This document shows, in pieces, positions 1 to 48,375 of a DNA stretch of 48,375 nt. Position numbers and translations under genes: made by a program. The notes below the pieces were generated by a model. That model was not told the DNA's origin, searched no databases, and saw nothing but the letters and a program-made list of their open reading frames with translations. Position 1 is the first letter of the stretch, and each line of letters opens with the position of its first letter. The DNA is taken from NCBI GenBank assembly GCA_026398275.1, contig JAPLTF010000009.1, positions 1 through 48,375 on the forward strand, read 5' to 3'. The stretch is from Verrucomicrobiota bacterium. GTDB lineage: Bacteria > Verrucomicrobiota > Verrucomicrobiia > Chthoniobacterales > Terrimicrobiaceae.

Positions 1-2
1 CG

Positions 3-113
3 CACTCCCTGAGTGGTGACGGACCCGATGAGGAAATCCAAATTGCTCGAGATTTCCTTGCGAAGGCGTTCCGCCTTTTGGCTGAGATTCCAAGTGGTTG
101 CAGGCATATATGA
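3..113 (+). CDS. C-terminal end of a gene cut by the window edge
   Basis: An open frame runs from the first bases to TGA at 111-113 and encodes 36 residues. They form an acidic then amphipathic helix-like tail (DEEIQIARDFLAKAFRLLAEI). The composition looks like real protein and a strong hairpin follows the stop directly, which fits the end of a gene. No family can be assigned from so little. The start lies upstream of the window. Confidence 0.4.
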   Translation, partial: HSLSGDGPDEEIQIARDFLAKAFRLLAEIPSGCRHI

Positions 114-147
114 AAAGCGGTCAGGCGCATGTATGCGCCTGCTTTTC
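112..147 (+). terminator. Hairpin after the truncated gene
   Basis: CAGGCGCAT (122-130) pairs perfectly with ATGCGCCTG (133-141), and an outer GAAAAG/CTTTTC helix extends it across a small left bulge. It starts at the stop codon of the preceding frame. Only a short A/T-rich stretch follows, without a long T run, so it is either a terminator or a palindromic repeat. Confidence 0.5.
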
Positions 148-253
148 AATAAAAAGCAAGCGCTATTTTCCAAGAAATCAAAAAAACAATTTCGCAAACC
201 GACGATTCCCCTCAAAAAACAGCTAAACTGTTACCCGAAAATGGGGTCAAAAA

Positions 254-282
254 TGGGGTCAGTCCCGCGTATTGACGCATTA
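254..282 (+). repeat. Left inverted end of the RAYT element
   Basis: TGGGGTCAGTCCCGCGTATT followed by GACGCATT is matched in inverted orientation at 1246-1273, immediately after the transposase frame: the first 20 bases are identical and a CGCATT block is shared. A second GGGGTCA lies just upstream at 243-249. Such GGGGTCA-led ends commonly border REP-associated transposase genes. I read these as the boundaries of a small mobile or domesticated unit. Confidence 0.6.
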
Positions 283-305
283 TTTAGATCTGCCACACTC
301 CTGGC

Positions 306-1268
306 ATGGCGAGACAACTGCGAGTGGAATACGAGGGTGCGATTTATCATGTGATGAGTCGCGGGGACAGGAAGGAGCCTATTTTTGAGGATGACGAGGA
401 CCGGTTGAAATTTCTGCGGACGCTTGGTGAAACGTGTGAGCGTGCGGATTGGCGGGTGCATGCGTATTGTTTGATGGGAAACCATTTTCACCTGGTGGTG
501 GAAACCGCGAAACCGACGCTGGTGAGCGGGATGAAGTGGTTTTTGGGTACTTACACGCAGCGATTCAATGCGCGGCACCGGGTGCGCGGGCATCTTTTTG
601 CGGGCCGCTACAAATCGTTGCTCGTGGACGGATCGGATGATTTTTATCTGCGGGTGGTGTGTGATTACGTCCATCTCAATCCGCTGAGGGTGGGAATGCT
701 GGGGGAAGGGGAGTCTCTCGAGGACTATGCTTGGAGCAGTTTTCCGGAATACCTCAAACCGCCGCGCAAGAGGGTTGAATGGCTGCGGGTGGACAGGTTG
801 CTCGGAGAGCATGGAATTCGGCAGGACAACAGCAGGGGGCGGCGGGAATTGTTGGAAATCATGGCGACGCGTTGCGCTCAGGAAGGTCACGCGGAGGAGA
901 AACTTTGGTCGGACATCCGGCGGGGGTGGAGATTTGGAGCGGAGGATTTTGTAGAGCGAATTGCGGGGATGGGTCAGGCCAGAGAGGGGAATTCGTCGAG
1001 CCATTTGAGCGATGCGCTAGAAGAGACAATGGAGGAGAAGGCTCGCGCAATCATCCGGGCTTTCCTGGAAAAACGCGGGATCGGAATGGAGGCGTTCCTG
1101 AAGCGCAGAAAAGGGGACCCCTCAAAAGTGCGCCTGGCAGGGGAACTCAGGCGGAAGACGACGATGACGATGGCATGGATCGCGAAGGAACTGAACGCCG
1201 GCGTCCCTCAAACACTCTGGAAAGCATTGTGGGTATCTGACCAAAAATGCGATAATACGCGGGACTGA
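306..1268 (+). mobile_element. REP-associated tyrosine transposase (RAYT, Y1/TnpA-REP family)
   Basis: This 320-residue protein has the hallmarks of the Y1 (HUH-type) REP-associated transposase family. It starts with MARQLRVEYEGAIYHVMSRG. The metal-binding HUH motif is seen as GNHFHLVVE near residues 58-66. A FAGRYKSLLVD segment and VCDYVHLNPLRVG follow at about 100-127; in this family this region carries the catalytic tyrosine. The C-terminal part (about 190-320) looks like a helix-rich DNA-binding tail. These enzymes cut single-stranded palindromic REP hairpins. The frame is complete, with ATG at 306 and TGA inside the right inverted end, and the matching left end lies about 50 bp upstream. 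The last codons are duplicated in tandem just downstream. The gene appears intact; current activity is unknown. Confidence 0.9.
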
Positions 1269-1401
1269 CCCCAATTCCTGCGCTCGATGGCATGGATCGC
1301 GAAGGAACTGAACGCCGGCGTCCCTCAAACACTCTGGAAAGCATTGTGGGTATCTGACCAAAAATGCGATAATACGCGGGACTGACCCCAATTCCTGCGC
1401 T
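1168..1401 (+). repeat. 117-bp tandem duplication of the RAYT 3' end
   Basis: Positions 1168-1284 and 1285-1401 are two essentially identical 117-bp copies. Each contains the last codons of the transposase, its stop codon, and the inverted right end (AATACGCGGGACTGACCCCA). The unit is a multiple of three, but translation stops in the first copy, so the second is noncoding. Near-identity suggests a recent event such as slippage or imprecise re-integration. Confidence 0.9.
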
Positions 1402-1500
1402 TGACTCCAATGCCGCGCCTTGCCAGTCTGGATTTATGGCGATTGTAGCACCCCTTTTCAACCTTCTGACTGACGCTCTCGAGGCGCTCGACTCCCCGCA

Positions 1501-3366
1501 GTGACGAGCGTGGAAGATTCCGGAATCGAGAGGCCGCGGATGGATGCCGACATCGTCTGCGTCGGTTTCGGTCCGGCGTCGGGCGGGTTTTTGACAACCC
1601 TCTCCCGCGCGATCATCAATGAGGATGGATCGACGGCGATCGAGAGCCCGTCGGTGCCCGGCCTGCCGCTCCAGGTGATCTGCTACGAGCGCTCGGACGA
1701 TCTTGGCTTCGGGGTCTCGGGCGTTGTCACGAAGGCCCGCGGGCTCCGCGAAAGCTTTCCGGATCTCGATTCTGCGGAGATTCCGATGGCGACTCCGGTG
1801 ACCGATGAGAAGATCCTCTACCTTCTCGATCCTGTCGGTGCCAGCCGGCGTCCGCTTCTCATGCGTGCCGCCGATGTCGCGATCCGCGCCGCGGGCGGAA
1901 TCCTTGGCGTGAAGGACGACGCTATGCAGCTCCCTTGGACGCCGGATTTTCTCAACAAGCACGGCGGCATGATCCTCTCGATGGGGCAGTTTTCCCAGTG
2001 GGTCGGCCAGCAGGTGATGGGCTCGGGCGCCGCGCAGATCTGGCCCGGGAGCCCGGTGGGCGAAGCGATTGTGGAGGATGGCGGAGTGGCCGGAGTCCGA
2101 CTCGTGGACCAGGGGGTCACGAAGGATGGAAAACCCTCCGATGGATTCATGCCCGGCATGGAGGTGCGTGCGGCGCTGACCGTCGTCGCCGACGGTCCGG
2201 TCGGACCGATCGGGCAGCAGCTCGACAAGGCATTCGGCATTCCCGATGGCCACCACACCCACGACTGGGCGCTCGGTATGAAATTTGTGGTCGATCTGCC
2301 GGAGTCGTGCGAACTCAAGCCCGGCACCGTCCTGCACACGCTCGGCTATCCGGAGCCGGAGATCTTTGGTTTTTTCTACGTCCACCCGAACCGCGTCGCA
2401 TCGATGGGGATCTTCGTTCCCTCGTGGTTCGACAGCCCCGCCCGCACCGCTTACCGGTATCTTCAGCACTGGATGCAGCATCCCGCGATCTGGCGCCACA
2501 TCAAGGGCGGACGCCTCCGCTCCTGGGGAGCCAAGACGCTTCAGGAATCCGGGCGGCGCGGCGAACCCCGGCTCGCCGGCAAAGGTTACGCCCGCATCGG
2601 CGAGGGCAGCGGCAGCACGAATGTCCTCACAAATTCCGGCGTCGATGAGGCCTGGACCACCGGCGTCATGCTCGCCGAGGGCGTCCTCGAAATTCTCAAA
2701 AACAAGCAGCCGTTCACCGCTGACAACCTCGAGGCCGCCTACGTGAACCGCCGCCGCAAGAGCTGGGTCGAGAAGGAAGGTCGGATCGCCGAACACGGCC
2801 GCGACGGATTCCAGCGCGGGATCATCCCCGGTATGATCGGCATGATGGTCGCCGGGCTGACCAAAGGGTTCGTCTCCATGCCGGGCAAGCCGATGCCTCC
2901 TCACCGACGCGTCCCGACATTGGAGGAATATTATCGCGGCAGGATTTCCCCTGAAGAGATCCAGGCCATCCGCAAGGAATCCGATTCCAAGGGGATCTCC
3001 GCCAATGCCGCCCTCATGGAGCGCGCGGGCTGGCCGGCGATTCCATTCGACGGAGAGCTCCTCGTTTCGCATCAGGACGCCCTGCTCATCGGCGGAAAAG
3101 TTCAGGCCCCGGCCGGATACGCCGACCACGTCGAGTTCCTGTATCCGAGCGACTGCGAATCCTGCGGGAGCAAAATCTGCATCGAGATGTGCTCCGGGCA
3201 GGCGATCTATCCCGGGGAGAACGGCCGGCCCGCATTTGACCGCGAGAAGTGCGTCCATTGCGGCGCGTGCCTGTGGAACTGCGGCAAGGGAAACCCGAAG
3301 GATTCCGAGCGCGGGCTCATCGAATTTCATGCCGGTGCGGGTGGTCTGCACTCGGCCGAAAACTAA
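1501..3366 (+). CDS. Electron transfer flavoprotein:quinone oxidoreductase-like flavoprotein with C-terminal ferredoxin domain
   Basis: The protein begins with an FAD-binding Rossmann motif (DIVCVGFGPASGG, about residues 15-27) and ends with a cysteine-rich iron-sulfur region (about 551-600) containing CESCGSKICIEMC and CVHCGACLWNC. This is the layout of ETF-QO / FixC-FixX proteins, which pass electrons from reduced ETF to the quinone pool at the membrane. Eight cysteines are visible, which would allow two 4Fe-4S clusters rather than the single cluster of classical ETF-QO. ETF beta and alpha genes follow within 20 bp, so this is an operon for electron input from flavin dehydrogenases. The longest frame starts at GTG 1501; ATG 1540, behind a GAGAGG stretch, fits the family N-terminus better and may be the true start. 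Confidence 0.85.
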   Translation: MTSVEDSGIERPRMDADIVCVGFGPASGGFLTTLSRAIINEDGSTAIESPSVPGLPLQVICYERSDDLGFGVSGVVTKARGLRESFPDLDSAEIPMATPVTDEKILYLLDPVGASRRPLLMRAADVAIRAAGGILGVKDDAMQLPWTPDFLNKHGGMILSMGQFSQWVGQQVMGSGAAQIWPGSPVGEAIVEDGGVAGVRLVDQGVTKDGKPSDGFMPGMEVRAALTVVADGPVGPIGQQLDKAFGIPDGHHTHDWALGMKFVVDLPESCELKPGTVLHTLGYPEPEIFGFFYVHPNRVASMGIFVPSWFDSPARTAYRYLQHWMQHPAIWRHIKGGRLRSWGAKTLQESGRRGEPRLAGKGYARIGEGSGSTNVLTNSGVDEAWTTGVMLAEGVLEILKNKQPFTADNLEAAYVNRRRKSWVEKEGRIAEHGRDGFQRGIIPGMIGMMVAGLTKGFVSMPGKPMPPHRRVPTLEEYYRGRISPEEIQAIRKESDSKGISANAALMERAGWPAIPFDGELLVSHQDALLIGGKVQAPAGYADHVEFLYPSDCESCGSKICIEMCSGQAIYPGENGRPAFDREKCVHCGACLWNCGKGNPKDSERGLIEFHAGAGGLHSAEN

Positions 3367-3383
3367 TTTTTAAATCCGAACCT

Positions 3384-4187
3384 ATGCCTGAATATCAAAT
3401 CGTCGTATGCGGGAGCGTCGTTCCCGATCCTCTCCAGACCCTGGAGCCGGTCGCCGGACCCACGGGCCCGGCCCTGAAAAATGAAATGATGCTGCCCGCC
3501 TGGCTCGACCCCTGGGCGGGGCACGCGCTCTACGAGGCGGCCAATCTCGCGGCAAAAAATCCCGGCAGCAAAGTCTGGCTCGTCGCGCTGGGCCCGAAGG
3601 CCAAGCTCCAGCAGTCGATGATGACGCTGGCGCAGAAGGTGCCGTTCGAGCTGATCGCGCTGGACGGTTCGGCCAGCGGATTCACCGATGCCGCCGAGAC
3701 CGCCGCCGCGCTCGCGGAGGCGATCCAGGCAATCCCGGGCCTCGACCGGTCGAAGCTGCTCGTATTCGGCGGATGGGAATCGGCCTCGCGCGGAGCCGGG
3801 GCAACGATGCAGATCGTCGGCGAGATTCTCGGGATCACCGACCAGTTTCAGGGAGTTGACGGGATCGAAGCCGATGGCTCGCTCAGAATTCTCGAGCGCA
3901 TCGAGGGCGGCCGCCATCAGGTTTCAGTCTGCGACGCACCCCCGGCCCTGCTTGGCTGGGCGACGGGAAATCTTCCCGAGCCGCGGAACAACCCGCAGGT
4001 CGGGATGGCGAACATGCGCGCGATCATGCCAGCGCTCCAAAAGGCGAAGCCAGCAAAAATCGGCGCGGAGGGCGTGACATTCCAGTCGGTTTCCCTGCCG
4101 AAACAAGCCCGCGACACCAAGGTCGTCAAGGACGTGCCGCCGGATCAAATCGCCGCCGAAATCGTGGATTGGATCACCAACAAATAA
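3384..4187 (+). CDS. etfB: Electron transfer flavoprotein, beta subunit (divergent)
   Basis: This 267-residue protein is recognised as the ETF beta/FixA fold: it opens with YQIVVCGSVVPDP and continues with HALYEAANLAAKNPGSKVWLVALGP, the ETF domain typical of these subunits. It should pair with the alpha subunit encoded 1 bp downstream and hold the AMP- or FAD-binding face of the heterodimer. I chose ATG 3384 because the longer frame upstream lies inside the oxidoreductase gene. Sequence around the usual beta-subunit recognition loop differs from textbook FixA, placing it in a divergent ETF group. No clear Shine-Dalgarno precedes it, so coupling to the upstream gene is likely. Confidence 0.85.
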   Translation: MPEYQIVVCGSVVPDPLQTLEPVAGPTGPALKNEMMLPAWLDPWAGHALYEAANLAAKNPGSKVWLVALGPKAKLQQSMMTLAQKVPFELIALDGSASGFTDAAETAAALAEAIQAIPGLDRSKLLVFGGWESASRGAGATMQIVGEILGITDQFQGVDGIEADGSLRILERIEGGRHQVSVCDAPPALLGWATGNLPEPRNNPQVGMANMRAIMPALQKAKPAKIGAEGVTFQSVSLPKQARDTKVVKDVPPDQIAAEIVDWITNK

Positions 4188-4188
4188 T

Positions 4189-5217
4189 ATGGAAACCATA
4201 CTTTTTCTCTCGCCAACCGAATCTGGATCTCCGCTTTCGAAAAGCGCCCTCGAGGCACTCGCCACCACAAAACAACTCGCCGACTCGCTGGGAACAACGT
4301 TCTCCGTCGGGCTCTGGGGCGATGCCCCGAAGGCGGATGACATCGCGTCCTGCGGTGCCGATAAGTTTTATGCGGTCACCGGAGCGGAGTTCTCGCAGCC
4401 GCGCTACGCGACCGATGCTGCAGCGGCCGAGGCGCTTTGCCGTGCGGCCGGTGCCACGATTGTCGTCGGGCCATCCGGCTCGCGATGGAATAGAATTCAA
4501 GCCGGCGTCGCCCACCGCCTCGGCGGACGCGCCGACAGCCACGTGACCGGGCTTTCGGTGTCAGATGGCTCGCCCGCGATTGCGCGCTGGTATTACCGCC
4601 AGCGGATGGAAGGCATCCTGACCCGCGCCCAGCGACCGTGGGTGCTGGCTGTCGAAAGCGGGATTGCCCCCGCATGGCAGGGAGCGCCGGGCACGGCAGC
4701 CGTCGAGGCGGTCGCCTGCACGCCCCCCGCCGCCCGCTCGAATGTGACCGGCATCGAGGCCCTCACTGCCGATCAACAGACGATCCGGCCTGATGCGGAT
4801 CTGCTGTTTGTGACCGGTGCCGGCTGGACAAAAAAGCAACCCGACGGCCAGGTGAAAACCGAAGAAGCGCAGAAGCTGATCCTCGCCTTCCTGGGTCTCT
4901 CCCGCGCCTCGCTCGGCAGCACAAAGTCGCTCGTGGACCTGAGCGGCGAAGGCCAGGCGACGCTCACATTTCTCACGCATATGAACCAGGTCGGTCAGAC
5001 CGGTTCGACTCCCCGGCACGCCAAGGGGCTCTCGACGTGCTGCCACGGCGAGGAGCCTCATACCGTCGGATGGCGGTTCATCGGCGAGCGCCGGGCGATC
5101 AGCCTGGATGCGAATTGCGGATGGGCCCGCGGCAAGGCCGATGTCCTCTACGTCGCCGACGCCTTCGCCGTCATGGAAAAAGTGAACGACCTGCTCGCAA
5201 AAAAAGCCGGCGGCTGA
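4189..5217 (+). CDS. etfA: Electron transfer flavoprotein, alpha subunit (divergent)
   Basis: This 342-residue protein has an N-terminal ETF domain (about 1-190) and a C-terminal FAD-binding domain. The FAD-binding GQTG motif is visible (MNQVGQTGSTPRHAKG, about residues 263-278), followed by AISLDANCGWARGKADVLYVADAF, which corresponds to the AINKDP...ADVGLVADLF end of classical alpha subunits. The middle of the FAD domain (LSTCCHGEEPHTVGW) replaces the usual IACGISGAIQHLAGM helix, which is unusual. The gene starts one base after the etfB stop. Together with the upstream oxidoreductase it forms a three-gene electron-transfer operon; the partner dehydrogenases are not in the window. Confidence 0.85.
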   Translation: METILFLSPTESGSPLSKSALEALATTKQLADSLGTTFSVGLWGDAPKADDIASCGADKFYAVTGAEFSQPRYATDAAAAEALCRAAGATIVVGPSGSRWNRIQAGVAHRLGGRADSHVTGLSVSDGSPAIARWYYRQRMEGILTRAQRPWVLAVESGIAPAWQGAPGTAAVEAVACTPPAARSNVTGIEALTADQQTIRPDADLLFVTGAGWTKKQPDGQVKTEEAQKLILAFLGLSRASLGSTKSLVDLSGEGQATLTFLTHMNQVGQTGSTPRHAKGLSTCCHGEEPHTVGWRFIGERRAISLDANCGWARGKADVLYVADAFAVMEKVNDLLAKKAGG

Positions 5218-5245
5218 GAAGAAGCCGAAGTGTAGAAACCAGACC

Positions 5246-5309
5246 GTGGCATGGGCCTCCTGCCCATGCGTCACAATCCAGCAAGACATGGGCAGGAGGC
5301 CCATGCCAC
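5246..5309. repeat. Perfect 23-bp inverted repeat after the ETF operon (REP-like)
   Basis: GTGGCATGGGCCTCCTGCCCATG at 5246-5268 is perfectly complementary to 5287-5309, with an 18-base loop. The right arm with its flank (5275-5309) recurs at 39485-39519 with one mismatch. It may act as the operon terminator, but the dispersed copy shows it belongs to a repeat family. Confidence 0.85.
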
Positions 5310-5449
5310 AGGAGCTATTCGGAAATATAGCGGAGAAACGATATTTTCTAACGGGCAGGGTAATCTGTAATTCTGCGTCGGTTTTGAGCGGCCGAGAGCG
5401 GGCCTTTTTTCGTCTTTAACAGCGCAGCATCTCCCGCTACCGCTACCGC

Positions 5450-8400
5450 ATGAGGAAGCATCTGGCCACGCCCGGGCAATTGGCGATCTGGCGCGCCTGC
5501 GAAATTTCGCAGGATCAGTCGGCGTTCAACCTGCTCTGGTCGCTCCGGTTTCGCGGACCACTTGACCCGGCCCGACTGGGGCAAGCCCTCTCGCGAGTTG
5601 TCGGCCGGCACGAGGCACTGCGTGCCGCATTTGAGAAAACCGGGTTGCAGCAGCGCATCCTTCCCGCCGGGCCGGTGGACTGCCCGGAGCTGATCCCTGG
5701 GACAAAAGCCATTGGGGATATTGCGCGCCGGTTTGGTCTGGCCCCATTCGAGCTAACCAAAGGACCCCTGTTCCGGTTCCAACTCCTCCGGCTAGATCCC
5801 TGCGACCACCTCCTGCTGTGCGCGTTTCACCACCTCGTGATCGACGGCCACTCGTGGCAGTTGTTTGTTGATGAGCTTCTGCGGGAACTGTCCGGCGCGG
5901 AAGTCCCCGGGCCAGTCACCCAATACGCGGATTTTTGCGAGTGCCAGCAGCTTCAGCTTGCGAACGGCCATTGGAACCCGTCCCGCGATTTCTGGCTCGG
6001 CGTCTATCGGGAGGGCCCGCCCCCGTGGGATCTTCCCTCCGATCGCCCGCGGCCCGCAATCCGGGACAACGCCATGGGGGTCTACGCGTCGGCGCTTCCG
6101 CCGGATCTGGCCGCCTTGTTAAGGGCGGTAGCCGGCCGCACCGGAACGAGCCCGTTCCGGGTCGCCTTCGCCGCATTTTTCGCGTTCCTCCATCGCATCA
6201 CCGGACAAACCGACCTGATGGCTGTGACGACGCTGATCGGACGCTCCGACCCGCGCTTCGCGAGCCTCATCGGATTCTTTGTGAACACCGGCGGGATCCG
6301 GATCACGATCCAGGATTCGACCCGGTTCGACGGGCTGGCGGCCGCGGTGGATGCGGCCATCAGCGCGGCCGTCGAGCATCAGTCCTACCCGTTTGCTCAG
6401 GCGGCCGCTGATGCGAACCCCAGGCACGAGCCGGGGCGCCATCCGCTCACGCCAGTCGCCTTCACCAAGATGCCGGCGTCACGCCTGCGGAGTGCCGCGG
6501 GGTTGGAAGTGACCGACGGGCGCGTCTTCCTGGGCGAGGCCGGGCACGACGTTTCCGTCTACATGCAAGATGATTGCGGGGTCTTCCGGTTCACGTGGAC
6601 ATATCGGAGCGCACTCTTCGATCCGTCCACCATCGAGCGGTTTGAGGGCTGGTTTCGGGAGGTTCTCCGCCGCGGTCTCGAGCGGCCGGAGACGCCGGTC
6701 CATCAACTCGATTTCGTTTCCCCTCAGGAACGCCGGCGCATCCTTCTGGATTGGAACAACACCGCCCGCGAACTGCCGGAGGCGCGGAGCGTGCATGCCA
6801 TGGTCGAGGCACAGGTAGAGCGCACCCCCGACCGGATCGCGCTGGTCGGGGAGGGATTGCAGATGACCTACCGCGAGGTGAATTCCGCCGCGAACTTGCT
6901 GGCATCGGAGCTGCGGTCGCGGGGAGTCGGCCCCGGCGATTTTGTGCCGACCCTCATGCGGGCTTCGGCAGGGATCCTCATTGCCGAGCTGGCGATCATG
7001 AAGTCGGGCGCGGCATTCGTCCCGCTCGACCCTGCTTGGCCGGCAGAGCGCGTGGGCGAACTGCTCGACAGGCTCGCTTCCCGGGTTGTCCTCACCGGTC
7101 AAGCCGCCGCAGCCGCACTTGTCGGGCAGAACCGCGAGTGCCTCCTCGTGGAACCCCGTGCGGGGTGTCTGGATCAGGTGGAAAACCCCGGCGTCGCGGT
7201 CGGACCAGAGGATCCGGTGTTTTGCATTTTTACATCGGGCTCGACCGGAAAGCCCAAGGGCGCCGTGAACTGCCACCGCGGCATCATCAACCGGTTTTCC
7301 GTGATGAGCGATCTCTTTGGCGCTGAGGCTGCGGATTCCGCCCTGGCGACATCGCCTCCGGTTTTTGACTCCTCCGTGTGGCAATATTTCTGGCCGCTCA
7401 CATGCGGCGGCCGCGCGGTGATATTTCCGACCGAGCAGGCGATCGATCCGCAATCGATTCCCGGGCTCGTCGCCCGCCACGGCATCACCATCACGGATTT
7501 TGTGCCTGCCGTTTTTCATCTGCTGGTCCGCCACCTGCGGCTCCACCCCGAAGCGCTGCCGTCATTTGCCACGCTCCGCCGGATTATGATCGGGGGTGAG
7601 GCCATGGCGTCCGACCCGGTGTATGAATTCAAGGCGATGCTGCCGCACGTCGCCATCACGAACAGCTACGGGCCATCGGAAACATCCATCGGCGTCATCT
7701 TTCACGAGGTTCCCGAACACTACACAAATCCGGTTCCGATCGGCCGGCCGATTTCGAATGTCCGCGCAGTCATCGTCGACAGCCGGCTGAACCTTGTGCC
7801 AGCGGGCCTCGCGGGAGAGCTCTGCCTGGGGGGGGCATGCGTGGGAATGGGCTACTTCAAAGACCCCGGATCAACAGCACAAGTTTTTGTGGCGAATCCC
7901 TTCGCCGAGCTCGGCTGTCCCACGCTCTACCGGACCGGGGATCTGGCGCGCTTCCGGGAGGACGGGATCATCGAATATCTGGGAAGAATTGACCATCAGG
8001 TGAAAATCCGCGGCATCCGGATCGAGCCGGAGGAAATCGAAACCCGGCTGGTGCAATACCCCGGGGTTCGGCAGGCGGCGGTTCTCGTGCAGGAGGATCA
8101 TTCCGGTCACAAGAGTTTGGTGGCATACCTCGTATCCGAGCAGTCCGGGAAGATCCCTGACGTGGCCGGCGTGCGCTCGTTTCTCGGGGAAAAACTTCCG
8201 TCCTATCTGACCCCATCCCGCTTCCTCATGCTTGACTCCCTTCCGCTGACCTCCAGCGGGAAAGTGGATCGGAAGGCGATGGGCGGAATGGCGGTGACCG
8301 CGCTGCAGTCCGAGAGTCCCCACGAGGCGCCGCGGAATGATCTGGAGCGGCAGATCGTTGAGATCTGGCAGGAGCTTCTCGGACGGACGCGGGTTGGCAT

Positions 8401-9214
8401 TCACGACCACTTCTTTGAGCTCGGCGGCGATTCCTTGTTGGCGATCCGGTTTGTGGGCCGCTTCCGGGAGTGCACAGGGTTGTCTCTCGAAGTCCGATCG
8501 CTTTTTGACTCGCCCACCCCTGCCGCGCTGTCCGCACGCTTTGCCCTGACGGCTGGCATGGCCGACATTCCGGACGTCGGGCTGCCCGAAGGCCTCCTCG
8601 CCAAGCAGCGACCGCTCGTGGCGACATGGCGTGGCAGGCAGGCGTCCCCCGAATCATTTATTTTCACCCTGAACGACTCCGGCAGCCGGCGCGGGCTGTT
8701 CTGGTGCTTCCAAGGTTACCAGGAGCTGACGCAACTGGCTTCGAGCCTTGGGCCGGACCAACCTCTGCACGGCATGCGTTCGGGCCACCTGAGCATGGAA
8801 TACACGGAGGCAAACGTCGACGCGCTGGCAGGCCACTACGCCAGGGAGATGCTCGTGCTGCAACCTGCCGGGCCATTTGTGATCGGGGGAAATTGTCAGG
8901 CTGCCAGCATTGCGTGGGCGATGGCGCGGCACCTGAAACGGCTTGGCCGATCGGTCGACCTGCTGGTGCTGATGGAGGAAAGCTCGTTCCGGGAATACGA
9001 CGGGCGGGTCGCCCTGCTCTTCGGCCGCGAAAGCACCTTCAACCCCTACAAGCCCGGCGCGGACCCCGAGGCGGTTTTCCGGAAATCCTATCCGGGCGGA
9101 TTTTCTGTCCACCTCATCGCCGGCGGCCACGGCCAGTATTTCGGGGAGCCGAACATCGCCAGCCTCGGCGATACTTTGCGGCAGATCCTGCTCTCGCGCG
9201 GCCTTTCCTATTAA
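5450..9214 (+). CDS. Single-module nonribosomal peptide synthetase (C-A-PCP-TE)
   Basis: The 1254-residue protein carries one complete NRPS module. The condensation domain (about 1-430) has HHLVIDG at about 126-132. The adenylation domain (about 445-960) shows FTSGSTGKPKG (about 593), NSYGPSET, YRTGDLARF, and the core lysine in LTSSGKVDRKA (about 936). The carrier domain has LGGDSL with the phosphopantetheine serine near 995. A thioesterase domain (about 1050-1254) ends the protein. Its nucleophile motif is GGNCQAA (Cys about 1149) instead of GxSxG, and GGHGQYF (about 1226) supplies the likely catalytic histidine. Reading the binding-pocket positions by eye gives D-S-W-D-M-G-S-I-G-K; the acidic fourth residue could favour a basic amino acid, but this is inference. 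No MbtH, phosphopantetheinyl transferase or tailoring gene is adjacent, so it may join one amino acid to an acyl or amine partner made elsewhere. Confidence 0.93.
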   Translation: MRKHLATPGQLAIWRACEISQDQSAFNLLWSLRFRGPLDPARLGQALSRVVGRHEALRAAFEKTGLQQRILPAGPVDCPELIPGTKAIGDIARRFGLAPFELTKGPLFRFQLLRLDPCDHLLLCAFHHLVIDGHSWQLFVDELLRELSGAEVPGPVTQYADFCECQQLQLANGHWNPSRDFWLGVYREGPPPWDLPSDRPRPAIRDNAMGVYASALPPDLAALLRAVAGRTGTSPFRVAFAAFFAFLHRITGQTDLMAVTTLIGRSDPRFASLIGFFVNTGGIRITIQDSTRFDGLAAAVDAAISAAVEHQSYPFAQAAADANPRHEPGRHPLTPVAFTKMPASRLRSAAGLEVTDGRVFLGEAGHDVSVYMQDDCGVFRFTWTYRSALFDPSTIERFEGWFREVLRRGLERPETPVHQLDFVSPQERRRILLDWNNTARELPEARSVHAMVEAQVERTPDRIALVGEGLQMTYREVNSAANLLASELRSRGVGPGDFVPTLMRASAGILIAELAIMKSGAAFVPLDPAWPAERVGELLDRLASRVVLTGQAAAAALVGQNRECLLVEPRAGCLDQVENPGVAVGPEDPVFCIFTSGSTGKPKGAVNCHRGIINRFSVMSDLFGAEAADSALATSPPVFDSSVWQYFWPLTCGGRAVIFPTEQAIDPQSIPGLVARHGITITDFVPAVFHLLVRHLRLHPEALPSFATLRRIMIGGEAMASDPVYEFKAMLPHVAITNSYGPSETSIGVIFHEVPEHYTNPVPIGRPISNVRAVIVDSRLNLVPAGLAGELCLGGACVGMGYFKDPGSTAQVFVANPFAELGCPTLYRTGDLARFREDGIIEYLGRIDHQVKIRGIRIEPEEIETRLVQYPGVRQAAVLVQEDHSGHKSLVAYLVSEQSGKIPDVAGVRSFLGEKLPSYLTPSRFLMLDSLPLTSSGKVDRKAMGGMAVTALQSESPHEAPRNDLERQIVEIWQELLGRTRVGIHDHFFELGGDSLLAIRFVGRFRECTGLSLEVRSLFDSPTPAALSARFALTAGMADIPDVGLPEGLLAKQRPLVATWRGRQASPESFIFTLNDSGSRRGLFWCFQGYQELTQLASSLGPDQPLHGMRSGHLSMEYTEANVDALAGHYAREMLVLQPAGPFVIGGNCQAASIAWAMARHLKRLGRSVDLLVLMEESSFREYDGRVALLFGRESTFNPYKPGADPEAVFRKSYPGGFSVHLIAGGHGQYFGEPNIASLGDTLRQILLSRGLSY

Positions 9215-9223
9215 TTTCACAGG

Positions 9224-10846
9224 TTAGCGCGTCGAACGCAGCTCATCCGTCCGGACACCGTTTTCAAAGCCGGTCGTTTTCACGGACCGCAGGAAGACCT
9301 GATCCAGATATCTCAAAAAATCCGGATCATCCGCCTTTCCGGAAACGAGGAGGGGCCCGGAGGTTTTCTGCACCGCATTTTCGACCAGGTCCAAAATGGC
9401 ATAGGAGCGCGCGCTGAGGACAACGACCCGTTCGCGGCGGCCCTGGCGCGCCCGTTCAGCATTGATGAGAAATCCGGCGGGCCATGCAAACCAGTAATTG
9501 CCGGTGATGAACCGGGGATCCCGGGCATCGAGGTCTTTGAGGCCGAACCCCCAGCTCGTTTCAGCGGCGCGGATCAGGAGCCGCCTTGCCTCCCGGGGAT
9601 TGGGAAACCCGAAAGTCCAGAGGCCCGCTGCCGTAGCGATAGCCGCAGCGATCATCAGCAGCGCCGGGATTTTTTGGCGGAATATTTTCAACTGGAAAAC
9701 GCTTGGGAGTTCCATGGAGCAAACGGCGGCAAGGCTCAGCGAGGACACGAGGAGAATCAGGCTGGTGGCGGAATAGCGGGCATCGGACAAATTGATCGTC
9801 ACCCATCGGTTCAGGGAAAAAAGCACGGACAGCACGAGGGAGCAAAGCGCGAGGAGCAGGAAGGGCGCGGACCTTTTTGCCCATCGCTTTCCGCCTCTCA
9901 GGCAGCCGGCCAGCACCGCCGCGCCGGCAAGCGCCGCGAACAGAAGGACCCACCCCGGGCGGAAGAGGAAATACTCCCTGATGCAGTTCTGAAGGTGCCG
10001 GCCCATCGCCCCAAACCACTGCTCCGCCGGAAGAAAATGCTGGGTGTCCTGGCGGTCGATGAAGACGGCATACCAGACGCCCGCGAGGACGAAAAAGAAA
10101 AGAATCAAGCCGCCGCGTGCGCCTGCCCGCGGCCAGCCCAAGAGGATGAGCACAACCGCGTAGGGGGCAAAAGACAGGTTGACCCAGAACACCTGGAGGA
10201 ACAGATACGCCGCCGCAAAAAAGAGCAGCACCCACTCGAATTTGCGTTTGGCTCCGGCCGTCTTCCACGGAAAATCCAGCAAACAGGTATGGTCTCTCAC
10301 GAGGAGCATGAGCAGGACAAACAACCCGATGGAGAGGCCGTGCGGCTGGGCGATCATGAAGAGCGTTTGAATGGAGTGGGGGGACTGCGACACAAACAGC
10401 AAGGCCAGGGAGAGCAGCCCCGCCGACAGGCTTGTCTCAAGGCTTCGGCCCAGCAGAAGTCCCAAAGCGAGCACGCCAAAAACCCCGAAGCCCGCGCTGA
10501 TAACCTGCTGGGTGAAAAGGTTGGCCCAGGGGTCCTGAACCCCGTGCGCCAGCATCGGAACAAGCATTCCAAAGCGCGCCTGCCCCCAATAGAACCTGCC
10601 CGGTTGATCGAGCGACAGATGAACCGGCAGCAGGGAGTCGGAGTAGTTCAAGGAAGTCATCAAGGGCGACAGCCCGATGAGAAGGCCGAAAAACAGTGAC
10701 AGGAAAATCAGGATGGCGAGTGCTTGCGTCCGGTCCGGGCGCAGGGGACATTTCTTTCCGGATGCCGCAGGCGTCTGCCCGGGCGCACCATCCGGAATTC
10801 GCATTCTCATTGCTGGCGTGGTAGCGGAGGGCCGTTTGGCAGTCAA
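9224..10846 (-). CDS. Polytopic membrane protein of unknown function
   Basis: A 540-residue protein with roughly ten or more hydrophobic spans, such as LAILIFLSLFFGLLIGLSPLM, VISAGFGVFGVLALGLLLG and ALLMIAAAIATAAGLWTFGF, and a soluble C-terminal tail of about 100 residues. After the first span it has a loop containing NYSDSLLPVHLSLD and WGQARFGMLVPMLAHG. This resembles the layout of GT-C type membrane glycosyltransferases, but I see no decisive motif, so the function is left open. It is convergent with the NRPS, with only 9 bp between stops. Several in-frame ATGs lie within the first 15 codons; a later one is possible. Confidence 0.75.
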   Translation of the reverse strand: MTAKRPSATTPAMRMRIPDGAPGQTPAASGKKCPLRPDRTQALAILIFLSLFFGLLIGLSPLMTSLNYSDSLLPVHLSLDQPGRFYWGQARFGMLVPMLAHGVQDPWANLFTQQVISAGFGVFGVLALGLLLGRSLETSLSAGLLSLALLFVSQSPHSIQTLFMIAQPHGLSIGLFVLLMLLVRDHTCLLDFPWKTAGAKRKFEWVLLFFAAAYLFLQVFWVNLSFAPYAVVLILLGWPRAGARGGLILFFFVLAGVWYAVFIDRQDTQHFLPAEQWFGAMGRHLQNCIREYFLFRPGWVLLFAALAGAAVLAGCLRGGKRWAKRSAPFLLLALCSLVLSVLFSLNRWVTINLSDARYSATSLILLVSSLSLAAVCSMELPSVFQLKIFRQKIPALLMIAAAIATAAGLWTFGFPNPREARRLLIRAAETSWGFGLKDLDARDPRFITGNYWFAWPAGFLINAERARQGRRERVVVLSARSYAILDLVENAVQKTSGPLLVSGKADDPDFLRYLDQVFLRSVKTTGFENGVRTDELRSTR

Positions 10847-10958
10847 GCCACGGGCGTTTCTTGATTTGACAAGCGCGCGGGGCAGTTGCTAAGTTCCGCG
10901 GGTTCGCGGGGATTCCCCCCAGATGTTGTGGAGGTGGTGTTCCTGCGGCACAATATCT

Positions 10959-11570
10959 ATGCAATCAGTCCTCGATACTCCGGTGTTGGTGCTGAACCGC
11001 CTGTGGCAGGCAGTGAATACCTGCAGCGCGCGGCGGGCGTTTACGCTTCTTTACCAAGGCCACGCCCAGGCCGTCTCCGCAGACGATGGGCAGGGATTTC
11101 TCACGCACGACTTTGACAGCTGGCGGGATTTTTCGCGCCAGAATCCGCATCCGGAAATGGTGAAGACGATCACGATGAACGTGAGGATTCCGCGGATCAT
11201 TGTGCTCCTGCTTTTCGAGCGGCTTCCCAAAAAGGAGGTGAAGTTCACCCGCCACAATGTTTTCGAGCGCGACAAGAACACCTGCCAATACTGCGGGCAT
11301 CTTTTTGCGCGGGAGAACCTGAACCTGGATCACATCCTGCCGCGCGACCGCGGCGGGCAGACGAGCTGGGAAAATATCGTGTGCTCGTGCATCCCGTGCA
11401 ACACGCGCAAGGGCAACCGCCTGCCGCACGAGGCGAAAATGCAGCTCATCCGGAAGCCGAAGCGTCCGAAGTGGCGGCCGTTCCTGCACATCTCGCTTTC
11501 CAATACCCCGCATGACAGCTGGAAGCACTTTTTGGATATCGCGTATTGGAATGTCGAGCTGGGGGATTGA
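10959..11570 (+). CDS. HNH endonuclease family protein
   Basis: This protein of about 203 residues has a zinc-stabilised HNH domain at about 105-160: CQYCGHLF, then LNLDHILPRDRGGQTSWENIVCSC and CNTRKGN. The DH pair, the N and the four CxxC-type cysteines are all present. The N-terminal region (VLVLNRLWQAVNTCSARRAFTLLY) is characteristic of a widespread chromosomal HNH subfamily that is not phage-bound. ATG 10959 (MQSVLDTPVLVLN) matches the family N-terminus better than the longer frame from 10923. The natural substrate of this subfamily is unknown. The gene stands alone, divergent from the membrane protein gene upstream. Confidence 0.85.
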   Translation: MQSVLDTPVLVLNRLWQAVNTCSARRAFTLLYQGHAQAVSADDGQGFLTHDFDSWRDFSRQNPHPEMVKTITMNVRIPRIIVLLLFERLPKKEVKFTRHNVFERDKNTCQYCGHLFARENLNLDHILPRDRGGQTSWENIVCSCIPCNTRKGNRLPHEAKMQLIRKPKRPKWRPFLHISLSNTPHDSWKHFLDIAYWNVELGD

Positions 11571-11673
11571 CTCGAAAAAGGTTTTTAAACCACAGTTGCT
11601 CCGTGGTGAGCAATCGTTGGCGGGCTCACGCCGGGCTCGCAATATTTTCCAACCTGCGGTATTCACCATCTGA

Positions 11674-12036
11674 GTGGAGCAGACGAAACATCGCCGCAAC
11701 CCCGCCCTCTGGCATCACCTCAACCGGTTCATGACGGTCCTGATCGTGTTGGGAGGGCTCCTGTTTGTCAGCCTGACATTTTATCCCGAGTGGAAACACC
11801 GCAGCCAGCTCACCGCAAAGCTCGAGGAGGAGCAGGCGAAGCTCCGCGCCGAGCAGCTCCTGCAGAAGAAGCGTGAGCGGGAGGTCCATCTGCTCCAGAC
11901 CGATCCCGGCTACGTCGAAACCATCGCGCGGGACAAGCTCGGCGTCATGAAGGACGGCGAAACGATCTTCCGCCTCGACGGATCGCACGCCCCGGTGGTC
12001 GAAACCACCCCGCCGCCGCGGCAGAAAACAAAATAA
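11674..12036 (+). CDS. Septum formation initiator (DivIC/FtsB-like) protein
   Basis: A 120-residue protein with a short cytoplasmic N-terminus, one transmembrane span (about 18-36, MTVLIVLGGLLFVSLTFY), a charged coiled coil (about 38-72, rich in E, K, Q and L) and a conserved-looking DPGYVETIARDKLGVMKDGETIF segment. This is the layout of FtsB/DivIC, which joins the FtsL-FtsQ divisome complex in the periplasm and activates septal cell-wall synthesis. The C-terminal tail is proline-rich. The start is GTG 11674. prfB begins 50 bp downstream on the same strand. Confidence 0.75.
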   Translation: MEQTKHRRNPALWHHLNRFMTVLIVLGGLLFVSLTFYPEWKHRSQLTAKLEEEQAKLRAEQLLQKKREREVHLLQTDPGYVETIARDKLGVMKDGETIFRLDGSHAPVVETTPPPRQKTK

Positions 12037-12086
12037 CCCCGCTTTGTTGTTTGCGGGAGAACGGCGGCATGGTATCCCGCAGTGGT

Positions 12087-13224
12087 ATGACAGACGACCT
12101 TCAATCACTGGATACCTCCGCGATCTCAGCCCGACTGGCTGCGCTGCGGAGGTTTCTTTGACTTGCCCGAACTGACCCGCAAACTCGCGGAGATCGAGGC
12201 CCGCATGAACGAGCCCGATTTTTGGAACAACCGGGAGAAGGCCCAGCGCGATGTCGCGGAGGTTTCCGCGCTGAAGGGGAAGATCCTTCCGCTTCAGGCC
12301 CTCGAATCCCGCGCCGCGGATCTCGATGTCCTCCGCGAGCTCGCCGGCGAGGAATCCCCGGAAAACCAGGCCGCGGCGGCCGCCGAGGTCGTCGCGGAGT
12401 TTGAGGCGCTCCAGCGCGATCTGGACAAGTTTGAGATCACCGCGCTGCTGTCCGGAGAATTCGACAACAACCCGGCGTTCCTCACCATTCATGCCGGTGC
12501 CGGAGGAACGGAGTCGTGCGACTGGGCGGACATGCTGCTGCGGATGTATCAGCGCTGGATGGAGCGCCGCGGGCTGGCATTCGAAACCGTGGACATCCAG
12601 CTCGGCGACGAGGCCGGCGTCAAATCCGCCACCCTGCGCGTGAGCGGCGAGAACGCCTTCGGCTACCTGCAGACCGAGATCGGGGTCCACCGGCTCGTGC
12701 GGATCTCGCCGTTCGATTCGAACAAGCGCCGGCACACGTCTTTCGCGAGCGTGGACGCGGTTCCGGAGATCGAGGATGTCCCTCTGGAGATCAACCCGGC
12801 GGACATCGAGCGCGAGACGTTCCGCTCCGGCGGCAAGGGCGGCCAGAACGTCAACAAGGTCGAGACCGCCGTGCGGCTCCGCCACATCCCGACCGGCATT
12901 GTCGCAACCTGCCAGGCCGAGCGCAATCAGGGGCGAAACGGCGAGATGGCAATGCAGATGCTCAAGGCCAAGCTCTACCAGATCGAGGCGGACAAAAAGC
13001 GCGCCGAGGTGGACCGCCAATACGGCGAGAAGGGGGACATCGCCTGGGGCAACCAGATCCGATCCTACGTCTTCCAGCCCTACCAGATGGTGAAGGACCT
13101 CCGCACGGGCGTCCAGTCGAGCGACATCCAGGGCGTGATGGACGGCGGAATCGACGCATTCATCGAAGGGAAGCTCCGCGGCCTGACCTACAAAAAAGGT
13201 GCCGGGGATGACGAGGAGCCCTGA
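12087..13224 (+). CDS. prfB: Peptide chain release factor 2, with programmed +1 frameshift
   Basis: RF2 releases peptides at UGA and UAA codons. Translation starts at ATG 12087 and runs 24 codons to an in-frame TGA at 12159-12161; a +1 shift on CTT then reads GAC TTG CCC and continues 354 codons to 13224, giving 378 residues. The RF2 specificity tripeptide SPF is visible ([12 protein letters not shown]), and [17 protein letters not shown] supplies the catalytic GGQ. Length and motifs are normal. An annotation lacking the frameshift would start at TTG 12163 and lose the N-terminus. The shift site makes RF2 autoregulate: low RF2 slows UGA termination and favours the shift. It lies downstream of the DivIC/FtsB-like gene. 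Confidence 0.95.
12146..12162 (+). promoter_or_regulatory. prfB: Programmed ribosomal frameshift site of prfB
   Basis: The sequence CGGAGG TTT CTT TGA C places an internal Shine-Dalgarno-like GGAGG three bases before the slippery CTT codon, followed by the UGA stop and a C. This is the layout known from bacterial RF2 genes (canonical AGGGGG TAT CTT TGA C). Confidence 0.93.
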
Positions 13225-13279
13225 AGCAGGCGCTTGGCGTGAGTTTCCTTTGATCGGAACCGAGGGCCCGGCATCGGGA

Positions 13280-14089
13280 TCACTCGAAGCGCATCTGCAG
13301 GATGCGGGAGACCGCCGCGAAAAGTTTTTCGATCCCGCTGAGCCGGACCCTTTGAGTGAAGACCGGAAAGCCAGATCTTTCCAACCGGGTGAGGATGCGG
13401 AGGTAGATCGCTTTCATGATCTCCGGGGCCGCCAGCGAGCCCCTGTCCGCCGCCGGCGGGATGGCGGCATGAAACCGCGCCCTGGCACGGCCGGCTTCAA
13501 ACTGCATCAGCTCCCGGAATCCGGGTGCCGGTTTTCCGTGAAGCAAATCACCCTCGTCCACTCCGAACCTCCGCAGATCCGCAAGCGGCAGGTAGATCCG
13601 TCCCGCCGCGGCATCCTCGCCGACATCGCGGAGGATGTTCGTGAGCTGGAGAGCATAGCCGAGATTTTCCGCGTAGGTGCTGCTGGCGGGATCTTTGCAT
13701 CCGAAGATCCGGATCGAGGCGAGCCCGACCGCGCAGGCGACGCGCCAGGAGTATTTTTCGAGATCCGCGTAGGTTTCGAACCGTGCCGGCTGTACATCCA
13801 TCGCGCAGCCGCGGACGATTTCCGCGAGGAGGTTTCGTTCGATCCCGTGCCGGGCCACAAGATCCTCGAGCCCGGCGGGCAGGGATTTTTGCTCGATGGC
13901 GTCGAGCCATTCCTGCAGGAGCCGGCGCTTCTCCTCCACGCTCCGGCCCGGCTCATCCGCAAGATCATCGACCGCCCGGCAGAAGCGGAAAAAGACCATG
14001 GCGTCGCGGCGGCGTTCGCGCGGCAGCCACAGGAGCGCAAAGGCCAGGTGGGATTTGCGGGCGGACGAGGCTGGCGCAAGCTCGGTCAT
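13280..14089 (-). CDS. Squalene/phytoene synthase family protein
   Basis: This 269-residue protein belongs to the trans-isoprenyl diphosphate head-to-head synthases. Two aspartate-rich metal-binding motifs are visible: FRFCRAVDDLADE (about 34-46) and QLTNILRDVGEDAAAGRIYLP (about 146-166). Family members condense two farnesyl or geranylgeranyl diphosphates to presqualene/squalene or phytoene; the sequence alone does not say which, although the style resembles HpnC/HpnD of hopanoid pathways. I chose ATG 14089, whose ATGA overlaps the stop of the upstream ABC-like gene, so the two are translationally coupled. No cyclase or desaturase gene is nearby. Confidence 0.85.
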   Translation of the reverse strand: MTELAPASSARKSHLAFALLWLPRERRRDAMVFFRFCRAVDDLADEPGRSVEEKRRLLQEWLDAIEQKSLPAGLEDLVARHGIERNLLAEIVRGCAMDVQPARFETYADLEKYSWRVACAVGLASIRIFGCKDPASSTYAENLGYALQLTNILRDVGEDAAAGRIYLPLADLRRFGVDEGDLLHGKPAPGFRELMQFEAGRARARFHAAIPPAADRGSLAAPEIMKAIYLRILTRLERSGFPVFTQRVRLSGIEKLFAAVSRILQMRFE

Positions 14090-14754
14090 GGTACGACTGC
14101 GCGGCCGTCCTTCATCTCCACAATCCGGTCGGCAAAGGGCGCGACGGATGTGCGCGCTCCGGCCCACAGGACGGTGAGGTGGTATTTTGCTGCGGCCAGT
14201 TTTGCGAGTGGCAGGAGATCGGGATCGGGCGGGGAGATCGCGATGAGCACCCGCGGATCATGCACCAGCGCCCGCGCAAATGCCGCGCGCCAACGGAGGA
14301 CAGGGTCGAGCTTCCCGGTTCGCGCCGTTTCAAAATCCCCGATGCCCGCAAATTCCAGAACCTCGCGGGTCCGCTCCCTCGCCTCCACCGCCCCGCCCCC
14401 GCAGATCCGGAACAGCGGCATCGCCACATTTTCCGCAACGGTGAACGAGGGCAGCAAATACGGGTGCCCGAAAAGAAACCCGCATGCCTCGTTCCGGAAC
14501 GTCGCGGTATCCTCCTCGGAGAAATCCGCGGCATCATGGCCGAGCAGCACCAGCCGCCCGGAGTCGGCCTTCTCAAGCAGGCCGATCACATTCAGGAGGA
14601 GACCTTTTCCGGATCCATCCTCGCCGCAGAATCCCACAAACTCCCCGCATTCAAAAGCGGCGGAGAAATCGACCACGCGGCCATCGCCGGCATTGTTCCA
14701 GTCGGATCTCAAACACGTCAGGCTTTCGCAAGTGATGGCAGTCACCGACGCCAT
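14086..14754 (-). CDS. Degenerate ABC-transporter ATPase-like protein
   Basis: The 222-residue protein follows the LolD/MacB-type ABC ATPase layout, but its catalytic motifs are eroded. Walker A reads GEDGSGKGLL, with Gly in place of the Ser/Thr that binds magnesium. The Q-loop region (LFGHPYLLPSFTVAENVAMPLF) is well kept. The LSGGQ signature is replaced by KLDPVLRWRAAFARALVHDP, and the Walker B region is VLIAISPPD without the catalytic glutamate. It probably cannot hydrolyse ATP normally. ATG 14754 was chosen because it opens the recognisable ABC domain. No permease gene is adjacent; the downstream partner is the squalene/phytoene synthase, overlapping by 4 bp. Confidence 0.7.
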   Translation of the reverse strand: MASVTAITCESLTCLRSDWNNAGDGRVVDFSAAFECGEFVGFCGEDGSGKGLLLNVIGLLEKADSGRLVLLGHDAADFSEEDTATFRNEACGFLFGHPYLLPSFTVAENVAMPLFRICGGGAVEARERTREVLEFAGIGDFETARTGKLDPVLRWRAAFARALVHDPRVLIAISPPDPDLLPLAKLAAAKYHLTVLWAGARTSVAPFADRIVEMKDGRAVVP

Positions 14755-15125
14755 GCAACCCGACAGCGCCGCCGCCTTCAAGCCCTCTCGCAAGGAATGT
14801 TTTCGTTCCTGGCAGGCAGATTGAGGAGCTGTTTGAGATGATGGACCTGGAGGTGACCCCAGCGAGGGCCGGGGGACGATCCCTGCCAACACGCCCGAGG
14901 CGGACGTGGCGACATCTCTTCTAAGACTGCTCCAACGCGCTGGGCGACGGCTCGGAAAATCCACGGCTCACGCAACCGGACGTTGATTGTTTCCGAAGCC
15001 GGGCGGCTTTGCGTGGGAGCTGAGGCTTAAGGACCACCTGTTTTCCAGGAGCAGCGGACCGCATGCCCCGGCAAGGTCGCTGACCGGACGGTTGGATAAA
15101 TTTGTTTTTTTCCATAATTTCATGG
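14755..15125. other. Gene-free stretch between divergent genes
   Basis: Between the ABC-like gene and the promoter of the PEP-CTERM gene I find no convincing reading frame and no recognisable structured RNA. It should contain the promoter for the minus-strand pair. Confidence 0.5.
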
Positions 15126-15155
15126 TTGACATCTTGCGGACAGTCTGATTTTTTA
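15126..15155 (+). promoter_or_regulatory. Possible sigma-70-type promoter of the PEP-CTERM gene
   Basis: A perfect TTGACA at 15126-15131 is followed, at 17-18 bp spacing, by an A/T-rich TTTTTA as a weak -10. It lies about 50-75 bp before the start codon at 15204 in an otherwise GC-rich region. Confidence 0.35.
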
Positions 15156-15203
15156 CGTTACACAACCGATCGCGGAATCTAGCGCAACCAATTAGTCACC
15201 CAT

Positions 15204-16043
15204 ATGAAAAAATCACTTATCACCATCTTCTCGGTCACAGCGATGGCCGTTCCTGCATTTGCCGGCAGCGTCAGTTTTGACAACCCGGGATTTGAAGCTG
15301 GGAATTCCTCGGGCTGGACCCTCCATTCCGGAGACTGGCAGTCGAATGGCTCGGAGACACTCAACAACAGCCACCAGAGTGATTCGGCGGTCATCACCGG
15401 TGCGGGTGCCACCGATTCCAACACAAACGGCGGTCTTCAAACCGTTCTCGCGGGAAACAATTCGTTCCGCCTGAACAATGCAGCCAATGGCGCCAATTAC
15501 TCCACGCTCACCCAGTCGGTGACGAATTACGGAAGTTCGGACATGTATTTCGGGTTTGCTGCGGTGCTGGAGAATCCCATTTCAAACCCACACACCGAGG
15601 CACAGACTCCGAAGTTCAGCTTCAATCTTGTGGATAACACAACGAATACCAGCCTTTACTCCATCAGCTTCGATTCGCGAAATGCCGTTTCCCAGGGTGT
15701 GACATGGCATGCCGGGTTGAACACAAATCACGACGGGTCGGCCACATGGATGTTTTCCGACTGGAATATCGTCCATATCGATACCAGCACGCTGATCAAC
15801 CATAACCTCACCCTCACGGTGATGGCCTACGACTGCGCGTTGGGCGGCCATGGCGGATATGCTTACATCGACGCCTTCCAACCGGATCCCATTATTCCCA
15901 ACGCCGGGATTACGGTGAATCATCTCGATGCGGGCACGCTTGCCGGGGGCCCGGTCGCTGTTCCCGAAACCAGCACATGGGTCATGGGCTTCCTCGCACT
16001 TGGCGCTGTGGGCTTCATGGCCCGCCGCAAGCGGGTGAGCTGA
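15204..16043 (+). CDS. PEP-CTERM-type exported protein
   Basis: This 279-residue protein has a Sec signal peptide (MKKSLITIFSVTAMAVPAFA) and a mature domain rich in Asn, Ser, Thr and Gly with a jelly-roll-like start (VSFDNPGFEAGNSSGWTLHSG). A C-terminal sorting tail follows: VPETSTWVMGFLALGAVGF, then a basic ARRKR end. This tripartite tail is the PEP-CTERM signal recognised by exosortase in extracellular-polysaccharide-producing bacteria. The tail is almost the same as that of the protein at 44917, so both are probably sorted by the same enzyme. No exosortase lies in the window. The mature part may bind carbohydrate, but this is a guess. Confidence 0.85.
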   Translation: MKKSLITIFSVTAMAVPAFAGSVSFDNPGFEAGNSSGWTLHSGDWQSNGSETLNNSHQSDSAVITGAGATDSNTNGGLQTVLAGNNSFRLNNAANGANYSTLTQSVTNYGSSDMYFGFAAVLENPISNPHTEAQTPKFSFNLVDNTTNTSLYSISFDSRNAVSQGVTWHAGLNTNHDGSATWMFSDWNIVHIDTSTLINHNLTLTVMAYDCALGGHGGYAYIDAFQPDPIIPNAGITVNHLDAGTLAGGPVAVPETSTWVMGFLALGAVGFMARRKRVS

Positions 16044-16068
16044 TTTCGCTGATCAAAGTTAACGAAAG

Positions 16069-16099
16069 CGCGCGGGCAGGCAATCGCTTGCCCGTTTTG
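16069..16099 (+). terminator. Rho-independent terminator of the PEP-CTERM gene
   Basis: CGGGCAGGC/GCTTGCCCG forms a 9-bp stem (one G-T pair) with an AATC loop, followed by TTTTGCTTTTTG. It lies about 25-55 bp after the stop codon. Confidence 0.75.
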
Positions 16100-16159
16100 C
16101 TTTTTGTGGAAACCTCATCGAGGTTCTTTCGAGCAGTCGCGGAATTTGCTTCCGGATTC

Positions 16160-16249
16160 CTGGAGGGACCGGCGCTGTCCGGTCCGTTCCTATCCACGGA
16201 GACGACACGGCGGTCGTCCCTCCAGCATCAAAGCCGAAGCAAGCTTCGG
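16160..16249. repeat. Nested palindromic element between the PEP-CTERM gene and the epimerase
   Basis: CTGGAGGGA (16160-16168) pairs with TCCCTCCAG (16217-16225). Inside are two smaller hairpins, GACCGG/CCGGTC and ACGAC/GTCGT. A further perfect hairpin, CCGAAGC-AA-GCTTCGG, lies at 16234-16249. The arrangement resembles a REP/BIME-type intergenic repeat. Confidence 0.7.
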
Positions 16250-16295
16250 GGTATCTGACCCAAAGGGAATGAATTTCGGCAGGAGCTTGAATTGC

Positions 16296-17141
16296 TCAGG
16301 GCCCGGCAAGCGATGGCAGAGCCTCGCGGTAGGATCGGAATCCCGGGACCCAACCCGCGGCTTTCAGCTTGGCATTGGATACCCGTTTGCTGGTCCATCC
16401 CCGCTTGCGGTCCGGATCCCGCGGGCCTTCGGGCGGGAGCGGTGCGTTAAGAAAACCCGCGATCCAGCCATACAGGTTGCGTTGCGTGACGGGCGAGTCA
16501 TCGCAGACATTGTAGACGCCGGACGGGACAGCGGGATTCGCAAGGATCGTCAGCGCCCGGGCGGCATCGTCACGGTGGATCTGGTTGGTCCAGCGCGAAC
16601 CGCCATCTTCGAGAAGCGCGCTGCCTTCGAGAAATTTCCGCAGATAAATCGAGCGGCCGGGCCCATAGATTCCGCCGAGCCGTGCCACGACCCCTTCGGC
16701 GCGGAGCGCCAAGTCCTCAGCCTCGAGAAGGATCCTGCCGGTTTCGCGTGGGGGTTCTGCGGGCGAATTCTCGTCCACCGACTCCCCGTCCTCCTGCGCG
16801 TAGACCGATGTGCTTCCGGTAAAAATCACGCGCCGCGGCACAAAAAACTCCAGCAGGTTGCAGAGCCCGTCCCGGTAAACCGCGCGATACTCACCGGCAC
16901 CGCCACGGCTTGAGCTGGCGCAGTGGACCAGGAGGTCGGGATTTTTCCAATCCGGGGAAAATCCCGAAAGCGATCGGGTAATGTCCGCGACACGAACATT
17001 GAACGGCCGGCCGGCAAGCCGCGCGGCGGTTTGCTGCGTGGCGCAGAGCCCGAGAACGCGGGCGCCTGCTTCAAAAAACAAAAAGGCTGCGGCCTCCCCA
17101 AGGAAGCCGCAGCCGGCAATAACCACCCTCGATGTGCCCAA
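16296..17141 (-). CDS. NAD(P)-dependent epimerase/dehydratase family protein
   Basis: The 281-residue protein is an extended short-chain dehydrogenase/reductase. It has an N-terminal nucleotide-binding motif VVIAGCGFLGEAAA (about 6-19), a FTGSTSVYAQ strand with the active-site serine region (about 107-116), ARLGGIYGPGR (about 150-160) and the NQIHRDDAARA signature (about 188-198). The usual YxxxK is not evident, as in YeeZ-like members, so it may bind a nucleotide sugar without classical epimerase chemistry. It starts 2 bp after the rpsU stop and is likely in one transcript with it. Confidence 0.75.
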   Translation of the reverse strand: MGTSRVVIAGCGFLGEAAAFLFFEAGARVLGLCATQQTAARLAGRPFNVRVADITRSLSGFSPDWKNPDLLVHCASSSRGGAGEYRAVYRDGLCNLLEFFVPRRVIFTGSTSVYAQEDGESVDENSPAEPPRETGRILLEAEDLALRAEGVVARLGGIYGPGRSIYLRKFLEGSALLEDGGSRWTNQIHRDDAARALTILANPAVPSGVYNVCDDSPVTQRNLYGWIAGFLNAPLPPEGPRDPDRKRGWTSKRVSNAKLKAAGWVPGFRSYREALPSLAGP

Positions 17142-17143
17142 GA

Positions 17144-17350
17144 TCAGGACACGGGGTTGAAATTAAAGCGGATTTTCATCTTCGCGCGCTTCGCATTGTT
17201 TTTTGCTTTGCGGCGCGAGCGTTGCGTCGGGGTTTCAAAGGCGCGCAGACGGCGCACCTCATCCATAAGCCCCTCGGCATCAAGCTTCGACTTGAGGCGC
17301 TTCAAAGCGCGATCAATGGGCTCACCTTTTCGAACGATTACTTCCGGCAT
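17144..17350 (-). CDS. rpsU: 30S ribosomal protein S21
   Basis: The 68-residue basic protein MPEVIVRKGEPIDRALKRLK... matches S21, a small-subunit protein needed for initiation on some mRNAs. The C-terminus is lysine/arginine-rich (RRKAKNNAKRAKMKIRF). ATG 17350 is chosen over the upstream in-frame start because AGGTG sits 8 bases before it and the family starts with MPEV. The A/T-rich region around 17515-17550 upstream probably holds its promoter. The epimerase gene follows directly. Confidence 0.93.
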   Translation of the reverse strand: MPEVIVRKGEPIDRALKRLKSKLDAEGLMDEVRRLRAFETPTQRSRRKAKNNAKRAKMKIRFNFNPVS

Positions 17351-17549
17351 AAATTCACCTACTTTCAAAAAATTGGAAGTGCAGGCTAATCGCGGCAGCC
17401 GCCCCCGTCAATGCCGAATCCATGCCCAAAACCAATCTCAACCAATTTTGGGCCTCAGGGATGGAAAACCGCCCATGGCCTGAAGACTGACCGCCCGCCT
17501 GAAATATGAGAAATAAGATTAGTATACTGTTTACTATAAGGGTATTACG

Positions 17550-17942
17550 CTAGTCTTTTAAGCGCTCATTGCCTTCGTGGCTTTTGGAAAAGTCGCTTTT
17601 TTCAATGCCCGCCACCCGCCGCAGTAACAGCAGCCCGAGCGTAAGCGGAAGCAACCCCGAAACGGTTGCCGTGAGCGATCCCAGAAGCAGGAAGGCCGCA
17701 AAGGTCAGGAAATGCAGCTCAAGCCCAAAGAGGATCACGACGGCGCAGCCAATGATGCTCCCGACAATGGCGGCAATCCAGGCGGTCCTGATCCTCGCAT
17801 CCGCCACGAGTGAATATGGTTCGGCCAGGAAAAAAACACAGAGCCCAATGACAAAACCGGCTCCCACGCAGGATCCAGCCGCCAGACCAACAGAAAGGAG
17901 GTGGTTCAGGTAGATGTCACTTAAGAACTGAACGACAGTCAT
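17550..17942 (-). CDS. Small membrane protein, unknown function
   Basis: A 130-residue protein with about four hydrophobic spans (VGLAAGSCVGAGFVIGLCVFFL, TAWIAAIVGSIIGCAVVILFG, LTFAAFLLLGSLTATVSG, LLPLTLGLLLLRRV) and a charged C-terminal tail (KSHEGNERLKD). I do not recognise a family. A small frame on the same strand ends 46 bp upstream. Confidence 0.65.
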   Translation of the reverse strand: MTVVQFLSDIYLNHLLSVGLAAGSCVGAGFVIGLCVFFLAEPYSLVADARIRTAWIAAIVGSIIGCAVVILFGLELHFLTFAAFLLLGSLTATVSGLLPLTLGLLLLRRVAGIEKSDFSKSHEGNERLKD

Positions 17943-17987
17943 GAATCCCGGAATAGACGATTGAAAAGTTCCGACAGCATGGTGGAG

Positions 17988-18179
17988 TTATGTCGGGTGC
18001 AGATCGCGGGTGGCATTGATGGGTTGGAATACAGGATTTTCGACGGCTGACCGCATGATCTCCTGAACAACATAAAAGCAGATCCCGTGCCTGATATCCA
18101 GCAAATCGATCATCTTTTGGGTGCGGACCATTGCTGCGAAAGGGTCGATCACAATTTTTGCCGCGCATTCCGAATGCAA
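17988..18179 (-). CDS. Small hypothetical protein
   Basis: A 63-residue frame with a protein-like composition, including a helix-like AAMVRTQKMIDLLDIRHG and FYVVQEIMRSAVENP. It starts at ATG 18179 and fills the gap between divergent genes. No family is recognised. It could instead be the remnant of a longer gene. Confidence 0.4.
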   Translation of the reverse strand: MHSECAAKIVIDPFAAMVRTQKMIDLLDIRHGICFYVVQEIMRSAVENPVFQPINATRDLHPT

Positions 18180-18244
18180 CGGGCTTTTTACATTTCCCGA
18201 CTGGCGGGGACCCGGGTAGCATGGCCACTCGCAAGGGGAATCTT

Positions 18245-18646
18245 ATGGTTTTTGCACGAATCACGACGTTTCTTGTCCTGGCCGTTCTCGGTCTGACCTC
18301 CTGTTCCAAACCCGCCGCGCCGAAACCGAATGTGATCCTTGCCCACCGGATTTACGGGAACACGGGGCTCGTGCAGATCACACTCTCGCCGGACCAGCTT
18401 CAATCGCTGGCAAACGCGAAAATCCTCCGCATCGCAAAGCGCACGCCCGACGATGGCCCGGTCGTTCTCTCCACCTCCAAGTTCTTCGGCCAGCTGATCG
18501 CCAAGCAGCCGGGCATGGAAAATATTGAGTTCGCGGAACTGGCCGGGACCTCCGAGTTTGATTTCTTTCTGGACTACCTGAAGGCAAATCCCGGCGCCAT
18601 CGCATCCGGTCCCGCCCCGGGCTGGAGCAACCTCACTCCCCCATGA
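18245..18646 (+). CDS. Small lipoprotein, unknown function
   Basis: The 133-residue protein opens with MVFARITTFLVLAVLGLTSCSK, a lipoprotein signal peptide with lipobox LTSC, so it should be lipid-anchored. The mature part (about 110 residues) includes an ITLSPDQLQSLANAKILRI segment and shows no known motif. ATG 18245 is chosen because AAGGGGA precedes it at good spacing; the frame extends further upstream without signal-peptide logic. Its stop overlaps the ATG of the next gene (ATGA), so the two are coupled. Confidence 0.7.
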   Translation: MVFARITTFLVLAVLGLTSCSKPAAPKPNVILAHRIYGNTGLVQITLSPDQLQSLANAKILRIAKRTPDDGPVVLSTSKFFGQLIAKQPGMENIEFAELAGTSEFDFFLDYLKANPGAIASGPAPGWSNLTPP

Positions 18647-19314
18647 AAGGAGCCGCCATTCCTTCATTGCGGGTGATCCGGATTTCCGTGAGCGCCGCCG
18701 TCCTGATTGCCCTCGGCCTTGTCCTTTATGCGGTCCTCGGCGGGCAGAGCGAAGAGAGCACCCGGATCGCCAGCGTGCACAACCTCCAGCAGTGGGGCAT
18801 CGCGTTGAACCTCTACTTGATCGAAAATGACAACCAGCTTCCGGAGGTTGGCAAAACCCCGGTGACCATGGCGCAGGCGAAGGCCTGGTTCAACGCCCTG
18901 CCGCCCTATCTCTCCGAAAAACCACTCGCCGAGATCCCTCCCGGGGAACGTCCCCGGCCGGGCGTGCCATCGCTCTGGATCCGGCCGGGCACCAAACCGG
19001 TCAAAATCTGGGACCCGGCGGCCTTCTTTTTTACCAATGGCATGAACCGGAACCTCCAGCCGGTCGAGGGAACCCGCAGCTTCCGCATCAACGAAATCAA
19101 CTTCCCCGCGAGCGTGGTTTTCCTGGCCCCGGTCGACGGCTACACCCCGGACGCCGGGCCGGAGAATGTGGTCTTTCCAAAATCCAAGACCTCCGCCGTA
19201 CAGATCCTGTTCTGCGACGGCCACGTCCAGCGTGTTCTGCCGGCAAAGCTGCTCGACCCGGCCGCCCTCTCCGCATCAGCCGCTGAGAAGGAAGTCTCCT
19301 GGTTCCAAAAGTAG
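18643..19314 (+). CDS. Pseudopilin-like membrane-anchored protein
   Basis: A 223-residue protein with one N-terminal membrane helix (VIRISVSAAVLIALGLVLYAVLGG) followed by a helix-like VHNLQQWGIALNLYLIENDNQLP. The C-terminal part contains VQILFCDGHVQRVLP, the FxDGHV motif of the DUF1559/H-X9-DG pseudopilin-like proteins common in Planctomycetes and Verrucomicrobia. The usual GFTLIE prepilin cleavage site is missing, so it may be anchored rather than assembled. It overlaps the lipoprotein gene by 4 bp, suggesting a functional pair at the envelope. Confidence 0.65.
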   Translation: MKGAAIPSLRVIRISVSAAVLIALGLVLYAVLGGQSEESTRIASVHNLQQWGIALNLYLIENDNQLPEVGKTPVTMAQAKAWFNALPPYLSEKPLAEIPPGERPRPGVPSLWIRPGTKPVKIWDPAAFFFTNGMNRNLQPVEGTRSFRINEINFPASVVFLAPVDGYTPDAGPENVVFPKSKTSAVQILFCDGHVQRVLPAKLLDPAALSASAAEKEVSWFQK

Positions 19315-19336
19315 GCACCGCCGCGCCAGGGACGTG

Positions 19337-19468
19337 ATCAAATGTGGTGGGGTGGACGCAATGCGTGGTAGGGCGGGACGTCCCCGGCCCGCCGCGTGGG
19401 GAACGGTCAGCCCGGAGGTCTCCCCCTGCCTTTCGCGCACCAAGGAAACCTCACCCACATTTGATCAC
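19337..19468. repeat. Inverted repeat with TGATCAAATGTGG ends
   Basis: TGATCAAATGTGG at the left of this gap is answered by CCACATTTGATCA at about 19451-19466, with GC-rich palindromic sequence (GGCGGGACGTCCCCGGCCCGCC) between. A third copy of the CACCCACATTTGATC end occurs at 39675-39689. The layout suggests a mobile palindromic element. Confidence 0.7.
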
Positions 19469-19554
19469 CCCCGACGCCGCCCCCCACGGGCGCGGAAAAG
19501 AAGTTGATCTTGGATTCCCTGCGTCTAATGTCCGAATCACCTCTGGGAAACCCT

Positions 19555-20484
19555 ATGGACTTTTTGAAAAAATCCGCCTTTCTGCTCCTGCTTGCCTCGG
19601 TCGCGATCTGCTCCGCCACAGCGGCGGAAAGCTTCATCATCGTGGATGCGCAGACCGGCTTCATCCTCGGCTCAAAACAGCGCGACGAGAAGCTTCCGGT
19701 CGCCAGCCTCACCAAAATCGCCACGGCGGTCGTCGTCCTGGATTGGGCGAAGCTGAAGAATGCCGACCTCTCCTCGACGGTCGAAATCTCGCAGGCCGCC
19801 ATCAATGCGGGCGGTGCCAATCCGGTCGGCCTGCAGGCGGGCGACACCATGAGCATCCGCGATCTCCTCTACTGTGCGCTCCTCGCCTCCGACAACGTCG
19901 CCGCAACCAGCCTCGCGGAATACGTCGGCTCCCGGCTCCCGAACTCGTCCGGCCTCGATTCCGCAGGAAATTTTGTCTCGCACATGAACGCCCTCGCCCG
20001 CTCGCTCGGCATGACCAAAACGCTGTTTCTGAGCCCCTCCGGTTTTGACGGCGCCGAGGCGAAGACCTATCCCTACTCGACCGCGGAGGACATGGCGCGG
20101 CTGACCCGCTACGCCTACGATGTGCCGGGATTTCCGTTCTACGTCGCGCAGGCGTCGCGGCAGGTTCACCTCGTCCGCAGCGGAGCGGAAATGCCTTTTG
20201 AAATTCAAAATACAAACGAACTCCTCGGCCGCGACGGCATCGACGGGGTCAAAACCGGCCGCACCCGCCGCGCTGGCGATTGCCTGATCCTCTCGGCCGA
20301 CCGCTCCCCGGAATCCCGCCGCGAGGGCGCAACCGTTTTCGTCACCCCGCGCAGGATTATTGTCGTCATTCTCCGTTCCCCGGACCGCTTTGGCGAAGGC
20401 CTTTCGCTGATCGGACAGGGATGGGGCCTCTACGATGCCTGGGCCGCAAACGGCCGGAAAACTCCGAAGTCCCAGTCGCTCTGA
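19555..20484 (+). CDS. D-alanyl-D-alanine carboxypeptidase (penicillin-binding protein, S11 family)
   Basis: This 309-residue exported protein has a signal peptide (FLLLLASVAICSATAA) and all three serine-hydrolase motifs of low-molecular-weight PBPs: SLTK (about residues 50-53, catalytic Ser), SDN (about 111-113) and KTG (about 229-231). It would trim the terminal D-Ala from peptidoglycan pentapeptides in the periplasm. It lacks the C-terminal beta domain and amphipathic anchor of E. coli DacA, so it is a short, probably soluble form. ATG 19555 is chosen for the signal peptide. pfk starts 8 bp downstream. Confidence 0.88.
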   Translation: MDFLKKSAFLLLLASVAICSATAAESFIIVDAQTGFILGSKQRDEKLPVASLTKIATAVVVLDWAKLKNADLSSTVEISQAAINAGGANPVGLQAGDTMSIRDLLYCALLASDNVAATSLAEYVGSRLPNSSGLDSAGNFVSHMNALARSLGMTKTLFLSPSGFDGAEAKTYPYSTAEDMARLTRYAYDVPGFPFYVAQASRQVHLVRSGAEMPFEIQNTNELLGRDGIDGVKTGRTRRAGDCLILSADRSPESRREGATVFVTPRRIIVVILRSPDRFGEGLSLIGQGWGLYDAWAANGRKTPKSQSL

Positions 20485-20492
20485 ACGGTTTC

Positions 20493-21572
20493 ATGGGCAG
20501 GAAGCGCATCGGCATATTGACAAGCGGCGGAGACTGCCCGGGGCTGAACGCCGTCCTGCGTGGAGCCAGCCGTGCGGCGGAGAAACTGGGATGGGAACTC
20601 ATCGGCTTCAAGGACGGATTTGAAGGCCTCCTTCCGCCGGGCGACCATGTGCTGCTGGATCGCAGCGCGACGGCGGGCATCATGCATCTCGGAGGAACGA
20701 TTCTCGGGACGGTGAACAAGGGCCACTTCGTGGCGAGGGTCGGAGCAGGCGGCCAGGTCGTGATTCCCCCGGAGATCATCGCCGGGGCCAGGCAGACATT
20801 CAAATCGCTCGGTCTCCATGCGATCATCGTCATCGGAGGCAACGGTTCGCTGGGCACCGCGCTCCAATTGCATGAGGAAGGATTTCCGGTCGTCGGCGTT
20901 CCCAAAACGATCGACAACGATCTTGAGGCCACCGCCAGAACTTTCGGCTTCGACTCCGCGGTCGCCTGCGTGGCCGATGCGCTGGACCGCCTCCATACCA
21001 CCGCGACCAGCCATAAGCGGGTGATGGTGCTGGAGGTCATGGGCCGCCATGCGGGCTGGATCGCACTTCACGGCGGACTGGCCGGCGGGGCGGATGTCAT
21101 CCTCATTCCCGAGATCCCGTTCGAGTTTGAAAAAATCGCCGAAGAGGTGATGCGACGCGACCGCGAGGGCGCCAAGAGCACGATGATCGTCGTCGCCGAG
21201 GGCGCTTCGCCGAAGGATGGCCGTCAGCAGCGCCACCAGACCGCCAGCGGCGAACACCGGCTCGGCGGGATCGCCGAAATTGTCGGCCGCGAGGTGGGCG
21301 AGAGGACGGGCAAGGAAGTCCGCACCTGCGTTCTCGGCCATCTTCAGCGCGGCGGCGCCCCGACAACTCTCGACCGGATCCTCGGGACAAGATTCGGCGT
21401 CAAAGCCATCCAGCTCATCCGCGACGAAAAGTTCGGCTCCATGGTCAGCTACCAGAACTACCTCACGCTCGACGTCCCGATCTCGCACGCCGTGCACAAG
21501 CTCCGCCGCGTCAGCCCCAACTGCCAGATGGTCGAGACGGCGAGGGCGGTCGATATTTCCTTCGGAAACTAA
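20493..21572 (+). CDS. 6-phosphofructokinase
   Basis: The 359-residue protein phosphorylates fructose 6-phosphate in glycolysis. Visible motifs are ILTSGGDCPGLNAVLRG (about 7-23), VIGGNGSLGTA, PKTIDNDL and MGRHAGWIAL. Donor-specificity positions give Gly after GGN (E. coli Gly104, ATP-type) but Lys in PKTIDND (E. coli Gly124, the residue seen in PPi-type enzymes). That mix is known from ATP-dependent group III enzymes of the Streptomyces type, so ATP is the likelier donor. The GGD aspartate is Asn here, which is unusual. The gene sits 8 bp after the carboxypeptidase, and apt begins directly after its stop. Confidence 0.9.
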   Translation: MGRKRIGILTSGGDCPGLNAVLRGASRAAEKLGWELIGFKDGFEGLLPPGDHVLLDRSATAGIMHLGGTILGTVNKGHFVARVGAGGQVVIPPEIIAGARQTFKSLGLHAIIVIGGNGSLGTALQLHEEGFPVVGVPKTIDNDLEATARTFGFDSAVACVADALDRLHTTATSHKRVMVLEVMGRHAGWIALHGGLAGGADVILIPEIPFEFEKIAEEVMRRDREGAKSTMIVVAEGASPKDGRQQRHQTASGEHRLGGIAEIVGREVGERTGKEVRTCVLGHLQRGGAPTTLDRILGTRFGVKAIQLIRDEKFGSMVSYQNYLTLDVPISHAVHKLRRVSPNCQMVETARAVDISFGN

Positions 21573-22100
21573 ATGAACACATCCACACAGCTCAGATCCG
21601 CCATCCGCGACATCCCCGACTTCCCAAAGCCCGGAATCCTTTTCCGCGACATCACCCCGGTCCTCGCAAGCGCACCGCTTTTCCGCGCGGCCATCGCCGA
21701 GTTCGCCAACATCTGCCGCGAGGCAAATGCGGAAAAAATCGCGGGCATCGACGCGCGCGGGTTCCTCTTCGGCGCGACCGTCGCCTACGAGCTCGGGCTC
21801 GGATTTGTGCCGGTCCGCAAGAAGGGCAAGCTCCCGTTCCACACGATCGCGCAATCCTACGACCTCGAATACGGAAGCTCGGAGGTCGAGATCCACACCG
21901 ACGCTTTCGAAAAGGGCGAAAAAATCGCACTGATCGACGACCTCCTCGCCACCGGAGGAACGGCGGGCGCCGCCATCAAGCTGATCGACCAGTCGGGCGC
22001 CCATGTCGTCGCCGCCGCATTCCTGATCGAGCTCGCGGACCTCGGAGGTCGCAAGGCCCTCGGCGATGTGCCGGTCACGGCGCTCGTCTCCTACGCCTGA
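21573..22100 (+). CDS. apt: Adenine phosphoribosyltransferase
   Basis: This 175-residue protein salvages adenine with PRPP to AMP. The N-terminus IRDIPDFPKPGILFRDITPVL is typical of APT, IAGIDARGFLFG lies in the core, and the PRPP-binding loop IALIDDLLATGGTA is complete (about 120-133). Length matches the family. It starts at the base after the pfk stop, so the two are co-transcribed. It is convergent with the next gene. Confidence 0.95.
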   Translation: MNTSTQLRSAIRDIPDFPKPGILFRDITPVLASAPLFRAAIAEFANICREANAEKIAGIDARGFLFGATVAYELGLGFVPVRKKGKLPFHTIAQSYDLEYGSSEVEIHTDAFEKGEKIALIDDLLATGGTAGAAIKLIDQSGAHVVAAAFLIELADLGGRKALGDVPVTALVSYA

Positions 22101-22137
22101 TCAGGAGCAGGAAACGGCCCTTCCCGTCGCAAGGAAA

Positions 22138-22614
22138 TCACCGCGGCCCTGGCTCGACCGCCGCGAACATCTTCTCCACCGCCTGAATCCGGTAATCAAA
22201 AATCGTCTTGAGCTGCGGGGCGACGACGAGCGGGTGGATCATTTCCGAAACCGGGGAAAACGGCAGGACATAATGAATCCGGTCGATCAGCTCCGTCCGC
22301 CCGTCGGGCATTTCGGCAAACCCGTGCTCGTGGTGCCACAGCGCATACGGACCGACCCTCTGCTCATCGACAAAATAATGCGGCCCGCGCACATGGGTGA
22401 TCTCGGTGAGCCAGGTCATCGGAATCCCAAGCAGCGGGCGCACGCGGTATTCGATCATCATCCCCTCATGGATCTCATCGGGAAGTTCGCTCCGGACTTC
22501 AAAACCCAAATCCGGCGGAGTGATCTTCGCAAGGTTGTGGGGATCTGAAAAAAACTTCCAGCACTCGCGGATGCCGGCCGGAACGACCTGGCGCTTGTTC
22601 AAAACATGGATCAT
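22138..22614 (-). CDS. SRPBCC (START-like) ligand-binding protein
   Basis: The 158-residue protein fits the cyclase/dehydrase-like SRPBCC group that is often annotated as cell-division inhibitor SulA-like or ligand-binding. It has the opening strand HVLNKRQVVPAG, the helix CWKFFSDPHNLAKITPP, the strand WLTEITHVRGPHYFVDEQ and a long C-terminal helix (LKTIFDYRIQAVEKMFA). The fold holds a hydrophobic ligand in a cavity; the ligand is unknown. It lies 35 bp downstream of the sensor kinase gene on the same strand and may share its transcript. Confidence 0.75.
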   Translation of the reverse strand: MIHVLNKRQVVPAGIRECWKFFSDPHNLAKITPPDLGFEVRSELPDEIHEGMMIEYRVRPLLGIPMTWLTEITHVRGPHYFVDEQRVGPYALWHHEHGFAEMPDGRTELIDRIHYVLPFSPVSEMIHPLVVAPQLKTIFDYRIQAVEKMFAAVEPGPR

Positions 22615-22649
22615 GCGTGCAGTCTACACCGGACCCGCCGGACAAAAAA

Positions 22650-24848
22650 TCATTTCGCCGGCTCCGGACCGGCAGCGAGCGGCAGGCGGATCGTGAAGAT
22701 GGAGCCGCCGCCATCGCGTTTGGCGTATTCGATTTTTCCGCCCATCCGCTGCATCGCCTCGGAGACAATCGCCAGGCCAAGCCCCGTGCCGGGGATGCCG
22801 ACGGTGTTGGAGGCCCGGAAAAACGGATCGTGCAGGAAGGCGATCTCCTCCTCGGGGATTCCCATGCCATGGTCCTCCACCTGGATGAGGGCCGCCCTTC
22901 CCTCCTGCCGGAGCCGCAACACGACCGGCGTCCCGGGCGGCGAGTATTTCACGGCGTTGTCGAGAAGGTTGTTCACCGCGCGCTTGAGCAGCGCGGGAGT
23001 CCCGGTGCAGGCGACCGGCGAGCCGTCCCATTCAAACGTAAGCGTGGCCGGGCCGGGCTTTGCGATACGAAACTCCGCCGCGATCTGGCGCAGGAATTCG
23101 CCGAGCGGAAATTCCGACAATTCCACCGTCAGCCCGTCGCGGGTTATGGCGCTGAGGTCGAGGACATCGGTGACGATGCCGGTCATGTAGTCGGTCGTGC
23201 TCAGGATGGTTTCCAGGGCGCGCTGGATGCCGCTTTCTCCCAGCTGTTCCCGGCGTGCGGAGAGGAGCTCCGCGGCGAGCCGGATCGTCGCCAGCGGGGT
23301 CCGGAACTCGTGCGAGGCCATGGAAATCAGCCGGCTTTTGATTTCGGTCATCTGGCGTTTTTCCGTGATGTCGGAGTGTGTGCCGACGACGCGCAGCGCC
23401 CTGCCCTCGGGATCGCGCCGGAGCACGACCCCGCGCGCGAGCACCCATTTCCAGGATCCGTCCTTGCAGCGCATGCGGTGCTCGTGGGAGTAGAGCGGGA
23501 CCGAGCCATCGAAGAGCGCTTTCGCCGCAGCCATGGTGCCCGCCTTGTCGTCGGGATGGATGCGGCTCTCCCACTCCGAGGCATCGGCGCTGATCTCCCC
23601 GTCCGAATAGCCGAGCATCTCCTTCCACCGGCGCGAGTAGAATCCCTTGCCGGCCTGGACATCCCAGTCGTAGAGCCCGTCGCCGGTCCCCTCGACGGCG
23701 ATCCTCCAGCGCATCTCACTCTCGCTGAGCTCTGCGGTCAGCCGCTCGGCCAGTAACCGGGCGCGGATGCCCGTGCGCGACAGGGAATAGATCAGCCCGG
23801 AGAGGAGCAGGCTGAGCGTCGCGCCGCCGCCCAGCACCAGCCAGACCACCCTGTAATCCACCTCGATGTCCTGCCCGAAACTCAGGAGCCACTTGCGCCC
23901 CGCCGCATCAATCACGATCCGGCGGGTCAGCCGGGTCGCGCGGGAAAGATTGATTTTTTCGCCGCTCCGGCTGTCGTAGAGCAGGGATTCGCGGGATGGG
24001 GTTTCGCCGTCGTAAATTTCCAGATCGACCTGCTCCCGGTCCGCCCGTTTGCCGAGGATCCCCGCCATGAGGTCGTTCATGCGGTAGGGACTGTAAGCCC
24101 AGCCGAGGAGCGCGGCGCGGCGCTCTGACACGGTCTCATGAGGTTCCCGGATGCGATACACCGGCGCATACATGAGGGCGCCGGCCTGAATATCCCGGTC
24201 GGTCTCCTGCATCAGCGTGACTTTTCCGGAGAGGGCGGCCCTGTCCTGATCCCGCGCCTGCTCCATCGCCTCCCGCCGGACCGGCTCGGAGAACATGTCG
24301 TAGCCGAAGGCGCGCAGGTTGCGGCCGGAAAATGGCTCAAGAAAAACAATCGAGGAATAAACCTCCCGGTCGCCCTCCGGCCAGACCCGGAAATCGGGGA
24401 AACCCTCGGCGCGGACCCTCTGCGTCACCTGCGCCAATTGCCCGCGGGGGATCAGCTCCGCAAAGCCGATGCCTTGGATTCCGGGCAGCTTCTGCCCGAG
24501 TTTCTGGCGCTCCGCATACTCGCGCCACTCCTGCCTGGTGACGCCGTATTCGTCAACGAACAATCCCGCCGCGCTGCGCAGGATCTGCTCGTGCTCGCGA
24601 ATCCGCCCCTCGACTCTCAATCTCACCTCGCCGCAGACAAAATCGAACGCCTGCCTGGCACCTTGATCCGCATCGAGCTTTTGATGGCGGGCGGCGAGGG
24701 CGGTGGCGGCCAGTCCCGCCAGCAGGATCGCCAGCGCCCACCAGCGTCCGTCGCGGACGGCCGAGAGAAAAAGCCCGGGCAACCTGCCTTCCTCCTCCAT
24801 GGGGGGTGGGGTGCGCCCGTCGGCACTAGCGCTCGTCATGGATTGCAT
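22650..24848 (-). CDS. Membrane sensor histidine kinase (CHASE-PAS-HisKA-HATPase)
   Basis: The 732-residue protein has an N-terminal membrane helix (WWALAILLAGLAATALAA, about 36-53) and an extracytoplasmic CHASE domain (about 60-330, with FVDEYGVTRQEWREYA and GIQGIGFAELIPR). A second helix follows (VWLVLGGGATLSLLLSGLIYSL, about 336-357), then a PAS domain (about 385-500) and the kinase core. The phospho-histidine is in SMASHEFRTPLATIRL; N, G1 and G2 boxes are seen as NNLLDNAVKYSP, DHGMGIP and GTGLGLAIV. CHASE domains sense small extracellular ligands. ATG 24848 is preferred over an upstream TTG because AGGAAGAG precedes it. It has no attached receiver, so it needs a separate response regulator; the LuxR-type one at 28489 is the nearest. 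Confidence 0.93.
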   Translation of the reverse strand: MQSMTSASADGRTPPPMEEEGRLPGLFLSAVRDGRWWALAILLAGLAATALAARHQKLDADQGARQAFDFVCGEVRLRVEGRIREHEQILRSAAGLFVDEYGVTRQEWREYAERQKLGQKLPGIQGIGFAELIPRGQLAQVTQRVRAEGFPDFRVWPEGDREVYSSIVFLEPFSGRNLRAFGYDMFSEPVRREAMEQARDQDRAALSGKVTLMQETDRDIQAGALMYAPVYRIREPHETVSERRAALLGWAYSPYRMNDLMAGILGKRADREQVDLEIYDGETPSRESLLYDSRSGEKINLSRATRLTRRIVIDAAGRKWLLSFGQDIEVDYRVVWLVLGGGATLSLLLSGLIYSLSRTGIRARLLAERLTAELSESEMRWRIAVEGTGDGLYDWDVQAGKGFYSRRWKEMLGYSDGEISADASEWESRIHPDDKAGTMAAAKALFDGSVPLYSHEHRMRCKDGSWKWVLARGVVLRRDPEGRALRVVGTHSDITEKRQMTEIKSRLISMASHEFRTPLATIRLAAELLSARREQLGESGIQRALETILSTTDYMTGIVTDVLDLSAITRDGLTVELSEFPLGEFLRQIAAEFRIAKPGPATLTFEWDGSPVACTGTPALLKRAVNNLLDNAVKYSPPGTPVVLRLRQEGRAALIQVEDHGMGIPEEEIAFLHDPFFRASNTVGIPGTGLGLAIVSEAMQRMGGKIEYAKRDGGGSIFTIRLPLAAGPEPAK

Positions 24849-24952
24849 AGTGTTCTCTTCCTGGCTTGGCGTCAACGTTGCTGGGACAAGCCCTGCGGTC
24901 GTTGGCCTTCAAAGATGCTCCGGAAGGCTCGCGGCACATGCCGGACATGGTG

Positions 24953-25192
24953 CTAAATAATGCGCAGAACGATGCCCAGCACAAGGATCCCGATCCCAAA
25001 ACTCAATGGGATCATCAGGGCCATCCAACGGCGCGCCGTTTCAGATTCCTGCGTGCGCTGAGGCCGGGGACCGGGGCGGCCCTCATATCCGCGCTGCAGC
25101 AGGAATGAGTCCGACATCGGGATTTTCTGGATGCGATAAAGCGCCCGACCGGTCTGCCCGCCCGCCAAATCGTTTTCTCTCGGTGTATTCAC
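24953..25192 (-). CDS. Small single-TM protein, paralog A (YRIxKxPMS family)
   Basis: A 79-residue protein with a soluble N-terminal part and one C-terminal membrane helix (WMALMIPLSFGIGILVLGIVLRII). It is a paralog of the protein at 25380: both start MxT..E, have YRI at residues 19-21, then xKxPMS, an R-rich linker, a helix and a short end. This exact alignment supports the GTG start at 25192, even though no Shine-Dalgarno is visible. Two regulator-type sites lie 36 and 71 bases upstream of the start, as for the paralog. I do not recognise the family; a C-terminally anchored signalling or stress protein is possible. Confidence 0.7.
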   Translation of the reverse strand: MNTPRENDLAGGQTGRALYRIQKIPMSDSFLLQRGYEGRPGPRPQRTQESETARRWMALMIPLSFGIGILVLGIVLRII

Positions 25193-25227
25193 GGGTGGAA
25201 TGAAACATTGACCTCGGTCATTTCACA

Positions 25228-25245
25228 ATGCCGACAAGTGGGTAT
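25228..25245. promoter_or_regulatory. 18-bp operator-like site, proximal to paralog A
   Basis: ATGCCGACAAGTGGGTAT fits ATRCC-N7-GGGTAT (7-2-7 form TGCCGAC-AA-GTGGGTA). It lies 36 bases upstream of the small gene's start, the same distance as at paralog B. Confidence 0.7.
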
Positions 25246-25262
25246 TTTTCATCGCGGAATCC

Positions 25263-25280
25263 CTACCCATTAGTGGGGAT
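25263..25280. promoter_or_regulatory. 18-bp operator-like site, distal to paralog A
   Basis: CTACCCATTAGTGGGGAT is a variant of the same palindrome (TACCCAT-TA-GTGGGGA), 35 bases from the proximal site. Confidence 0.6.
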
Positions 25281-25379
25281 GCCCAACAAGGAAACCGGGA
25301 GGGCCACCTGGCGCACGAGGACATTATCCTGGTTCGAAACCGCTCAAACTTGATGCCCATGCCCGGCGGGGCAGGCGCA

Positions 25380-25631
25380 TCAGAAGAAGTGCAGGATGAC
25401 CGCCGAGAGAAGCGAGCCCGCAGCAAAACTTAAGAAAACGATCAGCGCCACTCCACTGTATGCGCCATCGGGGGCCTGTGACTCGGCGGTCCGATACCTG
25501 TATCGGGAGCGGTTCTCATACCTGCGATGAAGCTGGAAGGTCCAGTCGGATGACATCGGGGTTTTCTTGATCCTGTAAAATGCCGGGGGTTCCTGCTCGA
25601 TCGACCAATAGTCTTCTTTCGATGTAGCCAT
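25380..25631 (-). CDS. Small single-TM protein, paralog B (YRIxKxPMS family)
   Basis: An 83-residue protein with ATG start, a soluble half (YRIKKTPMSSDWTFQLHRRY, then arginine-rich) and a C-terminal membrane helix (SGVALIVFLSFAAGSLLSAVIL). It is a diverged tandem copy of the gene at 24953, with the same N-terminal spacing and the same upstream site geometry, so promoter and gene were duplicated together. Function is unknown. It is divergent from the PEP-CTERM gene at 25758, and the 25703 site could serve both. Confidence 0.75.
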   Translation of the reverse strand: MATSKEDYWSIEQEPPAFYRIKKTPMSSDWTFQLHRRYENRSRYRYRTAESQAPDGAYSGVALIVFLSFAAGSLLSAVILHFF

Positions 25632-25666
25632 GGGCGAAAATTAATAATTTCCGCTAATAGCACGCA

Positions 25667-25684
25667 ATGCCGTGTAATGGGTAT
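25667..25684. promoter_or_regulatory. 18-bp operator-like site, proximal to paralog B
   Basis: ATGCCGTGTAATGGGTAT (TGCCGTG-TA-ATGGGTA) lies 36 bases upstream of the ATG at 25631, matching the position at paralog A. Confidence 0.7.
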
Positions 25685-25702
25685 TTTTAAAGTGCAAGAA
25701 AA

Positions 25703-25720
25703 ATGCCAACTAGTGGGTAT
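25703..25720. promoter_or_regulatory. 18-bp operator-like site between paralog B and the PEP-CTERM gene
   Basis: ATGCCAACTAGTGGGTAT (TGCCAAC-TA-GTGGGTA) is 36 bases from the neighbouring site and 38 bases upstream of the ATG at 25758, so it could control either direction. Confidence 0.7.
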
Positions 25721-25757
25721 ATGAATGGCGACACGAAAAGAGTAATTTGTCGGCGTT

Positions 25758-26453
25758 ATGAAAATCTCTTATGCGCAACAAATGGTGAGAACCTCCCTCC
25801 TCGCCGGTCTCGCCGCCGCTTTCCTGGCCACCTCCGCAACGGCTGCGACGATTTCGTTTTCCGATACGAAGTCGGTCGGGGCGGCTTACACGGATTTCTA
25901 TCTGGGAAAATTCGACACTGGGCTGGGCACCTTGACAGCCGTGCAGATCAAGGTGGACTTCAGCACCCTGGCTGGGTCGTTTACGGTAACAAGTTCATCA
26001 GCAAGTGCCGTCACGGTTAATGGTTTTGATGTTGCTTTAGTGGTGAAGCAGAATCCCGCAAATGGCTATACCCAGAACGGATTGACTCTTTACGACGTAG
26101 TAACCTCGCCAAATTGGAGTTCGACACCTGTTGCTGGAAATTCTTCCCAAATTTTCACGATTGTCGGGGGGCAAAGTTACACGATCAGCCCGCAAACCAT
26201 ACCGTCCTTGAATTTTAGCGCCTACGAATCTGTCGGCGGCGTCGGCTCGGTAGATATGCAGGCAAAAGCTACTCCCACGATTGGTGTGTCGGGAGGAGCA
26301 TACTCGGTCGATCCGACTGCAACGGTTGCCAACACGAAGCTGACAGTGACCTACACCTACACAGCCGTTCCGGAGCCGACTACGATCGGGCTTCTGGCGG
26401 TTGCGGGCGCGCTTGGTCTGCTGGCGGCCCGCGGGCGGCGCGCGTCGAAGTAG
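25758..26453 (+). CDS. PEP-CTERM-type exported protein
   Basis: The 231-residue protein has a signal peptide (TSLLAGLAAAFLATSATAA), a beta-rich mature domain full of Ser, Thr, Val and Gly, and a classical PEP-CTERM tail: VPEPTTIGLLAVAGALGLL followed by basic ARGRRASK. It is likely exported and processed by an exosortase encoded elsewhere. The start region MKISYAQQMVRTSLLAG fits a signal peptide. It is the only exported protein in the signalling block, and an 18-bp operator-like site lies 38 bases upstream of its start, so it is a candidate output of the regulator at 28489. Confidence 0.85.
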   Translation: MKISYAQQMVRTSLLAGLAAAFLATSATAATISFSDTKSVGAAYTDFYLGKFDTGLGTLTAVQIKVDFSTLAGSFTVTSSSASAVTVNGFDVALVVKQNPANGYTQNGLTLYDVVTSPNWSSTPVAGNSSQIFTIVGGQSYTISPQTIPSLNFSAYESVGGVGSVDMQAKATPTIGVSGGAYSVDPTATVANTKLTVTYTYTAVPEPTTIGLLAVAGALGLLAARGRRASK

Positions 26454-26493
26454 CTGCACGAGATTCGTCCGCATCACCCACGGTCGCGATGTA

Positions 26494-26514
26494 GGGGCGC
26501 TCTATGAGCGCCCA
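26494..26514. terminator. Hairpin between convergent genes
   Basis: GGGCGCTC-TAT-GAGCGCCC is a perfect 8-bp stem, with a further ATGAGCGCCC repeat behind it. It lies between the stops of the PEP-CTERM and TPR genes. A bidirectional terminator is possible, although no T run follows. Confidence 0.5.
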
Positions 26515-26571
26515 TGAGCGCCCATCCCCGGTTGCTTGCCACGGTTTGGTTTCTCCGAAGCAATATGCGCC

Positions 26572-27342
26572 CTATTTCTGCAGGTTGCTGAAGTAGAACG
26601 CCGCGATTTCCGGGCGGGCCATGTGGCGGACGAGGGCCGGGTCATTGAGCATATGGTCGAAGACTTGTGGCGGGACCGACACCTTTGCGACATCGAGGAT
26701 TTTTTTGGCTTCGGAGAACTCGCTATTTTGGAGGGCGACGCCGCAAAGCCCGAAGATCCACGCGGCGGTGTTTTCTGTGCCGCCGTGTTCGCGGAGGGAC
26801 TTGATCTCGGCATTCGCCTGATCGACATGCCCGGCCTGGACCATCAAAAGGAGTCGTTCGTTTGAGATGGTGATATCCCTCGGCGCGGCGGCCGCGGCCA
26901 GATCCATGTCCTTCGCCGCGGGGACGAGGTCCCCCCGCTGCCGGAGGAGGCGGGCGCGGTGCCAGTAGAGGCTTCCCGACGGCCGGATCGCCAGCCCCCG
27001 CGTGTATTGGACCATCGCGGATTGGGAGTTTCCCACGGCCTCTTCCAGCATGCCGGCCAGCTCCCACCCCTCAGCCGACTGCGCGCTCTCCAGATCGACA
27101 TGCAGCAAGACCCTCCTTGCGGCATCCACATCGCCCGAGAGAAAAAGGCGGGACGCCTCATCGATTTCCTTGCGGGAGCTTCCTGCCGCCGCGGCAGGCG
27201 ACCTTTCTTCGGGCGGCGGGGCTTTCGGGCGGAGGAGGATGGCGACGCAGGCGAGCAAGATGACGGCGAGCCCGAGAACGGCCACCATGGTGATCCTGTC
27301 CTTGCGGTATCGGGGGTCTTGAAAGTAGTTCAGTCGGTGCAT
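26572..27342 (-). CDS. Membrane-anchored TPR-repeat protein
   Basis: The 256-residue protein has a short basic N-terminus (NYFQDPRYRKDRI), one membrane helix (TMVAVLGLAVILLACVAILL, about 18-37) and a helical repeat domain with TPR-like units (for example AEGWELAGMLEEAVGNSQSAMVQYTRGLAIRPSG and WHRARLLRQRGDLVPAAKDMDLAA). TPR domains act as protein-interaction scaffolds; here it would face the periplasm or the cytoplasmic membrane surface. It follows the 27412 gene by about 70 bp on the same strand and is probably the last gene of the signalling operon. Confidence 0.75.
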   Translation of the reverse strand: MHRLNYFQDPRYRKDRITMVAVLGLAVILLACVAILLRPKAPPPEERSPAAAAGSSRKEIDEASRLFLSGDVDAARRVLLHVDLESAQSAEGWELAGMLEEAVGNSQSAMVQYTRGLAIRPSGSLYWHRARLLRQRGDLVPAAKDMDLAAAAAPRDITISNERLLLMVQAGHVDQANAEIKSLREHGGTENTAAWIFGLCGVALQNSEFSEAKKILDVAKVSVPPQVFDHMLNDPALVRHMARPEIAAFYFSNLQK

Positions 27343-27411
27343 GCGTGCGGCGGGGTGCGGCGGGCGGAAACCTGGACCCGCAAAGAGAAAAAGGCGATCA
27401 TCCCCGATAGT

Positions 27412-27756
27412 TCAGCTTCTCAAAAGCACAAAGATCCCGACCGCGGTGAGGATCGCGATCGCGGGAAGGATGATATAGCGGAGGATCCTGTCCTTTCCGT
27501 GGCGCCTGCTGCGCAACATGGAAAGCGCAGAACGGCGACGCTGCCGTTGGCGGGTGCCAGGGTCGATTGTTTTCGCAGGAGCCGGGCGGGAAACTGCGAT
27601 GCGTTCGGCGTCGTAGGCCGCTGCAGCCCCGTGCATGTGAGGCATTCTGTGAAATGCGGCGACCGCACGACTGACCACTCCGTGCAGCAGGGCGGCGGGA
27701 TCCCGGCGGCGACGGCTCCATCCGCCGAACGGAGGGCTTTGATGGGACGAACTCAT
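27412..27756 (-). CDS. Basic protein with C-terminal transmembrane helix
   Basis: This 114-residue protein is arginine-rich and low-complexity through its first 85 residues and ends in a membrane helix (YIILPAIAILTAVGIFVLL). Its GKDRILRYIILP entry resembles the RKDRITMVAVLG entry of the TPR protein downstream. ATG 27756 overlaps the TGA of the H-NOX-like gene (27756-27758) by one base, so the two are translationally coupled. The family is unknown. A competing frame on the same strand lacks a membrane helix and looks like a shadow. Confidence 0.55.
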   Translation of the reverse strand: MSSSHQSPPFGGWSRRRRDPAALLHGVVSRAVAAFHRMPHMHGAAAAYDAERIAVSRPAPAKTIDPGTRQRQRRRSALSMLRSRRHGKDRILRYIILPAIAILTAVGIFVLLRS

Positions 27757-28397
27757 CACCCCACAAGGGCCAGGTGCCCGGCATGGTGTTCGGTCCCGAG
27801 CGCCGTCCCGCTCCGGATCACGAACGTGTGGACGGTCTCTCCGCGGGGGGCGGATGATTCCGTGTGGGTGACGATCGAGGGCCCGTCCTGCCCTCCCTGG
27901 ATTTCAGACAGGAACCCTTTGAGGAACATGAGCAGGTCGCGCTCGCGGAGGACGCACTGGATTTTCAGCCCGGAATCGTTGGTCGCCCGGACCCGGAGGC
28001 TTCCCGGGACGATCGCGTCAAGGATCCATGAGCACGAGTTGTAATAGAACGCCGCCGCCGAAAAATAATCCGCCCCGGAGGCGAACGGGAGGCGCGGGAA
28101 GGTGCCGTCCTTCAGGCTGCAGGCGTAATGCCCGCCGAGCTGCTCCAGCATGTCGGGAACGCATGTGTCCAGAAGCTCGGCGGCGGAGTCGAGGAGCGTC
28201 GATCGATTGGAGGGGATCAGGCGGCCCTCCGTGACGGGCGACAATTTATCCAGCGCGGCGACCCTTTGCGGGCCATAGGACTCGATGTGCTGCTCGAAAT
28301 CGCAGAGGGGAAGACTTGCCTGAATGATGGAATGCCAGATCCTTTTCCCGAATTTCCGGACGACCATCTCCTGCAAAAGTATTTCCAGTTTCTCCAT
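27756..28397 (-). CDS. H-NOX/HNOB-like protein, heme ligand not evident
   Basis: A 213-residue protein whose N-terminus (LEILLQEMVVRKFGKRIWHSII, residues 4-25) closely resembles the first helix of H-NOX gas-sensor domains (xLxxxVxxxFGxxxWxxI). The NRSTLLDSAAELLDTCVPDMLEQLGGHY stretch (64-91) and the VPGSLRV...LKGFLSEI end (130-166) also follow H-NOX order. The proximal heme histidine before YPGM is replaced by a YNSCSW segment (119-124), and YxSxR is absent, so it may not bind heme in the usual way. About 45 poorly structured residues follow. ATG 28397 is chosen because the longer frame upstream is proline-rich and crosses the operator-like site. H-NOX proteins often regulate partner histidine kinases, which fits the neighbours. 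The assignment is by eye only. Confidence 0.45.
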   Translation of the reverse strand: MEKLEILLQEMVVRKFGKRIWHSIIQASLPLCDFEQHIESYGPQRVAALDKLSPVTEGRLIPSNRSTLLDSAAELLDTCVPDMLEQLGGHYACSLKDGTFPRLPFASGADYFSAAAFYYNSCSWILDAIVPGSLRVRATNDSGLKIQCVLRERDLLMFLKGFLSEIQGGQDGPSIVTHTESSAPRGETVHTFVIRSGTALGTEHHAGHLALVG

Positions 28398-28462
28398 GTC
28401 CTCAATGGCGGCGATCACCGCTGAGCACCTTGGAGAATAAGTCGGATGCGGCTGCGGCCGCC

Positions 28463-28480
28463 ATACCGTGTTGACGGTAT
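28463..28480. promoter_or_regulatory. 18-bp operator-like site upstream of the H-NOX-like gene
   Basis: ATACCGTGTTGACGGTAT is the most symmetric copy (TACCGTG-TT-GACGGTA). It lies 66 bases before the ATG at 28397 and directly after the response-regulator stop codon, so the downstream genes may have their own regulated promoter. Confidence 0.65.
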
Positions 28481-28488
28481 TTTTCGGG

Positions 28489-29106
28489 TCAGGAATTCTT
28501 ATGCGGGGCCGGGCGCTGGCAGTAGAGGGCGGCGGTGCGGACGAGGTCGGCACCGCTGGATTTCAGCTTCCGGGAAATGGCTTTTCTATGCGACTCAACC
28601 GTGCGCTGGGAGATGAAGAGCTCGGCGGCGATCTGCTTGTTTCCGCGCCCGTGCCCGACGAGCTGGAAGATCTCGAGCTCGCGCGGCGTGAGGAGGAGGG
28701 TGGGGTCGGTGCCGGAGGCATTCTCCAGAGCGGGAAATTTTTCCTTGAGAAGCGAATCCACCTCGCGGAGCAGGACGTCGAAGGCGCGCACTTTATCCAC
28801 GATCGCACGGAAGCATTTCGCCAGTTCCGGGCTCCACTCGACCTGACCGGGCTGTGCGGTGAGGAGGATGCACTCGATCCCCGGCACCAGCTCTTTCGCC
28901 TTCTGCGCGAGCAGCAGCCCGTCGCCTCCCGGGAGGACGAGGTCGAAGATGCCGAGATCCGGCCTGTGGTGTTCGACCGCCAGGAGCCCCTCCTGGACGC
29001 TGGTGGCGGTGGCGACGACCTCGATGTAGGGGACGGTCTTCAGCGTGGCCACGAGAAGCTCGAGGAACATGAGCTGGTCTTCGACAACGAGGCAGCGGAG
29101 TTTCAT
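28489..29106 (-). CDS. LuxR/NarL-type response regulator
   Basis: The 205-residue protein has a receiver domain (about 1-120: LRCLVVEDQLMFLELL, the phospho-acceptor Asp in GIFDLVLPGGDG, and a conserved Lys in IVDKVRAF). A C-terminal LuxR-type helix-turn-helix follows (about 140-200: LTPRELEIFQLVGHGRGNKQIAAELF, SQRTVESHRKAISRKL). It should be phosphorylated by one or more of the adjacent kinases and bind DNA as a dimer. ATG 29106 is preferred because CGGAG precedes it. NarL-type regulators bind 7-2-7 inverted heptamers, the geometry of the six 18-bp sites in this block, so it is the natural candidate regulator. Confidence 0.93.
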   Translation of the reverse strand: MKLRCLVVEDQLMFLELLVATLKTVPYIEVVATATSVQEGLLAVEHHRPDLGIFDLVLPGGDGLLLAQKAKELVPGIECILLTAQPGQVEWSPELAKCFRAIVDKVRAFDVLLREVDSLLKEKFPALENASGTDPTLLLTPRELEIFQLVGHGRGNKQIAAELFISQRTVESHRKAISRKLKSSGADLVRTAALYCQRPAPHKNS

Positions 29107-29145
29107 GCGCTCCGGCATGTTCTCAGATGTGCGCATCGCGGGCAA

Positions 29146-30210
29146 TCACTGTTCCGGGAGCGAGAGTTCGACCTCAAGCCCGGGCCCGACCGGCTTGAAG
29201 CGGAGTTGGCAGCCGTCGCATTTGATCTGGGCCTTGCAGATCGCGAGTCCGAGCCCGAGGCCCTGCTGCTCGCGCTCGTCGCGGTGGAACTGTTTGAACG
29301 GCCCGATCGCAGCGATCTCCTCCTCGCTCATCCCGCAGCCGTGGTCGCGGCAGCTCAGGGTCAGGTGCCCGTCGGCCTTCGTCATCTTCACCTCGACCTT
29401 CGAGCCTCGCGGGGAGAATTTGAAAGCGTTGGAGATCACCTCGCCCGCGATGCGGTCGAGGCAGTTCCCGCAGTGGGTCGGGGTTTCGAGCGTGTGGAGG
29501 ACGAGATCTTTTTCCCGGTCGGCCTCCTGGGCCAGCCTGGTGGCGACGGAGGCGACCAGCACGCCCGCCTCCACGGGGACGGTGGAATGGAAGGGGTCCT
29601 GGCCGGCGCTGAGCGAAAGATAGAGGATGTAGTTCAGGGCTGTCCTTTCGAGCCGGTTGGCGGCGTCCTCCATGAGGTCCAGAATCTCCCTGTTTTCGCT
29701 GCCGAGGTTGTTTTCATCCGCGCGAAGGATTCCGATCCCGCCGATGATGCCGCTCAGCGGGGTGCGGATTTCATGCGGGAGATACTTCAGCTTCCGGGCC
29801 TGATAGTTCGCCATATCAATCCCCGCGGCAGTCCGGCGCTTCTCGGAGCGCTCGAGGCGGGACTTGATCGCGGCGAGCAGCCCGTCGCTGGTGAACGGCT
29901 TGGTCACATAGTCGTCCGCCCCGAGGTTCATGCCCTCGCGCACCTGATTCACCTCGGCGAGGGCGCTGAGGAAAATGAATGGGACCTCGCCCCCTGAATG
30001 CATTTTCCGGACGTGGCCGAGGATGTCGTAGCCGGTCATTCCCGGAAGGATGATATCGCAGAGCACGAGGTCCGGAACCTTCTCCCTGAGCTTCTCCAAA
30101 GCCGGGGGGCCGGAGTCGAAGCCGGAAACTTCGTAACCGCTCAACTCGAGAAGCATCTTGGTGTTTTCCCGCAGGGGGGCATTGTCTTCGATAAGGAACA
30201 GGGTTTGCAT
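29146..30210 (-). CDS. Receiver-histidine kinase hybrid (REC-HisKA-HATPase)
   Basis: The 354-residue protein starts with a receiver domain (MQTLFLIEDNAPLRENTKML, Asp in VLCDIILPGMTGYD, Lys in DDYVTKPF; residues 1-120). A short HisKA follows (KYLPHEIRTPLSGIIGGI, about 150), then an ATPase domain (GEVISNAFKFSPRG, DHGCGMS, GLGLGLAICKA). With the receiver in front of the kinase core and no sensor domain, it looks like a phosphorelay intermediate: the receiver may take phosphate from the six-PAS kinase upstream and control this kinase's activity. ATG 30210 is used; the in-frame extension to 30648 lies inside the upstream gene. It starts 5 bp after that gene's stop. Confidence 0.9.
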   Translation of the reverse strand: MQTLFLIEDNAPLRENTKMLLELSGYEVSGFDSGPPALEKLREKVPDLVLCDIILPGMTGYDILGHVRKMHSGGEVPFIFLSALAEVNQVREGMNLGADDYVTKPFTSDGLLAAIKSRLERSEKRRTAAGIDMANYQARKLKYLPHEIRTPLSGIIGGIGILRADENNLGSENREILDLMEDAANRLERTALNYILYLSLSAGQDPFHSTVPVEAGVLVASVATRLAQEADREKDLVLHTLETPTHCGNCLDRIAGEVISNAFKFSPRGSKVEVKMTKADGHLTLSCRDHGCGMSEEEIAAIGPFKQFHRDEREQQGLGLGLAICKAQIKCDGCQLRFKPVGPGLEVELSLPEQ

Positions 30211-30215
30211 AAAGT

Positions 30216-33200
30216 TCAGATGGTTGGAGTGAAGTCGTCGTCGAGAGGGATGGTGACAGAAAATCCGGATCCGTCCGGCTGCGGCGCGTATCGCATCCGC
30301 CCCCCATGGGCCTGCGCGCATTTCTGGGCGATGAAGAGCCCGAGGCCGGAGCCGGGCCTGTCCCCGACATTCGACGCCCGCGAAAACGCGTCGAAGAGGA
30401 ATTGCCTCTCCGCCTCCGGAACCCCGATCCCCCGGTCGAGAACCGAGAGGGTGAGCGAGTCCAAGCCGGCCTCCACGCCGAGCTCGATGCGGGTGTCGTC
30501 CGGCGAGTATTTCAGCGCGTTTTCCAGGAGGTTTTTCAGAATATGGTGGAGGAGGCGCTCGTCGGCCATGACGCGCAGCCCGGCATTGCGGAAGGCGATA
30601 TCGATCCGCGAGGGGGATTTCAAGTCGGGCTGGACCTCCTGACAGCACCGCTTCAGGAAGTCGAGCAGGGCGAAGCGGACCGGGGTGCAGGGCAGCTTCC
30701 CCTCCTCGATCTTTCCGGCGAGGAGGAGGTCGTCAAGGGTCCGCGCCATCGAGGACGCGCCGGTCATCAGACCCGACAGGACCGACTGCGACCGCTCGGG
30801 CGGCATCGCGTTGCCGAAATTTTTCAGGATCTCGCAGGCGACCATGATATTGGCGAGCGGGGTGCGGAGCTCGTGGCTGGCCATCGAGACAAACCGCGAC
30901 TTGAGGCGGGTGAGTTCCTCGGCACGGGCCAGGTTTTGGAGGGCGGCGGCCTCCGCGCGCTTGAACTCGGTGATGTCCCAGTTCGTGCCGACCATGTGGA
31001 AGGGTTTGCCGTCGACGTTCCGCTGCACGAGGGCCATGGCGCGGATGTGGTGGGTGCTCCCGTCCGGCCAGACCACGCGAAAATCGGTGTTGAAATCCTT
31101 TTCGCCGCGCAGCGCCATTTGGATCTCGGCATCGCCACGTTCGCGATCATCCGGGTGGAGTCCCGCCTGCCAGGCCTCGTAAGCCGCGGTGAAACGATCC
31201 GGCGTGATCCCGTAGAGGCGATACATGCGGTCGTCCCAGACGAGGCGATCGTTGACAACGTCCCAGTCCCAGATGCCGACCTGTCCCGCCCTCGTGGCCA
31301 GCGACAGACGGTCGACAAGCTGCTTCAGCTCTTCATCCTTTTGCTTTTGCTCGGTGATGTCGGTGATGAAGCCGTGCCAGAGCACGGACCCGTCCTCCTC
31401 CCGCTGCGGCACGGAGTTCCCGTAAAGTAGCCGGACCGTGCCGTCGGCGAACCTGACCCGATACCCGTGTTGCCAGGGCGTGAGGTCCCGAGCCGATTGT
31501 TGGATGGACTCGACGACGCCCCCGCGGTCGTCCGGGTGGACGTTCGCAAAAACTTTAGAAGCATCCTCGCGGACCTCTTGTGGCGTGACCCGGTAGATGT
31601 CTTTGATGGCATCGCTGGTGAACGGGAAGCAGGATGTCCCGTCGGGGCGCATGCGATGCTGGTAGAGGACCCCTGGGACGCGGTCGGCGATTTTCAGGAG
31701 GCGGGTCAACAGCTCCTCGCGGTCCTGCTTCGCGTGGTTGATTTCGGTGATGTCGAGGCAGGACCCTATGAAGCCGAAAAAACTTCCATCCGGCGCGACC
31801 CGGGGAACGCCATGATCCTGCAGCCAGCGGTATTCTCCATCGGCGCGACGCAGGCGGTATTCCATCTTGAATTCCCGATGCGCCTTGAGCGCCAGCCGGT
31901 AGGTGCGCATGCAGGTTTCGAGATCGTCCGGGTGGACGCCTTCCGTCCAGCCGTTGCCGAGTTCCTGCTCCAGCGTGCGCCCGGTGAAATCGAGCCACGG
32001 CTGGTTGAAATAGTGGCAAAGGCCGTCCGTGCCGGACTCCCAGAGCAGGACCGGCGCGGAGTCGGCCATGCTGCGGAATCGCCCCTCGCTTTCCTGCAGG
32101 AGCCGGGTTGTCTGCTTGAGCGCCGTGACGTCCATCCACACGGAAAGCAGGTGCCGCTGTCCCCTCATCACGACCACCTCGGCGGAGCAGAGCACCTCGA
32201 GAAGCGTCCCGTCCGCGCGCCTGACCTGGAGCTCCATGTTGTGCAGCCTCCCGTCGGATTCCAGTTTTGCAGAGGTGCGGTCCATGGCCCCCGGGTCCGG
32301 GAAAATTCCGAGTTCCAGAGCTGTCTTCCCGAGGACCTCCGCCTTCGAGTATCCAAGCGCGGAGAGAAACTCGGTGTTCACATCCACAAACCTCCTCTCG
32401 GGGAGGGTCGAGAGGACCATGATCGCCGGGCTGTTGTGAAAAAGCAGCTCGAAGCGCTGCCGGGCCTCCTGCTCCTCCGTGATGTCCTTGCAGAGCCCGA
32501 ACAGGCAATCCTTCCCGTCCCACTTCCCCGGCCAGACCCGCGTCTCTACGAGGAGGCGGATGCCGGACTTTGTTTGCAAAGGCAGCGGGCAGGTCTCGCG
32601 CTCCTTGCGCAGCATGGCTCCGACGATCTCCGCCGCCTTCGGTCTGTGCTCCGCCGGATGCAGGTCGATCAGGAGCATCGCCCGGAGTTCCTCCGCGGAG
32701 TATTCAAGCTTCCGCGAGGCCGCGCGGTTGCTGAAGAGGATTTGACCGTTCTGGTCTCCGACGAAGATCATGTCGTCGAGGGTCTCAAAAAACGTGCGGA
32801 AGTTGTCCTCGCTCTCCCTGAGCGACTGCTTGATCGCCCCGATGCGCTCGCTGGCGTCGCTGCAGATGCAGGCGATCCCGCCGTCGGGCAGGAGGCTCAG
32901 GGACAGCTCCTGGACAAAATGGCTTCGGTCCTTTCGGTGGCCGCGGACCTGCCCGCGCCAGATCTTTTTTTCCAGCAGGACGGGGAACACCGACTTCTCG
33001 ATGAATTCGATCTCCTCCTGCGTGTAAAAAATGTGCCAGCTCTGCCCGAGGACCTCCGCGGCCTCGCGGTATCCGAAGAGCGAAAGGTGGGCGGGGTTGA
33101 TATAGGTGTAGCACCCGTCAGGGCCGGTGATCGCGATCCCCTCCGAGGCCGCATCCAGGGCGGTCGCGCGGTTCTGAAGCTCCCGGGCGGCGGCTCTGGC

Positions 33201-33281
33201 CTTGCGCGCGTTGCCGGGCAGCTTTACGGTGGCCACTTCCAGCCTGACCGCCTTCCGCGGAGAATTTTTGATCTTCGGCAT
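30216..33281 (-). CDS. Soluble multi-PAS histidine kinase
   Basis: A protein of about 1021 residues with six consecutive PAS domains by eye. Markers are AASEGIAITGPDGCYTYINP, FFETLDDMIFVGDQNGQILF, FHNSPAIMVLS, MADSAPVLLWESGTDG, ADRVPGVLYQHR and ATRAGQVGIWDWD. Most end in a DITE-type linker, and the WxxxVHPDD pattern is repeated. The kinase core has HisKA (FVSMASHELRTPLANIM, about 790) and ATPase boxes (LLENALKYSPDDT, DRGIGVP, GSGLGLFIAQK). There is no membrane helix, so it senses cytoplasmic signals. It has no receiver of its own; the next two genes supply one each. An 18-bp operator-like site lies about 105 bases upstream, suggesting control by the system's own regulator. ATG 33281 or the preceding GTG 33284 may start translation. 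Confidence 0.92.
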   Translation of the reverse strand: MPKIKNSPRKAVRLEVATVKLPGNARKARAAARELQNRATALDAASEGIAITGPDGCYTYINPAHLSLFGYREAAEVLGQSWHIFYTQEEIEFIEKSVFPVLLEKKIWRGQVRGHRKDRSHFVQELSLSLLPDGGIACICSDASERIGAIKQSLRESEDNFRTFFETLDDMIFVGDQNGQILFSNRAASRKLEYSAEELRAMLLIDLHPAEHRPKAAEIVGAMLRKERETCPLPLQTKSGIRLLVETRVWPGKWDGKDCLFGLCKDITEEQEARQRFELLFHNSPAIMVLSTLPERRFVDVNTEFLSALGYSKAEVLGKTALELGIFPDPGAMDRTSAKLESDGRLHNMELQVRRADGTLLEVLCSAEVVVMRGQRHLLSVWMDVTALKQTTRLLQESEGRFRSMADSAPVLLWESGTDGLCHYFNQPWLDFTGRTLEQELGNGWTEGVHPDDLETCMRTYRLALKAHREFKMEYRLRRADGEYRWLQDHGVPRVAPDGSFFGFIGSCLDITEINHAKQDREELLTRLLKIADRVPGVLYQHRMRPDGTSCFPFTSDAIKDIYRVTPQEVREDASKVFANVHPDDRGGVVESIQQSARDLTPWQHGYRVRFADGTVRLLYGNSVPQREEDGSVLWHGFITDITEQKQKDEELKQLVDRLSLATRAGQVGIWDWDVVNDRLVWDDRMYRLYGITPDRFTAAYEAWQAGLHPDDRERGDAEIQMALRGEKDFNTDFRVVWPDGSTHHIRAMALVQRNVDGKPFHMVGTNWDITEFKRAEAAALQNLARAEELTRLKSRFVSMASHELRTPLANIMVACEILKNFGNAMPPERSQSVLSGLMTGASSMARTLDDLLLAGKIEEGKLPCTPVRFALLDFLKRCCQEVQPDLKSPSRIDIAFRNAGLRVMADERLLHHILKNLLENALKYSPDDTRIELGVEAGLDSLTLSVLDRGIGVPEAERQFLFDAFSRASNVGDRPGSGLGLFIAQKCAQAHGGRMRYAPQPDGSGFSVTIPLDDDFTPTI

Positions 33282-33385
33282 CACATCGGTTGGCTTTGCC
33301 GGCGCGGGCAGAGGTTTTTAGTGGATCGGCGCATGAACAATGTCGGGATGCCCATGACCATACTCTGAGGAAGGTGGAATTTGCC

Positions 33386-33403
33386 ATACCGTGAAGTGGG
33401 TAT
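33386..33403. promoter_or_regulatory. 18-bp operator-like site upstream of the six-PAS kinase
   Basis: ATACCGTGAAGTGGGTAT (TACCGTG-AA-GTGGGTA) fits the consensus. It lies about 105 bases before the kinase start codon, in the promoter region of the signalling operon. Confidence 0.7.
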
Positions 33404-33439
33404 ATGCACACAGGGTGCTGAAAAGTGTTTCGTAACAGT

Positions 33440-33568
33440 TTAGCCTGATAGGTTCAGCTTCGGCGTGGAGCCGAAAATGACATCCTGGGCGTGGATTGGG
33501 GAGGATCGGAAGAGGGAGCGGAACATGTCGATGACCTTTGCTCCCTGGAGGGCAGCGGTCTGGGAGAG
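33440..33568 (-). pseudogene. Remnant of a coding sequence
   Basis: A 42-residue open stretch reads SQTAALQGAKVIDMFRSLFR... and ends IFGSTPKLNLSG before a TAA. It looks protein-like but has no start codon and is cut off upstream by a stop. A GGGGTCA motif follows nearby at 33572. I read it as the C-terminal end of a lost gene, possibly a transposase, but cannot name the family. Confidence 0.4.
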
Positions 33569-33674
33569 TTAGGGGTCAAAGATATCTGACAATTCATGCG
33601 GGGCAGGTGAAGTTGGCTTTCCGTGCGGGGGCATCCTGAATTTCGATGGCAGCAGCACCCGGGGTTCCGCCGTT

Positions 33675-34382
33675 TTATTGGGTGGGGGACTGCGTCGCCT
33701 TTTGCGCCGCGTAAAGAGAGACGATCCCGAAGCACATCCTGCGAGGCGGTTCGCATCGGAACCCGCAGGATTCGATGAGCGTGGTCATGCCGGCACCCCG
33801 CGGGAACGCCTCGATCGATTCGCCGAGATATTCGTAAGCCTCGGCGTGACCAGTCGTCCAGCCAGCGATCCGCGGAAGGATGTGGTGAAGATAGAGCCGG
33901 TAGATTTCGCGCAGCGGTCCCTTTGGGGGAAGTGAGAAGTCGAGCACGACGAGTAGCCCGCGGGGACGGAGCACCCGGTGCATTTCCGAAAGCGCCTTCT
34001 CGAAGGATGCCATGTTCCGGAGCCCGAATGCCACGGTCACCGCATCGAATGTGGACCCACGGAACGGCAGCGCCAGAGCGTCGGCCTGGACAAGGCGCGG
34101 TACATTTTTCCGCCGTGCCTCCTCAAGCATCGGAAGGCAGAAATCCGCGCCGACCACCTGCGCCGATGGGCACGCCTTCTGCAGCGCGATGGCAAGGTCG
34201 CCGCTCCCGGTCGCAAGATCGAGAATGTGAGAGGGGCGCGAGGCCGCGACCAGGCGCGAGACGCGATGCCTCCAAAGGAAATCCAATCCCCCGCTCAGGA
34301 GGTGGTTCGCCAGATCATACCGTCCCGCGATCGAAGAAAATGTCTTCTGGACGAACTCTTGTTGTGGCGGCGGGTGAGGCAC
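33675..34382 (-). CDS. ubiE: Ubiquinone/menaquinone biosynthesis methyltransferase (UbiE/MenG family)
   Basis: This 235-residue protein is the SAM-dependent C-methyltransferase of quinone synthesis, acting on demethylmenaquinone or its ubiquinone counterpart. It shows VQKTFSSIAGRYDLANHLLSGGLDFLWR at the start, motif I ILDLATGSGDLA (about 53-64), VVGADFCLPML, and the UbiE signature FDAVTVAFGLRNM (about 112-124). The usual GLRN and the later RxxxPxG...Y segment (FSLPPKGPLREIYRLY) are intact. The longest frame starts at GTG 34382. The gene sits 18 bp after tRNA-Leu and could be co-transcribed with it. Confidence 0.9.
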   Translation of the reverse strand: MPHPPPQQEFVQKTFSSIAGRYDLANHLLSGGLDFLWRHRVSRLVAASRPSHILDLATGSGDLAIALQKACPSAQVVGADFCLPMLEEARRKNVPRLVQADALALPFRGSTFDAVTVAFGLRNMASFEKALSEMHRVLRPRGLLVVLDFSLPPKGPLREIYRLYLHHILPRIAGWTTGHAEAYEYLGESIEAFPRGAGMTTLIESCGFRCEPPRRMCFGIVSLYAAQKATQSPTQ

Positions 34383-34400
34383 GGATTTCCCGGGAAAAGA

Positions 34401-34485
34401 TGGTGCTCACGAGAGGATTCGAACCTCCAAGGGTTACCCCATACGGTCCTGAGCCGTACGCGTCTGCCAGTTCCGCCACGTGAGC
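34401..34485 (-). tRNA. tRNA-Leu (CAG)
   Basis: Read on the minus strand, the 85-nt sequence folds as a class II tRNA. The acceptor GCTCACG pairs with CGTGAGC before an encoded ACCA end. The D arm is GGCGGAACTGGCAGACGC, the anticodon stem TACGG/CCGTA holds loop CTCAGGA (anticodon CAG), there is a variable arm, and the T arm is GGAGGTTCGAATCCTC. The long variable arm and the CAG anticodon identify leucine. Confidence 0.95.
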
Positions 34486-34572
34486 GACGAAGGGTCACTA
34501 TCTCCCGATCACCGATCCAAGTAAACCCGAAAAAAATTGATTCCGGGCGGATTTTCGAGCCCACTCGTGGGC

Positions 34573-35910
34573 ATGACCGATTCCGGGGGCCACGAACAGG
34601 GGGAGATGGATTTTATCCCGGACGATTTCCCCTCCGCGCCCGGCCCGGCCCTCATCCTGCTTTTGGGGGCGGTGGTTGTCGGAATTCTCACCGGCCTGGT
34701 GGGCACCGCCTTTCTTCTGCTGCTGCGGAAAGGGGACGCCCTTCGGGGAGTTTTGACCGATTCCCTCCATGCATGGCCTCCGTTTTTTGGCTGGCTCGCC
34801 ATCTCGATCCTCGTGGCCGCCGCAGTCTCAGCCGCTGCCTGGATGGTCGAAAAATTTGCTCCTACAGCCAGCGGCAGCGGCGTCCCCTACGTCGAAAAAA
34901 TCCTCCGCGGCGGCGGGCAGCCCCGCCATGCGTGGGTCCTCCCGGTCAAATTCCTCGGCGGCTGGCTCGCGCTGTCGGCCGGCCTCGTCCTCGGCCGCGA
35001 AGGCCCGCTGGTCCAGATCGGCGCAGTGATCGGCGAGAAAGTCGGGCGCCAATTTCCCGGGCTGCGGGGCGCATGGAAATCCCTCATGGCGGCCGGCGCG
35101 GGAGCCGGCCTCGCCACCGCGTTCAATGCTCCGGTCGGGGGGACGATTTTTGTCCTGGAGGAAGTCTTCCGCAAGGTCACCCCGCTCACATTCATCCTCA
35201 CGGCAACCGCGGCATCGGTCTCGGTCTGCCTCCAGCGGGCGGTCTTCCACATGCCTCAGGACTACGCGGTTCCGGTCATTCCCGAAGCCCCGCCACAGGC
35301 GGTCTGGTTGTTCTTTCTATTCGGGCTGGCGATCGGGATCCTCGGGGTCCTCTACAACCGGCTCCTCCTTGCCTTTCTGGCTGCGGGCGCAAAATGGAAA
35401 ACCATTCCGGTCCCCGTGCGTGCGGCGGCGATCGGATTTCTGATGGGATCGTTCGCATGGTTCGCACCGAAGTGGATCGGCGGCGGCGACGACATCACGC
35501 AGTCGATCCTGGCCAGCAGGTCAGAGGTCTGGCTCCTTCTCGGCATCGCAAGCCTCAGGTTTTTTCTGGGACCGCTCTCGTATTCCGCCGGAACTCCGGG
35601 CGGCCTCTTCGCGCCGATCATCGCTCTGGGAGCGATCGTTGGGGCGGCAACGGGCTCACTGAACCACGCACTCCTGCCCGCACTTGTCCCCGCGCCGCTC
35701 GCGTTTGCCGTCGCCGGAATGGCCGCGTTCTTCACCGCCACCATCCGGGCTCCGCTCACCGGCATCGTCATCTGCCTCGAAATGACCGGCTGCTACTCGC
35801 TCTTCTTCCCGATGCTCGCCACCTGCCTCGGCGCCTGCCTCATCCCCACCCTGCTCAAAAACGCGCCGATCTACGACGCCCTGGCCGCACGGGACGCGAG
35901 AAGATCTTAA
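34573..35910 (+). CDS. ClC-family chloride channel/antiporter
   Basis: The 445-residue membrane protein has the ClC selectivity motifs: GSGVPYVEKIL, GREGPLVQIGA (with the gating glutamate) and FNAPVGGTIFVLEEVFRK. The last has the internal glutamate that in CLC-ec1 marks a proton-coupled antiporter rather than a channel. The GTPGGLFAPIIALGA motif is also present. About a dozen hydrophobic helices are visible and there is no C-terminal CBS domain. It probably exchanges Cl- (or a similar anion) for H+ at the inner membrane. ATG 34573 is a reasonable start; ATG 34606 is also possible. The next gene starts 38 bp downstream and carries CBS domains. Confidence 0.9.
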   Translation: MTDSGGHEQGEMDFIPDDFPSAPGPALILLLGAVVVGILTGLVGTAFLLLLRKGDALRGVLTDSLHAWPPFFGWLAISILVAAAVSAAAWMVEKFAPTASGSGVPYVEKILRGGGQPRHAWVLPVKFLGGWLALSAGLVLGREGPLVQIGAVIGEKVGRQFPGLRGAWKSLMAAGAGAGLATAFNAPVGGTIFVLEEVFRKVTPLTFILTATAASVSVCLQRAVFHMPQDYAVPVIPEAPPQAVWLFFLFGLAIGILGVLYNRLLLAFLAAGAKWKTIPVPVRAAAIGFLMGSFAWFAPKWIGGGDDITQSILASRSEVWLLLGIASLRFFLGPLSYSAGTPGGLFAPIIALGAIVGAATGSLNHALLPALVPAPLAFAVAGMAAFFTATIRAPLTGIVICLEMTGCYSLFFPMLATCLGACLIPTLLKNAPIYDALAARDARRS

Positions 35911-35948
35911 AAATTGGCAGGGATGGGAATATCGGGTAAAAGGACCGC

Positions 35949-36962
35949 ATGGTTCCGCAGGAAGATCTTCAGCGCCCTGTCCTCGATTTTTGCTCGACGG
36001 ATTTTTCCACCCTGGAGGAATCGCTCACAACCGGCGAGGCGATCGAGTCGGTGCGCGCGCGGGGGCTGCGGGACCAGATCGTTTACTTCTACGTAACGAA
36101 TGCGGACGGGAAGCTGGCCGGGGTCCTGCCCGCGAAGCGCCTGCTCACCGACCCCGTGGATACCCCGGTCGCCTCGGCGATGATCCGGCGGGTTGTCGCC
36201 ATCCCGGCCAAGGCCACCCTCCTCGATGCCTGCGAATTTTTTGTGCTGCACAACTTCCTCGCGTTCCCGGTCGTCGATGCCAGCGGAAAAATTGTCGGCG
36301 TGCTCGATGTGCGCGTCTTCACCGGCGAGGTGCTCGACCTCGCCGAGCGGGAGCAGATGAAGGATCTTTTTCAGTCGCTGGGATTTCGGGTCTCCGCCGT
36401 GCGGAGCGCCTCCGCATGGCAGGGGTTCGCGCTCCGGTTTCCCTGGCTGCTCGCCACCATCGCGGGGGGCACGGTATGCGCGCTTCTGGCCGGATCATTC
36501 GCGGAGACCCTGGAGCAGCGGATCGTCCTCGCGTTCTTTCTCACCATGGTCCTCGGGCTCGGGGAAAGCGTGAGCGCGCAATCCGTCGCGGTCACCCTCC
36601 AGGCGTTGCACCGCGCGAACCCGACCCTGTCGTGGCTTCTCCTGGCTGTCCGCAAGGAGTTCCTCACGGCCAACCTTCTCGGCGCCGCCTGCGGCCTCCT
36701 GGTCGGCGCGATCGTGGCGACCTGGAAACACGATCTACCGGCGTCGCTCGCGATCGGGGCAAGCATCTGGCTCTCCACGATCTCCTCCTGCCTGATCGGG
36801 GTCCTCATCCCTGCAGGCGCCCGCGCTTTGAAGCTCGATCCCCGGATTGCCGCCGGCCCGGTGGCCCTCGCCCTGGCCGATGTCTGCACGCTGGCGCTGT
36901 ATTTTAGCCTAGCCAATTTGATTCTGGTGCGCTTATCGTGGACGGTTCTTCCATTTTCATGA
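35949..36962 (+). CDS. MgtE-like magnesium transporter without the N domain
   Basis: The 337-residue protein has a CBS-domain pair (about 15-140: [26 protein letters not shown] and [20 protein letters not shown]), a connecting helix ([13 protein letters not shown]) and a five-helix MgtE membrane domain. The latter contains [16 protein letters not shown], in the place of the GGNAGxQS motif, and [20 protein letters not shown], which matches the conserved MgtE pore segment. The usual acidic N domain (about 130 residues) is missing, so magnesium gating would rest on the CBS pair alone. The altered GGNAG motif leaves the substrate open. Its stop overlaps the ATG of ilvB (ATGA). Confidence 0.78.
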
Positions 36963-38737
36963 AAACCACCAAACGATCCACGAAACCTTCCGCCAAGCCC
37001 GCACCGGAGCGCGGGAAAGTCATGAACGGGGCGGAGATCCTCGTCGAATGCCTTGAGCGCGAGGGAGTGGACGTCATCTTTGCCTACCCAGGCGGATGCT
37101 CGATGCCGCTGCACCAGGCGCTCACGAAAACAAGGAAGATCCGGACCATCCTGCCCCGGCACGAGCAGGGCGGGGTGTTTGCCGCCGAGGGCTACGCCCG
37201 CGTGAAGGGGAAAGCCGGCGTCTGCATGGCGACCTCCGGACCCGGCGCGACCAACCTCGTGACCGGCATCGCGGATGCCTACATGGATTCCATTCCGCTC
37301 GTGGCGATCACCGGCCAGGTGCCGCAGGAGATGATCGGCCGCGGGGCATTCCAGGAAACCGACGTGTTCGGCGTGACCCTCCCGATGGTGAAGCACAGCT
37401 ACCTCGTGTGGGACATCAACGAAATCCCGCGCATCGTCAAAGAAGCTTTCTACATCGCGCAATCGGGCCGCCCCGGACCGGTGCTGATTGATATTCCGAA
37501 AAACATCCAGATCGCCACAGCCCAGCCGATCTTCCCGAAGACCGTGAACCTTCGCGGATACAACCCGGACAAGAAGGCGGACGAGGTGGCCCTGCAGGAA
37601 TTGCTCGGCCTGATGGAGCACGCGAAGAAGCCGATGATCTATTGCGGCGGCGGTGTGATTTCCGGAGAGGCCTCGGCCGAACTTCTTGAATTTGCGGAGC
37701 GCGCCCAGATCCCCGTGGCCACGACCCTCATGGGCATCGGCTGCTTTCCGGAAACCCATGCCCTCTCACTCAAATGGCTCGGCATGCACGGCACGGTCTA
37801 CGCCAACAACGCGGTGAACGAGGCGGATCTCCTCCTCGCCATCGGCGTGCGGTTCGACGACCGCGTGACCGGGAAGGTCGAGAAATTCTGCGAGCACGGA
37901 ACGATCGTCCACATCGACATCGACAACTCCGAGATCAACAAGAACAAGCTCGTGCGCCTGCCGATCCTCAGCGACCTGAAAAATGCGCTCGGCCGCCTGA
38001 ACAAATCGCTGGAGAAATCCGGCTTCAAGCGCCTGACCAAAGGCTGCGTCCGCTACCCGGATTGGTATCGCCAGATCGCCAAGTGGAAGGCAGCGAACCC
38101 GCTCACCTTCAAGGATACTGCGGATGCCATCCAGCCGCAGCACGTGATCCGCGAGCTCTATGAGCTCACAAAAGGCGACGCCATCATCGCCACAGGCGTG
38201 GGCCAGCACCAGATGTGGGCGGGGCAGTTTTACGATTTCACCAAACCGCGCACGTTTGTGACATCGGCCGGGCTCGGCTCGATGGGATTCGGATATCCCG
38301 CAGCCATGGGCGCCAAGGTGGCCCGCCCGGAGAAAGAGGTCATCGACATCGACGGCGACGGATCGTTCCTCATGAACGTCCAGGAGCTCGCCACCGCGCA
38401 CATCGAGGGCATCGCCGCCAAGGCGATCATTCTCAACAACCAGCACCTCGGCATGGTTGTGCAGTGGGAGGACCGCTTCCATGGCGGCAACCGCGGCCAC
38501 ACATTCCTCGGCGACCCGAAAGACCTTAAACGGATCTACCCGGACTACGTGCAGATCTGCAAGGGATTCGGCGTCACCTGCGAGCGCGTGCTCCACAAAA
38601 AAGATCTCCGCGCCGCCATCCAGCGCCTGCTCGCCTCCAAGGAAGTCTACGTCCTCGACGTGATGACCCCATACACCGAGCACGTGCTCCCGATGATCCC
38701 GTCCGGCAAGACCTACAAGGACATCATCACGGAGTAG
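36959..38737 (+). CDS. ilvB: Acetolactate synthase, large (catalytic) subunit
   Basis: The 592-residue thiamine-diphosphate enzyme makes acetolactate or acetohydroxybutyrate in branched-chain amino acid synthesis. The ThDP glutamate lies in [37 protein letters not shown] and the ThDP/Mg motif [17 protein letters not shown]...ILNN are all complete. The N-terminus carries about 20 extra basic residues ([20 protein letters not shown]). ATG 36959 overlaps the transporter stop, so translation is coupled. The small regulatory subunit is not next to it, which is unusual for ilvB operons. Its end overlaps the convergent gene by 11 bp. Confidence 0.95.
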
Positions 38738-39455
38738 CGGAGATCGCAACATACACCGTGCCGGAGGACTCGCCGCCGCGGATCGGATTCGGAAAGCTCA
38801 CCGTGTGGGCGGCCACATCGCAGAATGCCGCCTCCAGCCGCGAGCAGAATTCCTTGTCCGGAGGCTCGTCCGACCACATCGCAAAAACTCCCCCGGGCAG
38901 CAGATGCCCCGCAAGCTTTTGCAATCCCTCCTCCGCATAAAATCCGGCATGCCGGGGGTTGAGCCAATGCTGCGGCGTATGGTCGATGTCGAGAAGGATG
39001 GCATGAAACTGCCTTCCGGGACTCGCCCGGTCGAAGCCGGTTCCGGGATCGGCGGCCAGCGCAAAAAAATCGCCGGACACAAATCGCGTGCGCGGATCGG
39101 ACATGAGCCCGGCACCGAGGGGAACCAAGCCGGACTGATGCCAGCGAATCACGGGCGCGAGAAAATCGACGACAAGCAGAGACCGAACCTCCGGACGCCT
39201 CAGCGCGGCGGCCGCCGTGTAGCCAAGCCCAAGGCCTCCGACCACCACATCGAGCGGCCCCAGCCCCGCCGCTGCAATCCCGAGGTCCGCCAGCGCATCC
39301 TCCACCGCATGAAACAGACTGCTCATCAGAAACTCGCCGTTCAAAATAATCTCATAAACAACTTCGTCATCGAGCATCGGAACCTTGCGCCGCCGCAACA
39401 CCAACTCCCCCAACTGCGTCGCCGCAAAATCGAGCTCCTCAAAAGATTTTTGCAT
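38727..39455 (-). CDS. Spermidine synthase-like methyltransferase-fold protein
   Basis: The 242-residue protein has a Rossmann-like core with [16 protein letters not shown] (about 70-85), [25 protein letters not shown] and [15 protein letters not shown], following the order of spermidine-synthase-like proteins. The typical GGGDG is replaced by GGLGLG, and the aminopropyl-transfer residues are not evident, so it may act on a different substrate. ATG 39455 ([10 protein letters not shown]) is chosen over a longer frame that would run into a repeat. It is convergent with ilvB with an 11-bp overlap. Confidence 0.7.
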
Positions 39456-39484
39456 GGAGCAACCTATCCCGCTCAGCGGCACAT

Positions 39485-39632
39485 AATCCAGCAAGACATG
39501 GGCAGGATGCCCATGCCACGGATTATTTCCGACAGGGAATTATCCTTGCGCCCTCTGCGGGAACACCACGGCGGCGGCTTCCGTCCTGCTGATCAGGGGC
39601 ATCCTGCCCGCTAAGCGAAGCGGGCAAGATGC
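39485..39632. repeat. Two REP-like palindromes between divergent genes
   Basis: 39485-39519 (AATCCAGCAAGACATGGGCA...) repeats 5275-5309 with one mismatch and contains the palindrome CATGGGCA-GGA-TGCCCATG. At 39599-39632 a second hairpin, GCATCCTGCCCGCT/AGCGGGCAAGATGC with loop AAGCGA, shares the GCATCCTGCCC core. A CACCCACATTTGATC motif follows at 39675. The gap should also hold promoters for both flanking genes. Confidence 0.75.
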
Positions 39633-39754
39633 GCGCGGCTTTTTCCTAATTATTTCACAGGTTCGAAGACCCGCACCCACATTTGATCGCGCCAGACAGG
39701 CAGGGCCTGCATTCGGGAATTGATTTTTCCAGCGGGGTGGCGAGATTCGGCGGA

Positions 39755-40879
39755 ATGCACGATCCCCGTTGCGACAAGCTGGCCGACGTTCTGACCCGCC
39801 ACTCCACCAAACTCGAGAAGGGGGAGAATGTCCTGATTGAGATTTTTGATGCCCCGGACGAGATCGCGGTGTCGCTGATCCGTGCCGTGCGGGCTGCGGG
39901 GGCTGTCCCGTTTGTGAATGTCCACCACTCGCGCATTGCGCGGGAGCTTTCCCTCAGGGCCACCGAGCCGCAGCTCGCCGTGTCGAGCGGGGTCGAGCTC
40001 CTCCGCATGAAGAAAATGCACGCATACATCGCGGTGAGGGGAAGCCACAACATCACCGAAATGTCGGATGTGCCGGATGAGACGATGCGCCTCATCACCG
40101 GGAAGATGCGGCCCGTCATGGACTGGCGGATCAACAAAACCAAATGGGTCGTCCTGCGCTGGCCGACTCCGGCCATGGCCCAGCAGGCGCAGATGAGCAC
40201 GCCCGCGTTCGAGGACTTTTTCTTCAGGGTCTGCACGTTGGACTACTCGCGCATGACCCCGGGGATGGACGCGCTCAAGGCGCTCATGGACAAAACCGAC
40301 CGCGTCCACATCAAGGGGCCTGGCACCGACCTCCGCTTTTCGATCAAGGACATCGGCTCGGTGACATGCGGCGGCGACCGCAACATCCCGGACGGCGAGG
40401 TCTTTTCCTGCCCGGTGAAAACCAGCGTCGAGGGCCGGGTGTCGTTCAATGTGCCCAGCATTTATCAGGGCCAGGCGTTCGACAGCGTGCGCCTGGAATT
40501 TTCCAACGGGCGCATCGTCAACGCCACCGCCAACAACACGGCCGCGCTCAACAAGATCCTCGACAGCGATGCCGGCGCGCGGTTCATCGGCGAATTCAGC
40601 CTGGCCTTCAACCCGCACATCCTGCACCCGATGCGGGACATCCTGTTCGACGAAAAAATCGCGGGCTCGTTCCATTTCACGCCGGGGCAGGCCTACAAGA
40701 TCGCGGGGAACGGCAACACCAGCCGCATCCACTGGGACATGGTCTGCATCCAGCGGCCGGAGTGCGGCGGGGGCGAAGTCTGGTTCGACGACAAGCTGAT
40801 CCGCAAGGACGGGATCTTCACGCTCCCGGCCCTGAAGAAGCTGAACCCGGATTACCTCCTCGGGAAGCGGGCATGCTGA
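39755..40879 (+). CDS. M29-family metallo-aminopeptidase
   Basis: This 374-residue protein fits peptidase family M29 (thermophilic aminopeptidase/AmpS). It shows [12 protein letters not shown] with the first metal glutamate (about 210-221), [13 protein letters not shown] with a second glutamate and a histidine (about 281-293), and IHWDMVCIQ with the His and Asp ligands (about 328-336). Family enzymes release N-terminal residues using a two-metal centre. ATG 39755 is used; the frame extends upstream into a repeat. The downstream rnc gene overlaps its end by 7 bp. Confidence 0.88.
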
Positions 40880-41595
40880 CCTCCTCGATCATGAATCCGC
40901 TGGAGGAGCGGATGGGATACAAGTTCCGGAACGGACTTCTGCTCGCCGAGGCGCTCACCCACCCGAGCATCTCGCTCGAAAGAAAAGATTACCCGTTCGA
41001 CAACCAGCGGCTGGAATTTCTCGGCGATGCGGTCATCCAGGTGGTGGTCACCGAGCACCTCTACCAGATGTTCCCGGACTTCAGCGAGGGGCGGATGACG
41101 AAGCTCCGGACCCGGATCGTTTCGCGCATGGCGCTCCGCGAGCGGGCGATCTCGCTGGATCTCGGCAGCTTTCTGATGATGGGGCGCGGCGAGGAGTCGA
41201 GCGGCGGGCGCGAGCGGGCGTCGAATATCGCCGATGCCTTCGAGGCGGTCGTCGGGGCGATTTATCTCGACGGGGGCTTTGAGGCGTCCAGAATTTTCCT
41301 GCTTCGCCAGATGGAGGAAGTCTTCGCCGATCTGGCCAGCCAGCCGGAGGAGATCAACCCGAAGGGCTTCCTGCAGGAGAAGCTCCAGTCCATCGCGCCG
41401 AATGCCCCCGAATACGAACTTCTCTCCCAGACCGGCCCCGAACATTCCAAGCGGTTTGTCTGCCGCGTGATGTGGAACGGGCAGGAACTCGGTCGCGGCG
41501 AAGGCCTCAGCAAAAAAGAGGCCCAGGTGGCCGCCGCAGAGAGCGCCCTCGAACTCCGCCCCTGGGAAAAGCGCCGCAAGGCAACAACAACATGA
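40873..41595 (+). CDS. rnc: Ribonuclease III
   Basis: The 240-residue enzyme cleaves double-stranded RNA in rRNA processing and mRNA turnover. The catalytic signature [13 protein letters not shown] (about 43-55) and the second acidic patch [16 protein letters not shown] (about 121-136) are intact. A dsRNA-binding domain follows (about 165-233, ending [16 protein letters not shown]). ATG 40873 overlaps the aminopeptidase stop, and the rnc stop overlaps the ATG of the next gene, so the three genes form one operon. Confidence 0.95.
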
Positions 41596-42143
41596 TCTAT
41601 AACCTCTCTCTTCAAACCACCGGCCTCGCGGCGGGAATTCTCCTCCTCCTCACTCACGTCTTCGCGCTCATCCGCCCGGAGCAGACGGTCGCATGGGCAA
41701 AGGCCTTTCCTCGTTCGCGGGCCGCTTCGACCGTGCTGATCCTCCTCGCGGCCATCTGGAGTTTCCTCCTCGTGCAATCGATCGATCTCGGGGAATTTTC
41801 CCCGCTCCGGAACATCATGCTGGTCGCGATTGTCGTCGGGGCGGTCCTCTCATGGATTTATGTTCCGGAATTTCTGGCCGTCCGCGCCCTGGGAATGATC
41901 CTCCTCCTCGCGGCCGAGCCAATGCTCGAGTCTGCCGTGCTCAGGAACGAACCCACCCGGCTCCTGCTCGTCGTCCTCGCCTATGCCTGGGTGATCGCCG
42001 GACTCTTCTACGTCGGCATGCCGTATCTCCTGCGCGATGTGATCCAGTGGGTGACCGCCGACCGCAGCCGCCTGAAGCTCGGTGCAATCGCCGGCACGGT
42101 TTACGGCCTCGCCCTCGTCGTCTGCGCACTGTTCTTCTGGTAG
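41592..42143 (+). CDS. Integral membrane protein, unknown function
   Basis: A 183-residue protein with about six hydrophobic helices (for example TTGLAAGILLLLTHVFALI, STVLILLAAIWSFLLVQ, LLVVLAYAWVIAGLFYVGMPYLL). It starts at ATG 41592, overlapping the rnc stop. No family is recognised; the conserved-looking FYVGMPYLLRDVIQW may be a marker. It is convergent with recG (2 bp between stops). Confidence 0.75.
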   Translation: MIYNLSLQTTGLAAGILLLLTHVFALIRPEQTVAWAKAFPRSRAASTVLILLAAIWSFLLVQSIDLGEFSPLRNIMLVAIVVGAVLSWIYVPEFLAVRALGMILLLAAEPMLESAVLRNEPTRLLLVVLAYAWVIAGLFYVGMPYLLRDVIQWVTADRSRLKLGAIAGTVYGLALVVCALFFW

Positions 42144-42145
42144 GA

Positions 42146-44230
42146 TCAGCTTTCTGAAACCGCCAACCGCGCGCCGGCCGACTCCACAAACTCGCGGAAG
42201 TGCCCATGGCCGGGCAGGGAGAGGTCCGGGTCCGATTCCAGCAGGGCGCGCGCGACCTTTCGGGCTTCGCTCATCAGCTCGCCATCGCGGAGCAGGTTGC
42301 CCAGCCGCAATGGCGGAAGGCCGGCCTGAGCGGTTCCCAGGATGTCCCCCGGTCCGCGCAGATTAAGGTCGGCCTCGGCAATTTCAAATCCGTCGGAGGT
42401 TCTTTCCAGGACGGAGAGCTTGGCTTTCGCCAGTTCTCCCGGGTCCTCCTGCAGGAGGATGCAGTAGGACTTTTCCGCGCCGCGCCCGATCCGGCCCCGA
42501 AGCTGGTGGAGCTGGGAAAGCCCGAAGCGACCGGCCTCCTCGACCAGCATGATGCAGGCGTTGGGGACGTCGACGCCGACTTCGATGACGGTCGTTGCCA
42601 CGAGGGCAGAGATCGTGCCGTCGCGGAATTGCCGCATGACCAGCTCTTTCTCCCCGGGATCCAGGCGGCCGTGAACGAGGCCAACCTTGGCGGGGGCGAG
42701 CAGGTCGGTCCATTTTTCAAATTCCGCGCGGGCGGCTTTGACATCGAGCTTTTCCGACTCCTCGACCAGCGGATAGACGATGTAGGCCTGGCGGCCTTCC
42801 GAGATTTTGTCCCGGAGAAATTTGATGATCTCCGGCAGCTTCGATGGCTCCCGGACGGCGGTGATCACCCTGCCGCGGCCTGCGGGTTTTTCGCGGATGA
42901 TCGAGACGTCGAGGTCGCCGTAGAGCGTCTGCGTGATCGTGCGGGGGATCGGCGTGGCTGTCATCACCAGCACGTCCGGCGCGTCTCCCTGCGCGATGAG
43001 CCGCGAGCGCTGGAGGACGCCAAATTTGTGCTGCTCGTCGATGACGATCAGCCCGGGGCGCTCGAGTCCGGCCTTCTCGAATAAGAGCGCATGCGTGCCG
43101 ATGACGAGCGGCGGGATCCGGCGGGACGCGTGTGCTCCATCCTGGGTCCCGGGTGTGGCGGCCGGCGTCCCGCCGGACGACTCTTTCCGCGCGGCCGTCC
43201 GCAGGACCACCGGGATGCCGAGCGGATCAAGCATCCTGCGGAAATTCAGGTAGTGCTGCTCGGCGAGAATCTGGGTGGGAGCCATGAGCGCGGCCTGCCA
43301 GCCGGCCTCCGCGGCCTGGAGCATGGCGTGCAGGGCGACCAATGTTTTTCCGGATCCCACGTCGCCCTGGAGCAGGCGGTTCATCCTGTGCGGCGAGGCC
43401 TGGTCGGCGGAAATTTCCGCCATGACCTTGCGCTGGGAAGCCGTCATTTCAAACGGCAGCGATTCCTCCACTTTCCTCCACCAGGTGCCGCTTTCCGGCT
43501 TGGGCGATCCACCCGCGTTGCGCATCGCGGCATGGCGTGCGCAGACCACAAGCTGGATGCCGAAAAATTCCTCGCGCACGAGCTGTTGCCTGGCGTTTTC
43601 CAGCTCCTCGAAGCTCTCCGGAAAATGCACCTCCCGCCAGACCCGCTCTGAGACAGCGTTTCCCGGCCAGAGCAATGGAACCGTGGCGGGATCGGTCTCT
43701 TCGAGCGCGCGGTGCACGAGAACCCGCAGCGCGCGCGGAGTCACCCCGTCGCCGGCGGGATAGACCGGCGTGATCCGGTCGAAATGGATCGAGCGCTCGG
43801 CATCCTCCTCGATGATTTCAAACTCCGGATGCTCCATGACGACCTGCTTGTTGCGGACGCGCGGTTTTCCAAAGACGACGATCTGCTGGTCGCCGGCGAC
43901 CATCTTCTGCACCCACGGCATGTTGAACCACCGGCAGATGAGCGGAGAGCCAAGCACCCCGGCAGACTCATCCTCGATCCGGGCCTCGAAAATCCTGCGC
44001 GGTCCAAACCTGCGGTAAACCGTTTTTCGCACGATGCCGAAAAGGCAGACGGGAGTCTCCGAAGCCTCGTCGGGAAAGCGGTCGAATTTGACGCGGTTTT
44101 CGTAGCGGCGGGGGAAATGCTTCAGCAGATCGCCCAGCGTCTGCAGTCCGAGCCTGCGCAATGCCGCAGTGCGCAGGCGAGGCACCCAGTCCAACTCCTC
44201 GATCCTTGTTGCGGCGGGAAGCCGGCTCAT
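42146..44230 (-). CDS. recG: ATP-dependent DNA helicase RecG
   Basis: The 694-residue helicase remodels stalled replication forks and Holliday junctions. It has an N-terminal wedge/OB domain (about 1-230), Walker A LLQGDVGSGKTLVAL, ALMAPTQILAEQH, the DEQH box VIDEQHKFG, motif III MTATPIPRT, and C-terminal motifs VGVDVPNACIMLVEEAGRFG and QLRGRIGRG. Length is normal. An extra linker (SSGGTPAATPGTQDGAHASRR, about residues 350-370) before VIGTHALLF is encoded by a palindromic stretch and looks like an in-frame repeat insertion. Confidence 0.95.
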   Translation of the reverse strand: MSRLPAATRIEELDWVPRLRTAALRRLGLQTLGDLLKHFPRRYENRVKFDRFPDEASETPVCLFGIVRKTVYRRFGPRRIFEARIEDESAGVLGSPLICRWFNMPWVQKMVAGDQQIVVFGKPRVRNKQVVMEHPEFEIIEEDAERSIHFDRITPVYPAGDGVTPRALRVLVHRALEETDPATVPLLWPGNAVSERVWREVHFPESFEELENARQQLVREEFFGIQLVVCARHAAMRNAGGSPKPESGTWWRKVEESLPFEMTASQRKVMAEISADQASPHRMNRLLQGDVGSGKTLVALHAMLQAAEAGWQAALMAPTQILAEQHYLNFRRMLDPLGIPVVLRTAARKESSGGTPAATPGTQDGAHASRRIPPLVIGTHALLFEKAGLERPGLIVIDEQHKFGVLQRSRLIAQGDAPDVLVMTATPIPRTITQTLYGDLDVSIIREKPAGRGRVITAVREPSKLPEIIKFLRDKISEGRQAYIVYPLVEESEKLDVKAARAEFEKWTDLLAPAKVGLVHGRLDPGEKELVMRQFRDGTISALVATTVIEVGVDVPNACIMLVEEAGRFGLSQLHQLRGRIGRGAEKSYCILLQEDPGELAKAKLSVLERTSDGFEIAEADLNLRGPGDILGTAQAGLPPLRLGNLLRDGELMSEARKVARALLESDPDLSLPGHGHFREFVESAGARLAVSES
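43117..43177. repeat. Palindromic REP-like insertion inside recG
   Basis: TCCGGCGGGACGC (43117-43129) is perfectly complementary to GCGTCCCGCCGGA (43165-43177) with a 35-base loop. It encodes the variable linker of RecG and keeps the frame. The GGCGGGACG core recurs in intergenic repeats near 19373 and, in inverted form, near 44265. Confidence 0.75.
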
Positions 44231-44916
44231 CCCGCCCTCCGGAAAAAGCCGGGGGGAACGGGCGTCCCGCCTGATTCAGGAAGCGCTGTTTGCGTAAACA
44301 TGCGTTTCCATAACGGATTATACGTTATCAAGATTTTGAGGTGTTGCAAGATTTCGCGTGGAATCCTTCCGATTTGCATGAAATCTGCATGAAGAATTCG
44401 CATCGTCTCGCGGGGTGTTCGCCGCAGGACAGGTGAAGCAATCGTCTCACCTGCTTCCCAAATCGCGCGGTCAAGCCGGATGAATACGCCACAGCAGCGG
44501 AGTCATCAATGCCCGATGTCAGGCTGAGAAGATCGCCGGTTGAGTTCGCCACGCAGACCCGCACCGATCGGTGCGCAAAACTGCTTCAAGCTTCCCCAAA
44601 AAGCGGATCGGCCCATCACCGTTGGAGTGACTGCCGGAACAAGCTGTCCAATAATCTCATTGAGGAAATGATCCCGCCTTCTCGAACTTCGCAGGACTTC
44701 CGCCGCAAAGTAGTCCTCCCTACGACACCAATTCAAAGGGAATGGGAGGATTTCCTGTTCCATATTAAAAAACATCATGCAACAATCCAGTGGAGTTGCA
44801 CCGCGACGTAATTCCATTATCAGATTTCCCAAGCAAATCAATATTTGCAACCTGGTGCATTATTTTTTCTTTTTTCCTTTACGAATTCCATTTCCTCGCA
44901 TATTTTCACATTCGTT
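44231..44916. other. Gene-free region with palindromes
   Basis: This 686-bp gap between divergent recG and the PEP-CTERM gene is more A/T-rich than its surroundings. It holds the 19-bp inverted repeat ATAACG-N7-CGTTAT at 44310-44328, upstream of recG, and a perfect 16-bp palindrome CGCACCGATCGGTGCG at 44560-44575. Frames of 80-115 residues exist on both strands, but none looks convincingly coding. They may be decayed gene pieces. An A/T-rich run before 44917 could hold the PEP-CTERM promoter. Confidence 0.5.
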
Positions 44917-45717
44917 ATGAAACAAAAGTCGCAAAAAATATTGGCGGCGTTGAAAGTTTTGGTGCTGGGAACCAAGCTGGCAACCGCCGCCGCGATCGTG
45001 GTCACATCCGGCTTTGTCGGCGCCGCTTCCGCCGGAATCGTGAACTATGACGCTGCGGCTGATTTCAATGGCACCCAGGGTGGGGCAACGGGCGTTTGGC
45101 AGTATGGCCAATCGGCGGTTCCGGACGATCCCTCCATCACCCCGACGTTTGTGCAGGCTTCCTTCGATTCCGGCTTTTTTAAGGGCACAAATGGCACATG
45201 GCCGTTAGTTACCGGTGACTATATGCACCCGGGAGATCCAGACACGAATTACGCAGCCGCGGTCCTTCGCTTTACAGCCCCGGCCGCCGGGGATTATACT
45301 GCAACTTTCTCGGCGAAGCTGACTGATTTTGCTAATCTCGCTGGAGGGAATTGGGATTATCGTAGAGACGGCGTTCGTATGTGGCTGAATGGCACCTACA
45401 CGGATTTGATATCTTTTGTGGACCCCGTGACATGGCAGCCCGCCGTCCCAGGAGTTTATCCAGGGCATGAATGGCATACGCTGTCTCTAAATCTAGCAAT
45501 GCAAGCAGGAGACATTATAGATTTCATGATTGATCCTGACGGCCAGAGATCTCCAGGATGGACGGCCCGCACCAATCTTTACGACAGCACTGCCTACACA
45601 GCGACTGTTCAAGGATCAGTTGCTGCGGTGCCGGAGACCAGCACGTGGGTGATGGGCTTCCTGGCCCTCGGCGCGGTCCTCTTCATCGTCCGCCGGAACG
45701 CCAAAGCCTCGGCCTAA
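44917..45717 (+). CDS. PEP-CTERM-type exported protein
   Basis: The 266-residue protein starts at ATG 44917 with a long signal peptide (KVLVLGTKLATAAAIVVTSGFVGAASA). Its beta-sandwich-like mature domain includes LRFTAPAAGDYTATFSAKLT and GIVNYDAAADFNG. The C-terminal sorting tail is VPETSTWVMGFLALGAVLF followed by basic VRRNAKASA, nearly the same as in the protein at 15204. The mature domain resembles carbohydrate-binding jelly rolls, but this is not certain. It should be sorted by an exosortase encoded outside the window. Confidence 0.85.
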   Translation: MKQKSQKILAALKVLVLGTKLATAAAIVVTSGFVGAASAGIVNYDAAADFNGTQGGATGVWQYGQSAVPDDPSITPTFVQASFDSGFFKGTNGTWPLVTGDYMHPGDPDTNYAAAVLRFTAPAAGDYTATFSAKLTDFANLAGGNWDYRRDGVRMWLNGTYTDLISFVDPVTWQPAVPGVYPGHEWHTLSLNLAMQAGDIIDFMIDPDGQRSPGWTARTNLYDSTAYTATVQGSVAAVPETSTWVMGFLALGAVLFIVRRNAKASA

Positions 45718-45747
45718 CCGGGTTCCGTCCCGTGCTTGCGGCATCTG

Positions 45748-47436
45748 TTAACGGCTTTTCCGCACGCTGACGATCCGCATCTGCGCTTCCGTGCGGCCCT
45801 GCCAGCAATTCCAGTCCAGCGTATAGGCCACGTCCCATGGCGGCCGCGGAAGCTCGTCGATCTTCGCATTGAAATAGACCGCCGGCACGCGGCGCCGGCC
45901 GGCTGAAAACTCGATTTTCAGATGCTTCTCTTTCATCGTCCGGGGCGTCCCGGCAGGAGTGATCGAGCGGGTGTAGAGGATCGGTTGCGGGTTGCCTGCG
46001 CCGAACGGTTCCACAAGATCCTGCGCCTCCAGAATTGCCATATCGAGGTCGGGGAGCTCGATCTCGGCGTCGAGTTTGAGGCGGGGCGTCAGGATCTCGT
46101 CATTCGCAAGCTTCCGCGCGCCCGCTTCGAAAGCCTGCCGGAAGGCAGGGAAGGACTTTTCATCCACGGTCAGTCCGGCCGCCATGTCGTGTCCGCCGAA
46201 TTTTTCGAGATGTTCGGAACAGCCTCTGAGCAGATCCACGAGCGACATCCCCTCGATGCTCCGCCCGCTACCCTTTCCGAGGCCGGACTCGTCAAAGCCC
46301 ACGATGAACGTCGGGCGGTGGTGCTGGCGCATCACGCGGGAGGCCACGACGCCGAGGACGCCGACATGCCAGTCGCGGCGACCGGCGACGATCGTCGTGT
46401 CCCGCTCGGCCTCAAAGTTTTTTTCGACCCACGCTTCGGCGTCGAGCACGACCGCCTTTTCAACGCCCTGGCGCTCGCGGTTGTGGGCATCGAGGCTGGC
46501 GGCAAGGCGTGCCGCTTCACCGGGGTCATCGGTGAGCAGAAGCCGGAGCGCCTCCTGTGCGGGACCGAGGCGGCCGGCGGCATTGATGCGCGGGCCGAGC
46601 CGGAATCCCACATCGCCGGCGCGCACCGGCGCTGTCACGCCCGCGACCTGCATCAGGGCCGCGATGCCCGGCCAGCGGGTCGTGGCCATCTGCTGGAGAC
46701 CATGCCGGACAAAGATCCGGTTCTCGCCCACCAGCGGGACGATGTCCGCCACCGTCGCCAGGGCCACGAGGTCGAAATATTTCCTGAGATCGAGTTCCGC
46801 GACGGGCGAGAGCTTCTGCATCGCGTGTGCCAGCTTGAACGCGACTCCGGCGCTACAGAGATCGTGGTAATCCGGACCGCACTTGGGATTCACCAGCGCC
46901 GTGCAATCCGGACGCTCCGGTCCGGGTTCGTGGTGGTCCAGCACGATCACCTCGACCCCGCGTGACCGCAGGGAGGAAATCTCCCGCACCGACGTCGTTC
47001 CGCAGTCGACGGCGAGCAGAAGCTCCGGCCGGTGCATCTCGCAGCAGCGCTCGACACCCGCCGCGCTGAGGCCGTAACCCTCCTCGACCCGAAGCGGCAG
47101 AAAGCATTCCACATCCGCCCCGAAGACCTTCAATATCCTTGAGAGCAGGGCCAGCGATGTCACTCCATCCACGTCGTAGTCGCCATACAATACAATCCGC
47201 CGCCCGGCGCGCACCGCCTCCCAAACCCGCTCCGCCGCCAGCGGCATCTGCGGCAGCAGCTCCGGCGGCAGCAGGGATTTCATTTTCGGATGGAGAAATT
47301 CCTGCGCCCAGGCAACCTCGCCGTATCCCCTCTGGACCAGCAGCGCCGCGAGAAACGGAGGAACGTCCAGCTCGCGGAGGAGGCGTCCGGCCAGCAGCGG
47401 GTTCGCGGCCGGGGGCAAAATCCATCTGCGCTTCAT
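45748..47436 (-). CDS. recJ: Single-stranded-DNA-specific exonuclease RecJ
   Basis: The 562-residue 5'-3' exonuclease acts in recombination and mismatch repair. DHH-family motifs are visible: IVLYGDYDVDGVTS (about 82-95), LLLAVDCGTTS, VIVLDHHEPGP (about 165-175) and the DHHA1 region with GRINAAGRLG-type and GGHDMAAGLTV motifs. Length matches the family. ATG 47436 starts the frame. It is convergent with the PEP-CTERM gene and divergent from the lipoprotein gene. Confidence 0.95.
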   Translation of the reverse strand: MKRRWILPPAANPLLAGRLLRELDVPPFLAALLVQRGYGEVAWAQEFLHPKMKSLLPPELLPQMPLAAERVWEAVRAGRRIVLYGDYDVDGVTSLALLSRILKVFGADVECFLPLRVEEGYGLSAAGVERCCEMHRPELLLAVDCGTTSVREISSLRSRGVEVIVLDHHEPGPERPDCTALVNPKCGPDYHDLCSAGVAFKLAHAMQKLSPVAELDLRKYFDLVALATVADIVPLVGENRIFVRHGLQQMATTRWPGIAALMQVAGVTAPVRAGDVGFRLGPRINAAGRLGPAQEALRLLLTDDPGEAARLAASLDAHNRERQGVEKAVVLDAEAWVEKNFEAERDTTIVAGRRDWHVGVLGVVASRVMRQHHRPTFIVGFDESGLGKGSGRSIEGMSLVDLLRGCSEHLEKFGGHDMAAGLTVDEKSFPAFRQAFEAGARKLANDEILTPRLKLDAEIELPDLDMAILEAQDLVEPFGAGNPQPILYTRSITPAGTPRTMKEKHLKIEFSAGRRRVPAVYFNAKIDELPRPPWDVAYTLDWNCWQGRTEAQMRIVSVRKSR

Positions 47437-47482
47437 GGCCGGACTTTACGCGGATTCGAAGCCGTGACAATTTGGAATCCGG

Positions 47483-48007
47483 ATGCGACGACTCATTTTT
47501 CTGCTGCCGGTCTTTTTCCTTTGCGGTTGCGCCCCATCGTATTTCGTCGCGTTTTCGAACGGATATAATCCGGCGACCTCTTACTTGCACAGCCTGCCCG
47601 CGATCGCGCTGGCTCCCGGCGAGACGCGGAAGGCATTTCTTCCCGCCCAGAAATTCGCGATCGCCCCTGTATCGTCGATTCGAGTCACCAGCGAAAACCC
47701 TGCTGTTGCCATCATCTGGGAGCCGTTTGATCCGGGGGATGTCGTGCGCATTCAGGCTGTGGCACCCGGAAGCACGCTCATCCACCGCGGGGATTTTCCT
47801 TTCCCCAACTGGAAGCTCAAGGCGAACCCCGTCGAGCGGGCGGCCTGGCGGGCTGCGCTCCGCCGTTATCTGCGGCCCCGCCCGGATGACACCGCATTCC
47901 GGGCAATCTCCGATGCGGATCTCTGGAAGACCGTCCTCCGCTCCCGCTCCAGCGGGGCCTTGCGCGTGGTCGTCGAGGAGGACCGGCTGAATTTTCAGCT
48001 GCGCTGA
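47483..48007 (+). CDS. Lipoprotein, unknown function
   Basis: The 174-residue protein has a lipoprotein signal peptide MRRLIFLLPVFFLCGC with lipobox LCGC. The mature part shows beta-rich segments (VSSIRVTSENPAVAIIWEPFD, VVRIQAVAPGSTLIHRG) reminiscent of Ig-like bacterial surface domains, then a helical LWKTVLRSRSSGAL end. No family is recognised. Its stop lies one base before the stop of a convergent fragment. Confidence 0.7.
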   Translation: MRRLIFLLPVFFLCGCAPSYFVAFSNGYNPATSYLHSLPAIALAPGETRKAFLPAQKFAIAPVSSIRVTSENPAVAIIWEPFDPGDVVRIQAVAPGSTLIHRGDFPFPNWKLKANPVERAAWRAALRRYLRPRPDDTAFRAISDADLWKTVLRSRSSGALRVVVEEDRLNFQLR

Positions 48008-48110
48008 CTATCGCGGCAGGATCAAATTGCGTCCCGGAACAGGAGCCTGATAATTTCCCCGGCGATGCGCCGCGTCGGTCATGGCGCGGATGTTGGCGGC
48101 GGGCACGCGG
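48008..48110 (-). pseudogene. C-terminal fragment of a convergent gene, cut by repeats
   Basis: The minus-strand frame reads VPAANIRAMTDAAHRRGNYQ then APVPGRNLILPR before a TAG. This reads like a genuine protein C-terminus. Upstream it runs straight into the 13-bp and 96-bp repeats, so the rest of the gene is missing or displaced. Confidence 0.4.
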
Positions 48111-48159
48111 AAAGGGGTCACGGAAAGGGGTCACGGAAAGGGGTCACGGAAAGGGGTCA
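48108..48159. repeat. 13-bp tandem repeat (4 copies)
   Basis: CGGAAAGGGGTCA is repeated four times without change, then breaks off as CGGAAAGG. Each unit carries the GGGGTCA motif found at RAYT element ends. Confidence 0.9.
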
Positions 48160-48165
48160 CGGAAA

Positions 48166-48357
48166 GGAAAGAGAAAGGGGTCAGGCCTTGCCTATTGACA
48201 TATTTAACTTCCTGACAAGTTTTTTGATGTCCGATCGGCCGGCAGCAGCGGAGCAATACCGGGAAAGAGAAAGGGGTCAGGCCTTGCCTATTGACATATT
48301 TAACTTCCTGACAAGTTTTTTGATGTCCGATCGGCCGGCAGCAGCGGAGCAATACCG
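48166..48357. repeat. 96-bp tandem repeat (2 copies) with RAYT-type end
   Basis: 48166-48261 and 48262-48357 are identical as far as I can read. Each begins GGAAAGAGAAAGGGGTCAGG and continues CCTTGCCTATTGACAT. That GGGGTCAG...TATTGAC pattern matches the left end of the RAYT element at 254, so a second RAYT-type element may begin just beyond the window. Confidence 0.85.
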
Positions 48358-48375
48358 GCAGACCCGGCTCGGGTC

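Follow-up and report, generated by a model that had tools for sequence, protein, structure and literature searches.

The window analysed here, a stretch of 48,375 nucleotides from a Verrucomicrobiota genome, contains six palindromic sites near a gene for a response regulator of the NarL/FixJ family (Table 1). The most probable reading, to which a probability of about 0.8 is given, is that of a locus-restricted, positively autoregulated phosphorelay in which this regulator acts at sites of the 7-2-7 type. A local, autoregulated regulon of LuxR/NarL type had been proposed in the first-pass annotation, and the proposal has held up in the rarity and promoter bias of the sites, their conservation at orthologous loci, their dependence on the clade of the regulator, their distance from -10-like hexamers and the matching classes of targets in a relative of the same genus. 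Binding by the regulator, the order of phosphotransfer, the activating sign and the signal are inferred.

Table 1. Features of the locus, in window coordinates. Mismatches are to the string ATRCC-N7-GGGTAT; G001 is the relative of the same genus.
Feature	Positions	Strand	Place or description	Basis	-10-like hexamer, offset
7-2-7 operator (predicted)	25228..25245	.	proximal to sm1	exact string match, 25.3 bits	TTTCAT, 23
7-2-7 operator (predicted)	25263..25280	.	second (upstream) site of sm1	2 mismatches	
7-2-7 operator (predicted)	25667..25684	.	sm2-proximal, divergent sm2/PEP-CTERM promoter region	exact match	TAATTT, 24
7-2-7 operator (predicted)	25703..25720	.	proximal to PEP-CTERM gene	exact match	TAATTT, 23
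7-2-7 operator (predicted)	28463..28480	.	H-NOX-like gene	1 mismatch, nearly symmetric	TATTCT, 24 (likewise at the G001 orthologue's site)
7-2-7 operator (predicted)	33386..33403	.	upstream of kinase-kinase-regulator operon	exact match	TATGGT, 24
sm1	24953..25192	-	small protein, C-terminal transmembrane segment; resembles sm2	translation by eye	
sm2	25380..25631	-	small protein, C-terminal transmembrane segment	translation by eye	
PEP-CTERM secreted protein	25758..26453	+		PF07589 1.7e-4, above cut-off	
TPR membrane protein	26572..27342	-	last gene of H-NOX-like run	PF13428 1.5e-5	
Small protein	27412..27759	-	C-terminal transmembrane segment; downstream of H-NOX-like gene	translation	
Divergent H-NOX-like protein	27756..28397	-		HNOB match of G001 orthologue; hhalign	
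NarL/FixJ-family response regulator	28489..29106	-	REC + GerE/LuxR HTH	Pfam GerE 5.6e-16, Response_reg 3.5e-11	
REC-HisKA-HATPase protein	29146..30216	-	operon gene 2	domain scan; orthologues adjoin regulator in G001, G006, G012	
PAS-repeat histidine kinase	30216..33284	-	operon gene 1	six PAS by inspection	
tRNA-Leu (cag)	34401-34485	-			

All six sites described in the first-pass annotation were recovered at their coordinates, and all are intergenic or in promoter positions. The motif is an imperfect palindrome of the ATACCCAYT-ARTGGGTAT type, with two heptamers around a 2-bp centre. The heptamer recognized by NarL is TACYYMT (PMC4886647), and such heptamers are arranged 7-2-7 (PMC9314961); here inverted TACYYMT-like heptamers were likewise found 2 bp apart, specifically at that spacing. 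The 7-2-7 layout in the original description thus stands, while its asymmetric string understates the inverted-repeat symmetry. Paired sites, 35 bp apart at sm1 (25263 and 25228) and 36 bp apart in the sm2/PEP-CTERM region (25703 and 25667), suggest cooperative binding.

With a symmetric matrix the six sites scored 20.9-25.5 bits, and no other position in the window came near them (best 7.3), in agreement with the earlier view that the window has no further copies. When each site was omitted in turn from the matrix, it was still the top match in the window (15.0-24.1 bits vs 6.4-9.5 bits for the best non-site). A matrix built from seven sites at the G001 locus, with no window site included, placed the same six on top, at 28.1-13.1, followed by 11.6. 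With a matrix of picocyanobacterial sites, the top five window positions were five of the six, that at 25263 being the first. A string search allowing 2 mismatches gave 19 matches against a mean of 11.3; this is barely above chance and was dropped as evidence, so significance rests on the matrix and comparative tests.

Genome-wide counts were obtained by pattern searches over the 4.66-Mb assembly. The relaxed palindrome ATNCCN3WWN3GGNAT, which does not cover the 25263 site, occurs at 22 places, five of them within this 8.2-kb stretch, where 0.04 would be expected (Poisson P 7e-10, a post hoc value since the motif was derived from this stretch). The other 17 places are mostly inside long open frames, and every one scores 17.1 bits or less. 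Three further exact matches to the string in the genome (C23, C96 and C116), inside long open frames and at 7 bits or less, were set aside as chance. As far as pattern searches can tell, the motif is therefore uncommon in the genome and biased toward promoters.

The sites recur beside orthologues of the regulator in related genomes. In G001 the regulator orthologue is 70% identical and has seven sites within 20 kb around it. The classes of targets match those of the window: a PAS-kinase operon, a 1541-residue PATR/PEP-CTERM protein, an H-NOX-like gene and small membrane proteins. Sites precede the orthologous kinase operon in G001 and, among more distant orthologues, in G006 and G012, with one at the same place in G009, and stand before the regulator gene in G008 and G015; at least one site was found at each of the orthologues in G006, G008, G009, G012, G015, L091 and L123. 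In G001 the orthologous operon (L049:9091-16816) contains PAS-kinase-like genes and REC-kinase genes in two copies each, and a further site separates the two REC-kinase genes. Away from its main locus, G001 also has two strong sites, one before a TerC-family gene and one before an amidohydrolase gene (L085:5663, L086:6480). One more candidate in that genome, C55:9245, scores 20.7 bits but apparently falls within a coding region and was discounted as a chance match.

A preferred distance to -10-like hexamers was seen when 18 non-redundant sites were compared: on the flank facing the gene, the hexamers peaked at offset 23 with a score of 3.23; none of 1000 dinucleotide shuffles reached this value (mean -0.94, maximum 0.64), and the non-gene side gave -0.91. 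The best offset was identical in the window, G001 and the other genomes, each taken alone. Sites in Verrucomicrobiota tend to stand about 22 bp before the hexamer and are centred about 32 bp upstream of it, near -44 from the start of transcription, where starts are predicted and the target strand for several sites was assigned from the neighbouring gene. The hexamers are weak, mostly matching 3-5 of 6 positions, and the G015 site is without one (2 of 6). The cyanobacterial sites discussed below have their -10-like peak near offset 29, about 6 bp farther. At ogt1052, a single NarL 7-2-7 site at -44.5, 32 bp upstream of the -10, is sufficient for activation (PMC9314961). Since the window layout matches that of ogt1052, we infer activation; and since the 33386 site precedes the kinase-kinase-regulator operon, autoregulation would follow if the regulator binds there.

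In the mechanism proposed, phosphate would reach the NarL/FixJ-family regulator from the PAS-repeat kinase, which is soluble, and from the REC-kinase. Once phosphorylated, the regulator dimer would bind the palindromes centred near -44, where a -35 element would otherwise stand, and would activate promoters whose -10-like hexamer lies about 22 bp beyond the site. Targets would be its own kinase-kinase-regulator operon, the PEP-CTERM gene, the small tail-anchored membrane proteins, and the divergent H-NOX-like gene with those downstream of it. The palindromes could instead be operators at which the phosphorylated regulator represses; autorepression is common among response regulators, and regulatory sign is not given by sequence alone. 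Repression is nevertheless improbable, given that the distance of about 22 bp to the -10-like element, with the site at the -35 position, fits the NarL-activated ogt1052, and that a sigma-70 scan gave one promoter-like site in the region, away from these promoters.

Binding by the regulator encoded at the locus, rather than by another LuxR-type regulator, is favored by the distribution of sites in the wider family. At least three more regulators of this family are encoded in the genome, and one of them might bind the sites instead. A family scan of named genomes covered 66 loci. TACCCA-N4-TGGGTA, with at most one mismatch, was present at 27 of 39 loci of close relatives and at none of 26 distant ones, although many of the 39 are closely related to each other and the 27 are not independent events. 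Permuted palindromes were found at a mean of 0.8 of the 39 loci (maximum 6) and other spacers at 0-1 loci. In the tree, every one of the 29 loci that bear a site belongs to a single clade with support of 100/99, in which the recognition helix is mostly TVE[ST]HRK; 11 of the 40 tree rows in this clade had no site in the DNA examined, some perhaps from short contigs. The sites thus go with the clade of this regulator, in different genera and in two phyla, and were not found beside distant members of the family, which makes binding by a regulator encoded elsewhere very unlikely. The palindromes might also be terminators or copies of a dispersed repeat, which is less likely still: TTTT follows three sites, and in some cyanobacteria the kinase frame ends within the site or shortly before it, but half-site letters are conserved beyond what pairing alone would need, a constant spacer of 4 separates TACCCA from TGGGTA, the sites precede genes, with one divergent promoter region included, and the pattern is rare in the remainder of the genomes.

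Unexpectedly, many of the close relatives belong to the freshwater picocyanobacteria Cyanobium, Synechococcus and Vulcanococcus. There the site is usually found where the kinase gene ends, ahead of a conserved gene. In these picocyanobacteria an aldehyde dehydrogenase-like gene, recognized by eye, follows the site and the conserved gene (L099:11753-13144). The regulator of L100, a record titled Bifidobacterium breve, is nearly identical to that of L099, a cyanobacterial bin, and the name of the record is probably wrong. In ten genomes reached through the family loci, no more than three copies of TACCC-N6-GGGTA were counted in any one; in six of the ten, either no copy or just one or two copies lie outside the locus. 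Somewhat speculatively, the regulator and its operator may have moved between Verrucomicrobiota and freshwater picocyanobacteria as a self-contained unit restricted to its locus, with the operator letters kept and the kinases and targets exchanged.

Both domains of the regulator, the N-terminal receiver and the C-terminal GerE/LuxR HTH, score above their cut-offs, and its acidic pair E9 and D10, with the phosphoacceptor Asp55 and Lys105, is invariant among six orthologues. It falls short of the NCBIfam equivalog cut-off for the nitrate regulator NarL (57.4 bits vs 250). Among the targets named in the first-pass annotation, the small membrane, PEP-CTERM and kinase genes are retained, the H-NOX-like gene encodes at most a distant relative of that family, and the locus gains a further small membrane gene, its third (27412-27759), together with the REC-kinase gene. 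No match to sm1 or sm2 was found in Pfam or NCBIfam, nor to the third small protein in Pfam; the C-terminus of the latter is similar by eye to that of its G001 counterpart. The PEP-CTERM motif at the C-terminus of the secreted protein scores 21.9 bits against a cut-off of 20.7.

An H-NOX protein with a partner histidine kinase is a known arrangement, and the H-NOX-like gene here similarly adjoins histidine kinases. The window protein has no Pfam match; its G001 orthologue matches HNOB (PF07700) at 6.1e-5 and 23.4 bits, under the curated cut-off of 25.5. A two-sequence profile compared with seven H-NOX proteins by hhalign gave an E of 2.7e-4 with a probability of only 42%, and the structure model was of poor quality (mean pLDDT 39). 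In the alignment the window protein departs from canonical H-NOX in having Tyr for the invariant heme-ligand His, which its G001 orthologue keeps; neither protein has an intact YxSxR motif. Kinship with H-NOX is weak, and the protein would be a distant relative with broken heme motifs. From its orientation, the TPR gene would belong to the same operon. The genome also has a canonical H-NOX gene (HNOB 1.9e-35) at another place (G000:C36:50643-51122).

For an uncharacterised signalling locus of Verrucomicrobiota, these results provide an operator, a promoter layout and a list of targets that can be tested, and they would open the control of a PEP-CTERM protein and of unnamed small membrane proteins to direct test. 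In the open-licence literature, searched by title and abstract, nothing was found that matches this motif in Verrucomicrobiota or links it to PEP-CTERM genes, nor was a regulator site of such kind found described for the phylum. The locus is of moderate note, chiefly for its local confinement and cross-phylum conservation, as a natural example of one operator retained across two phyla.

Dedicated regulation of a PEP-CTERM gene has a parallel in floc-forming Aquincola, where the gene is reported to be RpoN/sigma-54-dependent (PMC9850573); here there are NarL-type sites with a sigma-70-like -10. The closest likeness is to NarX-NarL and NarQ-NarP of E. coli, which share a REC-HTH regulator of the same family and inverted near-TACYYMT heptamers 2 bp apart (PMC4886647, PMC9314961). 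A site at -44.5 is enough for activation by E. coli NarL (PMC9314961), and about -44 is predicted here. The systems differ in the recognition helix (TVESHRK here, TVKVHVK in E. coli NarL) and in the sensors, a soluble PAS kinase with a REC-kinase in place of NarX/NarQ. The targets seen here include no nitrate-respiration genes, and the sites are local, whereas those of the E. coli NarL regulon are spread genome-wide.
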